Source: Streptomyces lienomycini (GTDB taxonomy: Bacteria > Actinomycetota > Actinomycetes > Streptomycetales > Streptomycetaceae). From it: a stretch of DNA of 64,000 bases. Every line of letters begins with the position of its first letter. Position 1 is the first letter of the stretch. This document shows, in pieces, positions 1 to 64,000 of this stretch. The position numbers and the translations under genes were made by a program. Below the pieces are notes generated by a model. That model was not told the origin of the DNA. It did no database searches and saw nothing but the letters and a program-made list of their open reading frames with translations. The stretch covers positions 248,001 through 312,000 of the forward strand of contig NZ_CP116257.1 of NCBI RefSeq assembly GCF_027947595.1, given 5' to 3'.

Positions 1-498
1 CTGGTGGAGAACACCCGGGCCGCAGGGCTGACCGTCACCACCGGCACGAGCGGGACACGCAGACCACTGCCGCCGGGAGTGGAGCTGTCGGCGTACCGGA
101 TCGTGCAGGAGGCGCTCAGCAACGTGCTGCGGCACGCGCCGGGCGCCAGTGCCCGGGTCCACCTCACCCACCTTCCGATCGGGCTGCGGGTGGAGGTCTC
201 CAACACCCGCCCGACGCGCGCCCCGGCGCCCTCCCAGGGGGCGGGGCACGGGCTGCTCGGCATGCGGGAGCGGGTGGCGATGCTCGACGGCACGCTGACG
301 GCCCACCCGATGCCGGACGGCGGCTACCAGGTGGCGGCGTTCCTGCCGTCCGACGGCCCCGACCTGCCCGCCGGGCTCTTCACCGGCCCTTCGGACCCTT
401 CCCACCCTTCCGGTCCCGCCGACGCTTCCACGGCGCCCTTCACCGACCCGTCCACCGCCCCACCCACCGCCCCTTCCACCGAGGACGACACCCGATGA
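1..498 (+). CDS. Sensor histidine kinase, C-terminal part (cut by window edge)
   Basis: This is the 3' part of a NarL/DesK-type histidine kinase whose N-terminal half lies outside the window; the reading frame is open from base 1. What remains is the HATPase_c domain. The segment PPGVELSAYRIVQEALSN is the usual N-box region, and GAGHGLLGMRERVAMLDG is the G-box region. The last 45 residues are a Pro/Thr/Ser-rich tail. The stop overlaps the start of the next gene (ATGA), so kinase and response regulator are translationally coupled. It closely resembles the complete kinase at 1282-2619. The input signal cannot be inferred without the sensor domain. Confidence 0.95.
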   Translation: MVENTRAAGLTVTTGTSGTRRPLPPGVELSAYRIVQEALSNVLRHAPGASARVHLTHLPIGLRVEVSNTRPTRAPAPSQGAGHGLLGMRERVAMLDGTLTAHPMPDGGYQVAAFLPSDGPDLPAGLFTGPSDPSHPSGPADASTAPFTDPSTAPPTAPSTEDDTR

Positions 499-1181
499 CG
501 ACCAGCAGCAACGGCCGCGTGATCCGCGTGCTGATCGCCGACGACCAGCAGATGGTCCGGCAGGGTTTCAGCGTGCTGCTCAACACCCAGCCCGACATCG
601 AGGTGATCGGGCAGGCGGTGGACGGCCTGGACGCCGTGGCCAAGGTCGCCGAGCTGGCGCCGGAGGTCGTCCTGATGGACATCCGCATGCCGGAGCTGGG
701 CGGTATCGAGGCCACCCGGCGCATCACCGACAAGACCCCGGAGGTGAGAGTGCTGGTGCTGACCACCTTCGACCTCGACGAGTACGTGTACGAGGCGCTG
801 CGGGCCGGGGCCTCCGGTTTCCTACTGAAGGACGCGTCCGCCGACCAGCTCGCCGAGGCGGTCCGGGTCGTGGCCGCCGGTGACGCCCTGCTCGCGCCGG
901 GGATCACGCGGCGGCTGATCGCCGAGTTCTCCCGGCTGGGCGACCGCCCGCGCGCCCCGCTGAAGGCCCGCGTCGGCGAGCTGACCGAACGGGAGACGGA
1001 GGTGCTCGCCCTGATCGCGCAGGGCCTGTCCAACGCGGAGATCGCGCAGCGCCTGGTGGTCGCCGAGCAGACGGTGAAGACCCATGTGGGCCGGATCCTG
1101 GTTAAGCTCGGCCTCAGGGACCGGACGCAGGCGGCGGTGTTCGCGTGGGAGTCGGGGCTGGTGCGCCCCTCGGGCTACTGA
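495..1181 (+). CDS. NarL/LuxR-family response regulator
   Basis: Response regulator of 228 residues with an N-terminal receiver domain and a C-terminal LuxR-type HTH. The acidic pocket is ADD (residues 15-17), the phospho-acceptor is Asp62 in LMDIRMPE, and the conserved Lys is in LLKDAS. The HTH starts at about residue 162 (LTERETEVLALIAQGLSNAEIA). It overlaps the upstream kinase by 4 nt and is presumably phosphorylated by it. It is strongly similar to the regulator at 2616-3281, especially across the receiver output face (VLTTFDLDEYVYEALRAGAS). The target genes are unknown. Confidence 0.95.
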   Translation: MTTSSNGRVIRVLIADDQQMVRQGFSVLLNTQPDIEVIGQAVDGLDAVAKVAELAPEVVLMDIRMPELGGIEATRRITDKTPEVRVLVLTTFDLDEYVYEALRAGASGFLLKDASADQLAEAVRVVAAGDALLAPGITRRLIAEFSRLGDRPRAPLKARVGELTERETEVLALIAQGLSNAEIAQRLVVAEQTVKTHVGRILVKLGLRDRTQAAVFAWESGLVRPSGY

Positions 1182-1281
1182 GGAGCGACGCGCAGTGGCC
1201 CCCGTAGTACTTGAGACGGATGCCGGAGAACCCCTCTCCACGGGGACGACCGGCCACTCCCGGTCGGCCTACCGTGTGAGC

Positions 1282-2619
1282 GTGACCGAGACGACTCACC
1301 AGCAGCACGAGGGCGGGACCCGCAGCCAGGAGTACCGGCTGGTCCGGACGTCCCTGTGGGGACTGCGCCAGGACCTGTTCCACGACCCCTTCGCCTACCG
1401 CGTCCTGCCGCCCCGGCACACGGACGGCCCCGTCGTCCGCCGGCTGCCCGGCCGGCTGCGCTCGGACGCGCGGTACCTCCCGCACGCGGTGGTCGGAGCG
1501 ACCGCGTTCATCGCCTTCGTCGTCGGCACGTTCTCGGGCGACCTGCCCGGCGGTGACGCCCCGGCCCTGCTGACCGGCATCCTGTGCGCCCTCCCGGTGC
1601 TCGCCACGCTGGTGCGGCCGATCGGCGCGTTCTGGATGTCCGTCGCCGTGACCCCGCTGGTCGCGCTCATCAACGGCTCCGGGTGGGACTGGCCGTGGAT
1701 ACCTGGCGCGTTCGTCTGCCACCTCACCGTGCTGATCGTCGTGGCGCTGCGCACCCGGCCCCGCACCGCCGTCTGGATGTGGGCCCTGACGTTCGCCTAT
1801 GCCTTCCTCTCGGACGCCTTCTTCGGCGGGTCGTACTCCTACACGAACAGCGCGCCCATGACGGTGACGTCCGCGTTCGCCCTGCTCGTGGTCTGTCTCT
1901 GGCACATACGACAGACCGCCCGCAAGGAGGTGACCGCCCAGCAGACGGTCACGGCGCACGAACGCTCCCGCCGCACCCTGCTCGAGGAGCGCACCACCAT
2001 CGCCCGCGAGCTGCACGACGTCGTCGCCCACCACATGTCGGTGGTCGCCATCCAGGCGGAGGCCGCGCCCTACCGGGTGGAGAATCCGCCGGAGGAGCTG
2101 GAGCGCGCCTTCGCCACCATCAGGGAGAACGCGGTGGCGGCGCTCACCGAGCTGCGCCGCGTCCTGGGCGTCGTCCGCGCGGAGGACTACGAGGCTCCGG
2201 ACGCCCCGCAGCCGACCCTGGCCGACCTGGACGCCCTGCTCGCCAACGTGCGCGAGGCGGGCCTGCACGTCGACAAGGCGGTGACCGGTGCGGTGCGTGA
2301 GCTGCCGCCGGGCGTGGAGCTGTCGGCGTACCGGATCGTGCAGGAGGCGCTGAGCAACAGCCTGCGGCACGCACCGGGCGCGACGGCCCGCGTCGAGGTC
2401 TCCTACGTCCTGGGCGGCCTGGGCCTGCGCGTCGTCAACACCGCCGTCCCACCGAACACCCTGGTCAAGCCGTCGCCCGGCGCCGGGCACGGGATCACCG
2501 GCATGCGCGAGCGCGTCTCCATGCTGAACGGCGAGATGACGGCAGGACCGACGGACGACGGAGGGTACGAGGTGGCGGTGTTCCTGCCGGTCGCGGTGCA
2601 GACCGAGGGTGAAGCATGA
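1282..2619 (+). CDS. Sensor histidine kinase, NarL/DesK type
   Basis: Full histidine kinase of about 445 residues. The N-terminal half has several hydrophobic segments (for example VVGATAFIAFVVGTF and LLTGILCALPVLATLV) and is a membrane sensor without a large extracellular domain. The HisKA_3 phospho-acceptor is about His245 in ARELHDVVAHHMSVV. HATPase_c follows, with PPGVELSAYRIVQEALSN. I chose GTG at 1282 (VTETTH); a GTG two codons upstream at 1276 is equally possible and neither has a clear Shine-Dalgarno. The frame is open much further upstream, but that stretch overlaps the preceding regulator and is not kinase-like. It overlaps its response regulator by 4 nt. Confidence 0.93.
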   Translation: MTETTHQQHEGGTRSQEYRLVRTSLWGLRQDLFHDPFAYRVLPPRHTDGPVVRRLPGRLRSDARYLPHAVVGATAFIAFVVGTFSGDLPGGDAPALLTGILCALPVLATLVRPIGAFWMSVAVTPLVALINGSGWDWPWIPGAFVCHLTVLIVVALRTRPRTAVWMWALTFAYAFLSDAFFGGSYSYTNSAPMTVTSAFALLVVCLWHIRQTARKEVTAQQTVTAHERSRRTLLEERTTIARELHDVVAHHMSVVAIQAEAAPYRVENPPEELERAFATIRENAVAALTELRRVLGVVRAEDYEAPDAPQPTLADLDALLANVREAGLHVDKAVTGAVRELPPGVELSAYRIVQEALSNSLRHAPGATARVEVSYVLGGLGLRVVNTAVPPNTLVKPSPGAGHGITGMRERVSMLNGEMTAGPTDDGGYEVAVFLPVAVQTEGEA

Positions 2620-3281
2620 CGATCCGCGTACTGATCGCCGACGACCAGATGATGGTGCGCGAGGGCTTCTCGGTCCTGCTGAACGCGATGCCGGGCATCG
2701 AGGTCGTTGGTGAGGCGGTCAACGGCCGGGAGGCGGTGGCGAAGGTCCGCGAGCTCGCCCCGGACGTCGTCTTGATGGACATCCGCATGCCCGAGTTGAA
2801 CGGCATCGAGGCGACGCGGGAGATCGTGGCGGCCGACGGTGCGGCGAAGGTGCTGGTGCTCACCACCTTCGATCTCGACGAGTACGTCTACCAGGCGCTG
2901 CGCGCCGGGGCGTCCGGCTTCCTCCTGAAGGACGCTTCGGCCCGCCAGCTCGCCGACGGCGTCCGGGTGGTGGCGTCCGGCGAGGCCCTCCTGGCCCCCT
3001 CGGTCACCAAGCGCCTCATCACCGAGTTCTCCAAGCTGTCCGACACCCCGCGCCTGATGCCCTCGGCCCAGGCGGCGTACGGCGACCTCACCGAGCGCGA
3101 GACGGAGGTCCTGGTCCTGATCGCGCAGGGCATGTCCAACTCGGAGATCGCCGAGCGGTTGGTGGTCGCCGAGTCGACGATCAAGACCCACGTCAGCCGC
3201 ATCCTGGTGAAGCTGGGCCTGCGCGACCGTACCCAGGCGGCGGTCTTCGCCTACGAGGCGCGGCTGGTGACGCCGGGCTGA
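2616..3281 (+). CDS. NarL/LuxR-family response regulator
   Basis: Response regulator of 221 residues: receiver domain with phospho-acceptor Asp55 (LMDIRMPE), conserved Lys in LLKDAS, and a LuxR-type HTH from about residue 155 (LTERETEVLVLIAQGMSNSEIA). It is coupled to the kinase upstream by a 4-nt overlap. Its 3' end overlaps the 3' end of the convergent ATP-binding gene by about 30 nt, so no terminator separates the two transcripts. It is the paralogue of the regulator at 495-1181. Confidence 0.95.
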   Translation: MTIRVLIADDQMMVREGFSVLLNAMPGIEVVGEAVNGREAVAKVRELAPDVVLMDIRMPELNGIEATREIVAADGAAKVLVLTTFDLDEYVYQALRAGASGFLLKDASARQLADGVRVVASGEALLAPSVTKRLITEFSKLSDTPRLMPSAQAAYGDLTERETEVLVLIAQGMSNSEIAERLVVAESTIKTHVSRILVKLGLRDRTQAAVFAYEARLVTPG

Positions 3282-3688
3282 AGGGCGCCGAGTTCGCACC
3301 ACACGTACTTGCCCCGGTTGCCGAACCGGGAGAGTGGCTGCCAGCCCCACAGGTCGGAGCAGGCTCTGACGAGGGCGAGCCCCCGGCCGCTCTCGTCGTC
3401 GGTCACGTCCGCCAACCGGGCGGGAGCGCCGGGCGGTTCGGGATCCGTGTCCCACGCCCCGAGCCGTAGCGTCCCCGGTGGCGACCAGCGCACCCGCAGT
3501 GCGGCGGGGCCCTTGGTGTGCAGCACGGCGTTGCCGATCAGCTCCGCCGCGAGGAGCTCCGCGACATCGACGAGGCGGATCAGTCCGTGCATGGTGAGGA
3601 TCAGGCGCAGGGTGCGGCGACTGATCGTGACTGCGCGCGGGTCGTTGGGGATGTACAGGGAGTACTCCCAGGACTCGTCTTCGGGCAT
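3251..3688 (-). CDS. ATP-binding protein, RsbW/AbaA-type HATPase
   Basis: Small stand-alone GHKL ATPase of about 145 residues, the class used in Streptomyces as anti-sigma-factor-like kinases. The N-box is AAELIGNAVLHTKG and the G-box is DDESGRGLALVRACSD. The start ATG at 3688 (MPEDESW) is chosen because GGAG lies 8 nt upstream; a longer form from 3754 lacks such a site. It is divergent from the XRE/DUF397 genes at 3912-5164, which is the layout of whiJ/abaA-type modules. The 3' end overlaps the response-regulator gene. Its partner, a sigma factor or anti-anti-sigma factor, is not identifiable here. Confidence 0.85.
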   Translation of the reverse strand: MPEDESWEYSLYIPNDPRAVTISRRTLRLILTMHGLIRLVDVAELLAAELIGNAVLHTKGPAALRVRWSPPGTLRLGAWDTDPEPPGAPARLADVTDDESGRGLALVRACSDLWGWQPLSRFGNRGKYVWCELGALQPGVTSRAS

Positions 3689-3911
3689 GCGGCAACTCCG
3701 TTCGGAGGAGGGGAGGGTGCGGCCTCCGGGCGGTGTCCATGCCGCATCCGTCATGGCAGGACGGTGCGGTGCGCTTCCGGTGCCCCGGTGTTCCGCAGCG
3801 TGTGCGTCGCGTCACCGACGGTAGAGGAGTAATTTCTCCTCACGCAAGCTGTTGTCATAATCAGGCACTCGAACGTGGCACGTGTGCAGAGGCGTTGGGG
3901 ACGGAGAACGT

Positions 3912-4763
3912 ATGGCGCCGAGGATCAATCCCACCGCTCGGCAAGTGCGGCTGGGCGCCGAGTTGCGCAAGTTGCGTGAGGCGACGGGCATGAGGGCGCG
4001 GGAGGTGGCGGCCTTTCTGAACTCGACTTCGGCGCAGATGAGTCAGGTGGAGTTGGGTATCTCGGGTGTCAGCGCGGAGCGCGTTCGTCGACTTGCAGCC
4101 CATTACGGCTGCGGGGACGAGGCGTTCATCGACGCTCTGGCGTCGTTGGCCAGTGAGCGGTCACACGGCTGGTGGGACGACTACCGAGGAGTTCTGCCCC
4201 AGGTGAACCTGGATGTGGCCGAGGCGGAACACCACGCGACCTTCCTGCGGGAGGTCGTGATTACGCACGTTCCCGGTCTTCTCCAAACCTCGGACTACGC
4301 TCGGGCGGTCTTCAGGTATATGCGTCCTGATCTGCCCGAGAGAGAACTGGCGCCGCGCGTGGAGCACAGGATGCGACGGCGAAAGGCGATCGAGGGTGAC
4401 ATGCCGACCCCGTACGAGACGGTGATCCACGAGTTCGCACTGCGTGTTCGTGTGGCCGACCGCCAGACGGCTGTGGCTCAGCTTCGGCTCATCCTGGACG
4501 AGATCGAAAAGGGGCACGCCACAGTTCGGATCGTCCCGGTCGACCGGGACGGCTTCGCGGGTGCTGACGCCTCGATGATGTATCTGGGCGGGCCGGTGCC
4601 CAAGTTGGACACGGGCCTCCTCGACTCACCCACCGGCACCCTGTTCGTCGATGCGGCAGCACACTTGGACCGACTCCGAACACTCTTCCGTACGGTGAAG
4701 AAGTCGTCGCTGAACCCCTCGGAGTCACGGGACTTCGTTCACCGCTTGATGAAGGAGCTTTGA
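3912..4763 (+). CDS. XRE/DUF5753 (WhiJ/Scr1-like) regulator
   Basis: Regulator of about 283 residues: N-terminal HTH (residues 10-65: LGAELRKLREATGMRAREVA ... SQVELGISGVS) followed by the DUF5753 effector domain (HVPGLLQTSDYARAVF, then FRTVKKSSLNPSESRDFVHR near the end). ATG 3912 has GGAGAA about 4 nt upstream; an in-frame start at 3882 has none. The stop overlaps the ATG of the DUF397 gene (TGATG). Members of this family pair with a small DUF397 protein and an ATP-binding protein; some act as antitoxin-like or sporulation regulators (WhiJ, Scr1). Codon use is less GC-biased at third positions than in its neighbours, consistent with transfer. Confidence 0.92.
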   Translation: MAPRINPTARQVRLGAELRKLREATGMRAREVAAFLNSTSAQMSQVELGISGVSAERVRRLAAHYGCGDEAFIDALASLASERSHGWWDDYRGVLPQVNLDVAEAEHHATFLREVVITHVPGLLQTSDYARAVFRYMRPDLPERELAPRVEHRMRRRKAIEGDMPTPYETVIHEFALRVRVADRQTAVAQLRLILDEIEKGHATVRIVPVDRDGFAGADASMMYLGGPVPKLDTGLLDSPTGTLFVDAAAHLDRLRTLFRTVKKSSLNPSESRDFVHRLMKEL

Positions 4764-5152
4764 TGAACTGGCGGAAGTCCACCTACTCCGGCGGCGGAGA
4801 AGGGAACACCTGCGTCGAGATCGCGGAGACGGTCACCCGTATAGCCATCCGTGATTCCAAGGATCCCGCCCGAGCTACCCTCTCCGTCCCCGTGCCTTCC
4901 TTCGCCGCTTTCGTCGAGGGCATCAAGCGGCACCCTCGGCCTGGGGCGTGAGGATCTCATTCACCGGTTGACGAAGGAGCTGTGGTGATCTGGCGGAAGT
5001 CCACCTACTCCGATGGCGGCGAAGGCGACACCTGTGTCGAGATCGCGGAGACGGCCACACACATAGCTATCCGTGATTCCAAGGCTCCCGCCCGAGCCAC
5101 CGTCTCCGTCTCCGCCTCCTCCTTCACCGCCTTCGTCGAGGGCGTCAAGCGG
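4738..5152 (+). repeat. Tandem duplication, 222-bp period
   Basis: Two diverged copies in direct tandem, offset 222 bp: TTCACCGCTTGATGAAGGAG at 4738 and TTCACCGGTTGACGAAGGAG at 4960, followed by matching DUF397 coding sequence. The unit spans the last eight codons of the XRE gene plus a complete DUF397 gene. Confidence 0.9.
4763..4951 (+). CDS. DUF397 small protein, copy 1
   Basis: Protein of 62 residues with the DUF397 signature: NWRKSTYSGGGEGNTCVEIA near the N terminus, then IAIRDSKDP and a hydrophobic end (FAAFVEGIK). The start ATG overlaps the upstream stop, and GAAGGAG lies just before it inside the regulator gene. DUF397 proteins are the small partner of XRE/DUF5753 regulators (AbaA-orfD or Scr2 type) and are thought to act through contact with them. 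It is nearly identical in layout to copy 2. Confidence 0.93.
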   Translation: MNWRKSTYSGGGEGNTCVEIAETVTRIAIRDSKDPARATLSVPVPSFAAFVEGIKRHPRPGA

Positions 5153-5164
5153 CGCGACCGGTGA
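4982..5164 (+). CDS. DUF397 small protein, copy 2
   Basis: Protein of 60 residues, VIWRKSTYSDGGEGDTCVEI, IAIRDSKAP, FTAFVEGVK. It is clearly the tandem duplicate of the preceding gene. It begins with GTG (4982; GTG 4985 is the next codon) behind a copied GAAGGAG. The 5' flank still carries the last codons of the XRE gene as non-coding remnant. Whether both copies are needed or only one contacts the regulator is unknown. Confidence 0.88.
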   Translation: MVIWRKSTYSDGGEGDTCVEIAETATHIAIRDSKAPARATVSVSASSFTAFVEGVKRRDR

Positions 5165-5227
5165 CGAGGGCCTCTGACCTCGTCCGGGCCCTTTCGCGGG
5201 GGGCTCCTCGTTTCCTATCGTCCGTCC

Positions 5228-6457
5228 ATGACGGCTGCATCCCATGAATCCACCCTCGCGTTCGACCCCTGGAACCCGGCGTTCGTCGCCGACCCCTACC
5301 CCGCCTTCGCCGAGCTGCGGGACCGGGGGCGCGTGCTCTACTACGAGCCGAGCGACCAGTGGCTGGTCCCGCACCACGCCGACGTGTCCGCGCTGCTGCG
5401 CGACCGCCGGCTCGGCCGGACGTACCAGCACCGTTTCAGCCACGAGGAGTTCGGCCGCACCCCGCCCCCGCCGGAGCAGGAACCGTTCCACACGCTGAAC
5501 GACCACGGGATGCTCGACCTGGAGCCGCCGGACCACACCCGTATCCGGCGTCTGGTGTCGAAGGCGTTCACCCCGCGCACGGTGGAGCGGCTGAAGCCGT
5601 ACGTGCACGCACTGGCGGACGACCTGGTCGCCCGGATGGTCGCGGAGGGCGGCGGCGACCTGCTGACGGACGTGGCCGAGCCGCTGCCGGTCGCCGTGAT
5701 CGCCGAGATGCTGGGCATCCCGGAGTCCGACCGCGCCCCGCTGCGCCCCTGGTCGGCGGAGATCTGCGGGATGTACGAGCTGAACCCGTCCGAGGAGACG
5801 GCGGCGAAGGCGGTCCGCGCGTCGCTCGCTTTCTCGGACTACCTGCGCGCCCTGATCGCGGCCCGCCGCAAGGACCCCGGCGACGACCTGATCTCGGGGC
5901 TGATCGCGGCCCACGACGAGGACGACGACCGCCTCACCGAGCAGGAGATGATCTCGACCTGCGTCCTGCTCCTGAACGCCGGTCACGAGGCCACGGTGAA
6001 CGCCACGACCAACGGCTGGCTGGCGCTCTTCCACCACCCCGGCCAGTTGGCGGCCCTGCGCGCGGACCACTCCCTCGTCCCGTCGGCCGTGGAGGAGCTG
6101 ATGCGCTACGACACCCCGCTCCAGCTCTTCGAACGCTGGGTCCTGGACGAGATCGAGATCGACGGGACGACGATCCCGCGCGGCGCCGAGGTGGCGATGC
6201 TGTTCGGCTCCGCCAACCACGACCCGGCGGTCTTCACCGACCCGGAGCGCCTCGACCTCACCCGCCGGGACAACCCGCACATCTCCTTCAGCGCCGGCAT
6301 CCACTACTGCATCGGCGCCCCGTTGGCCCGCATCGAGCTGGCGGCGTCCATGACGTCCCTGCTGGAGCGGGCCCCGGGGCTGCGTCTGGCGGCGGAACCG
6401 GAACGCAGGCCGAACTTCGTGATGCGCGGGCTGACGGAGCTACGCGTGGAACTGTGA
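5228..6457 (+). CDS. Cytochrome P450 (CYP107-like)
   Basis: P450 of 409 residues, soluble class I type. The heme-binding motif is FSAGIHYCIGAPLARIELA with Cys361. The I-helix oxygen-activation motif is NAGHEATVNATTNG and the K-helix region is VEELMRYDTPLQL. The chromosomal position relative to purA agrees with my recollection of S. coelicolor CYP107U1, but this is unverified. No ferredoxin gene is adjacent, so electrons must come from elsewhere. The ATG at 5228 gives the usual family length. The 3' end overlaps a convergent small membrane gene by 18 nt. Confidence 0.95.
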   Translation: MTAASHESTLAFDPWNPAFVADPYPAFAELRDRGRVLYYEPSDQWLVPHHADVSALLRDRRLGRTYQHRFSHEEFGRTPPPPEQEPFHTLNDHGMLDLEPPDHTRIRRLVSKAFTPRTVERLKPYVHALADDLVARMVAEGGGDLLTDVAEPLPVAVIAEMLGIPESDRAPLRPWSAEICGMYELNPSEETAAKAVRASLAFSDYLRALIAARRKDPGDDLISGLIAAHDEDDDRLTEQEMISTCVLLLNAGHEATVNATTNGWLALFHHPGQLAALRADHSLVPSAVEELMRYDTPLQLFERWVLDEIEIDGTTIPRGAEVAMLFGSANHDPAVFTDPERLDLTRRDNPHISFSAGIHYCIGAPLARIELAASMTSLLERAPGLRLAAEPERRPNFVMRGLTELRVEL

Positions 6458-6706
6458 CGGCTGGGGGCGCCGGCGCCGTCCCAGCAGCCACGCCCCGAGC
6501 CCCCACACCACGGCGGGCACGACGGCCCCGGCGAGGAAGACCAACGGCAACTCGGTGAGAACGGCGCCGAAATCCTGCCCGTTGTTCTCGAACCCGTTGC
6601 CGAGGTGCCGCTGCGTGCGGTCCGAGGCGCCCCACAGCCACAGGGCCCCCGCGGCACCCGCCATCGACACCAGGCAGCCGCCGTACGTCCCCGCGTCTCG
6701 TTTCAT
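6440..6706 (-). CDS. Small two-helix membrane protein, unknown function
   Basis: Protein of about 88 residues starting MKRDAGTYGG, with two predicted membrane segments (CLVSMAGAAGALWLWG and LPLVFLAGAVVPAVVWGLGA) and a basic C-terminal end (LLGRRRRPQP). The loop between them is polar (SDRTQRHLGNGFENNGQDFG). The frame is open further upstream, but the composition there is that of a shadow of the cupin gene, so ATG 6706 is preferred. I recognise no family. It overlaps the end of the P450 gene tail to tail. Confidence 0.7.
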   Translation of the reverse strand: MKRDAGTYGGCLVSMAGAAGALWLWGASDRTQRHLGNGFENNGQDFGAVLTELPLVFLAGAVVPAVVWGLGAWLLGRRRRPQPSQFHA

Positions 6707-6773
6707 GCCCGTCAGGACGTCCGCGCCCCCCGCGCCGGTTTCACGGCGGGGCGGAAGCGGCAGTCGCGACGCC

Positions 6774-7238
6774 CTATGCCTGGGGCGGGGCGTCGAGGAG
6801 GGCCACCCCGTACTCGGCGAGCGAGTCGACGTGGTCCGCGTCGTGACGCGCGTCGGCCTCGCCGACCGAGTGGAAGTAGCCTTCGATCGCCCCGGGGTTG
6901 TTGATGACCAGGAACTCCGCCGTCGTGGTGAGCGGCTGGAACGTGTGGGGTATCGACCGGGGACCGAAGACGTAGGCGCCTGGCCCGGCGTCGTGGACGT
7001 CGCACGCGTCGAGCGAGGACGAGCCGATCCAGAAGCGGACGCGGCCGGACAGCACCACCCAGCTCTCGTCCTCACGGCTGTGGACGTGCAGGGGCGGTGC
7101 GTCCGACCGACGCGCGGTCACCCGCGCGACGCTGACCACTCCCTGTGTCTCGGTGGTCGACACGACCTGTTCCTGGACGCTGTCGTAGTAGCGGTAGTGG
7201 GTGCCGTCGCCGGGGTTGCGCACGAACGCGACGCTCAT
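6774..7238 (-). CDS. Cupin-domain protein
   Basis: Protein of 154 residues with a single cupin beta-barrel: PPLHVHSREDESWVVLSGRV is motif 1 (metal-ligand His, His and Glu), and the motif 2 region is GPGAYVFGPRSIPHTFQPL. It probably binds a metal and a small acidic ligand. Many such proteins in Streptomyces act in secondary metabolism or as quercetin-dioxygenase-like enzymes, but no neighbour points to a substrate. The start ATG at 7238 has AGGGG about 6 nt upstream. Confidence 0.88.
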   Translation of the reverse strand: MSVAFVRNPGDGTHYRYYDSVQEQVVSTTETQGVVSVARVTARRSDAPPLHVHSREDESWVVLSGRVRFWIGSSSLDACDVHDAGPGAYVFGPRSIPHTFQPLTTTAEFLVINNPGAIEGYFHSVGEADARHDADHVDSLAEYGVALLDAPPQA

Positions 7239-7361
7239 GTGGGTGCTCCCCTTCGTTGTGGTTTAGTGTTCAACTATTTCCGTTGCTTCGCCTCCGCGCA
7301 AGGGTCCGCCGCGGTCCGCCGCGATCTGTCCGGATCTCGACGCCGGGCCCCCCGGCGTACG

Positions 7362-8981
7362 TCACGTCAGGTCCCGTCGCCGCAGCCCGACTAGCCCCGC
7401 CCCCACCAGCACCCCGGCGATCAGGACCAGCACCAGCACCGGCGGCCAGCTCATCTCCCCGCCGGGCAGCTTCGGCAGGTGGCCGAAGGGCGACACGTCC
7501 AGCACGGCCTGCGGCACGTCCAGCGCCGGTCCGACCCACCCGAGCAGCAGCACCGCGCCCGCGACGGCCCACGCGGCCACCGCAGCCCGGGGCAGCAGCC
7601 CGTACAGCAGTACCGCCGCCCCGCCGACCACCCACACCGCCGGCAACTGCACCAGGCACGCGCCCACGATCGCCCCGAAGTCCTGCCCGTACCCGGCGGC
7701 GAAGCCGAGCCCGGCGAGCAGCATGATGAGCGCCGCGCCGCCGAAGGCGATCACCAGGTGGCCCGCGGCCCACCGCAGCCGGCCCACCGCGCCCGCCAGT
7801 ACCGGTTCCGCGCGCCCGGACGTCTCCTCGCCGCCGAGCCGCAGCACCGACGCCACGACGTACAGGGCGGCGACCAGCCCGAGCATCCCGACCATCGCCG
7901 AGACGAACGCGTCGGTGAGCCCGGCCTGTCCGCCCATCCGCTCGATGATTCCGCGGGTCCGCTCGTTGTCCCCGACCAGATCGGCGGCGCCCTCCGTCAT
8001 CCCGCCGTAGACGAGCCCGGCGAGGAGGAAGCCGATGCTCCAGCCGAGGACGCCGCCCCGCTGCAGGCGCCAGGCCAGCGCACCGGCCGTACGCAGGCGT
8101 CCGGCGGCCGGTCCCGGGCGGGTCGGCAGGAAGCTCATGCCGAGGTCCCGGCGCCCGGCCAGGCCGTAGGCCACCGCTCCCTGTGCCACCGCCGCGCCCG
8201 CGAGCAGCAGCAGGACCCACCACCGCTCGCCGGCGAAGGCCCGCAGGTTCTCCAGCCAGCCCAGCGGCGAGACCCACGTCAACACCGACGAGCCGTCGTC
8301 CGTCGCGGAATCGCCCGCCGCCCGCAGGACGAAGGCCCCGCCCAGCACCGCCGCCGTCAGGCCCCGGGCCAGCCGGGCGCTCTCGGTGAGCTGGGCGACG
8401 ATCGCCGCCGTGGTCGCGAAGAGCATCCCGACGCCCGCGACCCCGAGGCCGAGGGCCAGGGCCCCGGCCGCCCCCTGCCCGGCCAGTCCGGCGGCGATCA
8501 GCAGCGCCAGGACGGCGTTGGCGACCGCCGCCGCGAGCAGCGCCGCCGTGAGCGGGGCCCGGCGGCCGACCATTCCGGAGGCGACGACCTCCTGCCGTCC
8601 GCTCTCCTCCTCGTCCCGGGTGTGCCGTACGACGATCAGCAGGCTCATCACGGCGGCGAGCGCACCGGCGTACAGGCCGACGCGCCAGGCGGTGAGCGCG
8701 CCGAGGCTGTCGCCGAAGACGGGGCCGACCAGCGCCCGCAGCGAGGAGTTGGTCTCCATCTGCCGCAGCAGGTCGGCGCGTTCGGCGGCGGTGCCGTACA
8801 GGCCCTCGAGGGTGCCCGGCATGGACAGCACCATGAGCGCGTTCACCCCGGCCCAGACGGGGATCAGTACCCGGTCGCGGCGCAGGGCGAGGCGCAGCAG
8901 CGTGCCGGTGCCGGCGAGCCGGCGCGAGCCCCGGGGCCGGGCTGCGAGAGCCGTGGTGGTGGCGTCGGCGGTGGCGGTCAT
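7362..8981 (-). CDS. ABC exporter permease subunit
   Basis: Integral membrane protein of about 539 residues with around twelve hydrophobic segments in two similar halves, the layout of large fused permeases in ABC-2 drug or antibiotic exporters. It begins [20 protein letters not shown]. The start at 8981 overlaps the ATPase stop by 4 nt, so the pair is co-translated; the frame stays open upstream only as a shadow of the ATPase gene. The C terminus ends in basic residues (GLRRRDLT). The substrate is not determinable from sequence. Confidence 0.9.
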
Positions 8982-9895
8982 CGGGCCGTCACCTCCGCGG
9001 GGGACTCCGCGTCGTCGGCCCGGTAGTGACGCAGGAACAGCTCCTCCAGCGTCGGCGGCGTCGACGTCAGCGACCGCACGCCGGTCTCGCCCAGCGCCCG
9101 GAGTACGGCGTCCAGCCCGCCGGCGTCGACCTGGAGCCGGACCCGGTGGCCCCGGACGTCGAGGCCGTGCACGCCGGGCAGGCCGTCGAGCCGGTCCGGG
9201 ACGCCCGAGAGTTCGGCGGTGACGCTGGTCCGGGTCAGATGGCGCAGGTCGGCGAGGGAACCGCTCTCGACGGTCCGCCCCTTGCGGATGATGCTGACCC
9301 GGTCGCACAGCTCCTCGACCTCGCTGAGGATGTGGGAGGAGAGCAGCACGGTGCGCCCGCGCTCGCGCTCCTCCTCCACGCAGCGCCGGAAGACCTCCTC
9401 CATCAGCGGGTCGAGTCCGGAGGTGGGCTCGTCGAGGATCAGCAGGTCGACGTCGGAGGCGAACGCGGCCACCAGGGCCACCTTCTGCCGGTTGCCCTTG
9501 GAGTAGGTGCGGCCCTTCTTGGTCGGGTCGAGTTCGAAGCGCTCGACCAGCTCGGCCCGGCGTCCCCGGTCGAGCCCTCCGCGCAGCCGGCCGTAGAGGT
9601 CGATCACCTCTCCGCCGGAGAGGTTGCGCCACAGCGTCACGTCGCCGGGGACGTACGCGATCCGGCGGTGCGCCTCCACCGCGTCCGCCCACGGGTCCCT
9701 GCCGAGCACCTGCGCGGCGCCGGAGTCGGCGCGCAGCAGGCCGAGCAGGACGCGGATGGTGGTGGACTTGCCGGCGCCGTTGGGTCCGAGGAACCCGTGG
9801 ACCTCGCCGGTCCCGACCTCCAGGTCGAGGCCGTCCAGAGCGTGCGTGCGTCCGAACGACTTGTGGAGTCCGGAGACGCTGATTGCCTTCGTCAT
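8978..9895 (-). CDS. ABC exporter ATP-binding subunit
   Basis: ATPase of 305 residues: Walker [10 protein letters not shown], signature region [15 protein letters not shown], Walker [15 protein letters not shown]-loop in [10 protein letters not shown], and a C-terminal DrrA-like extension from about residue 220. An LSGGE string at about residue 97 ([12 protein letters not shown]) looks like a signature motif but sits in the helical region before the true one. It is first in a two-gene operon with the permease and divergent from the MarR-like regulator at 9984, with a palindrome between. Confidence 0.95.
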
Positions 9896-9913
9896 GATGT
9901 GGAAAGTACGCTT

Positions 9914-9941
9914 GTTTCAGAAACTTGTGAAGTTAAGAAAC
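9914..9941. promoter_or_regulatory. Candidate operator between ABC exporter and MarR-like gene
   Basis: AT-rich inverted repeat in an otherwise GC-rich spacer: inner arms AACTT-gtg-AAGTT (9922-9934) nested in outer arms GTTTC (9914) and GAAAC (ending 9941). It lies 20-45 nt from both divergent starts, where autoregulation plus exporter control by the MarR/GbsR-like protein would be expected. The role is inferred; the repeat is seen directly. Confidence 0.6.
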
Positions 9942-9983
9942 CGTCAGGATGATGGGCGGCCCGGGGTGCGAGATGATCGACGG

Positions 9984-10493
9984 ATGACGACGCAACCAGC
10001 GGAAGCGGCGGAACCGGGGCGGGACCCCGAGGCGGTGTCCAGGTTCGTGGAAGGCTTCGCGGCCCAGCTCGCCGAGGCCGGGATGCAGCGCATGCCGGCC
10101 CGGGTCTTCGCCGCGCTGCTGGCCTCCGACTCGGGTTCGCTGACCTCCGCGGAACTCGGCGAGAGCCTGCGGATCAGTCCGGCCGCCGTCTCCGGCGCCG
10201 TGCGCTACCTCTCGCAGCAGCACATGGTCGCGCGCGAACGCGAACCCGGCTCCCGCCGGGAGCGCTACCGGGTCCACAGCAACCAGTGGTACGAGGCGCT
10301 CACCAGCCGCGAGGCCATCCTGAAACGCTGGGAGAGCGCCCTGAGCGAGGGCGTCGCCAGCCTCGGCGCCGACACCCCGGCGGGCCGCCGCATGGCCGAG
10401 ACGCTCGCCTTCTTCGAGTTCATCGACGGGGAGATCGCGGCCATGATGGAACGCTGGCGCGTGCACCGGGAGGAGCGGTTCGGGCGGGGCTGA
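9984..10493 (+). CDS. MarR/GbsR-family transcriptional regulator
   Basis: Winged-helix regulator of about 169 residues. The HTH spans about residues 38-90 ([20 protein letters not shown] ... [18 protein letters not shown]), followed by the wing [15 protein letters not shown] and a helical C-terminal dimerisation region ([20 protein letters not shown]). Such regulators commonly sit divergent from an ABC exporter and repress it until a ligand binds. ATG 9984 fits the family; the ribosome site is weak (GATCGACGG). The frame extends far upstream, but only as a shadow of the ABC ATPase gene. Confidence 0.88.
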
Positions 10494-10533
10494 GCAGCGT
10501 CGCCGGTTCGGGCGGCGTGGGAGAGAGCGGCCC

Positions 10534-11451
10534 TCACCCCGCGGGCAGCGTCAGCCCCCACGCCCCCTCCCGTGCCACCCACGTCCGTGTCCCCACCGGT
10601 CCGCACACCACCGCGTCGGCCCGGTAGCGGAAGTGCGCGCCCGACACGGTCACCGTCCGTCCGCTCGCCGTCAGCGGCGTCGCCTCCGCGCCCACGGACA
10701 GCGGCCGCACCTCGACCAGGGCCAGCCCGCCGGCGCCCGGCGTCAGCGTGACCCCCTCGACCGGCTGGTCCAGGTCCACCAGCGTCGCCCCGTCCACCTC
10801 CACCCGCAGCCGCGCCGTACCGGCCGCCCCCGGGACGAGGGCGGTCCGGGCCGGACGCGAGGAGGCCAGCGTGCGTACGAGGGACTGGCAGGTCCGCAGC
10901 CAGGGATGCGCGGGCGCCGGCCCGCCCGGCCCCGCGTCCGCCGTCTTGGCACGGACGGGCGCCGGGGGCACGGGCAGCGGGGCCGGCGGGATCCGCACGG
11001 CCCCCAGCACCACCCCGTCGCTGTCGTCGACGAGCAGGTCGAGGCGCCGTTCCGCGCCGTCGAGGACGGCGCGTGCCGCCGCCACCGCCCCGGTCGGCAG
11101 CCCCAGCGACCGGGCGAGACCGAGCACCGGCCCCACCGGCACCACCGACAGCGCGCAGCCCGTCAGCTCCCGCTGCCGGTGCAGCAGCGTGACGGCCCGC
11201 AGCAGCGCACTGTCGTCGCCGACCACCACCGGGCGCCGCGAACCGCGCCGCCGCAGCGCCCGCGCGAACTCCTCCGGACCGTCCGGCAGACACACCTTCG
11301 TATGCGACGCACCCGCGCTGAGCACGTCCTTCGCGATCCGGACGGACTCCCCGTCCGCCCGCCGGGCGACCGGGTCGACGACCACCAGAAGCGGATCGGA
11401 CCTCGCGGAAGGGTTCGCGGAAGAGCTCGCGGAAGTCGCCACCTCGGCCAT
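10534..11451 (-). CDS. Diacylglycerol-kinase-family-like protein
   Basis: About 305 residues. The N-terminal half resembles the DagK catalytic fold ([56 protein letters not shown]). The C-terminal half resembles the LCB5/DagK beta-sandwich ([20 protein letters not shown]). The canonical GGDGT nucleotide loop appears as VVGDDSAL, so catalytic activity is doubtful. ATG 11451 ([10 protein letters not shown]) follows GAGGAAG. It is divergent from purA, with a strong hairpin between them. Confidence 0.75.
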
Positions 11452-11479
11452 GCCTCGCTTCCTCGGGTAGCATCTTTGT

Positions 11480-11512
11480 GCAAGAGCCCCTTGCGCTATT
11501 GCGCCAGGGGCT
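11480..11512 (+). promoter_or_regulatory. Structured leader hairpin upstream of purA
   Basis: Inverted repeat with arms AGCCCCT-t-GCGC (11485-11496) and GCGC-c-AGGGGCT (11501-11512) around a TATT loop, followed by CTTCGTCTAT. A shorter alternative helix, GCAAG (11480-11484) with CTTGC (11490-11494), uses the same left arm and would exclude the main hairpin. The position 125 nt before purA suggests a terminator or attenuator in the leader, or the end of a short antisense or leader RNA. Function is inferred. Confidence 0.5.
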
Positions 11513-11637
11513 TCGTCTATACCGGGGCATCCGGTCCGACGGTTGGCGGCCAACGACGGTCGCGGTGCACGCGGTGTCAGATACACCGCGTACGCCCTCG
11601 ACCTTGGACATGCCCCGCCCGGAAGGGGTGTACGCGC

Positions 11638-12921
11638 GTGCCCGCACTTGTGCTGCTCGGTGCTCAGTGGGGTGACGAAGGCAAGGGAAAGGCGACGGAC
11701 CTGCTCGGTGGCTCCGTCGACTATGTGGTGCGCTACCAGGGCGGCAACAACGCCGGCCACACGGTAGTCGTGGGCGACCAGAAGTACGCCCTGCACCTGC
11801 TCCCTTCCGGAATCCTGTCTCCCGGCTGCACGCCGGTCATCGGCAACGGTGTCGTCGTCGACCCGTCGGTCCTGTTCTCCGAGCTGAGCGGGCTGAACGA
11901 GCGCGGCGTCGACACGTCCAAGCTCCTGATCAGCGGCAACGCTCACATCATCACGCCGTACAACGTCACCGTCGACAAGGTGACGGAACGCTTCCTCGGC
12001 AAGCGCAAGATCGGCACCACCGGCCGCGGCATCGGCCCGACCTACGCCGACAAGATCAACCGCGTGGGCATCCGGGTCCAGGACCTCTACGACGAGTCGA
12101 TCCTCACCCAGAAGGTCGAGGCGGCGCTCGACGTCAAGAACCAGATGCTCACCAAGCTCTACAACCGCCGCGCCATCGCCACCGGCCAGGTCGTCGAGGA
12201 GCTGCTGGCCTACGCGGACAAGCTCGCCCCGTACGTCGCCGACACCGTCCTGCTCCTCAACCAGGCCCTCGACGACGACAAGGTGGTCCTCTTCGAGGGC
12301 GGCCAGGGCACGCTGCTCGACATCGACCACGGCACGTACCCCTTCGTCACCTCGTCGAACCCGACCGCGGGCGGCGCCTGCACCGGCGCCGGCGTGGGCC
12401 CGACGAAGATCAGCCGGGTCATCGGCATCCTCAAGGCGTACACGACCCGCGTCGGCGCCGGACCGTTCCCCACCGAGCTGTTCGACGAGGACGGCGAGGC
12501 CCTGCGCCGCATCGGCGGCGAGCGCGGTGTCACCACCGGCCGCGACCGGCGCTGCGGCTGGTTCGACGCGGTGATCGCCCGCTACGCCACCCGCGTCAAC
12601 GGCCTCACCGACTTCTTCCTCACCAAGCTCGACGTCCTCACCGGCTGGGAGCAGATCCCGGTCTGCGTCGCGTACGAGATCGACGGCAAGCGCGTCGAGG
12701 AGCTGCCGTACTCGCAGACCGACTTCCACCACGCGAAGCCGGTCTACGAGACGCTGCCCGGCTGGAACGAGGACATCACCAAGGCGAAGTCCTTCTCCGA
12801 CCTGCCGAAGAACGCCCAGGCGTACGTCAAGGCCCTGGAGGAGATGTCCGGCGCCCCGATCTCCGCGATCGGCGTCGGCCCGGGCCGGGACGAGACGATC
12901 GAGATCAACTCGTTCCTGTAG
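11638..12921 (+). CDS. purA: Adenylosuccinate synthetase
   Basis: Enzyme of 427 residues catalysing the GTP-dependent joining of IMP and aspartate to adenylosuccinate, the first committed step to AMP. Signature [16 protein letters not shown] is at the N terminus with catalytic Asp and GDEGKGK loop; [22 protein letters not shown] and the substrate region [14 protein letters not shown] follow. GTG 11638 (VPALVLLG) is chosen because GGAAGGGG lies about 9 nt upstream and the length matches the family. It is transcribed alone, with a terminator-like hairpin after it. Confidence 0.98.
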
Positions 12922-12922
12922 G

Positions 12923-12985
12923 CACGGCGCACGCACCACGGCGCACGCACCACGGCGCACGCACCACGGCGCACGCACCACGGCG
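12923..12985. repeat. 14-bp tandem repeat after purA
   Basis: Four perfect copies of CACGGCGCACGCAC (12923, 12937, 12951, 12965) plus a half copy, directly after the purA stop and before its terminator hairpin. Likely a slippage-prone minisatellite. Confidence 0.95.
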
Positions 12986-13013
12986 GCCGGGACCCCGCAC
13001 GGGGCCCCGGCCG
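12984..13013 (+). terminator. Terminator-like hairpin after purA
   Basis: Arms CGGCCGGGACCCCG (12984-12997) and CGGGGCCCCGGCCG (13000-13013) pair over 14 positions with one mismatch. There is no U-run, as is common for Streptomyces terminators. Confidence 0.7.
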
Positions 13014-13125
13014 TCGGCGTCGGGACGGCGGATACGCTGGCCGAGCCGGCAAGGGCCGGAACAACAAGGTCACCACGGTCACCACGGACAGCACGGTCAT
13101 CACGGACAGCACGGAGCGAGCGGAC

Positions 13126-13614
13126 ATGCGGAAGCCCACCACCCGGACATGGATCTGGCTGGCCGTGGCGGCCGTCGCCGTGACCGGCGGTGCCTTCTAC
13201 GTCGGCGGCCACCACGTCTCCGCCGCGCCGCACGCCGACGACCCCAAGTGCGACAAGATCGTCTCCCGCCTCCCCGACGACATACCGGGCGCCTCGCGCG
13301 ACTGGGCCCTCGGGGACGGCGTCGCCTCCTGGGGCGGCCAGAAGGCGGTGTTCCGCTGCGGCGCCGAGGAACTGCAGCCCAACACCAACCTCTGCGTCAC
13401 CGCCGACGGCGTCGACTGGGTCCTGGACGAGGCGCGGCTCAAGCGCGACGGCGTGAGCGTCCTGCGGACGTACGGCCGCTCACCGGCCGTGGAGTTCACG
13501 TACACCGGGCCGCGCGAGGAGGTCGGCGGCATCCTCGCCACGCTGGATCCCGCCGTGAAGTGGATCCCGCAGAGCAGGAAGTGCATCGGTCTGAACGACG
13601 CCGACGTCCTGTGA
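13126..13614 (+). CDS. DUF3515-family anchored protein
   Basis: Protein of 162 residues. N-terminal signal anchor (TWIWLAVAAVAVTGGAFYVGG, about residues 8-28) followed by an extracytoplasmic domain typical of DUF3515: CDKIVSRLPDDIPGASR, then WGGQKAVFRCG and TADGVDWVLDE. Cysteines at about 43, 84, 94 and 155 could form disulfides outside the membrane. Function of the family is unknown. GGAG lies upstream of the ATG. The 60 bp before the gene carry imperfect CACGGTCACCACGGACAG-type repeats. Confidence 0.82.
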   Translation: MRKPTTRTWIWLAVAAVAVTGGAFYVGGHHVSAAPHADDPKCDKIVSRLPDDIPGASRDWALGDGVASWGGQKAVFRCGAEELQPNTNLCVTADGVDWVLDEARLKRDGVSVLRTYGRSPAVEFTYTGPREEVGGILATLDPAVKWIPQSRKCIGLNDADVL

Positions 13615-13693
13615 CCGCCGGGCGTTCGTCCGGCCGCTCCGTTCGGCCCTCTTCACCGAGCGCCGGTCCGGGGGCCGGTGTCGGATCGGGGAC

Positions 13694-13894
13694 ATGACCG
13701 ACCGCTGCAGCGCCGCTTCCTGCCAGGGCCCGTACGGCGGCGAGAACGGCCCCGAGAACTGCGGCGACCTCGGCCGCTTCGAGGTCGCCCGGCATCTGCG
13801 CGCGCCCCTGCGGGTGTGCCCCGTCCACCTGGGGCCGGCGCTGCTGCTGGCCGAAGGGGTGCTGTGGCCGCCGGGGATCATCCTGGTGCGGTGA
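13694..13894 (+). CDS. Small Cys-containing hypothetical protein
   Basis: Predicted protein of 66 residues, MTDRCSAASCQGPYGGENG ... RVCPVHLGPALLLAEGVLWP. Cysteines at 5, 10, 23 and 42 and a CPVH motif suggest a small metal- or disulfide-stabilised fold. ATG 13694 has GGGGA upstream at a usable distance. No family recognised; the coding call rests on codon bias and on the absence of a better reading on the other strand. Confidence 0.55.
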   Translation: MTDRCSAASCQGPYGGENGPENCGDLGRFEVARHLRAPLRVCPVHLGPALLLAEGVLWPPGIILVR

Positions 13895-13928
13895 GGGCAT
13901 CGGCTGACCGGGGTCGCACGGGCCCGGA

Positions 13929-14594
13929 TCAGCTGAAGACGATCATCGATCCCTGGGCCAGGCTCCGTGTCGCCGCCGCGTGCAGGCCCAGCCACACATG
14001 GCGCTCCCGCGCGAAGGGGCTGGAGTCGTACGGCGCGGACACGGCCGGTTCCTCCAGCTCCGTCGGCGCGAGCGGCGGCCGCGGCGGGGCCGGAGGGTTG
14101 GCCGGATCGATACCGAGGGCCGGGGCGACGGCCTCCAGCTCGCGCAGCAGGGCGTGCGAGGAACCCAACGGCCCGCCGCCCGCGAGGAGTTCGTCGTCGG
14201 CCAGCGGATGCGGGAAGTCGACCGGGACGTAGGCGCCCGCGTGGTCGTAGTGCCACACCAGGTGGGACTGCTGGGCCGTCGACTCGAACATCTCCAGCAA
14301 CTGCTCGTAGTCGCCGCCGAGTTCGTCCACCGGCGTCACCGGCAGCCCGCACACCTGGAGGAGGTACGCCCGGCGCAGGAAGTGCAGCGCGTCGTAGTCG
14401 AACCCGGCCACCGGGGCGACCTCGCCGGAGAGCCCCGGCATGTACTGGTACACCGGCACCGGCGGCAGCCCGGCCTCGGCCAGCACCTTGTCGTATTGCG
14501 CGAGTTCCTCGGCGAACGGGTTGTCCGGTGTGTGGCACAGGACGTCGACGAGCGGTACCAGCCACAGGTCACAGGCCAAAAGAGGGCTCCTCAC
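13929..14594 (-). CDS. Hypothetical protein
   Basis: Protein of 221 residues starting with GTG (RSPLLACDLWLVPLVDVL). It is predominantly acidic and aromatic and probably cytoplasmic: there is no signal peptide or convincing membrane helix. Recognisable blocks are FAEELAQYDKVLAEAGLPPV, FDYDALHFLRRAYLLQVCGL and AYVPVDFPHPLADDELLAGG; a proline-rich linker (ANPPAPPRPPLAPTELEE) precedes the C terminus. I do not recognise the family. It lies downstream of the GntR/aminotransferase genes on the same strand, with a 127-nt spacer. Confidence 0.8.
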   Translation of the reverse strand: MRSPLLACDLWLVPLVDVLCHTPDNPFAEELAQYDKVLAEAGLPPVPVYQYMPGLSGEVAPVAGFDYDALHFLRRAYLLQVCGLPVTPVDELGGDYEQLLEMFESTAQQSHLVWHYDHAGAYVPVDFPHPLADDELLAGGGPLGSSHALLRELEAVAPALGIDPANPPAPPRPPLAPTELEEPAVSAPYDSSPFARERHVWLGLHAAATRSLAQGSMIVFS

Positions 14595-14721
14595 ACAGCA
14601 CGGTGGTCAGGGCAGCGTAGTCGGTGCGCGTTGCGTGCAGGTCCCATACCCACCTGGGGCCGGACCACGACACCGCGGGCGTTGGTCATCCCCCGGGGCA
14701 CCCCCCGCGTCGTTCCCCGCG

Positions 14722-15435
14722 TCATCCCCCGGACCGCTCCCCGGTGAGCCGCTCGATGAGGGCGAGCGAGTGGGCGTTGTACGCGTGGACGAGCGAGCGC
14801 GCGCCCTGGATGTCGCGGCGGGCGAGCGCGTCGACCAGTGCGGCGTGCTCCGACCACAGGGCGCCGCGCAGTTCGCTGAGCCGGCGCAGGTGCTGCACGG
14901 TGCACACCCAGCTCTGCACGCGCAGCCGGTGCAGGAAGTCGGAGAGGTAGGGGTTGTCGAAGAGGGCGGCCAGCTCGCGCCAGTAGCGCAGGTCGTAGCC
15001 GATCAGGACGGTCAGGTCCCCGGCCGCGGCGGCGCGCTGGGCCTCCTCGCCGCGCCGCCGGACCCCGGCGAGGGCGGCGGCGACGCGCTGGTCGCCCGGG
15101 TCCGGACCGCCCCGCCGGTCCGCGGCGAGGACGAGGAACATGCCGTCGGTCACGAGGCTGCGGGCCTCGACCATGCCGCGGAAGTCGTCCACCGAGTACT
15201 CGTGGACGCGGAAGCCGCGGTGGTGGTCGGCGTCCAGGAGGCCCTGCGCGGACAGGTCGACCAGGGCCTCGCGCACCGGCGTCGCGGACACCCCGTACTG
15301 CTCGGCGATCTCCTTGACCGTGAACTCCTGCCCCGGCTGGAGCCGCCCGGCCAGTACCTCGTCGCGGAGCGCGTCGGCGATCTGCTGCCGCAGGGTGCTG
15401 CGCGTGACGGCACCGGTACCGCTGGAGCCGGGCAT
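14722..15435 (-). CDS. GntR-family regulator (FCD subfamily)
   Basis: Regulator of 237 residues. The winged HTH at about residues 15-75 (LRQQIADALRDEVLAGRLQP, YGVSATPVREALVDLSAQGL) is the FadR/GntR type, followed by an all-helical FCD ligand-binding domain (DFRGMVEARSLVTDGMF ... SEHAALVDALARRDIQGAR) whose His residues usually bind a metal. It sits downstream of the aminotransferase gene on the same strand and has its own 5' region containing a perfect inverted repeat. It probably senses an organic acid or amino acid and may control the aminotransferase. Confidence 0.92.
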   Translation of the reverse strand: MPGSSGTGAVTRSTLRQQIADALRDEVLAGRLQPGQEFTVKEIAEQYGVSATPVREALVDLSAQGLLDADHHRGFRVHEYSVDDFRGMVEARSLVTDGMFLVLAADRRGGPDPGDQRVAAALAGVRRRGEEAQRAAAAGDLTVLIGYDLRYWRELAALFDNPYLSDFLHRLRVQSWVCTVQHLRRLSELRGALWSEHAALVDALARRDIQGARSLVHAYNAHSLALIERLTGERSGG

Positions 15436-15497
15436 GGTCGGGCGTCTCCTCGTCGCGTTCGGGGCGTCGCCGAAGGGCGCCGTCCGGGGGCGTACTC

Positions 15498-15518
15498 GTA
15501 CACATGTCTACCGTGTAC
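15498..15518. promoter_or_regulatory. Candidate GntR operator
   Basis: Perfect 6-bp inverted repeat GTACAC (15498-15503) and GTGTAC (15513-15518) with a 9-bp spacer, 62 nt upstream of the GntR start. The GT...AC geometry is usual for FadR-type sites. Autoregulation is inferred. Confidence 0.6.
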
Positions 15519-15561
15519 GGGCACGCCACCCTACGCGTTGGGGCCGCCGGCCCGTTCCGGC

Positions 15562-16917
15562 CTACTCCGTGTACTCGTCCGCCACGGACAGTGCCGTGTC
15601 CAGGGCCGCGAGGCCCTCCTTCAGCTCCGCCTCGGAGATGTTGCACGGCGGGACCACGTGGGTCCGGTTCATGTTCACGAACGGCCACAGGCCGTGCGCC
15701 TTGGCACTGGCGGCGAACGCGGCCATCGGGGTGGCCGCCTGCCCGGTCGCGTTGTAGGGCACCAGCGGTTCCCCGGTCTCCCGGTTCCGCACCAGCTCCA
15801 GCGCCCAGAACATGCCGGTGCCGCGCACGTCGCCCACGCTCGGGTGGCGCCGGGCCAGCTCCCGCAGCGCCGGTTCGACGACGTCGGCGCCGAGCCGTGC
15901 CGCGTGTTCGACGACGCCCTCCTCCGCCATGACGTTGATCGTGGCGACGGCGGCGGCGCAGGCCAGCGGGTGCCCGGAGTAGGTCAGCCCGCCCGGGTAG
16001 GGCCGCTCGGCGAAGGTCGCGGCGATCTCGCCGGAGATCGCCACACCGCCCAGCGGCACGTAGCCCGAGTTCACGCCCTTGGCGAAGGTCATCAGGTCGG
16101 GCACCACGTCGTACAGGTCGGCCGCGAACCACGTACCCGTCCGCCCGAATCCGGCCATGACCTCGTCGAGGACGAACACGATGCCGTACTTGTCGCAGAT
16201 CTCGCGGACCCCGGCCAGGTAACCGGCCGGCGGCATCATGATCCCCGCGGTGCCCGGGATCGTCTCCAGGATGATCGCGGCGACGGTCCCCGGGCCCTCG
16301 AAGGCGATCGTCGTCTCCAGGTGCTCCAGGGCCCGCGCGCACTCCTGCTCCTCGGTCTCGGCGTAGAAGCGCGAGCGGTACAGGAAGGGGGCCCAGAAGT
16401 GCACGACCCCGGCGGTGCCGCTGTCGGAGGCCCAGCGGCGCGGGTCACCGGTCAGGTTGACCGCCTGCTGGGTGCCGCCGTGGTACGAGCGGTACGCCGA
16501 GAGCACCTTCGGGCGCCCGGTGTGCAGGCGGGCCATGCGCACGGCGTGCTCCACGGCGTCGGCGCCCGCGTTGGTGAAGAAGATCTTGTCCAGGTCGCCG
16601 GGCGTCCGCTCGGCGATCAGCCGGGCCGCCTCCGAGCGCGCCTCGACGGCGAACGCGGGCGCGAACGTCGTCATCCGCGACGCCTGCTCCTGGATCGCGG
16701 CGACGACCTTGGGGTGCTGGTAGCCGATGTTGGTGTAGACGAGCCCGCTGGAGAAGTCGAGGTAGCGCTTGCCTTCGTAGTCCCAGAAGTACGACCCCTC
16801 GGCGCCTGCGACGGCGAGCGGGTCGATGAGCTCCTGCGCTGACCAGGAGTGGAAGACGTGCGCGCGGTCCGCGGCCTTCACGGCGGCGCCGGCCTGGGGA
16901 TTCGGCTGAGGGGTCAT
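15562..16917 (-). CDS. PLP-dependent class III aminotransferase
   Basis: Enzyme of 451 residues with class III aminotransferase hallmarks: DFSSGLVYTNIGYQHPKVV, FTNAGADAVEHAVRMAR, the PLP Asp in VFVLDEVMAGFGRTG, the Schiff-base Lys in MTFAKGVNSGYVPLGG, and GLTYSGHPLACAAA. The closest memory match is to taurine- or omega-amino-acid:pyruvate aminotransferases, but the substrate cannot be fixed from sequence. The neighbouring GntR regulator suggests an inducible catabolic role. ATG 16917 gives the normal length. Confidence 0.93.
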   Translation of the reverse strand: MTPQPNPQAGAAVKAADRAHVFHSWSAQELIDPLAVAGAEGSYFWDYEGKRYLDFSSGLVYTNIGYQHPKVVAAIQEQASRMTTFAPAFAVEARSEAARLIAERTPGDLDKIFFTNAGADAVEHAVRMARLHTGRPKVLSAYRSYHGGTQQAVNLTGDPRRWASDSGTAGVVHFWAPFLYRSRFYAETEEQECARALEHLETTIAFEGPGTVAAIILETIPGTAGIMMPPAGYLAGVREICDKYGIVFVLDEVMAGFGRTGTWFAADLYDVVPDLMTFAKGVNSGYVPLGGVAISGEIAATFAERPYPGGLTYSGHPLACAAAVATINVMAEEGVVEHAARLGADVVEPALRELARRHPSVGDVRGTGMFWALELVRNRETGEPLVPYNATGQAATPMAAFAASAKAHGLWPFVNMNRTHVVPPCNISEAELKEGLAALDTALSVADEYTE

Positions 16918-17121
16918 GCGGCCGAGGGTAGATGTCCGCGATGCGGAAACGGAATCGGCGTCCTGTCTGCGCTCGTGGGCTTTCCACGACAGGTTGTCGA
17001 CGTGTCGCCGACGCGGGGGAGCCGCTCCGTTACGGAACCGTGGACGACACCGGCGCCGCGCCCGCCCGCCACGGCACTATCCTCGCCCTGTTGCCCACGT
17101 ACGGGGGGAAGGCGGCGCAAC

Positions 17122-18975
17122 ATGCGGGAGCTCGGGGGCGAGGATCCCCAGCACATTGGCGCCTACCGGCTGCTGGGGCGGCTGGGCGCGGGAGGCATGG
17201 GCCACGTCTACCTGGCCCGCTCGGACCGCGGGCGCACGGTCGCCGTCAAGCTGGTGCGCGAGGAACTGGCCGCGCTGGAGGAGTTCCGCGAACGCTTCCG
17301 CCAGGAGGTCGAGTCCGCGCGGCGGGTCGGCGGCCCCTGGACGGCGCCCGTACTGGACGCGGACACCGAGGCCGCGGTGCCGTGGGTCGCCACCGGGTAC
17401 GTCGCCGGACCCAGCCTCCAGCAGGTCGTCGGGCACGACCACGGTGCGCTGCCCGAGCGCTCGGTGCGCACACTGGCCGCCGGGCTCGCGCACGCGCTCC
17501 AGGACATCCACGCCGCCGGGATTGTCCACCGCGACCTCAAGCCGTCCAACGTCCTGGTCACCATCGACGGGCCCCGCGTCATCGACTTCGGCATCGCCCG
17601 CGCCCTGGACACGGTGACCGACGGCGGCCTCACCCGTACCGGCGCGCTGGTCGGCTCGCCCGGTTTCATGGCGCCCGAGCAGGTGCGCGGCGACCGGATC
17701 ACGCCCGCGTGCGACGTCTTCTGCCTGGGCTCGGTCCTCGCCTACGCCGCCACCGGCGAGCTGCCCTTCGGCACCGCCAACAGCGGCGTGCACGCGCTGA
17801 TGTTCCGCATCGCCCAGGAGGAACCCGGCCTGGAGGGCGTCCCCGAGGGCATCGCCGACCTCGTGCGGGACTGCCTGAAGAAGGACCCGGCCGCCCGGCC
17901 GGACCTCGCCGAGATCCTGGAGCGCACGGGCGCCCGCGACACGGTCGGCGACGGCCGCTCCCGCGACCCGTGGCTGCCCGGCGCGCTGGTGGCCCAGCTC
18001 GGCCGGCACGCGGTACGCCTGCTGGACACGGAGAACCCCGAGGGCCCCGAGGACCCCGCGCCCACCGGGACTCCGCGGCCCCCGGACACCGGCCCGGCGC
18101 CCGACGGTCCGCCGTCGCCGCGCGAGCCGGGCAGCGGCGGCACCCCGCTGAACCACCTCCCGACCCGGGTCGCGGGCGGGCACCCGCCCACGCCGCCGCC
18201 CGCCGCCCCCGACCGTCCGGCGCACCAGCCGCCCGCCCACGGATACGCCCCGGCCCCGGGATGGAACGCCCCGCCGCCGGGACACCACCAGCCGTACGGC
18301 GGTGCCCCCGGCGCGACCCCGCCCTACGATCCGCAGTCGTACGGTCCGCAGCCGTACGGTCCGGAGCCCTACGGCCCCCAGCCGTACGGCCCGCCGCACG
18401 AGCCCTCCCGGACGGGCGGTTCCACCGCGCTGCTGATCGTCGTCGCCCTGATCGTCGCGCTGGGCGCGGGGGGCACGGTCTACGCCCTGATGAGCGGGGA
18501 CGACGCGGGCGGCACCCGCGCCGGCGGCGACCCGGCGACCCGGCCCGCGTCGTCCGCGTCCCAGAACCCGGGCTCCGGCCCCGGCTCCGGGCCGGGCACG
18601 GACGGTTCGACCCCGCCCCGGGACGGCACGATCCCCTCGGCCTACCTGGGGACGTGGGCCACCACCATCGACAACGCCTCCGGCGTCCACACCCGGCGGC
18701 TGACCCTCCAGCAGGGCGACGTGGGCGACACGGTCCTCTCCCTCGTCGCCGACGGCCCCACGGGCAACGGCACCTACCACTGCGTCTTCGAGGCCGACCT
18801 GGCCGGCGCCCCGGGCTCCGGCGGCCCCGTGGACGTCGGTCCCTCCACGGTCGCGAGCGGCCCCGCCGCCTCCTGCACCCCCGGAGCGCCCACCCGGCTC
18901 ACCCTGCTGCCGAACGGCACCCTGGAACGCACCAACACGAGCACCGGCGAAACCCTCACCTACACCCGCCGGTGA
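17122..18975 (+). CDS. Membrane-anchored serine/threonine protein kinase
   Basis: Protein of about 617 residues. The cytoplasmic kinase domain (residues about 13-270) has the Gly loop LGAGGMGHVYL, Lys42 in VAVKLV, catalytic HRDLKPSN (Asp138) and DFGIA (Asp155). A Pro-rich linker follows with PYGPQ-type repeats around residues 400-425, then one membrane helix (about 436-458, LLIVVALIVALGAGGTVYAL) and an extracytoplasmic domain of about 155 residues starting with a Ser/Gly-rich stalk. There are no PASTA repeats. ATG 17122 follows GGGGGGAAGG. It is probably an envelope-sensing Hanks kinase. Confidence 0.95.
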   Translation: MRELGGEDPQHIGAYRLLGRLGAGGMGHVYLARSDRGRTVAVKLVREELAALEEFRERFRQEVESARRVGGPWTAPVLDADTEAAVPWVATGYVAGPSLQQVVGHDHGALPERSVRTLAAGLAHALQDIHAAGIVHRDLKPSNVLVTIDGPRVIDFGIARALDTVTDGGLTRTGALVGSPGFMAPEQVRGDRITPACDVFCLGSVLAYAATGELPFGTANSGVHALMFRIAQEEPGLEGVPEGIADLVRDCLKKDPAARPDLAEILERTGARDTVGDGRSRDPWLPGALVAQLGRHAVRLLDTENPEGPEDPAPTGTPRPPDTGPAPDGPPSPREPGSGGTPLNHLPTRVAGGHPPTPPPAAPDRPAHQPPAHGYAPAPGWNAPPPGHHQPYGGAPGATPPYDPQSYGPQPYGPEPYGPQPYGPPHEPSRTGGSTALLIVVALIVALGAGGTVYALMSGDDAGGTRAGGDPATRPASSASQNPGSGPGSGPGTDGSTPPRDGTIPSAYLGTWATTIDNASGVHTRRLTLQQGDVGDTVLSLVADGPTGNGTYHCVFEADLAGAPGSGGPVDVGPSTVASGPAASCTPGAPTRLTLLPNGTLERTNTSTGETLTYTRR

Positions 18976-19012
18976 CCCTGCCTGACCCACGGGCCCCACT
19001 CGGCAAGGACCG

Positions 19013-19774
19013 TCACCGCGGCTCCGGCGGCCGCTGCCGGGGCATGTTCGGCCGGGCCCCGTTCGTCGGCACGGAGAACCTTCCCGGCCCCACGAACCCC
19101 GCCTCGGACCGCCCTGCCCCCGCTCCGTCCGCCGGGCCCGACTGCAACCCCAACGGCGCGGCCCCGGTCCGGAACCCCACCATCCAGTCCGCCGTCTCCG
19201 CCCGCACCAGCTCCGTCACGTCCTCCGAGAACCGCCGCAGCACCAGCAGACACCGCTCGGCCGCCTCGCTCGCCGTCCCGTCCGCCGGCCCCAGCACCTC
19301 CCGCACGCTCTCCGACGCCCAGTCGAACTGGAGCGCCTGAAGCCGCCGCTGCACCGCCTGCGCCGCGGCCACGTCCCGCATCCACCCGGACGTGACCCCG
19401 AAGAACCGGTCCCCCGCCACGCACGCCACCGCCCACAGCAGCGCCAGATATCCCCAGGGCGCGGCCCCGCCCACCAGCTGGGACATGTCCAGCAACGGCA
19501 GCGCCGCCCCGGCGACCGCCCCCGCCGCGGCCCCGCACCGCAGCAGCACGGCGCAGCGCCGCTTACCCACCCGGTCCGCCAGGTACCAGGCCACCGTGTC
19601 CAGCGCGCCCCGCTCCACCCACCGGTACAACTCGTCCAGCCGCTCGGCGGGCAGCGTCCAGTCGCCGAGGGGGAACGCCCGTCCGGTCAGGTCGCCCGGC
19701 GGCGGTCCGGCCGCCCCCTCGCCGCCTCGCCCGTCCTGCGGCGGCCCCTCGGGCTGCATCTCCGGCTGACCCAC
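19013..19774 (-). CDS. SLATT-like two-helix membrane protein
   Basis: About 253 residues. A central block RLDELYRWVERGALDTVAWYL precedes two hydrophobic helices (LLRCGAAAGAVAGAALPLLD and WGYLALLWAVACVAGDRFFG) and a long helical region (AAQAVQRRLQALQFDWASES). This helix, two membrane segments and C-terminal helix layout suggests a SLATT-type domain, the family of small two-TM effectors sometimes linked to nucleotide-sensing defence systems; the assignment is from pattern, not a search. GTG 19774 has GGGAG 6 nt upstream; GTG 19807 is an alternative. It lies between the kinase (convergent) and ybaB (divergent). Confidence 0.6.
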   Translation of the reverse strand: MGQPEMQPEGPPQDGRGGEGAAGPPPGDLTGRAFPLGDWTLPAERLDELYRWVERGALDTVAWYLADRVGKRRCAVLLRCGAAAGAVAGAALPLLDMSQLVGGAAPWGYLALLWAVACVAGDRFFGVTSGWMRDVAAAQAVQRRLQALQFDWASESVREVLGPADGTASEAAERCLLVLRRFSEDVTELVRAETADWMVGFRTGAAPLGLQSGPADGAGAGRSEAGFVGPGRFSVPTNGARPNMPRQRPPEPR

Positions 19775-19823
19775 CCGGCACTCCCTACTGATCGCCGTAC
19801 TGCTCACCGTCCGCGAGGACTCA

Positions 19824-19849
19824 TGCGCCGGAACCCTGCGCCGGAACCC
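19824..19849. repeat. Tandem 13-bp repeat
   Basis: Two perfect adjacent copies of TGCGCCGGAACCC in the spacer between the SLATT-like gene and ybaB. Each carries GGAAC, but no properly spaced -10 follows. Confidence 0.8.
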
Positions 19850-20034
19850 TTCCTACCGCCCAATGGGTGGCGAAGAGCCGGGTTCCGCCGCTTTTCCGCC
19901 CGGACGAGGGCGTTGATCAGGTATAGGGCTCCCACGGCATCACTCGAAAGAGTGCTGGGGCGAGGGCCGCCCGGACCACGTAGGCTCGTGCCGAACGGCA
20001 AAACCGTAGTGACCGGAAGCGATGGGAGCCGAAC

Positions 20035-20388
20035 GTGATCCCCGGTGGTGGCCAGCCCAACATGCAGCAGCTGCTCCAGCAGGCCCAGAAGATGCAGCAG
20101 GACCTGGCGAAGGCCCAGGAGGAACTGGCCCAGACGGAGGTCGACGGTCAGGCGGGCGGTGGCCTGGTGAAGGCCACGGTCACCGGTTCCGGCGAGCTGC
20201 GGGGCCTCAGGATCGACCCGAAGGCGGTGGACCCGGAGGACACCGAGACCCTCGCCGACCTGATCGTCGCCGCGGTCCAGGCGGCCAACGAGAACGCGCA
20301 GAACCTCCAGCAGCAGAAGCTCGGCCCGCTCGCGCAGGGGCTGGGCGGCGGCGGCAGCGGCAGCGGCATCCCAGGGCTCCCCTTCTGA
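20035..20388 (+). CDS. YbaB/EbfC nucleoid-associated protein
   Basis: Protein of 117 residues with the YbaB fold: an N-terminal amphipathic helix rich in Gln/Met ([20 protein letters not shown]), the core [20 protein letters not shown], and a Gly/Ser-rich tail. These proteins form dimers that bind DNA and almost always precede recR, as here. The start is GTG at 20035. The function is general nucleoid organisation or assistance to RecR. Confidence 0.95.
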
Positions 20389-20471
20389 TCGGATCCGGGT
20401 TCGCCTTTCTCGGACCGGCCGAAGCCATCTACCGTACGTAGTGCACGAACCTCAGGAAGGACGGCAGTCCG

Positions 20472-21071
20472 TTGTACGAAGGCGTGGTCCAGGACCTCAT
20501 CGACGAGCTGGGGCGGCTGCCCGGCGTCGGTCCCAAGAGCGCGCAGCGGATCGCCTTCCACATCCTGCAGGCGGAGCCGACCGACGTACGGCGGCTCGCC
20601 CAGGCCCTCATGGAGGTGAAGGCCAAGGTCCGCTTCTGCGCGACCTGCGGGAACGTCGCGCAGGAGGAGCAGTGCAACATCTGCCGCGATCCCCGGCGCG
20701 ATCCCTCCGTCATCTGCGTGGTGGAGGAGCCGAAGGACGTCGTCGCCATCGAGCGCACCCGTGAGTTCCGCGGGCGGTACCACGTGCTCGGCGGCGCGAT
20801 CAGCCCGATCGACGGGGTCGGCCCCGACGATCTCCGCATCCGTGAGCTGCTGGCCCGCCTGGCGGACGGCACGGTCACGGAACTGATCCTGGCCACGGAC
20901 CCGAACCTGGAGGGCGAGGCCACGGCCACGTACCTCGCCCGCATGATCAAGCCCATGGGCCTCAAGGTCACCCGCCTGGCCAGCGGCCTCCCGGTGGGCG
21001 GCGACCTGGAGTACGCGGACGAGGTGACCCTCGGCCGCGCCTTCGAGGGGAGACGACTCCTAGATGTCTGA
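20472..21071 (+). CDS. recR: Recombination protein RecR
   Basis: RecR of 199 residues, part of the RecFOR pathway loading RecA at gaps. N-terminal HhH region ([20 protein letters not shown]), C4 zinc finger ([16 protein letters not shown]), Toprim domain ([16 protein letters not shown] ... [20 protein letters not shown]) and the Walker-B-like C-terminal region. The start is TTG at 20472 (MYEGVVQDL), set by family alignment. It overlaps the next gene by 8 nt. Confidence 0.97.
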
Positions 21072-21723
21072 CGCCACGCTGCACGCGACCAACCAGAACC
21101 CGGACGACTTCGCGGTCCAGATCGCCGACCAGATCGAGAGCTTCCTGGTGGCCGTCACCGAGGTCGCCAAGGGGGACGAGCCGGACTCGGCGGTCCCCTT
21201 CCTCCTCCTGGAGGTCTCCCAGCTGATGCTGGCCGGCGGCCGCCTGGGCGCCCACGAGGACATCGTCCCCGACGAGCGCTACGAGCCCGACCCGGGCCCG
21301 GAGCAGGACGTGGACCCGCTCCGGGAGAACCTGGCCCGCATCCTCGACCCGATCGACGTCTACTCCGAGGTCTTCGACCCCTACGAGCCGCGCAAGGCCC
21401 CGGTCCCGGCCCGTATCTCCGACGACCTCACCGACGTCATCACCGACCTCCGCCACGGCATGGTCCACTACCGGGCCGGGCGCACCACGGAGGCCCTGTG
21501 GTGGTGGCAGTTCTCCTACTTCTCCAACTGGGGCTCCACCGCCTCCGCGACCCTGCGCGCCCTCCAGTCGGTCGTCGCCCACGTCCGCCTGAACCAGCCC
21601 CTGGAGGAGCTGGACGGCCTCGACACCGACCAGGAACTGGGCGACGAGGTCCTGGAGTCGGAGGCCGGCCGGGTCATGGTGCGGGAAATCGCGGGCCCGC
21701 TGGGCCTGCGGCCGGTCAAGTAG
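21064..21723 (+). CDS. DUF5063-family protein
   Basis: Protein of 219 residues, acidic and cytoplasmic, conserved downstream of recR in streptomycetes. Features are [20 protein letters not shown] near the start, an acidic middle ([15 protein letters not shown]), and a tryptophan-rich core ([19 protein letters not shown]). The overlap with recR suggests co-translation. The function is unknown. Confidence 0.9.
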
Positions 21724-21738
21724 CGGCGCGACGGGATC

Positions 21739-22653
21739 TCACGTCTCCTCGCCGACGTCCGGGGCGTCCCGGACATGCGGCATGCCCGGTACGCCGAGCA
21801 GGCGGAGGAACGCGGTCGCCGCGGGCGTGCGGCTGCCGGGAGGCCAGACGACGTACTCGACGCGGGCCGGTGCGTCGGTGACCTGGATCGTGGTCACCCC
21901 GCTGAGCTGGGGCACGTAGGCGGAGGGCAGCATCGCCACGCCGAGGCCCTGTCCGACCAGCCGTGCCAGGAAGTGTGTGTTCGTCACCTCGAAGGCGACG
22001 TCACGGGTGAGGCCGGCGGCGGAGAAGGCCAGGTCGGACTGGGTACGGCCGGCGGTCTTCGCCGGCAGGTCAACGAACTCCTCCTCGGCGAGCCGTCGCA
22101 GGTCGACCGGCCCTCCGCCGGCGAGCGGGTGATCGGGGGAGACCACGGCGACGAGCCGGTCACGGCCGATCACGTGGGCCTCGACCCCCTGGGGGCGCGC
22201 GGTGGTCGGCAGTCCGAGGAAGGCGACCTGAACGTCCCCTTCTCCGACCCGCTCGACGAGTTCCTCGCTCGCGCCCACGCGCAGACTCACGCGCACCCTC
22301 GGATACCGCCCGCGGAAGTCGCGCAGGGTGCGCGGGATGTCGACGGCGGCGACGGACGAGATCACGCCGACGCGGAGCTGTCCGCGGACTTCGCCGACGG
22401 CGGCGGCCACCTCGTCGGCCGCGCGTTCGGCGGCGGCCAGGCACTGGCGGGCGGCCGGGAGAAACGCCTCCCCGGCCGGTGTCAGCCGCACCCGGCGGGT
22501 GGTGCGCTCGAAGAGCCTGGCGCCCAGTTCCCGCTCCAGCCGCGCGATCTGGTGGCTGAGGGCGGACTGGACGACGAGACAGCGCTCGGCGGCCCGGGTG
22601 AAGCTCATGGTCTCGGCGACCGCGAGCACGTAGCGCATCTGCTGGAGCTCCAT
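21739..22653 (-). CDS. LysR-family regulator
   Basis: About 304 residues. The N-terminal winged HTH (MRYVLAVAETMSFTRAAERC, QSALSHQIARLERELGARLF) is typical LysR, followed by a periplasmic-binding-like effector domain (GQLRVGVISSVAAVDIPRTL ... GLGVAMLPSAYVPQLSGV). ATG 22653 (MELQQMRY) aligns with the family. ATG 22659, two codons upstream, lies inside the palindromic operator and is less likely. It is divergent from the MFS gene, the usual arrangement for LysR control of an efflux pump. Confidence 0.93.
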   Translation of the reverse strand: MELQQMRYVLAVAETMSFTRAAERCLVVQSALSHQIARLERELGARLFERTTRRVRLTPAGEAFLPAARQCLAAAERAADEVAAAVGEVRGQLRVGVISSVAAVDIPRTLRDFRGRYPRVRVSLRVGASEELVERVGEGDVQVAFLGLPTTARPQGVEAHVIGRDRLVAVVSPDHPLAGGGPVDLRRLAEEEFVDLPAKTAGRTQSDLAFSAAGLTRDVAFEVTNTHFLARLVGQGLGVAMLPSAYVPQLSGVTTIQVTDAPARVEYVVWPPGSRTPAATAFLRLLGVPGMPHVRDAPDVGEET

Positions 22654-22656
22654 GAG

Positions 22657-22681
22657 CATTTATCTTGGGTCAAGATAAATG
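22657..22681. promoter_or_regulatory. LysR operator palindrome
   Basis: Perfect 11-bp inverted repeat: CATTTATCTTG (22657-22667), spacer GGT, CAAGATAAATG (22671-22681). The core ATCTTG...CAAGAT contains the T-N11-A LysR motif. It lies at the LysR start and 55 nt before the MFS start; autoregulation and MFS control are inferred. Confidence 0.8.
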
Positions 22682-22735
22682 AGGTGACAAGCATGTGTTG
22701 GACTCATTGATCGGCCGCGACCAGACTTCGTTGAC

Positions 22736-23923
22736 ATGTCCGCACACGTCCACGAGGCCCCGGCCTCGACCTCGTCGCTGAAGGGATGGCTGGGCGTCGC
22801 CGCCATCACGGCCAGTCTCTTCGTCTTCCTGACCACCGAGCTGATGCCCGTGGGCCTGCTCACCCCGCTGAGCGAGAGCCTGGACATATCCGTCGGCGTC
22901 GCCGGTCTCATGGTCACCGCCCAGGGTGTCGCCGCGGGCCTCGGCGTACCGTTCATCGTCGCCTGGACCAGACGCGTCGACCGGCGCCCGCTGCTGACCA
23001 CGCTGCTCGCGGTGCTCGCCCTGGGAAACATCGTCACCGCCGTCTCACCGAACTACCCTCTGATCCTCGGCACCCGGCTCTGCATGGGCTTCGCCAGCGG
23101 AGTCTTCTGGGCCATCGGCGTGAGCATGGCCATGCGGATCGTGCCCGAACGGCATGCGAACCGGGCCGCCGCGGTGGTGATGTCCGGCATCTCCATAGCC
23201 ACGGTCGTCGGCATCCCCCTCGGCACCGTCATCGAGGCACGGACCGACTGGCGGACCACCTTCGGCATCTGGGCCGGCCTCAGCGTCCTGGTCCTCGTCG
23301 CCGTCGCGGCCCTCGTCCCCTCGATGCCGTCGCGGAACGCGGTGTCCGTCCGCGAGGTCTTCACCCTGCCGGTCAGGAACGGGCAGTTGCGCACCGTGCT
23401 GTTCGTCGTCGTCTTCTTCGTACTCGGACACTTCGGCGCCTACACGTTCGTGCGCCCCTACCTGGAGGACACCGCCGACGCCTCGTCCGCGTTCGTCACC
23501 ACCGTCCTGATCATTTTCGGTGTCGGCGGCGCGGTCGGGAACTTCGTCGCCGGCCACACGGTGAACAAGAGCCTGCACGGCACCTTCGTCACCGGTCTCG
23601 TAGGGCTCCTGACGGCCCTGTTGCTGCTGCGCCTCGCCGGGAACGGGGAACTCGGCGCCGTCGTCGCGCTGGTCCTGTGGGGACTCTCCTTCGGCGCCGT
23701 GCAGCTGTCCCAGATCAACATGACGCTCGCCTCGGCGCCCGACACCTTCGAGGCCGCCATGTCGCTCAACACCATGGCGTACAACACCTGCATCGCGCTC
23801 GGCGCCCTCTTCGGCGGGCTGTTCGTCGACCACGTCGGCGTCACGAGCGTCATCTGGTTCGGCGTGGTCCTGGCCGGGGCCTCGCTGCTGCTGCGGCTCG
23901 TCGCCGGGCGGGGGGTGAGGTGA
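22736..23923 (+). CDS. MFS efflux transporter (DHA1/AraJ type)
   Basis: 395 residues, about twelve membrane helices. Characteristic segments are LTTELMPVGLLTPLSESLDI in helix 1 and loop, TRRVDRRPLLTTLL in the loop between helices 2 and 3 (motif A region), and SGISIATVVGIPLGTVIEAR in helix 5 (motif C region of drug/H+ antiporters). It probably exports a small molecule or sugar using the proton gradient. It is controlled, by position, by the divergent LysR protein, and overlaps the GNAT gene by 4 nt. Confidence 0.93.
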   Translation: MSAHVHEAPASTSSLKGWLGVAAITASLFVFLTTELMPVGLLTPLSESLDISVGVAGLMVTAQGVAAGLGVPFIVAWTRRVDRRPLLTTLLAVLALGNIVTAVSPNYPLILGTRLCMGFASGVFWAIGVSMAMRIVPERHANRAAAVVMSGISIATVVGIPLGTVIEARTDWRTTFGIWAGLSVLVLVAVAALVPSMPSRNAVSVREVFTLPVRNGQLRTVLFVVVFFVLGHFGAYTFVRPYLEDTADASSAFVTTVLIIFGVGGAVGNFVAGHTVNKSLHGTFVTGLVGLLTALLLLRLAGNGELGAVVALVLWGLSFGAVQLSQINMTLASAPDTFEAAMSLNTMAYNTCIALGALFGGLFVDHVGVTSVIWFGVVLAGASLLLRLVAGRGVR

Positions 23924-24363
23924 CGTTGGAGAACCACACCTGGTCCCACCGCCTCGACGAGGTGGACCTGGAGGAGCTGTCCCGGCTGTATCTGCTGGCT
24001 CCCTTGGGCGACAAACCCCCCGAGGTGCTCGCCACGGTGTTCGGCAACAGCCGCTACACCTGCTTCGTCCACGCCGGTGACGTGCTCGTCGGCGCGGGGC
24101 GGGCGCTGGCCGACGGGGTCGACTGCGCCTACATCGCCGACGTGGCCGTCCATCCCGAGCATCAGGGGCGGGGCCTCGGGTCGGACATCGTCCGCAGGCT
24201 CCTGGAACTGGCGGACGGCCACAAGAAGATCATCCTCTACGCCGCCCCCGGCACCGAGGACTTCTACCGCAGGCTCGGCTTCCTCCACATGAACACGGCG
24301 ATGGCGGTCTGGTCCGACCCGCGACGAGCCGTCGACACGGGGCTGCTCCGCCCGGAGGAATGA
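23920..24363 (+). CDS. GNAT-family N-acetyltransferase
   Basis: 147 residues; acetyl-CoA binding motif A is VAVHPEHQGRGLGSDIVRRL, with motif B YAAPGTEDFYRRLGFLHMNT near the C terminus. The GTG start at 23920 overlaps the MFS stop (GTGA), indicating translational coupling. An acetyltransferase next to an efflux pump suggests modification and export of the same toxic compound, but the substrate is unknown. Confidence 0.92.
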   Translation: MTLENHTWSHRLDEVDLEELSRLYLLAPLGDKPPEVLATVFGNSRYTCFVHAGDVLVGAGRALADGVDCAYIADVAVHPEHQGRGLGSDIVRRLLELADGHKKIILYAAPGTEDFYRRLGFLHMNTAMAVWSDPRRAVDTGLLRPEE

Positions 24364-24763
24364 CGACGCCGCCTCATCGGGCCGCCCGCCGGACCCGCGT
24401 CCGGTCACGTGACGCGGCCCGTTGCGGCGGGGCGGGGGGAGGGAGGGCGCCCAACCAACCGTCGCCCTCGCCTCCCTCGCCTTCGGCGACGCCCCGATCC
24501 TCACCGGCGACCTGGGCGGCATCCGGGCGGCGCGGACGCGATCCTGGTCCCCAAGGGTGGACTGGTCCTTCTCACTTGTGAACGTGTGACACAGGGCACT
24601 TTCCCGAGTGACCCGCGTCCCCCTGGGCATGAGCCAGCCTGGACGAGTACCCGGGTCTCACCATGCGATACCGCAGGGGTGAAACCCGGACGCTCGGTAA
24701 AATGAGCCGACCGCAGTACATATACGTACGTGCGGAAAGAGACGGATTGAGCGAGGAGCGCAC
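24364..24763 (+). other. Intergenic region with a possible PIN-domain gene relic
   Basis: No intact gene. Bases 24458-24535 read TVALASLAFGDAPILTGDLG in one frame and continue, after a one-base shift, as ADAILVPKGGLVLLTC to about 24583. Both stretches resemble the C-terminal part of VapC-type PIN toxins. No start codon or upstream part remains, so this could also be chance. A TAAAAT at 24698-24703 is a possible -10 for ask; GAGGAG before 24764 is its ribosome site. Confidence 0.35.
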
Positions 24764-26040
<1,277 letters not shown>

Positions 26041-26041
<1 letters not shown>

Positions 26042-27117
26042 TGTCCGACACCGGACGGCACGGCCGTGCCGGGCGGCCCACGCTCGCCGTCGTGGGCGCC
26101 ACGGGGGCCGTCGGCTCGGTCATGCTCCAGATCCTGTCCCAGCACGCGGACGTCTGGGGCGACATCCGCCTGATCGCCTCGCCCCGCTCGGCCGGCCGCA
26201 AGCTGGCCGTGCGCGGCGAGGAGGTCGAGGTGGCGGCGCTCCGCGAGGAGGCCTTCGACGGGGTCGACGTCGCCATGTTCGACGTTCCCGACGAGGTCGC
26301 CGCCCAGTGGGCGCCGGTCGCCGCCGCCAAGGGCGCGGTGGTGGTCGACAACTCCGGCGCGTTCCGGATGGACCCGGACGTGCCGCTCGTCGTGCCCGAG
26401 GTCAACCCGCACGCGGTGCGGATGCGGCCCCGCGGCATCATCGCCAACCCGAACTGCACGACGCTGTCCATGATCGTGGCGTTGGGCGCGCTGCACGCCG
26501 AGTTCGGTCTGCGCGAGCTGGTCGTCTCCTCGTACCAGGCGGTCAGCGGGGCCGGGCGGGACGGCGTCGACACGCTCCGCCGGCAACTGTCGCTGGTGGC
26601 GGGCACCGAGCTGGGGACCCACCCCGGCGACGTGCGGCGGGCCGTCGGCGACGACACCGGGCCGTTCCCGGAGCCGGTCGCGCTGAACGTCGTACCGTGG
26701 GCCGGATCGCTGCGGGAGGACGGCTGGTCGTCGGAGGAGATGAAGGTGCGGGACGAGTCCCGCAAGATCCTCGGGCTGCCGCAGCTGCCGGTGGCGGTGA
26801 CGTGCGTACGGGTCCCCGTGGTCACCACCCACTCCCTGACCGTGCACGCCCGTTTCGAGGGCGAGGTCACCGTCGAGGGGGCCCGGGAGATCCTGGCCAC
26901 CGCGCCGGGCGTCGTGCTCTTCGACAACCCGGCCGCGGGAGAGTTCCCCACCCCCGCCGACGCGGTCGGTACCGACCCCACCTGGGTGGGCCGGGTACGC
27001 CGTGCCCTGGACGACCCGACGGCGCTCGAACTCTTCGTGTGCGGTGACAACCTGCGCAAGGGTGCCGCCCTGAACACCGCCCAGATCGCCGAGCTGGTGG
27101 CCGCCGAGTTCGGCTGA
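26041..27117 (+). CDS. asd: Aspartate-semialdehyde dehydrogenase
   Basis: 358 residues; reduces aspartyl phosphate to the semialdehyde with NADPH. NADP-binding [16 protein letters not shown], active-site Cys139 in [27 protein letters not shown], and the conserved His region [14 protein letters not shown]. Second gene of the ask-asd operon; a terminator-like hairpin follows about 140 nt downstream. Confidence 0.97.
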
Positions 27118-27253
27118 ACACGTGTCAGCTGTGCATCGGTCGGCGAAAACCCCTGGCCGCTGTGGGTTTCGTTTGTAGGATCCATGGACGAGATGTGATC
27201 CGGAAGTTGGTCCGGACTACTTGTAACAGGCACCCGTGCCTTCAGAGGATTTC

Positions 27254-27295
27254 CTCCCCGCCCTCCGCAACCGTGCGAGCGGCGGGGAGCGTCTT
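27254..27295 (+). terminator. Terminator after asd
   Basis: Arms CTCCCCGCC (27254-27262) and GGCGGGGAG (27281-27289) with an 18-nt loop, followed by GCGTCTTT. Position and shape fit termination of the ask-asd transcript. Confidence 0.65.
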
Positions 27296-27514
27296 TGCGG
27301 TCACCCTTTCAGGGCGTGGGGGCGAGGGGGTCGGCGTGGGGACGCCGAGGGCGGGCGTGGGGACGCTCGTTCACATGGACGTGAGGGAAGAGCGGACGAT
27401 GAGGGCCTATGACGCACCGTCAGCCGGGTGGCTGTCCGGACGGCTGTCCGACGGACACGGGAACGTGACGCCCGGCACGTACAACCCTCACGGGGGTGGG
27501 CGTGTCCAACTGGC

Positions 27515-28195
27515 GTGGCAGAGGTTCTCGAATTCACCGCAGGGGCACGGGGCGCCGCTCTGCGCCCGCCCGTCCCACCCGCTCGGTCGGCCCGTCCCCG
27601 TGTGGCCGGTCCGGCCGGTGGCATGCCGGTGATCGCGCCGATGCCCGCAGCGCGGCCGGCCCGCATATCGAACCAGCGTGACGGCGCCGAGGAAGTGGCG
27701 GCGGGCACCACCGTCGACCACCTCACCGAGACCTACCGGGCGCACTACCGCTCGCTGCTCGGCCTCGCCGCCCTCCTCCTCGACGACACGGCCTCCTGCG
27801 AGGACGTGGTCCAGGAGGCATTCATTCGCGTCCACTCGGCGCGCAAACGCGTCCGCGACCCGGAGAAGACCCTGGCGTACCTGCGCCAGACCGTCGTCAA
27901 TCTCTCGCGCTCGGCACTCCGCCGCCGCATCCTCGGCCTCAAACTCCTCTCCAAGCCCATGCCGGACATGGCGAGCGCGGAGGAGGGCGCCTACGACCAG
28001 CTGGAGCGGGACTCGCTGATCAAGGCGATGAAGGGGCTCCAGCGCCGCCAGCGCGAGGTCCTGGTCCTGCGCTACTTCGCGGACATGACGGAGGCCCAGG
28101 TCGCCGAGACGCTCGGCATATCGCTGGGCTCGGTGAAGGCGTACGGGTCGCGCGGGATCGCGGCGCTCAGGGTGGCCATGGAGGCACCGGTATGA
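27515..28195 (+). CDS. SigE-family (ECF-like) RNA polymerase sigma factor
   Basis: About 226 residues. Region 2: YRAHYRSLLGLAALLLDDTA and EDVVQEAFIRVHSARKR. Region 4: LQRRQREVLVLRYFADMTEAQVAETLGIS with LGSVKAYGSRGIAALR. GTG 27515 (VAEVLEF) is chosen from memory of homologues; ATG 27623 (MPVIAPMP) is a possible shorter start, and neither ribosome site is strong. It overlaps the next gene by 4 nt, which encodes a membrane protein likely to be its anti-sigma partner. The 397 nt between asd and this start hold the asd terminator and no other gene that I can support. Confidence 0.9.
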   Translation: MAEVLEFTAGARGAALRPPVPPARSARPRVAGPAGGMPVIAPMPAARPARISNQRDGAEEVAAGTTVDHLTETYRAHYRSLLGLAALLLDDTASCEDVVQEAFIRVHSARKRVRDPEKTLAYLRQTVVNLSRSALRRRILGLKLLSKPMPDMASAEEGAYDQLERDSLIKAMKGLQRRQREVLVLRYFADMTEAQVAETLGISLGSVKAYGSRGIAALRVAMEAPV

Positions 28196-29550
28196 GCGAC
28201 GGCAACGACGCGCGGCCGGACGCCCGCCCCGGGCACGACGCGCCCGACGGGCAGCAACAGCACAACCACACGCACGCTGGGAACGGAACTGTGAACCACG
28301 GCCCCGACGCGCAGGGCCCCGACTCCCAGGGCCCCGACGAGCAAGGACCCGACGCCCATGGGCCCGACGTTCAGAGGCACGACGCTCAGGGTCCCGACGT
28401 TCAGGGGCACGACGCTCAGGGTCCCGTCACTCCGGAGCCCGTCACTCAGGGTCCTGTCACCGCTGGTCCTGCGGCCGACGGGCCTGTCACCGAGGAGTCC
28501 GGCACCCGGCGCCTCGGTGTCCGGGGCCTCGACGGGTTCGACGCCGACGAGCCCGCGCTGCGCGCGATGATGCGGCACGCGGTCCGGGAGATGGAGCCGA
28601 GCGACGGCACCCTGGAGCACCTGCGGCGCGCGGTACCCGCCCGGCGGGCCCGCAAGCGCCAGGCCGTCGTCGGCGCGGCGGCCGCGGCCCTCTTCCTCGG
28701 CACGGCGGTCCCGGCCCTCGTGCACGTCTCCAACTCCACCGGCCGGGGCGCCGACCCGTCCGTCGCGGGCAACGCCTCGCAGGCCCAGGGCGGCGCCTCC
28801 CAGGGCAAGGACCCGGCCGGCGGCCAGAGCGGCATCGCCGGTTCGGCGGGCACGCCCGAGGGCAAGGACAAGGCCGACCCCCAGGCGACTCCCGGCGGCA
28901 AGGAGAGCGGCGCCGCCACGGGATCCTCGCCCGGCACCGCACCCACGGCCAGCAGCCCCGCCGACGTCCCCGCCTGTGCGCCGGGGGCGCTCGGCCCGGC
29001 CGTCGCGAGCAGCGCCGCCCCCGACTCCACGGGCGTGGTCTACGGCACCTTCCGCGTCACCAACGTCTCCTCGGACGGCTGTACCGTCACCGGCCCCGGC
29101 ACCGTGGTCACCGCCTCGTCGGGCGCGGCGGACGCCGCCAGGGTCGGCACCGCGCGGCACGCCGCCGGGGACGCGGCGGCCGGGCTGCCCGACCCGTCGC
29201 TGGAGGCCACCTCGCTGACCCTGGCGCCGGGTTCCGCGTACGAGGTGGGGTTCGCCTGGGTGCCCTCGGAGACCTGCCCCACCACCGGTGGCACCACGGG
29301 GGGCGGCACCGGCGGGCCCACGAGCGAACCCTCGCCCACCGGGGACACGACCGCCGCGGGCGGCACCTCGGCGGGCGGCGGCGAGGCCGGACCCACCGCC
29401 CAGCTGATGACCGGGGACGGTCCGGACGAGGGAAGTGTGTCGGTGACGTACATCCCGGAGGGCGGCTCCGGCTCGGCGACGGCCACGGTGACCAACGCGT
29501 GTGTGGGGACCGTGTACTGGACGGGCCTGCTCGCGGACACGAGCGCGTAG
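28192..29550 (+). CDS. Membrane-anchored protein, putative anti-sigma partner
   Basis: 452 residues. The N-terminal about 95 residues are a low-complexity Asp/Gly/Pro/Gln region with five-residue QGPDx-type repeats (residues about 36-80). Then a soluble stretch (FDADEPALRAMMRHAVREME), one membrane helix (about 155-178, AVVGAAAAALFLGTAVPALV) and a Gly/Ser/Thr-rich extracytoplasmic domain with a pair of beta-rich blocks (VVYGTFRVTNVSSDGCTVTG; VSVTYIPEGGSGSATATVTN). Start ATG overlaps the sigma-factor stop (ATGA). Position suggests regulation of the sigma factor, but no classical anti-sigma zinc motif is present. Confidence 0.85.
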   Translation: MSDGNDARPDARPGHDAPDGQQQHNHTHAGNGTVNHGPDAQGPDSQGPDEQGPDAHGPDVQRHDAQGPDVQGHDAQGPVTPEPVTQGPVTAGPAADGPVTEESGTRRLGVRGLDGFDADEPALRAMMRHAVREMEPSDGTLEHLRRAVPARRARKRQAVVGAAAAALFLGTAVPALVHVSNSTGRGADPSVAGNASQAQGGASQGKDPAGGQSGIAGSAGTPEGKDKADPQATPGGKESGAATGSSPGTAPTASSPADVPACAPGALGPAVASSAAPDSTGVVYGTFRVTNVSSDGCTVTGPGTVVTASSGAADAARVGTARHAAGDAAAGLPDPSLEATSLTLAPGSAYEVGFAWVPSETCPTTGGTTGGGTGGPTSEPSPTGDTTAAGGTSAGGGEAGPTAQLMTGDGPDEGSVSVTYIPEGGSGSATATVTNACVGTVYWTGLLADTSA

Positions 29551-29564
29551 CCGCCCCGCGGTTC

Positions 29565-29586
29565 GGGCACCCGGCGCCGGGTGCCC
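29565..29586. terminator. Bidirectional terminator hairpin
   Basis: Perfect 22-bp palindrome made of GGGCAC (29565), CCGGCGCCGG and GTGCCC (ending 29586), between the convergent putative anti-sigma and SURF1 genes. A CCGGTG triplet-like repeat follows at 29609-29640. Confidence 0.7.
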
Positions 29587-29641
29587 GCCGGGTTTCCGGT
29601 CGGGTTCCGGCCGGTGCCGGTGCCGGTGCCGGTCTCGCCGG

Positions 29642-30505
29642 TCAGGAGGTCAGTTCGGCCTCGGCCTCGGCCTCGTCGGCCCTGCGCCCGCCCTCGGCGC
29701 CCCCCGTGCTCCCCGGGTTCACCCGGGTCTCCGCGTCTTCCGTGACCAGGCCCAGCTCCGCGTCGCGGGTGAGTTCGACCTCGCGGCGCAGCAGCCGGAA
29801 CCACATGAAGATCACGAAGCCGACGAAGGCGAACCACTCGGCGGTGTAGCCGAGGTTCTGGAACGCCTTCAGGTCGAGCCCCGAGTTCTGCGGCGCGCTC
29901 ACGGGCACCGCCCGCATCCCGGAGTCGCCCGCGTTCAGCGTGACCCACGCGTCGTACACGTCGTAGGGCACGAGGTTGAGCAGCGTCGCCGCGCTGATCG
30001 CGCCGGTCTGCCCCTCGGGCCACCCGGAGCGGCCGCTGACGCCGTTGCTGCCGGGTGACTCGGCGGCCTGGAGCGCCCCGGTGACGGTGACCTCGCCGGT
30101 GGGCGGGGCCGGGGCCTTCGCCGGGTCGGGGTCGCCGGGCAGCCAGCCGCGCACGACCGGCAGGGCCTGACCGGCGTCGGTGCGCAGCAGGGTGAGGACG
30201 TAGAAGCCCTCCCGGTCGTCCAGCTTGCGCTCCGGGACGAGCAGCTGGTCCTCGTAGTGGCCGCTCACGGTGGTCTGCTTGCCGACCGTCGCCTTGTCCA
30301 CCGGCAGCATCCCGGTCAGCGGGCGTGCCGCTTCCCGGGCCGCCGACTCCTGCTGGGTCGAGGCGGTCTCGTGGTCCTGCACCCGGTCCTCGAAGCGGCC
30401 CAGCTGCCAGGAACCCATGAAGATGCAGAAGGGGATGGCCAGGACGACGAAGACGTTGATCCCCCACCATCGGGGCGTCAGCAGAAACCGGTACACGCCC
30501 TCCAC
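29642..30505 (-). CDS. SURF1-family cytochrome oxidase assembly protein
   Basis: 287 residues with the SURF1 layout: an N-terminal membrane helix (WWGINVFVVLAIPFCIFMGS), a long extracytoplasmic domain containing VSGHYEDQLLVPERKLDDRE and LPVVRGWLPGDP, a C-terminal helix (LGYTAEWFAFVGFVIFMWFR) and an acidic cytoplasmic tail. It helps build the aa3-type cytochrome c oxidase, probably at the heme A insertion step. ATG 30505 gives a normal length. Divergent from the S9 peptidase. Confidence 0.93.
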   Translation of the reverse strand: MEGVYRFLLTPRWWGINVFVVLAIPFCIFMGSWQLGRFEDRVQDHETASTQQESAAREAARPLTGMLPVDKATVGKQTTVSGHYEDQLLVPERKLDDREGFYVLTLLRTDAGQALPVVRGWLPGDPDPAKAPAPPTGEVTVTGALQAAESPGSNGVSGRSGWPEGQTGAISAATLLNLVPYDVYDAWVTLNAGDSGMRAVPVSAPQNSGLDLKAFQNLGYTAEWFAFVGFVIFMWFRLLRREVELTRDAELGLVTEDAETRVNPGSTGGAEGGRRADEAEAEAELTS

Positions 30506-30639
30506 GGTACGGTGCGCGCCCCGGAGACCCCGCCTCGGGGCTGTGGAAAACGGGTGCGGGTGCGGTCGGGCGGAGGAGGTTGTCCACAGGCTGGGGATCT
30601 CCTCGGCGCGTTGTCGCCGGGTCGGGGCAGTATGGGGCC

Positions 30640-32511
30640 ATGACTGAGAGCAACGGGTCCGTTCCCCGGGACGCGAACGTGGACGTGGACAGGGACGTGG
30701 ACGTGAACAAGGACGAGCGGCAGGCGCGGGACGAGCGGATGCCCGACTGGGAGAAGCGCTTCCGGGCGCCGAGGGTCTCCCTGCCCGACTGGGCGGAGGA
30801 CGCCCCTGACCGCTCCCTGTTCGTGTCGAACGCGACGGGGACGTACGAGCTGTACGCCTGGGACCGGTCGAGCGGCGAGCAGCGCCAGGTCACGGACCGG
30901 CCCAACGGCACGACGGACGGAGTGCTCGCGCCCGACGGCGACTGGATCTGGTGGTTCGACGACAAGGACGGCGACGAGTTCGGCGTCTGGCGCCGCCAGC
31001 CCTTCGCGGGCGGCGCGGACGAGGAGGCCGTGCCCGGTCTCGACCCCTCCTACCCGGCGGGCCTCGCCCTCGGCCGGGACGGCCGCACGGCGGTGATCGG
31101 CCGCTCCACCGACGAGGACGGTACGACGATCCACCTCGCGCGCGGGGACGGCGGCGCCCCGGCGGAGATCTACCGGCACCGCGAGTCCGCGGGCGTCGGC
31201 GACCTCTCCCACGACGGCTCCCTGATCGCGATCGAGCACACCGAGCACGGCGACGCCATGCACTCGGCGCTGCGCGTCCTGCGTCCCGACGGCAGCACGG
31301 TCGCCGAGCTGGACGACACCAGGGGCGGCGAGGAGGAGCTGGGCCTGGAGGTGCTGGGCTTCGCGCCGGTCGACGGCGACACCCGGCTGCTCATCGGCCA
31401 TCAGCGCCGGGGCCGCTGGGAGCCGCTGGTGTGGGACGTGGCGACGGGCGAGCAGACCGACCTCGCGCTGGAGCTGCCCGGCGACGTCAGCGCCGAGTGG
31501 TATCCGGACGGCAGCGGGCTGCTGGTCGTGCACGGCTTCGAGGCCCGCAGCGAGCTGTTCCGCTACGACTTCGCCGAGCGCGAGCTGACGGAGATCGAGA
31601 CCCCCGCGGGCACCGTATCCGGCGCGACCGCCCGGCCCGACGGGACCGTGGAGTACCTGTGGTCCTCGGCCGCCGAGCCGTCCGCCGTCCGCTCCACCAC
31701 CGGCCGGGTCGTCCTGGACCCGCCCGGCATGAAGTCGCCCCGCTCGGTGCCGGTGGAGGACGTGTGGGTGGAGGGCCCGGGAGGCCGCATCCACGCCCTG
31801 GTCCAGAAGCCGGCGGGCGCGGCCGGTCCGTTCCCGACCGTCTTCGACATCCACGGCGGCCCCACCTGGCACGACAGCGACTCCTTCGCCGCGGGCCCGG
31901 CCGCCTGGGTCGACCACGGGTACGCGGTGGTCCGCGTCAACTACCGCGGCTCCACCGGGTACGGCCGTGCCTGGACCGACGCCCTCAAGCACCGGGTGGG
32001 GCTCATCGAGCTGGAGGACGTCGCGGCGGTGCGGGAGTGGGCGGTCACCTCGGGCCTCGCGGATCCCGAGCGTCTGATCCTCACCGGCGGCTCCTGGGGC
32101 GGCTACCTCACCCTCCTCGGCGTCGGCACCCAGCCCGGGGCGTGGGCGCTGGGCATCGCGGCCGTGCCCGTCGCCGACTACGTCACCGCGTACCACGACG
32201 AGATGGAGGGGCTGAAGGCCCTCGACCGCACCCTGCTGGGCGGCACCCCCGAGGAGGTGCCCGAGCGCTTCGAGGCGTCCTCGCCGCTGACCTACGTCGA
32301 CGAGGTCAAGGCGCCCGTGTACATCTCCGCCGGCGTCAACGACCCGCGCTGCCCGATCCGCCAGGTCGAGAACTACGTCGAGCGCCTGGAGGCCAGGGGC
32401 GCCGTCCACGAGGTGTACCGCTACGACGCGGGCCACGGCTCCCTGGTCGTGGACGAACGGATCAAGCAGGTGCGCCTCGAGCTGGACTTCGCGGCGCGGC
32501 ACCTGGCCTGA
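30640..32511 (+). CDS. S9-family peptidase (prolyl-oligopeptidase type)
   Basis: About 623 residues: N-terminal beta-propeller (residues about 45-340) and C-terminal alpha/beta hydrolase. Catalytic triad: Ser485 in GGSWGGYLTLLG, Asp568 in SAGVNDPRCPI, His599 in DAGHGSLVVDE. No signal peptide, so a cytoplasmic oligopeptidase or acylaminoacyl peptidase. ATG 30640 (MTESNGS) is the best start. The N-terminal DVDRDVDVNKDE stretch is encoded by a GACGTGGAC-type repeat. Confidence 0.93.
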   Translation: MTESNGSVPRDANVDVDRDVDVNKDERQARDERMPDWEKRFRAPRVSLPDWAEDAPDRSLFVSNATGTYELYAWDRSSGEQRQVTDRPNGTTDGVLAPDGDWIWWFDDKDGDEFGVWRRQPFAGGADEEAVPGLDPSYPAGLALGRDGRTAVIGRSTDEDGTTIHLARGDGGAPAEIYRHRESAGVGDLSHDGSLIAIEHTEHGDAMHSALRVLRPDGSTVAELDDTRGGEEELGLEVLGFAPVDGDTRLLIGHQRRGRWEPLVWDVATGEQTDLALELPGDVSAEWYPDGSGLLVVHGFEARSELFRYDFAERELTEIETPAGTVSGATARPDGTVEYLWSSAAEPSAVRSTTGRVVLDPPGMKSPRSVPVEDVWVEGPGGRIHALVQKPAGAAGPFPTVFDIHGGPTWHDSDSFAAGPAAWVDHGYAVVRVNYRGSTGYGRAWTDALKHRVGLIELEDVAAVREWAVTSGLADPERLILTGGSWGGYLTLLGVGTQPGAWALGIAAVPVADYVTAYHDEMEGLKALDRTLLGGTPEEVPERFEASSPLTYVDEVKAPVYISAGVNDPRCPIRQVENYVERLEARGAVHEVYRYDAGHGSLVVDERIKQVRLELDFAARHLA

Positions 32512-32537
32512 TCACGCCGGGACGGCCCGGGGGGCGG

Positions 32538-32642
32538 TCAGTGGCGGGAGTTGCCGGACAGGAGGCGGTGGCCGACGAGCAGGACGAGGGAGCCGCCGGT
32601 CAGGGTGGTGCCGATCAGTCCGCCCGGGGCGGGTCCGCGCAC
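32538..32642 (-). CDS. Possible very small membrane peptide
   Basis: Short reading frame of 34 residues beginning with GTG (RGPAPGG) and containing one hydrophobic stretch (LIGTTLTGGSLVLLVGHRLL). It fills the spacer between the S9 peptidase and the ArsR gene on the opposite strand. No clear ribosome-binding site; the call is tentative. Confidence 0.25.
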   Translation of the reverse strand: MRGPAPGGLIGTTLTGGSLVLLVGHRLLSGNSRH

Positions 32643-32740
32643 GTCCGTCCGGGGATCGCCGCCGGACCCGCCGCCTAGACTGGGCCCGCCCCGGCGGGTC
32701 CGACGGCCGGCGGGGCGACGAACGGGACAGGAGCGGGACT

Positions 32741-33112
32741 GTGACGGCAGGAGCGGGGGGAACGGACCAGGAGGAACCGTCCCACGAGGTGCTGGGCCGG
32801 GCGGCGGAGGCGTTCGGCCTGCTCGCCGCCCCCGCGCGGCTGCACATCGTCTGGCTCCTCGCCCGGGGGGAGAAGGACGTCAGCGGCCTGGCCGAGCAGG
32901 TCGGCGGCGCGCTGCCGGCCGTCAGCCAGCATCTGTCGAAGCTGAAGCTGGCCGGCCTGGTGCGCTCCCGCCGCGAGGGCCGCCGCCAGGTGTACTACGT
33001 CGACGACCCGGGCGTCGTGGCGGTGGTGCGCCTCATGATCGGGCAGCTCACCGAGCAGGAGCGCGAGCAGGGCGCCCGGCCGCTGCGCCGGCTGCGCGGG
33101 ACCGGTGCCTGA
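32741..33112 (+). CDS. ArsR/SmtB-family regulator
   Basis: 123 residues; winged HTH spans about residues 25-90 (LLAAPARLHIVWLLARGEKD, AVSQHLSKLKLAGLVRSRRE, wing RRQVYYVDDPGVV). No Cys is present, so a metal site would need to use His, Asp or Glu ligands; it could also be a non-metal sensor. GTG start behind GGAGCGGG. Its 3' end overlaps the P-type ATPase start by 8 nt, so it is probably the transporter's own regulator. Confidence 0.92.
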   Translation: MTAGAGGTDQEEPSHEVLGRAAEAFGLLAAPARLHIVWLLARGEKDVSGLAEQVGGALPAVSQHLSKLKLAGLVRSRREGRRQVYYVDDPGVVAVVRLMIGQLTEQEREQGARPLRRLRGTGA

Positions 33113-35675
33113 CCGCCTCCTGGCGGCACCGGCCCGGCCGGCGGGCCCCGGGTCCGCCGACGCTCCGGCGACCGGTGGTCTGACCTCCCTGCAACTGCTC
33201 CGGGCGCTGGACGCGTCACCACGCGGGCTGACCGAGGACGACGCCGCGGTCCGCCTCGGCGCGCACGGTCCCAACCTGCTGCCCGCGCGCCGGGCCGCCT
33301 CCTGGCCGGTGCGCCTGGCGCGCGGCCTGCGCGATCCGTTCACGGCGGTGCTGCTCGCCCTCGGCGTGGTCTCCGCCGCCGTCGCCTCCTGGGGCACGGC
33401 CGGGGTGATCCTGGCCCTGGTCGCGGTCAGCTGCGTACTGCGCTCGCACGGCGAGCACCGGGCCGAGCGGGCCATGGACCACCTGCGGGACCTGGTCGCC
33501 ACCACCGTGAGTGTGCGGCGCCGGGCCGGTCCCGGGGCCGATCCCGTCGTGCGCGAGATACCCGTCGACGAGGTCGTGCCCGGCGACGTCGTCCGGCTCG
33601 GGCCGGGCGACCTGGTCCCGGCCGACGTACGGCTGCTGCGCGCCCACGGGCTGACCGTGGACCAGTCGGCGTTGACCGGCGAGTCGGCCCCGGTGGCCAA
33701 GGAGGCCGGCGAACCGCCCGGCACGGACACCCCGTTCGCGCGCCGGGACATGTGCTTCCAGGGCAGCACGGTCGTCGCGGGCAGCACCACCGCCGTGGTG
33801 GCCGCCACCGGCGCCCGCACCCGGTTCGCCGCCGGGCACGCGCCGGGCGGTCCGCGTCCGCCGAGCGCGTTCGACCGTTCGGTGCACGGCATCTCGTGGG
33901 TGCTGATCCGGTTCGTGCTGCTCACTCCGCCGCTGGTGCTCATGGCGAACGCGGCGCTGCGCGGGCGCGGCCTGGAGACGCTGCCGTTCGCCGTCGCGGT
34001 CGCGGTGGGACTGACGCCGGAGATGCTCCCGGTGGTCGTCACCACCTGCCTGACCCGGGGCGCGGCCACGCTCGCCCGCACCCACGGGGTGATCGTCCGC
34101 CGACCGCCCGCCCTGCACGACCTCGGCGCGACGGACGTGCTGTGCCTGGACAAGACCGGCACGCTCACCCAGGACCGGCCGGTGGCCGCCGAGGCCGTCG
34201 ACGCCGCGGGCCGCGCGGCGCCGGACGTGCTGGCCCGGGCGGCGGTCAACGCCTGGTGGACCCTGCACATCGCCGACCTGCCCGTCCCCGACCCGCTCGA
34301 CGAGGCCCTCCTGGACGCCTGCGACCCGGAGGAGGCGATGGCGTACGACCCGGTGGCCGCGCTGCCCTTCGACACCGTGCGCCGGCTGTCCACGGCCGTC
34401 GTGCGCACTCCCGGCCTGCTCGGTGGCCACACCCTCCTCGTCAAGGGAGCGGCGGAATCCGTGCTCGAGCGGTGCACGATGGACGGGGCCGAGCGGGAGC
34501 GACTGGCCCGGGACGCCGCCCGGCTCGCGGCCCGGGGGGTGCGGGTGCTGGCCGTCGCCACCGGCGAGCGCGCGGCCCGCACCCGCCCCTACACGCCCGC
34601 CGACGAACGCGGCCTGGCCTTCCTCGGCTTCGTCACCTTCCGCGACGCTCTCGCCCCCGGCGCGGCCGACGCCCTCGGCCGCTTCGCCGACCGAGGGGTC
34701 GCCGTCAAGGTCCTCACCGGCGACCACCCCGCCACGGCCGCCCGGGTCTGCCGGGACCTGGGCCTGGAACCGGGTGAGGTGGCCGACGCCGGCGCCGCCG
34801 AGGCGCTCGACGACGAGGAACTGGCCGCGCTGGCCGCCCGCACCACGGTCTTCGCCCGCTGCACGCCCGAGCACAAGGCACGGGTCGTCACCGTGCTGCG
34901 CCGGCGCGGCCACACCGTCGGCTTCCTCGGCGACGGTGTCAACGACCTGCCCGCGCTGCGCGCCGCCGACGTCGGCGTGTGCCCGCTGGGCGGCGTGGAC
35001 GTGGCCCGCCGCAGCGCCGACGTGGTGCTGGCGGACAAGGACCTCACGGCCGTGGACCAGGCGATCGCCGCGGGCCGGCACGCGGGCGGCAACATCGCCT
35101 CGTACCTGCGCATCACGCTCTCCGCCAACCTCGGCAACGTGATGGCGATGCTCGCCGCGGGGCTGCTGCTGCCCTTCCTGCCCATGCTCCCCGCGCAGGT
35201 CCTGGTGCAGAACCTGTGCTTCGACGCGGCGCAGCTCGCCCTCGCCCACGACCGCCCGGCCCGCCGTGAACTGGCCCGTCCGGCCGTGCTGCGCTCCGTG
35301 CCGTTCCTCCGCCTCATCACCGGCTTCGGGCTGCTCGGCGCCCTGGCCGACCTGGCCACCTTCGCCGCTTTGGCGGCCACCGCGTCGGCGGCGCACGACG
35401 AGGGCGCCTTCCACTCCGGCTGGTTCACCGAGAACCTCCTCACCCAGGCCCTCGTCATGCTCCTGATGCGCACCGGGGCCCGGCCCGTGCCCCGGCCGCT
35501 GCTGGTCGCCGCCGCCGCGCTGGCCGCGGTCGGCGTCGCGCTGCCGTTCACGCCGCTGGGCACGCCGCTGGGCCTGGAGCCCTTGCCGGCCGCCTACTAC
35601 GGGCTGCTCGTGGCGATCCTGAGCGGGTACGCGGCGGTCCTGGCGCTCCTGACCCGGCGCGGGCGTCAGCCGTAG
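33105..35675 (+). CDS. P-type ATPase, MgtA-like (P-IIIB)
   Basis: 856 residues. Actuator motif TGESAPVAKE, phosphorylated Asp349 in CLDKTGTLTQD, hinge GDGVNDLPALRAADVG, and the helix-4 segment VGLTPEMLPVVVTTCLTRGA, which is characteristic of magnesium-transporting MgtA/MgtB ATPases. About ten membrane helices. It is slightly shorter than enteric MgtA (about 900) and has a reduced N-terminal region. The transported ion is presumed to be Mg2+; the overlap with an ArsR regulator is unusual for this class. GTG start; its 3' end overlaps the convergent LCP gene by 10 nt. Confidence 0.93.
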   Translation: MPDRLLAAPARPAGPGSADAPATGGLTSLQLLRALDASPRGLTEDDAAVRLGAHGPNLLPARRAASWPVRLARGLRDPFTAVLLALGVVSAAVASWGTAGVILALVAVSCVLRSHGEHRAERAMDHLRDLVATTVSVRRRAGPGADPVVREIPVDEVVPGDVVRLGPGDLVPADVRLLRAHGLTVDQSALTGESAPVAKEAGEPPGTDTPFARRDMCFQGSTVVAGSTTAVVAATGARTRFAAGHAPGGPRPPSAFDRSVHGISWVLIRFVLLTPPLVLMANAALRGRGLETLPFAVAVAVGLTPEMLPVVVTTCLTRGAATLARTHGVIVRRPPALHDLGATDVLCLDKTGTLTQDRPVAAEAVDAAGRAAPDVLARAAVNAWWTLHIADLPVPDPLDEALLDACDPEEAMAYDPVAALPFDTVRRLSTAVVRTPGLLGGHTLLVKGAAESVLERCTMDGAERERLARDAARLAARGVRVLAVATGERAARTRPYTPADERGLAFLGFVTFRDALAPGAADALGRFADRGVAVKVLTGDHPATAARVCRDLGLEPGEVADAGAAEALDDEELAALAARTTVFARCTPEHKARVVTVLRRRGHTVGFLGDGVNDLPALRAADVGVCPLGGVDVARRSADVVLADKDLTAVDQAIAAGRHAGGNIASYLRITLSANLGNVMAMLAAGLLLPFLPMLPAQVLVQNLCFDAAQLALAHDRPARRELARPAVLRSVPFLRLITGFGLLGALADLATFAALAATASAAHDEGAFHSGWFTENLLTQALVMLLMRTGARPVPRPLLVAAAALAAVGVALPFTPLGTPLGLEPLPAAYYGLLVAILSGYAAVLALLTRRGRQP

Positions 35676-37279
35676 GAGAGGTCGGAGCACGGATCGGCGT
35701 CGGCCGTGCGGGCATCGCCGGACGCCTCCCCGGCCCCGGACTCCCCGGCCCCGGACTCCCCGGCCCCGGACTCCCCGGAGGCCGGTGTCCCCACCGCGTC
35801 GCCGGTGTAGTCGCCGCCCATGACCAGGACCAGACCGTCCCCGGCGACGGGTTCCAGACGGGCGCCCGGGAACAGCGGGGCGAGGGCCCCGGCACCGTCC
35901 TTGTGGGCCGGACCGTACTGGATCACGGTGGTGGCGTGGTCCCGGCGGTCGGCGTTGCCCGTCGCGGTGACGGTGAAGCCGTGGTCCCGGAGAGTCCCGG
36001 CGGCGCGGGCGGCCAGCCCGGAGGTGTGGGTGCCGTTGCGGACGGCGACCGCGACGCCCCGGCCGGACACCTCGTGCGTCGTGCCCTCGCCGGAGCCGTG
36101 GTCGCCGCTCCCGCCCCCACCGCCGCCGCTCCCGCTCCCGGAGCCGGTCCCGGTGCCGGTGCCGGTGTCGGAGCCGTCCGGGGCGCGGTCGTTCCTGAGC
36201 GACGCCCACAGGTCGCCTGCGTCCGGCTCGACTACGGCCACGCGGTCGCCCGCGTAACGCCAGGGGATGGTGACGAACCGGGTGTTGTGCAGGTCGACGT
36301 CCTTCAGCGACATGGCGAACTTCAACAGCTTGTCGGCCGAGCCGAGCCCGGGGTCGACCGTCAGGGAACCGGTCGCGGCCTCGGCCAGCGGCAGCAGCCG
36401 GGTCGGGGTGAAACCGTCGTCCTTGATCTTCTTCAGCAGGGCGGACATGAACGCCTGCTGGCGCTTGATGCGGCCGATGTCGGAACCGTCGCCGATGCCG
36501 TGCCGGATCCGGACGTAGTCCAGCGCCCGCTGCCCGGAGACGTTCTGGACGCCCTTGTCGAAGAGCTTGTCGCCCCGCGTCGCGCGGTTCGGGTTGAGGT
36601 CGCGCTGGTAGACGTCCTGGGGCAGGCACACCTCGACACCGCCGACGACGTCAGTGAGCGAGGCGAAGCCCTGGAAGTCGACGACCACGGTGTGGTCCAC
36701 CCGCAGCCCGGAGAGCTTCTCCACGGTGTTCTGGGTGCAGGCCGGATTGCCCTCGGCCCTCTGCCCGACCGAGTAGGCGGCGTTGAACATCGTGTCGGGC
36801 CGTTCCTCGGTCCAGGTCCCGTCGGGCAGCCTGCACGGCGGGATGGTCACGAGGGTGTCGCGGGGGATGGACACGGCGACGGCGTGCCGGCGGTCGGCGT
36901 AGACGTGGAGCAGCAGGGCGGTGTCCGAGCGGCCGATGTCGCCCTTGTCGCCGCCGCCGAGGTCGGCGTTGCCTCCGGTGCGCGCGTCCGAGCCGATGAC
37001 CAGGACGTTCTCGCCCTTCGTCGCCGCGGCGGGGCGGTCGTCGGATATGCCGTCCGCGTCGAAGGTGTCGATGTTGCCGGTCAGCCGCAGGTACAGCCAG
37101 CCCGCCCCGGCCGTCGCGAGCACGACCACCGCCAGGCAGGTCGCGAGGACGGGCCGCAGCCGGCCGCGACCGCGCCGGCGGCCGGGGTGCCGGCCGTTCC
37201 CGCCGCCCGCGCGCCGCCGGGCGCGGTGCGGTTTCCTCCGGCCGTGCCGTGGGGGAGTCGCCTGCTGGTCCGTGGTCAT
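35666..37279 (-). CDS. LytR-CpsA-Psr (LCP) family cell-wall ligase
   Basis: About 537 residues. Short basic cytoplasmic N terminus, one membrane helix (VLATCLAVVVLATAGAGWLY, about residues 45-64), then the LCP catalytic domain (VLVIGSDARTGG, DTALLLHVYADRRHAVAVSI, ALDYVRIRHGIGDGSDIGRI with catalytic Arg residues) and a LytR_C domain (GVAVAVRNGTHTSGLAARAA). A Gly/Ser linker separates them, and GESGA repeats occur near the end. LCP enzymes attach wall glycopolymers to peptidoglycan. ATG 37279 (MTTDQQA) precedes the basic stretch. Confidence 0.93.
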   Translation of the reverse strand: MTTDQQATPPRHGRRKPHRARRRAGGGNGRHPGRRRGRGRLRPVLATCLAVVVLATAGAGWLYLRLTGNIDTFDADGISDDRPAAATKGENVLVIGSDARTGGNADLGGGDKGDIGRSDTALLLHVYADRRHAVAVSIPRDTLVTIPPCRLPDGTWTEERPDTMFNAAYSVGQRAEGNPACTQNTVEKLSGLRVDHTVVVDFQGFASLTDVVGGVEVCLPQDVYQRDLNPNRATRGDKLFDKGVQNVSGQRALDYVRIRHGIGDGSDIGRIKRQQAFMSALLKKIKDDGFTPTRLLPLAEAATGSLTVDPGLGSADKLLKFAMSLKDVDLHNTRFVTIPWRYAGDRVAVVEPDAGDLWASLRNDRAPDGSDTGTGTGTGSGSGSGGGGGGSGDHGSGEGTTHEVSGRGVAVAVRNGTHTSGLAARAAGTLRDHGFTVTATGNADRRDHATTVIQYGPAHKDGAGALAPLFPGARLEPVAGDGLVLVMGGDYTGDAVGTPASGESGAGESGAGESGAGEASGDARTADADPCSDLSYG

Positions 37280-37303
37280 GTGCGCGCCTCGTCCGAGTCG
37301 GTC

Positions 37304-37354
37304 GTCCGGTGGTCCGGTGCGGTGGTCCGGTCCGGTGCGGTGGTCCGGTGGCCC
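37304..37354. repeat. GGTGGTCCGGT short repeats
   Basis: Imperfect tandem copies of GGTGGTCCGGT with GC/CC spacers in the leader of the LCP gene. Confidence 0.7.
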
Positions 37355-37395
37355 GGTCGCGCGGAGCAAGCGGCCGGCCCCAACCAAAGTTGTAT

Positions 37396-37415
37396 AGTTG
37401 CGCAATATAGCAACT
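37396..37415. promoter_or_regulatory. Candidate operator before TatA-like gene
   Basis: Inverted repeat AGTTGC (37396-37401) and GCAACT (37410-37415) with the octamer TTGCGCAA at 37398-37405, inside an AT-rich island, 28 nt before the TatA-like start and 117 nt before the divergent LCP start. The same TTGCGCAA core centres the palindrome at 38185-38209. Confidence 0.65.
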
Positions 37416-37442
37416 GTATGGGGATGGGAAAGGGGTGGCGGA

Positions 37443-37661
37443 ATGCTCCGCAACGGACTGGAGCCGTGGCACCTGCTCGTCGTGGCCGTCGTGTTCATCG
37501 CACTGTTCGGCTCGAAGAAGCTGCCCGACATGGCGCGTTCACTCGGCAAGTCGGCCCGCATCCTCAAGAGCGAGGCCCGGGCGATGCGGTCCGAGGAGGA
37601 GCCGGCCGCCCCCGTCGGCTCCCCGCCGGGGGACGGGTCCGGCCCCGCCGCCGGCCGCTGA
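37443..37661 (+). CDS. TatA/TatE-like protein
   Basis: 72 residues with the Tat pore-subunit design: short N terminus, one membrane helix (WHLLVVAVVFIALFG), the hinge FGSKKLPDMARSLGKSARIL, then an amphipathic helix and a short Pro-rich tail. TatA assembles around TatBC to move folded proteins with twin-arginine signals. No tatC gene lies in the window. It is therefore an extra, dispersed TatA-like subunit or a paralogue with another role. ATG 37443 has GGGGTGG upstream. Confidence 0.88.
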   Translation: MLRNGLEPWHLLVVAVVFIALFGSKKLPDMARSLGKSARILKSEARAMRSEEEPAAPVGSPPGDGSGPAAGR

Positions 37662-37690
37662 GTCGCGGGCCCGGCGGCCGGCGCGGCCCG

Positions 37691-38125
37691 TCAGGTGGCC
37701 TCCGGGTCGAACGGGACGCGGGGCGCGTCGGCCTCCGGGCCCGGTCGCGACCCGGCCGGGGCCGACGAGCCGCCGGGGCCGGGTCCGGGGTCGGGCCCGG
37801 GCCCGGGGTCGGACGCGGAACGGGGGGCGGGGCCTGGCTCGGGGTCGGCTCCGGAGTCCGGCTCGGCTCCGAGCCCCAGCGCGTCGCCGTCCAGGACGTG
37901 CTTGCGTACGAACGTCTCCGGCCGCAGGTCGCGGAGCTCGAAGTCCTGGAACTCCGGGCCGAGTCCGGAGCGGATCTCCTCCTCGGCGCTGTCGGTGACC
38001 TCCCGCACCTTGCGCAGGAAGCCCGCCACGTTCTGGATGACCTCCGGGAGCCGGTCCGGCCCGAAGAGGAGGACGGCCAGGACCGCCAGCGCGGCCAGTT
38101 CCATGGGGCCCACGTCGGAGAACAC
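37691..38125 (-). CDS. TatB-like protein
   Basis: 144 residues. N terminus MFSDVGPMELAALAVLAVLL then FGPDRLPEVIQNVAGFLRKV: the Glu in the membrane segment and the GPDRLPE hinge are typical of TatB. A long amphipathic helix follows (REVTDSAEEEIRSGLGPEFQ), then an extended Pro/Gly/Asp-rich tail from about residue 85. Convergent with the TatA-like gene, 29 nt away. Each has its own TTGCGCAA-type site, suggesting common control. Confidence 0.88.
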   Translation of the reverse strand: MFSDVGPMELAALAVLAVLLFGPDRLPEVIQNVAGFLRKVREVTDSAEEEIRSGLGPEFQDFELRDLRPETFVRKHVLDGDALGLGAEPDSGADPEPGPAPRSASDPGPGPDPGPGPGGSSAPAGSRPGPEADAPRVPFDPEAT

Positions 38126-38184
38126 CGGCCGCTCCTCGCGCAGACGTCGTCGGTCGGCTCACCCGTGACGGGAGCCGACCAACA

Positions 38185-38209
38185 GTTTAATACTTGCGCA
38201 AGTGTTAAC
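38185..38209. promoter_or_regulatory. Candidate operator before TatB-like gene
   Basis: Near-perfect 25-bp palindrome: arms GTTTAATACTTG and CAAGTGTTAAC flank the centre, whose core ACTTGCGCAAGT is perfectly symmetric. 60 nt upstream of the TatB-like start. It shares TTGCGCAA with 37398-37405. ArsR- and MarR-type regulators often use sites of this shape. Confidence 0.7.
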
Positions 38210-40150
38210 TACATGCCGGTCCGGCCCTCCGTTCGCGCCCGCCGCCCGAGCAGCTCCGCCAGCCCCCGCCGGGTCGCCGCCAGCACCACCCGGTCCGCAC
38301 CCCGCAGGACGTACGTGTCGGGCAGCTCCCACACCAGCCGGGACGCCCGCGCCGCCCCCTGCGCACCGGCCTCCCCGCGTCCGTCGGGGACCTCCAGCGC
38401 CAGCACCCGCCACGCCCCCGCCCGGAACGCCTCCCCGACCGTCCTCCCCTCCAGCTGCGGATGCCCCGCCACCCGCACCGCCGCGAACAGCAGCACCCGC
38501 CGCTCCACGGGGATCGCGCCCAGGATCTGCCGGCCCATCATCGCGCCGGCGAACGAGGGCGCGGCCAGGTGCGTCACACTGCGGCTGCGGGTGAGGGCGC
38601 CGGGGTGGGCGGCGCGCAGGGTGCGGTACACGGCGGTCGCGAAGTCGTCGTCGTACAGGCGCAGCACCACCCGCAGCCGCGACCGCACGGACCGGGCGTA
38701 CAGCACCGCCTCCAGGTTGGTCGTGTCCACGCTGGTCAGGGCGAGCAGCGAGTGCGCGGTGGATCTTGGCGGACTCCAGGACGCCCTCCTGGGTGACGTC
38801 CCCGAGCACCACCGGCACCCGCAGCCGCCGTGCGGTGGCCATGCCGCGCGCCTCGGGGTCGGCCTCGACGCACACCACGGGGATGTCCATCTCCCGCAGC
38901 CGGGTCAGTACACGCGTGCCGATCTTGCCGAGGCCGAGCAGGACGACGTGCCCGCCGAGCCCCCGCGGCGGTTTCCGCAGCGTCGACGCGGTGCGGAACG
39001 TGCCGAGGGCCTCCAGCACGGCCGCCAGCAGCACCGGCAGCAGCAGCAGTCCGACGAAACCGGACAGGAGCTGGAGGATCTGGCGGCCGACGTCGTCGTT
39101 GTGCGCGGGTTCGTTGATGGAGAACAGGTCGAGCAGTGTGACGTACGTGGCGTGCAGCGGATGGTCGCCGGTGACCACCATCAGCGCGACGGCGAGTGCG
39201 ACCACGCACGCCGCCAGACCGGCCAGCGACCATCGCAGGCGCCGTGAGAACAGTTCCCCGAAGGCGGGCACACCGGCCCGTCCGGCGGCCAGCGGCGGCC
39301 CGGAGTACGACACCTGCTCCAGGGCGACGGTTCCGCGCCCGGTGGCCGCCTCCACCGCCGCCGCGTCGGGCAGCAGTTGCGGACCCTGCTCACCGCTGTC
39401 CTCCGAACCGTCCGCACCGGCCGGGTCGTTGCTCGTCGTGGACAGCAGCGCGAGGGTGCACAGCCCGGGGTCGGCCACCTCGCCGGGGCGGGGCGGATCG
39501 CGCTCGACCGCGCGCAGCAGCAGACCGTCGGCCTCGACGATCTTGCTGGTGCCGACGAGCGCGGTGGCCGCCAGCGCGGGCGCGGCGGTGTCCGCGTCGG
39601 ACAGGACCGTCGTCGACCCCTCGACGCCGCCGGTCCCGGGACTCGCCAACACGGCGCTCTGGTCGAGCAGTTCCTCGATGTGCTGGCCCAGGCGCCGGTT
39701 GTACAGGCGCAGGACCAGCCGCAGGCGCGGGTTGAGCCGGCGTGCGGTCAGGGCGGCGCGGATGTTGGTCTCGTCGTCGTCGTAGACGAGGGCCAGCGCG
39801 GTGGCCTGCTCGACGCCGGCGTCCGCGAGCACGTCCTCGGTGGGCTCGGTGGCCTCCAACGCGCGGTCCGGGGCGCCCGGTTCGCCGCCGCCGGTCCGGT
39901 TGACGGCCGCGTTGACCATGTCCAGCAGCGCCGCCGAGGCCGCCCGGGCCCGCCCGACGACCGGCTGAGGCACCCGGCGTCCGGAGGGCGGGACGACGAG
40001 TGTGACCTGCTCGCGGTAGACACCGCGCAGTTCGGCGGCCAGCCGGTGCGCCAGCCCGTCGTCGCCGCACACCACCATGTGCGCGTACGCGTCGCGCTGC
40101 GGCCCCTGATTCGGCCCCTGACGCGGAACGCTCCCCGTGTGAGTCCCCAT
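38209..40150 (-). pseudogene. Double TrkA-N/RCK membrane protein, frameshifted
   Basis: Reading from ATG 40150 gives a TrkA-N domain (MVVCGDDGLAHRLAAELRGV), two membrane helices near residues 306 and 361 flanking YVTLLDLFSINEPAH, then a second RCK domain (GGHVVLLGLGKIGTRVLTRL). The frame breaks at about 38752-38758: after LESAKIHR it is lost, while the expected continuation SLLALTSVDTTNLEAVLYAR sits in another frame and runs to the stop at 38209. Restored length is about 645 residues. The pore loop lacks the TVGYG potassium filter. It could be an inactivated gene, a sequencing error or programmed shifting. Confidence 0.75.
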
Positions 40151-40206
40151 GTGAGGAGGACAGTACAGGCGCGGTGCCCGGTTCCGGGGAGTGCCCGAGG
40201 GTGCGC

Positions 40207-41298
40207 CTATATCTCCTGGGCGGGCCATCCCAGCAGCCGCGCCCCGATGGCCGCGGTCTGCAGCGTGTAGCGGTGCACCGGCTCGGACGGGTCGGCCCCG
40301 GTCAGCTGATGGATGCGGTCCAGCCGGTAGGTGAGCGCCCGCACGCTCAGCGCGAGACGCCGGGCGGCCTCGGCCGCGGTGCAGCCGGCGTCGAAGTACA
40401 CCTCCAGGGTCCTCAGCAGCGGCTCGGCACCGCCGCGAGCCTCGCGCAGCGGCCCCAGCACGCTCAGTACGAGGTCGGCCATCGCCTGCCGGTCCCGGGC
40501 CAGGACCGGGTAGACCAGCATGTCGGCGGCGCGCACCACGGGCTCGTCCAGGCTCAGCCGGTCGGCCAGTTCGAGGGTGCTGACGGCCTCCTCGTAGCTG
40601 TGCACCACACCGCCCGCGCCGCTCTGCGGGCGCCCGATGGCGACCCGGCTGCCGTCCGTGGCGGCGTACGCCTGCTTGGCGAAGTAGGAGAGGACGTCGT
40701 CCTGGTCGCCGGGCGCGATACAGATCAACTGCCCGTTCTTGGTGGTGATCAGGATGCGCCGGTCGCCGAAGCGGGAGATCAGCGCGGTCTCCACGATCCG
40801 GGTGACCGGTGCGGTGTCGTCGTACGCCTCGGGTCCCTCGGCCACCGCGACGGCGTGGGCGCGGGAGAGGACGAGGCCGAAGCGCTCGGCCCGTTCGGCG
40901 AGCCGGCCCAGGTCGCTGCGCCCGTAGAGCAGGTCGTCGATGAACTCCCGCCGCGCCGCCTCCTCCTGGCGTACGGCCAGCCGCTGGGCGCGTTCGTAGC
41001 CCTCGGCGAAGGCGTCCACCGCCTGGGCGACGGCGGCGAGCACGGGGGCGGTGCCGTCGGGACCGGAGGCCGTCGTGCCACCGGGCCAGGACGTGCGCGT
41101 GGCGTCCAGGTGCAGCCGTACGAGACTGCGCAGGCTGTGCCCCGCCTCCGCGGCCTGCTCACCGTGGAGCCGCCGCTCCTCCAGCTCGTCGCGGGTCAGC
41201 CGTCGCCCCGTGTCGGCGACCGTCGCCAAAATCTCGGCGTACCCGGCCAGATACGTCTCCTGTTGCGTCTCCCGCTGGTCCGTCCGCAGGTCCGTCAC
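40207..41298 (-). CDS. PucR/CdaR-family regulator
   Basis: 363 residues. A central GGDEF-like sensor region (FGLVLSRAHAVAVAEGPEAY ... ILITTKNGQLICIAPGD) and a C-terminal PucR-type HTH (LLRTLEVYFDAGCTAAEAAR, RALTYRLDRIHQLTGADP). GTG 41298 (VTDLRTDQ) follows GGGGGAGG at a good distance; a longer frame to 41379 has none. Such regulators respond to purine, sugar-acid or nitrogen catabolites; the target is unclear. It lies just upstream of the broken RCK gene on the same strand. Confidence 0.9.
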   Translation of the reverse strand: MTDLRTDQRETQQETYLAGYAEILATVADTGRRLTRDELEERRLHGEQAAEAGHSLRSLVRLHLDATRTSWPGGTTASGPDGTAPVLAAVAQAVDAFAEGYERAQRLAVRQEEAARREFIDDLLYGRSDLGRLAERAERFGLVLSRAHAVAVAEGPEAYDDTAPVTRIVETALISRFGDRRILITTKNGQLICIAPGDQDDVLSYFAKQAYAATDGSRVAIGRPQSGAGGVVHSYEEAVSTLELADRLSLDEPVVRAADMLVYPVLARDRQAMADLVLSVLGPLREARGGAEPLLRTLEVYFDAGCTAAEAARRLALSVRALTYRLDRIHQLTGADPSEPVHRYTLQTAAIGARLLGWPAQEI

Positions 41299-41338
41299 CC
41301 CGTGCCTCCCCCTGCCGTGCCCGCTCGGTGCGCGGTGT

Positions 41339-41381
41339 CCGGCAACGTGAGGGTAGTCAACGCTGCCGGAAACCGGCAACG
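41339..41381. promoter_or_regulatory. Candidate PucR operator region
   Basis: Two direct copies of CCGGCAACG (41339 and 41373, 34 bp apart), the second forming TGCCGG-aaa-CCGGCA (41364-41378). It lies 40-80 nt upstream of the PucR start. Role inferred. Confidence 0.4.
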
Positions 41382-41445
41382 CGGAACAGCGGGGCCGACC
41401 GCTACTCTGCGCCGCCCGCCGACGGACCCCGTGGAGCCGCCCGCC

Positions 41446-41760
41446 CTACGGCCGCTGGTACGGCTGCTGCTGCGAGGGCCCGTGCCCCTGACCGCCGCCG
41501 GGGCCGCCGAAACCGCCCTGGCCGCCGGCCTCCTGCGCCTGGAGCCGCTCCGCCTGCTCCTTGGTGACCTGCTGCTCGGCGCCGCAGAAGGTGCACTGCG
41601 TCGCGTACTTCGTGGAGAACGGGAACAGCGGCACGAAGAACAGCGTGAACTTCGTGACGCGCTTCCTGAGCGTGTGCGCGGCGGGGTTGCCGCACCGGCC
41701 GCACACCAGGGTGAGTATCGCGAGCTGGTAGAGGTATCCCTTGGTGCCGAAGATGATCAC
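41446..41760 (-). CDS. Zinc-ribbon domain protein
   Basis: About 104 residues. Two CxxC pairs form the ribbon (VCGRCGNPAAHTLRKR and TQCTFCGAEQQVTKEQAERL) around an aromatic hydrophobic stretch (TLFFVPLFPFSTKY) that may lie against the membrane. Gln/Gly-rich tail. The GTG start at 41760 (VIIFGTKGYLYQLAIL) is preferred by family memory and GGAAGG upstream. Conserved in streptomycetes; function unknown. Confidence 0.88.
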   Translation of the reverse strand: MIIFGTKGYLYQLAILTLVCGRCGNPAAHTLRKRVTKFTLFFVPLFPFSTKYATQCTFCGAEQQVTKEQAERLQAQEAGGQGGFGGPGGGQGHGPSQQQPYQRP

Positions 41761-41902
41761 GAGCTGGGTCCTTCCGGGTCGGCGCCCCGCGGGCGCGCAG
41801 GACACGCAGATCCTCTCCCAGGTTGCGCCGGGACGTGCCCCGACGGCCACTCGCGGCCGACCGCGGCCATCCGTGGCCATCCGCTCCGGACCGCTTCCGG
41901 CC

Positions 41903-42115
41903 TCAGCCGTCCGCGGCCTCCCAGCGCAGCAGGTCCCCCGGCTGGCAGTCGAGTACTTCGCAGAGCGCGGCCAGCGTCGTGAAGCGCACCGCCTTCGCGC
42001 GGCCGTTCTTGAGCACCGCCAGGTTGGCGGGGGTGATGCCGACGCGCTCCGCGAGCTCGCCCACGGACATCTTGCGCCTCGCCAGCATCACGTCGATGTC
42101 GACGACGATCGGCAC
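41903..42115 (-). CDS. Short Cro/XRE-type regulator (YozG-like)
   Basis: 70 residues, essentially one HTH: IDVMLARRKMSVGELAERVG, ITPANLAVLKNGRAKAVRFT, LCEVLDCQPGDLLRW. GTG start at 42115 with GAAGGAG upstream. In other genomes this type usually accompanies a DUF2975 membrane protein, which is absent here; the neighbouring zinc-ribbon gene may be its operon partner. Confidence 0.9.
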   Translation of the reverse strand: MPIVVDIDVMLARRKMSVGELAERVGITPANLAVLKNGRAKAVRFTTLAALCEVLDCQPGDLLRWEAADG

Positions 42116-42430
42116 CGGTCAGCGCTCCTTCCGTCCGCCCGCGGTTTCCATCGGCCCGCGATGCGAATCTATTGACTCTCGATAGGCGCGGCAAGATCCG
42201 AACGTATCCCTACAGGTCGGACGCCGCCGAATGTGGGTGCCGTCCCGGATGGCCCGCGCGGGCCGGTACGGGCGAGGCTTGAGCCGACTCCCCTTACCCC
42301 GGCCGCGTATGCGAGGCCCTGCCGCTTCGTCCTGCTGTGATCGTCGAGCCCCACCCCCGCAAGGAGAGCACATGGCCCGCCCCACTGACCGCGTCGCCCG
42401 ACCAGGGCCCCGCGGCGGGAGGAGGACCCC
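42116..42430. other. Spacer with candidate operator (42169-42185)
   Basis: No supported gene. CTATTGActcTCGATAG (42169-42185) is an imperfect AT-rich palindrome 54 nt upstream of the YozG-like gene, possibly its operator. An ATG at 42372 behind AAGGAG opens a frame overlapping the DUF3040 gene, but its composition is not protein-like. The DUF3040 gene has its own GGAGGA before 42431. Confidence 0.5.
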
Positions 42431-42721
42431 ATGCCCGTACCCCATGACAACAAACTCAGAGAGATCGAGTCCCGGCTGCACCGCGAGGACCCCCGCTTCG
42501 CCCGGGCCTTCGCCGACGGCCGCCCCTGCCGTCCGCGCGAGTACCGGTACCGCCGCGCCTGGCTGCTGCTCGTCACCGCGCTGGGCGCGCTGGCCACCGG
42601 CCTGGTGCTGGCCCACGGGCTGCTCATCGCCGCCGGCCTGGTCTTCGCCGGCGTGGCCGGTGAACTCTTCGACCCGCACCGCCGTGAGCGCGGCACCCGG
42701 TGCCCGCCGCCCGAGTCCTGA
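42431..42721 (+). CDS. DUF3040 membrane protein
   Basis: 96 residues. N-terminal cytoplasmic DUF3040 motif (NKLREIESRLHREDPRFARA, where the family usually reads LEEIERQLxxDDPxF), then two membrane helices (WLLLVTALGALATGLVLAHG and LLIAAGLVFAGVAGELFD). Family of unknown function common in actinobacterial stress-response clusters. GGAGGA 6 nt before the ATG. Followed 25 nt later by the antiporter gene, so probably one operon. Confidence 0.92.
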   Translation: MPVPHDNKLREIESRLHREDPRFARAFADGRPCRPREYRYRRAWLLLVTALGALATGLVLAHGLLIAAGLVFAGVAGELFDPHRRERGTRCPPPES

Positions 42722-42745
42722 ACCGGACGGCCCGGAGCGCGCTCG

Positions 42746-44320
42746 ATGACCCTGTCCGAGCTGTACCTGATGCTGCTGATCGGCGGCACCGTGCTGCTGG
42801 CCAGCATCGCCGCCGCCCGCGCCGCCCACCGCATCGGCCTGCCCAGCCTGCTGCTGTTCCTGTGCGTCGGACTCGTCGCGGGCGAGGACGGCCTCGGCCT
42901 GCGCTTCGACGACGCCCAGTTGGCACAGGCGCTGGGCGCCGCCGCCCTGGCGCTGATCCTCGTCGAGGGCGGCCTGACCACCCAGTGGAGCGACGTGCGG
43001 CGCCTGCTGGCCCCCGCGGGCGTGCTGGCCACCGCCGGCGTGGCCGTCTCCGTCGCGGTGACCGCGGCGGGCGCGCACTGGCTGCTGGGCATCGACTGGC
43101 GCCTCGCCCTGCTGATCGGCGCGATCGTCTCCTCCACCGACGCCGCCGCCGTCTTCGCCGTACTGCGCGCCCTGCCGCTGCCGCGGAAGGTGAGCGTGCT
43201 GGTGGAGGCCGAGTCCGGCTTCAACGACGCGCCGACCATCATCCTGGTCCTGCTCTTCTCCACCACCGCCGACCTGCCCGGTCCGGTGCCCGTCGTGGGC
43301 AACCTGCTCTTCCAGCTCGTGGTCGGCGGCGCCCTGGGTGTGGTGATCGGGCGGCTGGGCGTCGCGGCCCTGCGGCACATCGCCCTGCCCGCCACCGGCC
43401 TGTACCCGCTGGCCACGGTCGGCTTCGGCGTCGTCGCCTTCGCCGCCGCAGGGGCGCTGGGCGCCAGCGGCATCATCGCCGCCTACCTCTCGGGCCTGGT
43501 CCTCGGCAACGCCAAACTGCCGCACCGGGCGGCCACCCGCTCCTTCGCCGAGGGCGTCGGCTGGCTGGCGCAGATCGGCCTGTTCGTCATGCTCGGCCTG
43601 CTCGTCGATCCGACCGAACTGCCCGCCGCGATCCTCCCCGCCCTGGTCGTCGGCCTGGTCCTGCTGCTGGTCGCCCGCCCCGTGTCGGTCCTGCTCTGCC
43701 TGCTGCCCTTCCGGGTGCCCTGGCGCGAGCAGGTGTTCATCTCCTGGGCCGGTCTGCGCGGCGCGGTGCCCATCGTGCTGACCACGTTCCCGGTGGTGGC
43801 CGGGGTGACCGGGGCGCGCGACGCCCTGAACATCGTCTTCGTGCTCGTCGTCCTGTTCACCCTCCTCCAGGGGCCGACGCTGCCCGCCGTCGCCCGGTGG
43901 ACGGGCGTGACCCGTACGGACGCGCTGCGCGAGATCCAGGTGGAGTCGGCGCCGCTCGACCTCCTGGACGCCGACCTGCTCAGCGTGTCCGTCCCGCCGG
44001 GTTCCCGGCTGCACGGCGTCACCGTCGTCGAACTGCGGCTGCCGCACCCGACGGTGCTGACCCTGGTCATCCGCGACGGCGCCAGCCTCGTGCCCGACGG
44101 CGAGACGGTGCTGCGCTCGGGTGACGAACTGCTGCTCGTCACCACGCCCGGGGTCAGGGAGGCGGCCGAACGGCGCCTGCGTGCCATCGGCCGACGCGGC
44201 AAACTGGCCCGCTGGCTGGGTGAACACGGGTCTCCGGAGTCAGAGCCCTCGGAGTCGGCACCCTCGGAGTCGGAACACTTGCTCCCCGTACGGCGCGAAA
44301 AGCAACACAATGCGCAATAA
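42746..44320 (+). CDS. CPA1 cation/proton antiporter with RCK_C domain (NhaP2/CvrA type)
   Basis: 524 residues. About twelve membrane helices; family motifs SSTDAAAVFAVLRALPLPRK, EAESGFNDAPTIILVLLF (the two essential acidic residues) and SWAGLRGAVPIVLTTFPVVA. After about residue 395 a cytoplasmic RCK_C/TrkA_C regulatory domain follows (VPPGSRLHGVTVVELRLPHP ... RSGDELLLVTTPGVREAAER) and a Ser/Glu-rich tail. It exchanges K+ or Na+ for H+ and may be gated by a ligand bound to the C-terminal domain. A hairpin follows the stop. Confidence 0.94.
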   Translation: MTLSELYLMLLIGGTVLLASIAAARAAHRIGLPSLLLFLCVGLVAGEDGLGLRFDDAQLAQALGAAALALILVEGGLTTQWSDVRRLLAPAGVLATAGVAVSVAVTAAGAHWLLGIDWRLALLIGAIVSSTDAAAVFAVLRALPLPRKVSVLVEAESGFNDAPTIILVLLFSTTADLPGPVPVVGNLLFQLVVGGALGVVIGRLGVAALRHIALPATGLYPLATVGFGVVAFAAAGALGASGIIAAYLSGLVLGNAKLPHRAATRSFAEGVGWLAQIGLFVMLGLLVDPTELPAAILPALVVGLVLLLVARPVSVLLCLLPFRVPWREQVFISWAGLRGAVPIVLTTFPVVAGVTGARDALNIVFVLVVLFTLLQGPTLPAVARWTGVTRTDALREIQVESAPLDLLDADLLSVSVPPGSRLHGVTVVELRLPHPTVLTLVIRDGASLVPDGETVLRSGDELLLVTTPGVREAAERRLRAIGRRGKLARWLGEHGSPESEPSESAPSESEHLLPVRREKQHNAQ

Positions 44321-44326
44321 GTGATG

Positions 44327-44344
44327 CGGTAAACTTCTTTACCG
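44327..44344 (+). terminator. AT-rich hairpin after CPA1 antiporter
   Basis: CGGTAAA-cttc-TTTACCG, a perfect 7-bp stem 7 nt after the stop. It is unusually AT-rich for this genome; it could be a terminator or a regulator site near ATGCGCAATA (44310-44319). Confidence 0.55.
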
Positions 44345-45099
44345 AGCCGTGATGCTCGCACTGGGCGAACGGATACTCAATTCACGCAGACCGCGCGGCG
44401 GTTCGAGGAGACGGGGGGACGCGACATGCACGCATGCGCCCCCGCCGTACGCACCGTCCGCACCGTCCGCATTGACAACGCGGCCCGCGACAGCGTTCCC
44501 GAACCCTCCGGGGCCTGACGCCCCCGGCCCCCTCCGCGATCAGCCGTGCTCCCCGCGCCGCGGGCAGCCGTGTGCGGCTCCGACCCGGGGCAGCCGTGTC
44601 CCGCCCTGGCTGTGGGCGGTCGTGTGCCCTCGCCGCGGCGGGGAGCCGACGGTGCCCATGCCGTCGACTGCCGCGGTCGCCGTCGCGTCGCCGTCGCCGT
44701 CGCCGCCGCCGTGGGCGGTCGCGCCGCCGGGGAGGCGCGGGCGGGCCGTGGGGCCCGTGGGGGCCTCCCAGGCCGGCCGGGCGCCGGGCTCCAGGCGCCC
44801 GGCTTCAGACACCGGGCTCCGAGGCAGCCCGGGCAGGCGCCCCGCACCGCCGGACCACGCCCCCTCGGCCTGCCCCCAGCCGCGTCCGCCCCGCTCAGAT
44901 CCGCACCTCGCCCTCACTCGTGTCCGCCCCGCTCAGACCCGCACCCCGCCGTCACTCGCGTCCGCCCCGCTCAGATCCGCACCCCGCCCCCAGCCGCATC
45001 CGCCCCCGCTCTCACCCGCGCCCGCACTGCAACCACCGCACCGGACACGCCACCCCGCGCGCCCCCCGCCACGCCCCGACCCCCGGAGGACAGACGCCC
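44345..45099. other. Long non-coding spacer with repeats
   Basis: About 750 bp without a gene that I can support. It is low-complexity and C-rich on the plus strand, with GTCGCC triplet runs near 44680-44720 and the 38-bp repeats at 44884-44997. A 30-codon frame (ATG 44426 to 44518, MHACAPAVRTVRTVRIDNAA) is a possible small peptide. Its only nearby purine tracts, GGAG (44406-44409) and GGGGGGA (44413-44419), lie 6 nt or more upstream. This spacer separates two cation antiporter genes. Confidence 0.6.
44884..44997. repeat. Three 38-bp tandem repeats
   Basis: Copies start at 44884, 44922 and 44960 with GTCCGCCCCGCTCAGA then CCGCACC; a decayed fourth follows. No spacer variation, so not CRISPR. 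Confidence 0.9.
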
Positions 45100-46383
45100 G
45101 TGCACGACACGACCGCCATGCTCATCGAACTGGGCGCGATCATCCTCGCCCTGGGGCTCCTGGGCCGCCTCGCGGGCCGCGTGGGCTTCTCGCCCATCCC
45201 CCTCTACCTGCTGGCCGGGCTCGCCTTCGGGCACGGCGGCATCCTGCCCCTGCAGGCCAGCGAGGAGTTCACCGCCACGGGCGCGGAGATCGGCGTCATC
45301 CTGCTGCTGCTCCTGCTCGGCCTGGAGTACAGCGCCTCCGAGCTGGTGACCAACCTCAAGACCCAGTACCCGTCCGGCGCCGTCGACTTCGTGCTGAACG
45401 CCGTACCCGGCGCCGCCGCGGCGCTGATCCTGGGCTGGGGCCCGGTGGCCGCCGTGGCACTGGCGGGCGTCACCTGGATCTCCTCCTCCGGCGTGATCGC
45501 CAAGGTCCTCGGCGACCTGGGCAGACTCGGCAACCGCGAGACCCCCGTCGTCCTCGGCGTCCTCGTCATCGAGGACCTCGCCATGGCCGTCTACCTGCCG
45601 ATCCTCACGGCCCTGCTGGCCGGCGTCAGCCTGGCCGGGGGCACCGTCACCCTGCTGATCTCCCTGGGCACCGTCGGCGCCGTCCTCTACCTCGCCCTGC
45701 GCCACGGACGGCTGATCAGCCGCGCCGTCTCCTCCGACAGTGCGGAGATGCTGCTCCTGGTGGTGCTCGGCCTCACCCTCCTGGTGGCGGGCCTCGCCCA
45801 GGAACTCCAGGTCTCCGCGGCGGTCGGCGCCTTCCTCGTCGGCATAGCCCTGTCCGGCGAGGTCGCCGAGGGGGCCAGCAGCCTCCTCACCCCGCTGCGC
45901 GACCTCTTCGCCGCCGTCTTCTTCGTCTTCTTCGGCCTGTCCACCAACCCGGCCGACATTCCGCCGGTTCTCGTGCCCGCCCTGCTCCTCGCCGTCGTCA
46001 CCGCCCTCACCAAGGTCGCCACCGGCTGGTACGCCGCCCGTCGCGCCGGCATCCAGGGCGCGGGCCGCTGGCGGGCGGGCGGCACGCTGGTGGCCCGGGG
46101 CGAGTTCTCGATCGTCATCGCCGGACTCGCCGTGGGCGTGGAGCCCCGCATCGGCCCGCTGGCGACGGCGTACGTCCTGATCATGGTCGTCATCGGCCCC
46201 CTCACGGCCCGCTTCACCGAGCCCCTCGCCCGCCGCGCCACCCGTCGCCCCGGCGGGACGGTGCCCGCGGAGCCCACGGAGCCCGTACCCGCGGAACCCG
46301 CGCTCGCGGAGTCCGTGGAGCCCGCGGAGTCCGCGGACTCCGCCCACGTGAAGCCCGCGGGGCCGACGCACGCCACCACGTGA
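45100..46383 (+). CDS. CPA2 cation/proton antiporter (KefB/KhtU type)
   Basis: About 427 residues, roughly twelve helices. CPA2 features: LLLLLLGLEYSASELVTNLK, TWISSSGVIAKVLGDLGRLG, VLVIEDLAMAVYLPILTALL (essential acidic residues) and FFVFFGLSTNPADIPPVL. The short C-terminal tail has Pro-Ala-Glu repeats and no RCK domain, so a separate regulatory subunit is expected: the KhtT-like gene that faces it. GTG 45100 (VHDTTAMLIEL) is chosen because GGAGGA lies 9 nt upstream. Confidence 0.93.
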   Translation: MHDTTAMLIELGAIILALGLLGRLAGRVGFSPIPLYLLAGLAFGHGGILPLQASEEFTATGAEIGVILLLLLLGLEYSASELVTNLKTQYPSGAVDFVLNAVPGAAAALILGWGPVAAVALAGVTWISSSGVIAKVLGDLGRLGNRETPVVLGVLVIEDLAMAVYLPILTALLAGVSLAGGTVTLLISLGTVGAVLYLALRHGRLISRAVSSDSAEMLLLVVLGLTLLVAGLAQELQVSAAVGAFLVGIALSGEVAEGASSLLTPLRDLFAAVFFVFFGLSTNPADIPPVLVPALLLAVVTALTKVATGWYAARRAGIQGAGRWRAGGTLVARGEFSIVIAGLAVGVEPRIGPLATAYVLIMVVIGPLTARFTEPLARRATRRPGGTVPAEPTEPVPAEPALAESVEPAESADSAHVKPAGPTHATT

Positions 46384-46465
46384 GGACGCTCGGTGCCGCG
46401 GCCGACGGCCGACGGGCGGGGGCGGGGGCGGGGAGCCGATGAGGCCGAGGAGGCCGACGCCGTCC

Positions 46466-46951
46466 TCACTCCCGCCCGAGGATCTCCGCCGCCGCGTCGA
46501 CGCCCTCCCGCGTGCCGATCACGATCAGCGTGTCGCCCCCGGCCAGCCGGAAGTCCGGCCCCGGTGAGGGCAGCGCGTCGGCCCGCCGCAGTACCGCCAC
46601 GATCGACACGCCGGTCTCGGTACGGGTACGGGTGTCGCCCAGCAGACGCCCGTTCCAGTGCGACGCCGCCGACAGCCCGATCCGCTCGGCGACCAGTCCC
46701 AGCTCGGACGTCGACAGCAGGTTCGGACTGTGGTGGGCGGGCCTGAGCGCGTCGACGACCAGCGCCGCCTCCTCCGCGTCCAGCCGCACCGCCAGCGCGG
46801 CGTCGTCCGGATCGTTCCTGCGGTACGCGCTCAGCGTGCGCGCCCCGGCCGGCTCCGCCACCACCGACAGCCGCCGCCGCTCACGGGTGACCAGGTCGTA
46901 GCGCACCCCTACACCCGGCAACGGTGTCCTGCTCGTACGCGCAGCACCCAC
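46466..46951 (-). CDS. KhtT-like antiporter regulatory subunit (RCK_C)
   Basis: 161 residues: an N-terminal domain (LPGVGVRYDLVTRERRRLSV) and a C-terminal RCK_C domain (GVSIVAVLRRADALPSPGPD, LAGGDTLIVIGTREGVDAAA). This is the KhtT design, which gates a KhtU/KefB-type K+/H+ antiporter, possibly through cyclic dinucleotide or pH binding. It is transcribed towards the antiporter gene rather than with it. GTG start at 46951. Confidence 0.9.
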   Translation of the reverse strand: MGAARTSRTPLPGVGVRYDLVTRERRRLSVVAEPAGARTLSAYRRNDPDDAALAVRLDAEEAALVVDALRPAHHSPNLLSTSELGLVAERIGLSAASHWNGRLLGDTRTRTETGVSIVAVLRRADALPSPGPDFRLAGGDTLIVIGTREGVDAAAEILGRE

Positions 46952-47040
46952 GGCCGCCTCCCTGTTCTCCCCAGGCCAGTCCTTCCGGCAACCCGGGACA
47001 CCTTAGGCCCTGCCGCCCCGGAACGCCCGGCCGATCCCGC

Positions 47041-47583
47041 TCAGCCGTCCGTACCGCCGCCCTTGTCGGGCACGACGACGAGACTGATGAGGTGACGGCC
47101 GCGGCCGTCACCCCGTCTGTGCTCGGTGCGGCGGGCGACCACGGCCTCCAGTTCCGCGACGAGTCCGTCGTACTCCTCGTCGGTCAGCCAGACCGCGCCC
47201 TGCCGGTAGAGGACGTTCTCGCGGTAGGGCTCGGTGTCGTCGCGGGAGAGGTAGCGGTCGAAGTCGGCCATGAGGGCCCCGGTGAAGAAGGTGAAGGCCT
47301 GGCGGTGGTCGTCCTTGGTCATGGCGGCGCGCGCGTCCTCGTCGACGAGGGCCTCGTCCTGACGGACCCGGTAACTGCGCTCGACCGTGCCGCGTACCCG
47401 CTTCTCGTGGCTCACCTCCAGCACACCGGCCTCGGTGAGCGTGGCCACGTGCCGGTACATGGAAGCGGGCGAGACGTCGGGCAGCCGTGTGCGCAGCTGG
47501 GCGGTGGTCAGCTCCCCGGCGCCGACCAGGGTCTGCAGGATGCGCATGCGGACGGGGTGGAGGAGGAGGTTCGAGGTAGCCAT
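47041..47583 (-). CDS. ArsR-like winged-helix regulator
   Basis: About 180 residues. HTH: MATSNLLLHPVRMRILQTLV, TTAQLRTRLPDVSPASMYRH, LTEAGVLEVSHEKRV; then a helical C-terminal half with a Glu-Tyr-rich block (NVLYRQGAVWLTDEEYDGLV). ATG 47583 is preferred over 47592 by family alignment. Divergent from the hydrolase gene with 64 nt between; that spacer carries CTCA-gtgt-TGAG and GATAACGTTCTC elements, likely its operator. Probably represses itself and the hydrolase. Confidence 0.88.
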   Translation of the reverse strand: MATSNLLLHPVRMRILQTLVGAGELTTAQLRTRLPDVSPASMYRHVATLTEAGVLEVSHEKRVRGTVERSYRVRQDEALVDEDARAAMTKDDHRQAFTFFTGALMADFDRYLSRDDTEPYRENVLYRQGAVWLTDEEYDGLVAELEAVVARRTEHRRGDGRGRHLISLVVVPDKGGGTDG

Positions 47584-47647
47584 GTGACCCATGATCTCAC
47601 ATCTGATAACGTTCTCAGTGTTGAGAGCGATCGAGAGAGGCGAAGCC

Positions 47648-48673
47648 TTGCCCGAAATCGACCTGACGGTCACCGCGGACGACGGAACCGTGCTGCCCGG
47701 CACCCTGACCCTGCCCGAGGGTCCCGGCCCGCACCCCGCCGTCCTCCTGCTGCACGGCTCCGGCCCCCTGGACCGTGACGGCAACGCGCGCAAGGTGCCG
47801 ATGAACCTCGGTCCTCCGCTGGCCGACACCCTGGCCCGGGCCGGCGTCGCCACGCTGCGCCACGACCGGCGCGGTGTCGGCGCCTCCCCCGGGAACTGGC
47901 AGGAATCCGGCTTCACCGGCAACCGCCGGGACGCGTCCGCCGCCCTGCGTGCCCTGCGCGCCCACCCCGCCGTGCGCACCGGGTCCGTCGGAGTCGTCGG
48001 GCACAGCGAGGGCGCCCTGCACGGGATGACCCTCGCCGCCCGGGGCGAGACGGAGGCGGTGGTGCTGCTGGCCGGGTTCGCCCGCACGGGGGAGGATGCC
48101 TTCCGTCAGCAGGCCGCCACGGTCTTCCGGGGCATGCCCGCCCCGGTCCGCCTCCTGCGCCGCCCGCTGGCCGCCCTGGGCGAGCGGATCCTGGCCCGCC
48201 TCAAGCGGACCACCACCGACGTGGCACGCGTCGCGGGCAAGTCGGTCAACGCCCGCTGGATGCGCGAGATGTTCGTCCACGACTCCCGGGACGACCTCGC
48301 CGCCATCACCGTCCCCGTCCTGGCCGTCACCGGCGACAAGGACCTCCAGTGCGACCCCGCCGACCTGGAGGTGATGCGGCGCCTGGTGCCGGGCGGCGAC
48401 ACCGAGATCCACCGCGTCCCCGACCTGACCCACCTGCTGCGCCGCGACACCGGCGAGCCCACGATCCGCTCCTACCGCCGCCTCCTGCGGGAGCCGGTCG
48501 ACCCCGAGGTGCTCGCCCTCGTCGCCGGGTGGCTCACGGACCGCCTGGGCGAGCCCGCGCGCGAGCCCCTGGGCGAGCCCGCGCGCGAGCCCCTGGGCGA
48601 GCCCGCGCGCGAGCCCCTGGACGAGCCCGCGCGCGAGCCCGTGGACGAGCGGCGCACGACCCGCCGTCCCTGA
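47648..48673 (+). CDS. Alpha/beta hydrolase
   Basis: About 341 residues of the dienelactone-hydrolase/esterase type: PAVLLLHGSGPLDRDGNARK (oxyanion hole), LRHDRRGVGASPG, nucleophile Ser in VVGHSEGALHGMTLAA, Asp in VTGDKDLQCDP, His in VPDLTHLLRRD. TTG 47648 (LPEIDLTV) follows GAGAGG at a good spacing and gives a normal N terminus. The C terminus is extended by LGEPAREP repeats. The substrate is unknown. Confidence 0.87.
   Translation: MPEIDLTVTADDGTVLPGTLTLPEGPGPHPAVLLLHGSGPLDRDGNARKVPMNLGPPLADTLARAGVATLRHDRRGVGASPGNWQESGFTGNRRDASAALRALRAHPAVRTGSVGVVGHSEGALHGMTLAARGETEAVVLLAGFARTGEDAFRQQAATVFRGMPAPVRLLRRPLAALGERILARLKRTTTDVARVAGKSVNARWMREMFVHDSRDDLAAITVPVLAVTGDKDLQCDPADLEVMRRLVPGGDTEIHRVPDLTHLLRRDTGEPTIRSYRRLLREPVDPEVLALVAGWLTDRLGEPAREPLGEPAREPLGEPAREPLDEPAREPVDERRTTRRP
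48545..48649 (+). repeat. 24-bp coding repeat
   Basis: Four copies of CTGGGCGAGCCCGCGCGCGA plus GCCC (starts 48545, 48569, 48593, 48617), then a partial copy; encodes the LGEPAREP repeats at the hydrolase C terminus. Copy number may vary between strains. Confidence 0.95.
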
Positions 48674-48743
48674 CCTCCGGGGCGTACCCGCGCCACGCGG
48701 CGACCCTGACCCTCCGAGGCCACCCCACACCCGAAGGATTGGC

Positions 48744-49676
48744 ATGCACACTTCACATCGCACGCCCGACGCCTCCACTTCCCCCACTTCCTCCACTCCC
48801 CCCACCACCCCCGTCGGCTCCTACCGCACCGACCTGACCCTCTTCATGGTCATCGCCTTCGCCGTGAGCTGGCTCTCCTGGGGCGCGGCGATCGCGCTGG
48901 GCGGCACGGAGACGAACGAGGCGGCCAACGGCCCGTACATGCTCGGCGCCTTCGGCCCCCTGGTGGGCGCCCTGGTGATCCGGCTGCGCCGCCGTCGGCG
49001 CGGCGAGCCCGTCCCCGAGCACGCGGTCCCGTTCCGCGCGGCACACCTGCCGCGGGCGGTACTGCTGCTGGTGCTGGGCTCGGCGACCGTGCTGGCCGCC
49101 GCCCTGCTGGCGAGCCGGGCGGGCGGGCCCGAGCTGAGCCTGGACGTGGCGAAGGACGCCGTCGAGGACTTCGGCGGACCGGCGGCGTTCTTCGTCGGCA
49201 TGCTGGTCAGCGGCCCGCTGTCCGAGGAGCCGGGCTGGCGCGGCACCGCGTACCCGAGGCTCCGCGCGAAGCTCGGCACCTTCCGGGTCTGCCTGATCCT
49301 GGGTGTCGTCTGGGCCGTCTGGCACCTCCCGCTGTTCTTCGTCGACGGCACCGTGCAGCACGACCTCGGCCTCGCCACCCCGAGCGGCGTCCTGTTCGTC
49401 GCCAGCAACATCCCGATGGCCATGCTGGTCACCGCCGCCTACGAGCGGGCCGGCATCGTCGCCTCGATCGCGGTGCACTTCGCGGTCAACACGACGATGG
49501 TCCTGCTGGCCGTGGAGGCCCCCGAGGTCCAGGCCATGACCCTCGGCATCCAGCTCATCACGGTGACGGTCCTGCTCCGCACCCGCCGGGCCACCTCCGG
49601 CCCCACCGGAACCCCGGCAGGCGGCCGCACAGCTCCCCGCGCCCACGAGGCCACCGCGGAACGAGCGCACTCGTAG
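48744..49676 (+). CDS. CPBP-family intramembrane metalloprotease
   Basis: 310 residues with about seven membrane helices. The Abi/CPBP motifs are seen: EExxxR in GPLSEEPGWRGTAY, FxxxH in VVWAVWHLPLFFVD, and HFAVNT near the C terminus; these provide the catalytic Glu and metal-binding His. Some members process CAAX-type peptides or bacteriocin immunity proteins. It starts 70 nt downstream of the hydrolase and is probably in the same transcript. Confidence 0.92.
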   Translation: MHTSHRTPDASTSPTSSTPPTTPVGSYRTDLTLFMVIAFAVSWLSWGAAIALGGTETNEAANGPYMLGAFGPLVGALVIRLRRRRRGEPVPEHAVPFRAAHLPRAVLLLVLGSATVLAAALLASRAGGPELSLDVAKDAVEDFGGPAAFFVGMLVSGPLSEEPGWRGTAYPRLRAKLGTFRVCLILGVVWAVWHLPLFFVDGTVQHDLGLATPSGVLFVASNIPMAMLVTAAYERAGIVASIAVHFAVNTTMVLLAVEAPEVQAMTLGIQLITVTVLLRTRRATSGPTGTPAGGRTAPRAHEATAERAHS

Positions 49677-49717
49677 ACACCGCGACCGTGCACCGCGCAC
49701 CCGTACACTCCGCGACC

Positions 49718-50542
49718 ATGACGGCCGATCTCCGACTGACGGTGCTGGGCAGCGCCAGCCCGTACCCGCGGGCGGGCAACCCGTGCTCGGGGTACCTCGT
49801 CGAGGGCGGGGGGACCCGGCTGTGGATGGACGCCGGCAGCGGCACACTGGGCGCGCTGCGCGAGCACACGGGCCTGGACCGGATCGACGGCATCTGGATC
49901 TCCCACCTGCACGCGGACCACTGCGCCGACCTGCTGACCGCGTACTACGGGCTGCTCCACGCGGACCTCGAACCCACCGCGCCCACACCGCTCCTCGGTC
50001 CCCCGGGGATCGCGGACCGGCTCGCCGCGTTCCTCACCAACGGCCCGCGGCGCAGCCCGGTCGAGGACGCCTTCCGGGTCGTGGAACTGCACGACCACCA
50101 CCGCGCCCGGATCGGCGGCCTCACCCTCACCAGCCGCGCCGTGTCGCACGGGATGCCCGCCTTCGGGCTCCGCGTCGAGACCGAGGACGGCGCCCGCCTC
50201 GCGTACTCCGGGGACAGCGCCCCCTGCGAGGCCCTCACCGCCCTCGCCGACGACTGCACGGTGCTCCTGTGCGAGGCCGACTACGCGCGACCGGCACCAC
50301 CCGGCACCGAGGCCGTGCACCACACCCCGGAGGAGGCGGGCACGACCGCCACCACCGCGGGCGCGAACCGCCTCGTCGTCACCCACCTCGGCCCGTCCCT
50401 GGACCCCCGGACCGCCGCACGACGCGCGGCGACGCGCTACGCGGGCCCGGTGGAGTACGCGGCGCCGGGCAGCGTCTTCGAGATCGCGACGCCTGAGACC
50501 CCGCCCGGCGACGTGCGGGTGCGCCCGCACACCGGCAGGTGA
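49718..50542 (+). CDS. MBL-fold metallo-hydrolase
   Basis: 274 residues. Two-metal site HLHADHCAD (HxHxDH), further ligands in LTSRAVSHGMPAFGL and LAYSGDSAPCEALT (Asp) and VVTHLGPSLDP (His). Resembles RNase Z-like or PhnP-like phosphodiesterases. ATG 49718 (MTADLRLTV) is the natural start. No pathway can be assigned from context. Confidence 0.9.
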   Translation: MTADLRLTVLGSASPYPRAGNPCSGYLVEGGGTRLWMDAGSGTLGALREHTGLDRIDGIWISHLHADHCADLLTAYYGLLHADLEPTAPTPLLGPPGIADRLAAFLTNGPRRSPVEDAFRVVELHDHHRARIGGLTLTSRAVSHGMPAFGLRVETEDGARLAYSGDSAPCEALTALADDCTVLLCEADYARPAPPGTEAVHHTPEEAGTTATTAGANRLVVTHLGPSLDPRTAARRAATRYAGPVEYAAPGSVFEIATPETPPGDVRVRPHTGR

Positions 50543-50573
50543 GTAGGGGGACCGACGAAGACGTACGACACCC

Positions 50574-50963
50574 TCACGGGGGCCAGGTGCGCTCGATCCG
50601 CTCACGTCGTACCGCGTAGGCGGCCGGACCACCCCGTGCCACGGCCCGATGGACCGCCTGCCGATGGGAGTCGAGGCGTTCGACCATCTCGGCACTGCGC
50701 AGTTGCTGGTTGTCCAGGTAGAACAGCACCGCTTGTCGTTCAAGAACGGGTTGGATCTCCGAGTCGCGGCTCTTGATCCGCCCGTCCTTGGACAGTGGCA
50801 CCCAGGACTGGTCGAGACCGTGCGCGATCCAGTCCTCGTCTGCGACGTCCTGGCCGTCGTCGGCGAAGACGTCTCCGATGCGGTGAACGGTCCAGCCGCA
50901 TGCCCTCAGCCCCTCCGCGACACGACGTCCGAGGTTGCGATCGAGGAAGAACTCAGGCGGCAA
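50574..50963 (-). CDS. PIN-like domain protein, probable toxin
   Basis: 129 residues, N terminus PPEFFLDRNLGRRVAEGLRA with the early acidic residue (LDRN), an acidic middle (DDGQDVADEDWIAHGL, LSKDGRIKSRDSE) and VLFYLDNQQLRSAEM: the layout of PIN-like endoribonuclease toxins of the DUF5615/VapC45 kind. It starts with TTG 50963 inside the end of the upstream regulator gene (11-nt overlap), so its translation depends on the antitoxin frame. Less GC-biased codons than the core genes. Confidence 0.8.
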   Translation of the reverse strand: MPPEFFLDRNLGRRVAEGLRACGWTVHRIGDVFADDGQDVADEDWIAHGLDQSWVPLSKDGRIKSRDSEIQPVLERQAVLFYLDNQQLRSAEMVERLDSHRQAVHRAVARGGPAAYAVRRERIERTWPP

Positions 50964-51609
50964 GGCGTACCACTGCCCGGCACAGCGCGTCGACCTGGTC
51001 GGGCGTCATGTCGAAGTCGTACGCGATGTCCTCGACGCTCTCCCCTGCCTCCCACAGGTCGGTGATGGCCTTGACCGCGACACGGTTGGCGGCCACGACA
51101 GGCCTTCCGTGCCCGAACCTCGGATCGATCACGACCGGTACTGATACCGGATACTGCCGAAGCCGCAAGCTGGAGGGGAAGTCGTCGTCGGATTCCCAGT
51201 TCAGGTAGCGGAGGTAGCCGGAGACCACCTCATGGATGGGCGCCTGCCCGTCCCGGGCTCTGCGAAGATCGCCGAGACCGTGCTCGACGAAGATGTCCAC
51301 ACCGTCTGTCGCGATCCGCTTCGACACCAGACCGTACGGGGTGGCGAAGGCGTCGCGTACGGCGGCGGCGGCCTCCCTGATCTCGCTCATCCGCAGTCCC
51401 AGTGACCGCAGCGAACGCAGCACGTGCGCCTCGGCCACCGCGATGAACGGCACGGAGGGCTGCCCCTTGCGAGACGGCTCGACCTGGTGGACCAAGGGCG
51501 CTCCGGCGGCCGTGCCCTTCAACCACGAATGGAGCGTCGACTCCGGGATCTCCAGGTGGGAGGCTGTTTCCTTGGGAGTCAGGAGTCCGTCCCTGAACCT
51601 GTCGACCAT
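50953..51609 (-). CDS. DUF433 antitoxin with N-terminal HTH
   Basis: About 218 residues. N-terminal MerR-like HTH (GLLTPKETASHLEIPESTLH), a middle domain (VAEAHVLRSLRSLGLRMSEI, GVDIFVEHGLGDLRRA) and a C-terminal DUF433 domain (VVIDPRFGHGRPVVAANRVA, WEAGESVEDIAYDFDMTPDQ). DUF433 proteins pair with PIN-like toxins as antitoxins. ATG 51609 (MVDRFRDG) follows GGAGGTGG at 5 nt. The toxin gene overlaps its 3' end. Confidence 0.85.
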   Translation of the reverse strand: MVDRFRDGLLTPKETASHLEIPESTLHSWLKGTAAGAPLVHQVEPSRKGQPSVPFIAVAEAHVLRSLRSLGLRMSEIREAAAAVRDAFATPYGLVSKRIATDGVDIFVEHGLGDLRRARDGQAPIHEVVSGYLRYLNWESDDDFPSSLRLRQYPVSVPVVIDPRFGHGRPVVAANRVAVKAITDLWEAGESVEDIAYDFDMTPDQVDALCRAVVRLAA

Positions 51610-51703
51610 GACCCACCTCCTCCTGCCACGTCCGGTACCGGGCCTCGCATCGTCGCACATGAAGCCTGCCACCCGGCGGCGGACGGGGCACCCGCCCACC
51701 GGC

Positions 51704-52549
51704 TCAGCCGGCCGCACGCAGGGACTCCCCGACGGGGTGTTCCCGGCAGCTCCGGCAGCGTCCCGGTTCCTGGGCGCGGAAGGCTCGTTCGCAGCCGTCG
51801 CAGGTCTGGAAGGGCAGCACGGACGGCCGGGGTTCGAGGAAGGGCGGGGGCGGCGGCGGCAGGGGCGTCTCCCGGAGCCGGAAGGCGAGGATCCTGGCGG
51901 GCCGTGCCTGGAAGCGGTCGGGGAGTCCGGTGGTCAGCAGCTCGGTGATCTCCCGCGGCGCGACTCCGGCCGCCAGCCACTCGCCCACGGCGGGTGCCAG
52001 GCGCGCGGCCTCCGGGGCGGACAGCACGAGACGGGCGTCGACCCGACGCAGGGCGGCCAGTACGGCGACCGCCTCCGGGGCGGCCTCGGGGAGCGGGGGC
52101 GCCGTCTGCCGCGCGGGCGGCGGGGTCTCCGGAACAGCGGGCGGCTGCTGCCGCGGAGCCGGTTTCGGCGGCTCGGGCGGCGGACCGTCCGGCCCTTCGC
52201 CACCGGGCACGTCGTAGAAGTACGTCCGGGTGCGGATCTGCCCGGAGGGCAGCCGCTCTCGGCGCCGTTCCAGGTACCCGGCGGCTTCCAGCTCCCGCAG
52301 CGCGCGTGAGATCAGGATCTCACCCTCGCTGAAGTGCTCGCACAGGGCGGCGATGGTCACGGGGGCGCCGGAGGGCAACGACAGGATGTACACGGCCACG
52401 CCGACCGTGACCGCGCTGCCGCGCCGCTGGGCGAGGGTGTTGGCGATCACCGTGAAGTCGGCGGTGAGCCGGGTGCGTACGTGGATCACACCGGAGGTCG
52501 GTGCTCCGGCGTCGGCGCGCAGGCGCGCGTTAGACTGCGAGTCAGCCAT
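51704..52549 (-). CDS. Winged-helix protein with C-terminal zinc finger
   Basis: 281 residues. Winged HTH at about residues 25-115 (FTVIANTLAQRRGSAVTVGV, FSEGEILISRALRELEAAGY, wing LPSGQIRTRTYFYDVPG), a Pro-rich linker (120-150), a helical domain (EAVAVLAALRRVDARLVLSA ... WLAAGVAPREITELLTTG) and a C-terminal CxxC-x9-CxxC finger (CDGCERAFRAQEPGRCRSC). It resembles helix-turn-helix proteins found in Streptomyces plasmids and islands, but I know no function. A perfect palindrome lies 137 nt upstream. Confidence 0.85.
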   Translation of the reverse strand: MADSQSNARLRADAGAPTSGVIHVRTRLTADFTVIANTLAQRRGSAVTVGVAVYILSLPSGAPVTIAALCEHFSEGEILISRALRELEAAGYLERRRERLPSGQIRTRTYFYDVPGGEGPDGPPPEPPKPAPRQQPPAVPETPPPARQTAPPLPEAAPEAVAVLAALRRVDARLVLSAPEAARLAPAVGEWLAAGVAPREITELLTTGLPDRFQARPARILAFRLRETPLPPPPPPFLEPRPSVLPFQTCDGCERAFRAQEPGRCRSCREHPVGESLRAAG

Positions 52550-52843
52550 CGGGAAGGTCCTTGCTTCCTTGATCGGTCAGGCCCTCGTCCGGGAGTGCGA
52601 ATCCTGGGCGTGGGCCGCTCTGTTGTGGGTCGGTGGTGTGCTCTTGCGGTGAACGTAACGGCCCGAATCCCGCACCCGCAAGCCAGTCACCCGCACGGGT
52701 GACACGCGCGCACCGGCGCGGGGAGGGTGGGTGGGCGGGTAGTTCTTTCCCCGGTTCTTTGGGGAGGTCAGTGGCCCACCGGCACCTCGGGAACGAGGTA
52801 CCGGCGGACCCGGGCAACCGCTGTCGGCCGGCACCCGGTTGAC
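52550..52843. other. Non-coding spacer with perfect palindrome (52686-52703)
   Basis: About 290 bp without a supported gene. GTCACCCG-ca-CGGGTGAC is a perfect 18-bp inverted repeat and could be the operator of the winged-helix gene (start 52549). Confidence 0.55.
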
Positions 52844-53062
52844 TCAGCGGCGGCGGCGACCGCCCGTGACCCCGCTTATGAACGCGGCCCAGGAGCCGTC
52901 CCCGAAGGCCACCACAGGCCCGCCCGGAACCTTGCTGTCACGAACGGGCACGACGCCCGTGAACCCGTCGGCGACCTCCACGCAGTTGCCGCCCTCCTGG
53001 TTGCTGTAGCTGCTCCTGCGCCAGGCGACGCCGTTCGGATCGGGAAGGAACGTTCGCTTCAC
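52844..53062 (-). CDS. DUF397 small protein (second whiJ-type module)
   Basis: 72 residues; family motif WRRSSYSNQEGGNCVEVADG, then VPVRDSKVPGGPVVAFGDGS and WAAFISGVTGG with a basic end. It starts with GTG inside the XRE gene and is read in a different frame over 125 nt of shared DNA. Partner of the XRE/DUF5753 regulator. Confidence 0.9.
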   Translation of the reverse strand: MKRTFLPDPNGVAWRRSSYSNQEGGNCVEVADGFTGVVPVRDSKVPGGPVVAFGDGSWAAFISGVTGGRRRR

Positions 53063-53882
53063 GGTTGTAGCCCTCCATCGCGGACCGGATCATGTCGAGC
53101 GACATGACTGTGGGCAGGGCATCCGCCCGGACCCGATCGTAAATCCCCGAGAAGTGCTTGACCTCGTCCGGTTCTTCGATGAGTTGGCCGTAGTGCGCGC
53201 CTTCCGTGTAGGCCACCTCCGAGCCGTCCGGCAGCGTCAGAACCGTCAGCGAACCGCCCAGCGCGTCGTGTCCGCCCTGCTCGAACGGCAGCACCTGCAC
53301 CCTGACATGAGACTTCGGCGCGGCCTCCACCAGCCGCTCCAACTGCGCCCGCATGACGTCGTCCCCGCCGATCGGCCGTCTGAGCACCGCCTCGTCGAGC
53401 ACCACCCACAGCTCCGGCCGCCCGGGAGTGGTGAGCCGCTCCTGCCGCCCCATGCGGGCGGCGACCCGTTCCTCCAACTGCTCGGCGCCGTCCAGCGTCA
53501 TGCCGAGGCTCAGTACGGTCCGCGCGTACTCCTCCGTCTGCAACAGACCGGGCACCAGATGCGCCGCGTACTCCCGGACGGATACCGCCCGCTGCGAGTG
53601 GGCGATGAACGCACGCGACCAGTCGGGGAACGCCTCCCGGTACACGTACGGCCACAGCTCCGCCAGCAGGTCCTCCGCCCCGAGCGCCGCGTCCAGCGCA
53701 CGCGCCAGCTCCAGCGTGGGCTTGGCCCCGGACGCCCGCTCGATCTGGGTGATGCGGGTGCTCACCACATGTGTTAGTTCCCCGAGTTGGGCCTGGGTGA
53801 GTCCGGCAGCCGTCCGGAGTCTGCGCACTCGCATGCCGAACAGGGCGGCCATCGACTGACTGGGATCAATTCCGCTGGCCAA
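52938..53882 (-). CDS. XRE/DUF5753 (WhiJ/Scr1-like) regulator with readthrough tail
   Basis: About 314 residues. HTH (FGMRVRRLRTAAGLTQAQLG, STRITQIERASGAKPTLELA), DUF5753 domain (AHLVPGLLQTEEYARTVLSL; VMRAQLERLVEAAPKSHVRV; YTEGAHYGQLIEEPDEVKHF). The start is TTG 53882 (MASGIDPSQS). Homologues normally stop at about EGYNREA; here the frame runs on for about 41 residues (NVPSRSERRRLAQEQLQQPG) across the DUF397 gene. Divergent from the ATP-binding gene at 53940. Confidence 0.87.
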   Translation of the reverse strand: MASGIDPSQSMAALFGMRVRRLRTAAGLTQAQLGELTHVVSTRITQIERASGAKPTLELARALDAALGAEDLLAELWPYVYREAFPDWSRAFIAHSQRAVSVREYAAHLVPGLLQTEEYARTVLSLGMTLDGAEQLEERVAARMGRQERLTTPGRPELWVVLDEAVLRRPIGGDDVMRAQLERLVEAAPKSHVRVQVLPFEQGGHDALGGSLTVLTLPDGSEVAYTEGAHYGQLIEEPDEVKHFSGIYDRVRADALPTVMSLDMIRSAMEGYNREANVPSRSERRRLAQEQLQQPGGRQLRGGRRRVHGRRARS

Positions 53883-53939
53883 GGCTCCACTTCCGTTCCT
53901 TACGTCCTGAAAGGTAAGGCTGCGCCCCCTGTTGAGCGT

Positions 53940-54506
53940 ATGACGTTCGGTCGATCCTTGAGTACGGAACGTGACGACTCGACCCGACGGAATGGAGCCG
54001 AACCGACCGTGCTGCCAGAAACCCGCACCCCAGAAGCCTCCGCCCCAGAAGCCCCCATCCCAGGAGCCGACCTCACCGCCCAGTTCCCCTCCACACCGAG
54101 AGGCGCCCAGCTCGCCCGGCGTCACGCTGTCCGGTGGCTGGAGGCACTGGGGCACCCTCCGGAGTCGGACGTGTCCTGCGCCGTCGCCCTCGTCGTCGGT
54201 GAACTGGCGGCGAACGCCGTCCAGCACGGCCGCGTCCTCGGCCGCACCTTCGGCGTCCGGCTCACCGTGGACGCGGCGGCGGGACTGGTGCGCGTCGAAG
54301 TGGCGGACGCCGCCGCGGACCGGCATCCGTCCGCAGTCCTGCCCTCGTCCTCACTCGAGGGGGAGTCGGGCCGGGGCCTGCTTTTGGTGGACGTCCTGGC
54401 CCTGCGCTGGGGCTGGACACCGCGCCGTACCCTCGGCAAGACCGTCTGGGCGGAGGTGCCATCGAGGCCGGCAGGCGCGGCGGATCCTGAACCGGGCCTG
54501 GTATGA
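53940..54506 (+). CDS. ATP-binding protein, RsbW/AbaA-type HATPase
   Basis: About 188 residues. GHKL fold with N-box VVGELAANAVQHGRVLG and G-box SSLEGESGRGLLLVDVLALR; the first 50 residues are a Pro/Glu-rich leader. ATG 53940 is the first plausible start; GTG 54008 would drop the leader. Divergent from the XRE-DUF397 pair, so this completes a second whiJ/abaA-type module in the window. Probably an anti-sigma-type kinase. Confidence 0.85.
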   Translation: MTFGRSLSTERDDSTRRNGAEPTVLPETRTPEASAPEAPIPGADLTAQFPSTPRGAQLARRHAVRWLEALGHPPESDVSCAVALVVGELAANAVQHGRVLGRTFGVRLTVDAAAGLVRVEVADAAADRHPSAVLPSSSLEGESGRGLLLVDVLALRWGWTPRRTLGKTVWAEVPSRPAGAADPEPGLV

Positions 54507-54652
54507 GCGCAACCCGCGGCCGGTTCCGGGCTCCGCACTCAGGCGTCGGCCGGCGCCACGTCGCCGGTGTCACCGACCAGCCCGACCTGGACCAGGGATG
54601 TGCGCCTGAACGACCTTCTCGTAAAACGGCAGTACAGCGAGGTGAATTGCCC

Positions 54653-54826
54653 GTGAGTGCGGCGCCCCAGGGGCCCTGCTTCTCCATCACCGTCGAGGCC
54701 CTGCGGCTGCGAGAGTGGCTGCTCGGCCCAGGCCAGGCCACGCTCGTGATAGCTCAGTTCTCCGCCGACGGCTTCTACTCGGTCGTGGTCGACTGCGCGA
54801 AGACAGCACACGTAACCGGCTCCTGA
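54653..54826 (+). CDS. Small hypothetical protein
   Basis: 57 residues starting with GTG (VSAAPQGPCFSITVEAL) and ending FYSVVVDCAKTAHVTGS. GAGGTG about 8 nt upstream supports this start over a longer frame from 54503. Two Cys; no family recognised. It may form an operon with the ATP-binding gene (146-nt gap). The 200 bp after it, to 55026, show nothing that I can name. Confidence 0.55.
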   Translation: MSAAPQGPCFSITVEALRLREWLLGPGQATLVIAQFSADGFYSVVVDCAKTAHVTGS

Positions 54827-55026
54827 GCGCTCCAGCCAGCTGAGGGCCATCATGTTGTTCTGCCCTGGCTTGGCGTCCTCTCTATGCCCGGTGCTTCGTT
54901 CGGCGGGACGAGTCCTACCGGCTATCGCTTTGAACGCAAGCGGCTGGCACCCCTCAGGTCTGCCCGTAATGAAATCCTGACGAACGAGCTTGACGGGCGC
55001 TAGGTCGTAATGGAAGCCTTACGGTC

Positions 55027-55545
55027 ATGGCGATCGATCAGTTTGACGGGCATGGATTCGCCCCCTTGCCCGTGCATGAGTTCGACGGTGAATACCACGA
55101 GCTCGTGGGTATGGCGGCTTCGTGTAGCTGCGGCTGGCGCGGGACCGACGTCTCTCCGGGTATGGAGGGGAAGGGCGGCTATCGCGGCCCCACCGCCCAC
55201 CCGATCACGTCCGAGGAGGGCGAGGCGGAGCGTGCCGCAGAGCAGGAGTGGCTGGACGAACACATCGCAGACTTCGACGGGGCTGTCGTCTCGGCGGCTC
55301 TCGCCAATCAGATCCGCTCCGTTGGTGAACAGCTCGATGTCCTGATCGAGGCGGACGAACCGATGGCCGCCCTGGTGGCGATCCGCCTGTCAGGCGGCTA
55401 CTTCGCCCGCCAGGCCCGCGATGCGGCCCTGCGCGCCAGCTTCTTGGACCATTCCTGGTCGCAAATCGGCGACGCGCTGGGTATCTCCAAGCAGGCAGCC
55501 TGGGAGCGATACGGGAAATCCCGGCCGGAACGTGCATCGGAGTAG
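55027..55545 (+). CDS. Hypothetical protein with C-terminal HTH
   Basis: 172 residues. N-terminal part has HELVGMAASCSCGWRGTDVS, a CxC pair similar to short zinc-binding loops. The middle is acidic and helical (EEGEAERAAEQEWLDEHIAD), and the C-terminal end DHSWSQIGDALGISKQAAWE looks like an HTH. No family name recognised; probably a small DNA-binding accessory protein. Its codons are less GC-biased than those of core genes. Confidence 0.75.
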   Translation: MAIDQFDGHGFAPLPVHEFDGEYHELVGMAASCSCGWRGTDVSPGMEGKGGYRGPTAHPITSEEGEAERAAEQEWLDEHIADFDGAVVSAALANQIRSVGEQLDVLIEADEPMAALVAIRLSGGYFARQARDAALRASFLDHSWSQIGDALGISKQAAWERYGKSRPERASE

Positions 55546-55969
55546 CTAGAAAGACACCCTGGCACCAGCGCAATAGGCCACTGGCCGTGATCGTTTTGGC
55601 TGGTATAGGCGGTGTCGAGGTCCCCGAGGTCGGGTTGGGTACGCACACGGTACGACGGCCGTGGCCGGAACCACGCGCGACGCTCGCTAGAACCTCTCAC
55701 TCCGTTGAGCGCCAGGCCGACGGCGGCCACGAGCAGCCCTGGCCGTTTTCATAGACCTCATCAGGGCCCTCATTGGTACGGCGCGCTGATGCTCGCACAC
55801 GCTCAGACGGTAGGGGGAAGACGGTAGGGGGAGGAAGAGCAGGGCTTACCGCCCGCCGCCAGGCTTGGTGAGTGATCGAGTGGCCTTGGTGATGGGGTGA
55901 TAGGAACCGTTTGGGGCCCGGGACGTGGGGTCAGCTCCCCAACGGACCCCCAAACGCCCCCGAAACCGC
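55546..55969. other. Gene-free stretch before tRNA-Pro
   Basis: No reading frame with convincing codon use or a ribosome site, and no hairpin or repeat that I can support beyond the duplicated GACGGTAGGGGGA (around 55806-55832). Confidence 0.6.
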
Positions 55970-56006
55970 TCAGGGGCCCGACCCGCTGAGCGGATCAGGC
56001 CCCTGA
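55970..56006 (-). terminator. Terminator of tRNA-Pro
   Basis: Arms TCAGGGGCC (55970-55978) and GGCCCCTGA (55998-56006), 16 nt downstream of the tRNA in its direction of transcription. Confidence 0.7.
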
Positions 56007-56021
56007 CCTGGAACTTCACTG

Positions 56022-56095
<74 letters not shown>

Positions 56096-56162
56096 ATTGT
56101 CGCTGCTCGTCGCGGCGACGTCGTTTACTTTAGCCCACCGGTGGCCGGAGACGAAATCCGGT

Positions 56163-56912
56163 TTAGCGGGAGCGGCGGGGCGGGTTCGGGCGGGCGTGGT
56201 CGAGGGCTACGAGGAGGGCGGCCAGGGCGTAGAGGGCGAGGCCGATGAGGAGGGCGTTGGCGAGGACTCCCCGGTAACCGTGCTGGTCGACGTCGAGGAA
56301 GGGGTAGAGGTAGCGGTCCCCGGAGCCGGGGAGGAGCAGCTCGCCGCGGGCGAGGGAGAAGGCCAGGTAGGCCAGGGGGTAGAGGAGCCACGCGGGGGCC
56401 TGGCTGAGGTGCAGGCGGCCGGGGGCGGTGAGGAGCAGCCACTCGATGGCCGCGGCGACCGGGACCGCCGTGCACAGGATGTGGGTCGCCGCCACCTGCC
56501 AGGCTGTGCCCGAGCCGCCGGTCACGGCGAACGCGCTCGACGCGTCGGCCCGGAGCACGTGGTGGACGAGGCCGCCGGCGACGACGTAGAGCAGGGCCGC
56601 GCCGGTGAGGGCACCCGGCAGGGGGTGGTGGGCGGACCAGGCGCACCGGGCGGAGGCGAGCATGACCAGTGCCAGCAGGATGCCGCTCTGCACCGTGAAG
56701 TGGCTCAGGGCCGCCGTGGGCGGGCCGACCGCGACCAGTTCGATCGCCACGCCGGTCAGCGCCAGCAGGGCCGTGAGGCCGCGGAAGGCGGCGACCAGGC
56801 GACGGCGTACCGGAATCAGCACGGCTCGCGCCGGTACGACGGTCGGCGGCAGGACGACGTGGCCCGGGATCGGGGGGAGGTCCGGGAGGTCCCTGGGTAT
56901 CGGGGCTGTCAT
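56163..56912 (-). CDS. Pr6Pr-family membrane protein
   Basis: 249 residues, six or more helices (LTALLALTGVAIELVAVGPP; HFTVQSGILLALVMLASARC). The conserved end YLYPFLDVDQHGYRGVLANA is the Pr6Pr/FAR-17a-like hallmark. Function unknown, possibly lipid-related. The preceding Pro-rich leader of about 30 residues is likely cytoplasmic. ATG 56912. The next 206 bp (56913-57118) are GC-rich CCCCGG-type low complexity with no gene. Confidence 0.87.
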   Translation of the reverse strand: MTAPIPRDLPDLPPIPGHVVLPPTVVPARAVLIPVRRRLVAAFRGLTALLALTGVAIELVAVGPPTAALSHFTVQSGILLALVMLASARCAWSAHHPLPGALTGAALLYVVAGGLVHHVLRADASSAFAVTGGSGTAWQVAATHILCTAVPVAAAIEWLLLTAPGRLHLSQAPAWLLYPLAYLAFSLARGELLLPGSGDRYLYPFLDVDQHGYRGVLANALLIGLALYALAALLVALDHARPNPPRRSR

Positions 56913-57118
56913 GGCCTCACGCTAGGCAGGCCGGACATGTCGGGCTATGTGGGTGGTCCGTGTGGGTTACCCCGGCCCCAGCCCCCGGTGGCCCGTCGGC
57001 CTCACCGGCGCCCGGCGGTCCTCACCCGAGCCCCGCCCTCACCGGATCCCAGCCCCCGGTCCTCACCTGGGCCCCGCCCCCGCCTGGACCCCTGGGCCCT
57101 CCCCCCGGTCAGGCCCCG

Positions 57119-58048
57119 TCACCCCTCCCGCCCCACCAGCGTCAGCAGTGTCGCCTCCGGTGGGCAGGCGAAGCGGAACGGGGTGTAGCGGTTCGCGCCG
57201 CAGCCCGCGGAGACGTGGAGGTAGGCGGTGCGGCCCTCCGCGGTGTGCGTGGAGAGGCCCTTCACGCGGTCCGTGTCCAGGTCGCAGTTGGTGACCAGGG
57301 CGCCGTAGAAGGGGATGCACAGTTGGCCGCCGTGGGTGTGGCCGGCCAGGACCAGGGGGTAGTCGTCGGCCGCGTAGGCGTCCAGGACGCGCAGGTACGG
57401 CGCGTGGACGACGCCCATCGAGAAGTCGGCCGTGTCGGACGGGCCGCCGGCCACCTCCGCGTACCGGTCCCGCTTGATGTGCGGGTCGTCCAGTCCCGTC
57501 AGCTCGACCGAGACACCCTCGACCTTGAGCGTGCCGCGCGTGTTCGTGAGGTTCTGCCAGCCCGCGGCGTCGAAGCCGTCGCGCAGGTCCTCCCACGGGT
57601 TGTGGACGGCACCGACGACGGGCGGGTTGCCGTTGAGACCGTGGCGGCCCTGAACCTTCTCGAGGAGGTACCGGGCGGGGTTGCGGGGCCGGGGGCCGTA
57701 GTAGTCGTTGGAGCCGAAGACGTAGGCGCCCGGGAACTCCATCAGCGGGCCCAGCGCGTCCAGGACCTCGGGGACGCCCTCCGGGTCGGACAGGTTGTCG
57801 CCGGTGTTGATCACGAAGTCGGGGCGCAGCCCGGCCAGCGAGCGCAGCCAGCGCTGCTTCTTGCGCTGACCGCCGACCATGTGGATGTCGGAGACCTGGA
57901 GCACGCGCAGGGGGCGCATCCCGGACGGGAGGACGGGGACCGTCACCCGTCGGAGGCGGAAGGAGCGGGGCTCGATCGCCGCCGCGTAGGCCAGACCGGC
58001 GGCGCCAACCGCCGTGATTCCCAGGGGTACTCCGTATCGCGCGCGCAT
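57119..58048 (-). CDS. Calcineurin-like metallophosphoesterase
   Basis: 309 residues. An N-terminal hydrophobic anchor (LGITAVGAAGLAYAAAIEPR) precedes the phosphoesterase: VLQVSDIHMVGGQ (DxH), VINTGDNLSDP (GD), FGSNDYYGPR (the N of GNxx, here as SND) and LAGHTHGGQLCIPF (GHxH). Membrane-tethered members of this family act on UDP-sugars or lipids. ATG 58048; divergent from yqeY. Confidence 0.93.
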   Translation of the reverse strand: MRARYGVPLGITAVGAAGLAYAAAIEPRSFRLRRVTVPVLPSGMRPLRVLQVSDIHMVGGQRKKQRWLRSLAGLRPDFVINTGDNLSDPEGVPEVLDALGPLMEFPGAYVFGSNDYYGPRPRNPARYLLEKVQGRHGLNGNPPVVGAVHNPWEDLRDGFDAAGWQNLTNTRGTLKVEGVSVELTGLDDPHIKRDRYAEVAGGPSDTADFSMGVVHAPYLRVLDAYAADDYPLVLAGHTHGGQLCIPFYGALVTNCDLDTDRVKGLSTHTAEGRTAYLHVSAGCGANRYTPFRFACPPEATLLTLVGREG

Positions 58049-58156
58049 ACGTCCATCGTGTCAGAAGGGGCGGAGTACGGCCGACCGCGTCCGGGCCGGG
58101 CGGGGGCGCGTAAATCGGCGGGCGCTCGTCCTCGGGCACCTGCGACAATCAGGTCC

Positions 58157-58621
58157 ATGACCACGCTCAAGTCGAAGCTGCACGACGACCTCAACTCCGC
58201 GATCAGGGGGCGCGACGAGCTCCGCTCCTCGACGCTCCGGCTGACGCTCGCCGCGATCACCAAGGAGGAGGTCGCGGGGAAGGAGAAGCGGGAGCTCTCC
58301 GACGACGAGGTGCAGAAGGTGATCACCCGCGAGGCCAAGAAGCGCCGGGAGGCCGCCGACGCCTTCGCCCAGGGCGGTCGCCCCGAGCAGTCGGAGCGGG
58401 AGAAGGCGGAGGGCGAGGTGCTCGCCGCCTACCTGCCGAAGCAGCTGTCCGACGACGAGCTGAACGCGATCGTCGCGCAGGCCGTCGAGGAGGCCAAGGC
58501 GTCGGGCGCCGAGGGGCCGCGGGCCATGGGCGCCGTGATGAAGATCGTAAACCCGAAGGTGGCCGGGCAGGCCGAGGGCGGCCGGGTCGCTGCCGCGGTC
58601 AAGAAGCTCCTGGCCGGCTGA
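58157..58621 (+). CDS. GatB/YqeY domain protein
   Basis: 154 residues. LKSKLHDDLNSAIRGRDELR, TLRLTLAAITKEEVAGKEKR, AAYLPKQLSDDELNAIVAQA and MGAVMKIVNPKVAGQAEGGR match the YqeY family, which shares a domain with the GatB subunit of tRNA amidotransferase. Cytoplasmic; role unproven. ATG 58157 (MTTLKSK). Confidence 0.95.
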   Translation: MTTLKSKLHDDLNSAIRGRDELRSSTLRLTLAAITKEEVAGKEKRELSDDEVQKVITREAKKRREAADAFAQGGRPEQSEREKAEGEVLAAYLPKQLSDDELNAIVAQAVEEAKASGAEGPRAMGAVMKIVNPKVAGQAEGGRVAAAVKKLLAG

Positions 58622-58680
58622 GCCGCGCGGACGTGAACGGCGTGAGAACGCCGTAGCGGCGCGAAGAGCGCGAAGAAGAA

Positions 58681-58723
58681 GGGCGAGGGCGCTGTCCGCG
58701 GTTCGCGGACAGCGCCCTCGCCC
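58681..58723. terminator. Perfect 20-bp terminator hairpin
   Basis: Arms 58681-58700 (GGGCGAGGGCGCTGTCCGCG) and 58704-58723 are exact complements with a GTT loop. Between convergent yqeY and the penicillin-binding protein gene; serves both directions. Confidence 0.9.
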
Positions 58724-58771
58724 GTGCTCGGTGCCTGTGGCCTATGCCTATAGGACCTGCGGGACCCATGC

Positions 58772-58798
58772 CCCATGGGGCCCATGGGGCCCATGGGG
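58772..58798. repeat. CCCATGGGG x3
   Basis: Three adjacent copies of a 9-bp palindromic unit just after the penicillin-binding protein stop. Confidence 0.85.
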
Positions 58799-58818
58799 CC
58801 TGCCGGGACTACGGCGTC

Positions 58819-61098
58819 TCAGCGCCGTCCGCCGGGCCCGTTGTGACCCGCGCCCTGGAACATGTTCCCGGGGAAGCCGCCACCGTCCGAGCCGCCGTCG
58901 CCGGTGCCTCCGTCGCCGAGGCCGCCGATGAAGCCGTCGTCGCCGTTGTTGCCGTCGTCGGGCTTGCCCTCGTCGCGGCCCTTGTCCTTGTCCTTGTCCT
59001 TGTCCTTGTTTTTGTCCTTGTCCTTGTCGGGGTCCGGGATGTCGACAAGGACGAACGGGGGAGAGTCCTTGCCCGACAGGGCGCCGGTCATGGCGTCCTT
59101 CCAGATGGGGCCCGGGACCGCGCCACCGAAGACGAGGGCGTGGGGGACACCGCCGATCGTGATGTTCTTCATCTCGACCTCCTGGCTGGCGCTGCCGACC
59201 CAGACGGCGCCCGACATGTTCGGCGTGTAGCCGACGAACCAGGCGTTCTTGCGCTCGTCGGTCGTACCCGTCTTGCCCGCGTTGTCACGGTCGGTCAGGC
59301 CGGCCTCCGAACCCGTACCGGAGTCGACCACGCCGCGCAGCAGGGTGTTCACGGTGTCCGCGGTCTTCTCGGTCATGGCCCGCGAGCACGTCGACTTCGG
59401 CACCTCGAGCGACTTCTGCTTGTTGCCGACCTTCTGGGTGATCGACTCGATCGCGACCGGCGTGCAGTACATGCCGCGCGAGGCGAAGGTCGCGTACGCG
59501 CTCGCCATGGTCAGCGGGGACATACCCACCGAGCCGAGCGCGAGGGCGGAGGGGTTCTGCGGCAGCTTGTCGCCGTTGCCCTGGTGGACGTGGAGCTTGT
59601 CCGCCATGGTCGAGACCGGGCACAGACCGATGTCGGCGAGCATCTGCACGAAGTAGGTGTTGACCGACTTGGCCATCGCCTCCTTCAGCCGGTACGGGCC
59701 GACCTCCGACTCGTTCTCGTTCTCCAGGCGGTAGCCGGAGTCGTTGATCCAGGGCTTGTCACAGGTCTGGATCGGGCTCGGGTAGTCCATGTCGTACGGC
59801 GACGAGTACTCCTTCGTCGCGGGTACGTTCTCCTCCAGGGCCGCGGCCGCGAGGAAGGGCTTGAAGGTCGAACCCGTCGGGAAGCCGAAGTTGGAGCCGC
59901 CGGCGGAGTGGTCGACGGAGTAGTTGATCTCTGTCTCGTTCTTCCCGTAGCCGTACGGCTTCGACTGGCCCATGGCGACGATCTTGCCGGTGCCCGGTTC
60001 GACCATCGTGATCGCCGCGGCCACCGAGTCCGTCTTGTAGATGTGGTCCTTCAGGGAGTCGTTCACCGACTCCTGGGCCTGCGGGGTGAGCGTCGTACGG
60101 ACGGTCAGGCCGCCCTGGTTCCAGATCTTGGCCCGGTCCTTGCGGGTCTTGCCGAAGACCGGGTCGCTCAGGAACACCTCGCGTACGTAGTCGCAGAAGA
60201 AGCTCGCGCTGTTCACGGCCGTGATGCAGCCGTTCTTGGGCTTGCTGACCTTCAGCCCGAGCGGAGCCTTCTTCGCCTTCTCGGCCTCGGCCGGGGAGAT
60301 GTCGCCGACCTGGGCCATGCGGGTCAGGACGACGTTGCGGCGCTTGGTGGCCTCCGCCTCGTCGTTGACCGGGTCGTACCGGCTGGGCGACTGGACGATA
60401 CCGGCCAGAAGGGCGGCCTCCTGGACTTCGAGGTCCTTGGCGTGCTTGGAGAAGTACCGCTGGGAGGCGGCCTCGACACCGTACGCCTGCTGGCCGAAGA
60501 AGGTGATGTTCAGGTAGTTCTCGAGGATCTTCTTCTTGCCCAGCTCCTCCTCGACCTGGATCGCGAGCTTCAGCTCCTGGATCTTGCGGCCGATGGTCTG
60601 CTGGGTGGCCTGGGCCACCTTCGTCGGGTCGTCGCCCGCCTCCTCCACGAAGACGTTCTTGACGTACTGCTGGGTGAGGGTGGACGCGCCCTCGGAGACC
60701 CCGCCGCTGCGCGCGTTCTTGTTGAGCGCGCGCAGGACACCCTTGAGGTCGACCGCGCCGTGCTCGTAGAAACGAGAGTCCTCGATCGCGACGATCGCCT
60801 TCTGCATGTACGGCGAGATGTCCTTGAGGTCGACCACCGTGCGGTCGCGCGAGTACACCGTGGCGATGGTGCCGCCCTCGGCGTCGAGGATGGCGGTGCG
60901 CTGACTCAGCGGGGGAGTCTTCAGGTTGGCCGGGAGAGCGTCGAAGCTCTCCACCGACCCCTTGGCGGCCAGCCCCAGCGCGCCTACGGCGGGCAACGCG
61001 ATGCCGGCCAGCACTGCTCCCGCGAGCACACTGACACCGAGGAACTTGGCGGCCTGCTGCGTTGGGGACAGACCACCGCCCGAGCGCTTCTTTGGCAT
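58819..61098 (-). CDS. Bifunctional penicillin-binding protein (class A)
   Basis: 759 residues. Cytoplasmic basic start, one membrane helix (LGVSVLAGAVLAGIALPAVG), transglycosylase domain (IVAIEDSRFYEHGAVDLKGV with catalytic Glu; GASTLTQQYVKNVFVEEAG; GKKKILENYLNITFFGQQAY) and transpeptidase domain (nucleophile Ser in STFKPFLAA, SVN in MAKSVNTYF, KTGTTD). The tail is Lys/Asp repeats then Gly-rich. It polymerises and cross-links peptidoglycan. From memory the gene order matches SCO3580 next to wblA; unverified. Confidence 0.95.
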   Translation of the reverse strand: MPKKRSGGGLSPTQQAAKFLGVSVLAGAVLAGIALPAVGALGLAAKGSVESFDALPANLKTPPLSQRTAILDAEGGTIATVYSRDRTVVDLKDISPYMQKAIVAIEDSRFYEHGAVDLKGVLRALNKNARSGGVSEGASTLTQQYVKNVFVEEAGDDPTKVAQATQQTIGRKIQELKLAIQVEEELGKKKILENYLNITFFGQQAYGVEAASQRYFSKHAKDLEVQEAALLAGIVQSPSRYDPVNDEAEATKRRNVVLTRMAQVGDISPAEAEKAKKAPLGLKVSKPKNGCITAVNSASFFCDYVREVFLSDPVFGKTRKDRAKIWNQGGLTVRTTLTPQAQESVNDSLKDHIYKTDSVAAAITMVEPGTGKIVAMGQSKPYGYGKNETEINYSVDHSAGGSNFGFPTGSTFKPFLAAAALEENVPATKEYSSPYDMDYPSPIQTCDKPWINDSGYRLENENESEVGPYRLKEAMAKSVNTYFVQMLADIGLCPVSTMADKLHVHQGNGDKLPQNPSALALGSVGMSPLTMASAYATFASRGMYCTPVAIESITQKVGNKQKSLEVPKSTCSRAMTEKTADTVNTLLRGVVDSGTGSEAGLTDRDNAGKTGTTDERKNAWFVGYTPNMSGAVWVGSASQEVEMKNITIGGVPHALVFGGAVPGPIWKDAMTGALSGKDSPPFVLVDIPDPDKDKDKNKDKDKDKDKGRDEGKPDDGNNGDDGFIGGLGDGGTGDGGSDGGGFPGNMFQGAGHNGPGGRR
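58981..59028 (-). repeat. GTCCTT hexamer run encoding KDKDKDK
   Basis: About eight GTCCTT-type hexamers inside the penicillin-binding protein gene, one interrupted by a T run (GTTTTTGTCC); encodes the Lys/Asp tail. Confidence 0.9.
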
Positions 61099-61557
61099 GG
61101 AGGCAGCCTACGTTCTCATTCGCCGGACACACGTATATGCCTTGGCCTAAGCTGCACTCAACTGTCACAGCAGTGAGGCCACGTATCAATACGTCCGGCG
61201 ACCCCGAATCGTTCCGGATCCGCTCGATCTTCTTCTGAGGGGCCCCGCTGGGGGCGCGTTGGTGTGTACCGGCGCGCGTCACGGCGTGGGGGGTGCGTGT
61301 CCGAATCCGCCTTGTGTGTCAATCGGTGTCCGTTGTGGCGCAACAGAGATGACCCGAATGTCGGGATCGTCGCGCATGTCGCCAGCTCACTCCCCCGGGT
61401 GATCTGCCGCTTACCCATAGTCCGTTCGGGCCATTCAAGATTGGGCCCGAAGGGGGTGTTGCGCTGTGCCCACCTTCCGTAACGTCCTCAACTGGCGGCG
61501 GTGAATATGCCGCTGCCGCCGTGGGGGAGCCTCGATTCGGGAGAGGACGGCGCCGGT
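61099..61557. other. Divergent spacer between PBP and wblA
   Basis: About 460 bp, no gene. Contains ACGTAT-ca-ATACGT (61181-61194), a perfect palindrome 83 nt upstream of the penicillin-binding protein, and a long leader before wblA, whose promoters in relatives are bound by developmental regulators. I see no reliable promoter boxes. Confidence 0.55.
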
Positions 61558-61896
61558 ATGGGCTGGGTAACCGACTGGAGTGCGCAGGCCGCCTGCCGCA
61601 CTACCGATCCGGATGAACTGTTCGTCCAGGGAGCAGCGCAGAACAGGGCCAAGGCGGTGTGCACCGGCTGTCCGGTGCGGACCGAGTGTCTGGCCGACGC
61701 GCTCGACAACCGCGTCGAGTTCGGCGTGTGGGGAGGCATGACGGAGCGGGAGCGCCGCGCACTGCTGCGCAGGCGGCCCACCGTGACCTCCTGGCGCCGG
61801 CTGCTGGAGACAGCGCGGACGGAATACGAACGAGGGGTCGGCATCATGCCCCTCGACGACGACGAGATGTACGAGAACTACGCGGCCGTGGTCTGA
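61558..61896 (+). CDS. wblA: WhiB-like iron-sulfur regulator WblA
   Basis: 112 residues. Four Fe-S ligands Cys13, Cys35, Cys38 and Cys44 (QAACRTT; AVCTGCPVRTEC), the turn motif EFGVWGGMTERERRALLRR and a short C-terminal acidic end. WblA is a pleiotropic developmental and antibiotic-production regulator in Streptomyces. ATG 61558 gives the known 112-residue length; in-frame GTG 61501 and ATG 61507 would add about 18 residues. The genes next to it (penicillin-binding protein, ArsA pair) match the expected order. Confidence 0.95.
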   Translation: MGWVTDWSAQAACRTTDPDELFVQGAAQNRAKAVCTGCPVRTECLADALDNRVEFGVWGGMTERERRALLRRRPTVTSWRRLLETARTEYERGVGIMPLDDDEMYENYAAVV

Positions 61897-61993
61897 GTCC
61901 TGGCGCCGGGCTCCTGGCACCGGGCACCGGAAACACGCCGGGCCGCGGGTCGTGGGGTCGGTCAGGGCCTGGGCAGGACAGGGCAGAGCAGGA

Positions 61994-63430
61994 TCAGGCG
62001 CCCGGCTCGGGCAGTTCGGGTCGGCCGGTCGCCAGGCGTGCCCCGATGTCCCGCAGTCCCGCTAGGTCGTGCACGTCGCCGGGCAGCGCGGCCACCTCGG
62101 TGACCGCCACCTCGGGATGACGCGCGGTGAAGCGGTCGCGCGTGCGCTGCTCGCGGGCGAGCAGGTGCATGCGCTCCGCGTGCAGCCTCAGCAGACCGGC
62201 GGCGAGCCCGTCGACGGACCGCTCGGACGCGTCGGCCGGTGCGTCGCCCGCGGTGTCGCTGCCGTCGGCGGCGGTGTCCTCGGTGGTGGTGTCGGCGGCG
62301 TCGCCCGCCGTGTCGGGGGCCTCGGGGGAGGCGTCGGGGTCCGGGCCGCCGGAAGCGGAGCCCGTGGGTTCTGAACTGCCGTACGTGTCGGGAGAGTTGC
62401 CGGGATCGTTACGAACTCCAGCTTTCCCGCCGTCCTGATCCACAATGCGGGCGTCCTCAAGATTTTCCGCGGCGGCGAGCGCACGCTCGGCCGACAGCCG
62501 GTCGGCGCCGCTGCCGTGCACCCGGTTGAGCACCAGACCGGCGAGCGGCATGTCCTCGGCCGCCAGCCGCTGCACGAAGTAGGCGGCCTCGCGCAGTGCG
62601 TCCCGCTCCGGGGCCGCGACCACCAGGAACGCCGTCCCGGGCGCCTGGAGCAGCTTGTACGTCGCGTCCGCGCGCGTACGGAAGCCGCCGAACATCGAGT
62701 CCATCGCGGCCACGAAGGTCTGCACGTCCTTGAGGAACTGCCCGCCCAGAACCTTGCCCAGGACGCCGGTCATCATCGACATGCCGACGTTCAGGAACTT
62801 CATGCCGGCCCGGCCGCCGACCTTCGCCGGGGCCAGCAGGACGCGGATCAGCTTGCCGTCCAGGAAGGAACCGAGGCGCTTGGGGGCGTCCAGGAAGTCC
62901 AGCGCCGAGCGGGAGGGCGGCGTGTCGACGACGATGAGGTCCCACTCGTCCTTCGCCCTCAGCTGCCCCAGCTTCTCCATCGCCATGTACTCCTGCGTGC
63001 CCGCGAAGCCCGCCGAGAGCGACTGGTAGAACGGGTTGCCCAGGATCGCCGCCGCCCGTTCGGGGTCCGCGTGGGACTCGACGATCTCGTCGAAGGTCCG
63101 CTTCATGTCCAGCATCATGGCGTGCAGCTCACCGCCCGCGGCGTCGTCGACGCCCTTCACGCGGCGCGGGGTGTTGTCGAGCGAGTCGATGCCCATGGAC
63201 TGCGCGAGGCGCCGGGCCGGGTCGATGGTGAGGACGACGACCTTGCGGCCGCGTTCGGCCGCGCGCAGGCCCAGGGCCGCCGCCGTGGTCGTCTTGCCGA
63301 CCCCGCCCGAACCGCAGCAGACCACGATGCGGTTCCCCGGGTCCTCCAGCAGACCGTCGACGTCGAGCACGCGCGCGGGGGTCAGGCGCCGCGCGCCCTC
63401 CTGCCGGCGGGCCGGGTCGTCCGGACTCAT
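61994..63430 (-). CDS. ArsA-family anion-transporting ATPase
   Basis: 478 residues. P-loop GSGGVGKTTTAAALGL, switch I VVVLTIDPARRLAQSMGIDS, Walker B DEWDLIVVDTPPSRSALDFL and the signature LVVAAPERDALREAAYFV. A disordered acidic insertion of about 80 residues (around 340-415, with DASPEAPDTAGDAADTTTED) lies before the final helices. It overlaps the next ArsA gene by 4 nt, so the pair may form a heterodimer. No arsB-type pump is nearby; actinobacterial members have unknown cargo. Confidence 0.94.
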   Translation of the reverse strand: MSPDDPARRQEGARRLTPARVLDVDGLLEDPGNRIVVCCGSGGVGKTTTAAALGLRAAERGRKVVVLTIDPARRLAQSMGIDSLDNTPRRVKGVDDAAGGELHAMMLDMKRTFDEIVESHADPERAAAILGNPFYQSLSAGFAGTQEYMAMEKLGQLRAKDEWDLIVVDTPPSRSALDFLDAPKRLGSFLDGKLIRVLLAPAKVGGRAGMKFLNVGMSMMTGVLGKVLGGQFLKDVQTFVAAMDSMFGGFRTRADATYKLLQAPGTAFLVVAAPERDALREAAYFVQRLAAEDMPLAGLVLNRVHGSGADRLSAERALAAAENLEDARIVDQDGGKAGVRNDPGNSPDTYGSSEPTGSASGGPDPDASPEAPDTAGDAADTTTEDTAADGSDTAGDAPADASERSVDGLAAGLLRLHAERMHLLAREQRTRDRFTARHPEVAVTEVAALPGDVHDLAGLRDIGARLATGRPELPEPGA

Positions 63431-64000
63431 GCGATCCCCTGCTTCCGCAGCTCGGTGGCCAGTTCGTACAGGCCCGCCAGGTCCATGCCCTCCGCGAGCA
63501 GCGGCAGTTCGTGCGTCGGCAGGTCCAGGCCGGCCAGGACCGTGCGCTGCTCCTGCTCCAGCGCGAACCGCTCGGCGTACTCCCCGGCCTGCGCGAGGAG
63601 CGGGTCCACCAGCCGCTCGGCGTGCCCGCCCCGCCGCGCCCCGCCGAGCCCGGCCCCGGACAGGGAACGGGCGAGTGCCGCGTGCGGAGTGCTCCGTACG
63701 AGTTCCAGGCCGGTCTCGTCCAGCACCTGGGGCCGGACCATGTTGACGACGACCCTGCCCACCGGGAGCCGCGCCGCCCGCAGCTCGGCGATGCCGTCCG
63801 CGGTCTCCTGGACCGGCATCTCCTCCAGCAGCGTCACCATGTGCACGGCGGTCTCCCGCGACTTCAGCACCCGCATCACGGCCTGCGCCTGATTGTGTAT
63901 GGGGCCGACCTTCGCGAGTCCCGCCACCTCGTCGTTGACGTTGAGGAAGCGCGTGATGCGGCCGGTCGGCGGGGCGTCCATGACGACGTAGTCGTACACG
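63427..64000 (-). CDS. ArsA-family ATPase, 3' part (cut by window edge)
   Basis: The N-terminal P-loop lies outside the window; 190 residues remain. Walker B-like DYVVMDAPPTGRITRFLNVN, then METAVHMVTLLEEMP-type region (ETAVHMVTLLEEMPVQETAD) and RVVVNMVRPQVLDETG. It is the upstream gene of the ArsA pair, overlapping the next by ATGA. Reading is open to base 64000. Confidence 0.93.
   Translation of the reverse strand, partial: VYDYVVMDAPPTGRITRFLNVNDEVAGLAKVGPIHNQAQAVMRVLKSRETAVHMVTLLEEMPVQETADGIAELRAARLPVGRVVVNMVRPQVLDETGLELVRSTPHAALARSLSGAGLGGARRGGHAERLVDPLLAQAGEYAERFALEQEQRTVLAGLDLPTHELPLLAEGMDLAGLYELATELRKQGIA

Follow-up and report, generated by a model that had tools for sequence, protein, structure and literature searches.

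The window analysed here is a stretch of 64,000 nt of Streptomyces lienomycini (contig NZ_CP116257.1), to which coordinates refer unless those of the genome are indicated. In it, a TatA-like and a TatB-like gene converge, and each is preceded by an imperfect palindrome centred on the octamer TTGCGCAA (Table 1). This arrangement raises the question of whether the two genes are controlled by one regulator, and which protein and which further genes would be involved. Loci fetched for comparison are designated by L-numbers, and the Streptomyces genomes of a sample of 246 by G-numbers.

Table 1. Features of the window that bear on the predicted operators
Feature	Coordinates	Strand	Description
arsR (candidate reader)	32741..33112	+	ArsR-family regulator; HTH_5 and NF033788 above cut-off; co-occurrence with site
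mgtA-like gene	33105..35675	+	Mg2+-type P-type ATPase; TIGR01524 682.7 bits, cut-off 610.75
LCP gene	35666..37279	-	LytR-CpsA-Psr family; above cut-off for PF03816 and PF13399; diverges from tatA, with operator 1 between the two
Operator 1 (predicted)	37386..37417	.	imperfect palindrome of 32 bp; core TTGCGCAA (37398-37405); separates tatA from the divergent LCP gene
tatA-like gene	37443..37661	+	72 aa; PF02416 and NF001854 above cut-off
tatB-like gene	37691..38125	-	144 aa; PF02416 and NF002377 above cut-off
Operator 2 (predicted)	38182..38213	.	imperfect palindrome of 32 bp; core TTGCGCAA (38194-38201); precedes tatB
Probable -10 element of tatB	38184..38189	-	TAAACT; 4 bp past operator core

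The tat-like genes and their upstream palindromes

The convergence of the two genes, as described in the first-pass annotation, is confirmed by their coordinates, strands and PF02416 matches (49.3 bits for the TatA-like and 26 bits for the TatB-like protein; cut-off 21). The TatA-like protein also exceeds the cut-offs of NF001854 (88 against 72) and TIGR01411 (56 against 53.9) and has the transmembrane helix, FG hinge and amphipathic helix of the TatA profile. The TatB-like protein exceeds the cut-off of NF002377 (102.2 against 96) and falls below those of NF002374 (118.7 against 162) and TIGR01410 (37.9 against 56.5). No TatC gene adjoins tatA or tatB in this region of the window, and the two do not form a self-contained Tat system. 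The whole genome has five TatA/B-family matches and a single TatC, at 5462310-5462990 (5.46 Mb) beside another TatA, which bears out the earlier statement that the tat genes have no TatC of their own. A TatA/B-family match was also noticed close to the end of the chromosome, at genome position 131236-131373 (L034), within an open frame of 247 aa.

The window TatA carries a His (EPWH) in place of the membrane Glu of this genome's housekeeping TatA. The His follows PW in 64/64 distinct TatA segments collected by a search that itself demanded PW, and tatA paralogues lacking the site also carry EPWH. According to excerpts of PMC5201420, His or Gln at residue 8 is frequent in TatA proteins; the residue is a known common alternative and was dropped as a novelty. 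The His variants in these excerpts have it at the same position, while here it is tied to the operator-bearing copy. Excerpts of PMC5001237 describe extra tatA copies in several Streptomyces clades (tatA1-3) and a second tatB (tatB2) in one of eleven species, and these passages are silent on a common operator, regulator or island for the paralogues.

The start of tatA lies 37 bp downstream of its core and that of tatB 68 bp downstream of its own; the tatA site is also 118 bp upstream of the LCP-family gene on its other side, with 37279 as the assumed start of that gene. The common core is present before both genes, as proposed earlier. Outside it the palindromes are imperfect, with 8/13 pairs matched over 37389-37414 and 10/13 over 38185-38210. 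The earlier statement that the window has no further site except a partial one at 44310 is to be corrected in two points. A third octamer occurs at 3963-3970, within an HTH-like reading frame, and the partial match at 44310 coincides with the 3' end of the Na+/H+ antiporter gene. Both lack arms and were for that reason discarded as operators.

The octamer alone is modestly unusual and not rare by itself. Its count in the window is 3 against 0.28 expected (at least 3 in 1/100 shuffles), and in the whole genome there are 32 copies against 71 of the reversed control. By a crude test, 20/32 of these overlap a GC3-rich open frame; the tatA site is counted among the 20, as a spurious TTG frame begins there. 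The extended form TTGCGCAA-N6-AA(C/G)TG, on the other hand, has exactly 2 copies in 7,863,969 bases, one ahead of each of the two tat genes, with none in the reversed control. The palindrome had been called rare, which is true of the extended form and not of the octamer; the genome-wide search for palindromes with flanks, proposed at the same time, places the extended form at these two tat genes alone. TTGCGCAA-N4-TAAAST has a single copy in this genome, before tatB. When 2 mismatches are allowed, the genome has 39 matches and the reversed control 85, so that the site is not in excess.

Two other occurrences of the octamer in this genome may be mentioned. At genome position 5807731 (L021:2001) it is surrounded by a long perfect palindrome, ACGTAAACGCTTGCGCAAGCGTTTACGT, with arms unrelated to those of the tat sites; this looks like a different operator, which we take to be LacI-operator-like. 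At 5914434 and 5914448 (L022:2001 and 2015) two octamers lie 14 bp apart in AT-rich DNA, perhaps an Lrp/AsnC-type site.

Conservation of the site and the genes behind it

In the plasmid relatives NBC_01237, BHT-5-2 and NBC_01324, GTTRTACAGTTGCGCAA-type sites precede tatA-like genes, and the gene order in NBC_01324 is arsR, mgtA, GNAT gene, LCP, tatA, terD. Sites of the operator-1 type are found upstream of tatA-like genes in L045, L046 and L047. The search patterns were derived from sites already seen, and the following counts are thus descriptive rather than blind tests. The strict tatA form RTAYAGTTGCGCAAN4GCAA occurs in 72/246 genomes of the genus (80 sites; 0 in the reversed control), upstream of a tatA-like gene in 29/30 loci read. 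The general form TTGCGCAAN6AASTG occurs in 59/246 genomes (112 sites against 13 in the reversed control), and TTGCGCAAN4TAAAST in 34/246 (39 sites against 0). Among 147 genomes sampled across the order, 33 match the strict pattern, every one of them of the window's genus, and the pattern is absent from all 15 genomes of other genera in that sample. In the pooled loci 109/144 TTGCGCAA sites pass an arm filter; beyond the positions that it covers, A at -12 and T at +19 show a symmetric enrichment as well, and the consensus is ACASTT-N6-TTGCGCAA-N6-AASTGT. The site is conserved upstream of relatives of both tat genes in other Streptomyces, a point that the first-pass annotation had made a test of its proposal.

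The targets were surveyed in 40 islands of 10-19 kb and four other loci. The typical island has the order arsR, mgtA, often LCP, site, tatA, sometimes the 76-aa gene, site, terD, and rarely tatB. Sites are found upstream of LCP genes in L086 and L173 and of a Transgly_assoc/GlsB-like gene in L092, and further site-preceded genes are terD, an unnamed 76-aa gene, bacA/uppP and FtsW/RodA, some of them far from tat genes. Twenty additional loci were picked from matches to the general form away from tatA. In these the target is the 76-aa gene in 7, FtsW/RodA in 2, terD in 2 (one with tatB on the opposite side), LCP directly in 1 and bacA directly in 1; in another, bacA is the second gene downstream of a site that also faces a Castor/Pollux-type channel. 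L172 and L180 have only a weak LCP match, farther from the site, and no convincing target is seen in L169, L171, L177, L185 and L186, the last with its site within a long reading frame. PPK2 was rejected as a target because in L169 the gene lies on the far side and is oriented toward the site.

The 76-aa family has no match in Pfam or NCBIfam, and an exact core lies within 200 bp of the gene in 19/23 loci (duplicate start choices merged). Members of 76-79 aa (L082:8388-8627, L054:1873-2103 and others) have the start codon a few bases past the operator. A 272-aa family without a Pfam match also recurs near sites (L050:1583-2401, L080, L082 and L148), directly behind one in L050.

TatA and TatB differ in their share in this set. 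By tblastn, a TatB-type gene is present in 2/40 islands (L109 and L115), and the site precedes 6/34 distinct TatB-type genes across the fetched loci, i.e. those of the window, L037, L078, L109, L115 and L209. Most of the 28 site-less TatB-type genes are of the housekeeping type; L039 and L044 provide examples of others. In 11/20 loci from ArsR-bearing genomes, chosen for absence of the strict pattern, there are tatA paralogues without the site. TatA is thus a common and TatB an occasional member of the regulon, and the co-occurrence check suggested at the outset finds the two seldom together under the site. As sites also precede many unrelated genes, they are not the mark of a Tat pair, and the idea of a dedicated one is not supported. 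Instead, the site very likely marks a previously undescribed envelope or stress regulon of Streptomyces, as judged from the sequences compared. A literature search, with most subscription journals and supplements outside its range, gave no Streptomyces operator with TTGCGCAA among the matches listed, and nothing relevant for GTTGCGCAA with Streptomyces or TTGCGCAA with ArsR among the matches listed.

The candidate reader

Because the extended site is unique in this genome to the two tat genes and is conserved before their relatives, one regulator acting on both, as first suggested, is likely. The nearby ArsR protein had been named as a candidate. It has the winged-helix domain of the family (PF01022 45.7 bits, cut-off 22; NF033788 80, cut-off 55), and the nearest solved sequences are ArsR-family proteins (the 13ct/6o8l set, then SmtB). 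Its gene is overlapped by 8 bp by the mgtA-like gene, the usual neighbour of arsR in the relatives. The canonical metal ligands (alpha-3 Cys; alpha-5 Asp/His/His/Glu) are incomplete: the protein has no Cys, and, aligned with SmtB at what we take to be its alpha-5 ligand positions, it keeps the Asp and Glu and has both His replaced.

Close relatives of this ArsR (E<=1e-25, with the NBC_01324 copy as query) are found in 92/246 genomes. The strict tatA site is present in 71/92 of these against 1/154 of the others, so that 71/72 site genomes carry ArsR, though ArsR, tatA and the site move as one island in related genomes and such co-occurrence counts overstate independence. With the same reservation, the general site is accompanied by a close ArsR in 54/59 genomes, the N4-TAAAST form occurs in 32/92 ArsR-bearing genomes against 2/154 others (32/34 with ArsR), and either the strict or the general pattern in 79/92 against 6/154. 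If the comparison is confined to genomes that bear the tatA signature, the strict site is present in 68/81 with ArsR against 1/14 without. ArsR lies within 32/40 fetched islands, and the other 8 genomes encode it elsewhere. It is also the most frequent regulator cluster near the sites (29/45 loci), the next among those recognised being TetR-like (7) and BlaI-like (3).

Two other local proteins put forward as possible regulators, PucR (40207) and a YozG-like HTH protein (41903), are both absent from the 44 related loci (4-19 kb) at E 1e-6, and were dropped as readers on the strength of this local absence. The TrkA-domain channel and NhaP antiporter of the window are likewise absent from the 44 loci at this threshold. 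The channel gene seems to be split into a 689-aa frame (38159-40228, minus strand) and a 173-aa C-terminal-like frame (38209-38730, minus strand); the frames differ near 38730-38770, by a real or an assembly frameshift.

The association with ArsR has exceptions. G168 (tatA site) and G005 (76-aa gene with site) have no close ArsR, and G080 has a site and an ArsR that is only partial and 62% identical; the sites in these three look genuine. They belong to the six genomes that carry the strict or the general pattern outside the set with a close ArsR; of the others, G128 and G232 seem to have fortuitous matches, and the sixth is G043. Conversely, 13 ArsR-bearing genomes have neither the strict nor the general pattern. 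Six of them (G003, G018, G059, G095, G117 and G137) show TTGCGCAA near island genes, the ArsR of three (G025, G120 and G147) is no more than a remote one, at 47-56% identity, and in G016, G028, G194 and G197 no exact core is present in the loci read.

These exceptions bear on a second reading of the same regulon, in which the reader is encoded outside the island (e.g. an envelope-stress response regulator) and ArsR controls mgtA only. Besides G005, G168 and G080 with its remote ArsR, it would account for some targets being distant from arsR and for the lack of an operator within 130 bp upstream of the window arsR. Sites do occur near arsR starts in L092, L105, L110 and L107 (start uncertain), of which those in L092 may serve a divergent gene. 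The width of the palindrome points the same way: the layout known for operators of ArsR dimers is 12-2-12, and the palindrome here is wider. Against an outside reader stand the distribution of the strict tatA site over genomes with and without ArsR and the fact that no other regulator cluster near the sites is comparably frequent. We therefore regard an outside reader as possible but rather unlikely. The ArsR at 32741, the best candidate by co-occurrence, probably reads both predicted operators.

Promoter geometry and a possible mechanism

Before tatB the core is followed at 4 bp by a probable -10 element, and the same spacing to TAAAST is found in 4/6 tatB-type genes with a site and in 16/19 of the 76-aa loci with an exact core. 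In the 76-aa genes the start codon lies 8-31 bp from the core, which suggests leaderless transcripts. The core-to-start distance of the tatA-like genes is 28 to 122 bp, and no clear -10 element overlaps the site before tatA. As the core abuts the -10-like TAAAST before the tatB and 76-aa genes, where a bound protein would occlude the promoter, repression, rather than the switching on first proposed, is the likely direction of control of these genes; with their variable distances the tatA-like genes may be controlled in either direction.

The fixed spacing might also be expected if the site were not an operator but part of a promoter recognised by an alternative sigma factor, which is nevertheless very improbable, because the palindromic core is flanked by an arm on either side, the distance to tatA-like starts varies, and a -35/-10 spacer would need more than 4 bp. 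Resemblance of the two sites by chance or by common descent of tat promoters, without joint control, might be entertained on account of the 32 octamers in the genome, but hardly deserves credence when the extended form here is unique to the two tat genes and the site is conserved elsewhere before many unrelated genes.

Returning to ArsR as the reader, we consider it moderately likely that the sites are operators of one envelope/stress regulon that is repressed by ArsR and released by an envelope-stress signal. Dimers of ArsR would bind the palindrome of about 32 bp and repress the target genes. Since the protein lacks Cys and both alpha-5 His, the signal is probably sensed outside the canonical ArsR metal sites; it would free the operators, and the additional Tat subunits would then be made together with a wall-polymer ligase and with accessory proteins of the envelope. 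The extra TatA and TatB may work with the single housekeeping TatC, or alone at the membrane. A more specific version is doubtful and is offered tentatively: the ArsR without metal-sensing residues might be an envelope-stress switch, and the surplus TatA and TatB might guard or remodel a damaged membrane rather than mainly serve export, together with the wall-polymer ligase, undecaprenyl-phosphate recycling and TerD.

The ArsR/SmtB repressors include SmtB and CzrA, as well as the metal-independent members NolR, SdpR and HlyU. The window protein resembles these repressors in its winged-helix domain, its small size and the P-type ATPase gene adjoining its own. It differs in that the set of canonical ligands is incomplete and that its proposed targets are scattered envelope genes, not just the adjacent transporter. 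With respect to stress, excerpts of PMC7317143 report that a LytR-family gene (MAGL008579) and terD (MAGL008582) are both up-regulated in Streptomyces albulus under acid stress. The two tags are three apart. The genes are of the same kinds as the LCP and terD of the island, and that this acid-induced pair belongs to the same island would be a guess.

If this reading is correct, the extra Tat subunits of Streptomyces, often without a known role, would gain a regulatory context, and another ArsR-family regulator without canonical metal sites would acquire a defined target set. Roughly one in three of the Streptomyces genomes sampled would then contain an envelope regulon that has escaped study, and its compact operator would be open to direct testing.
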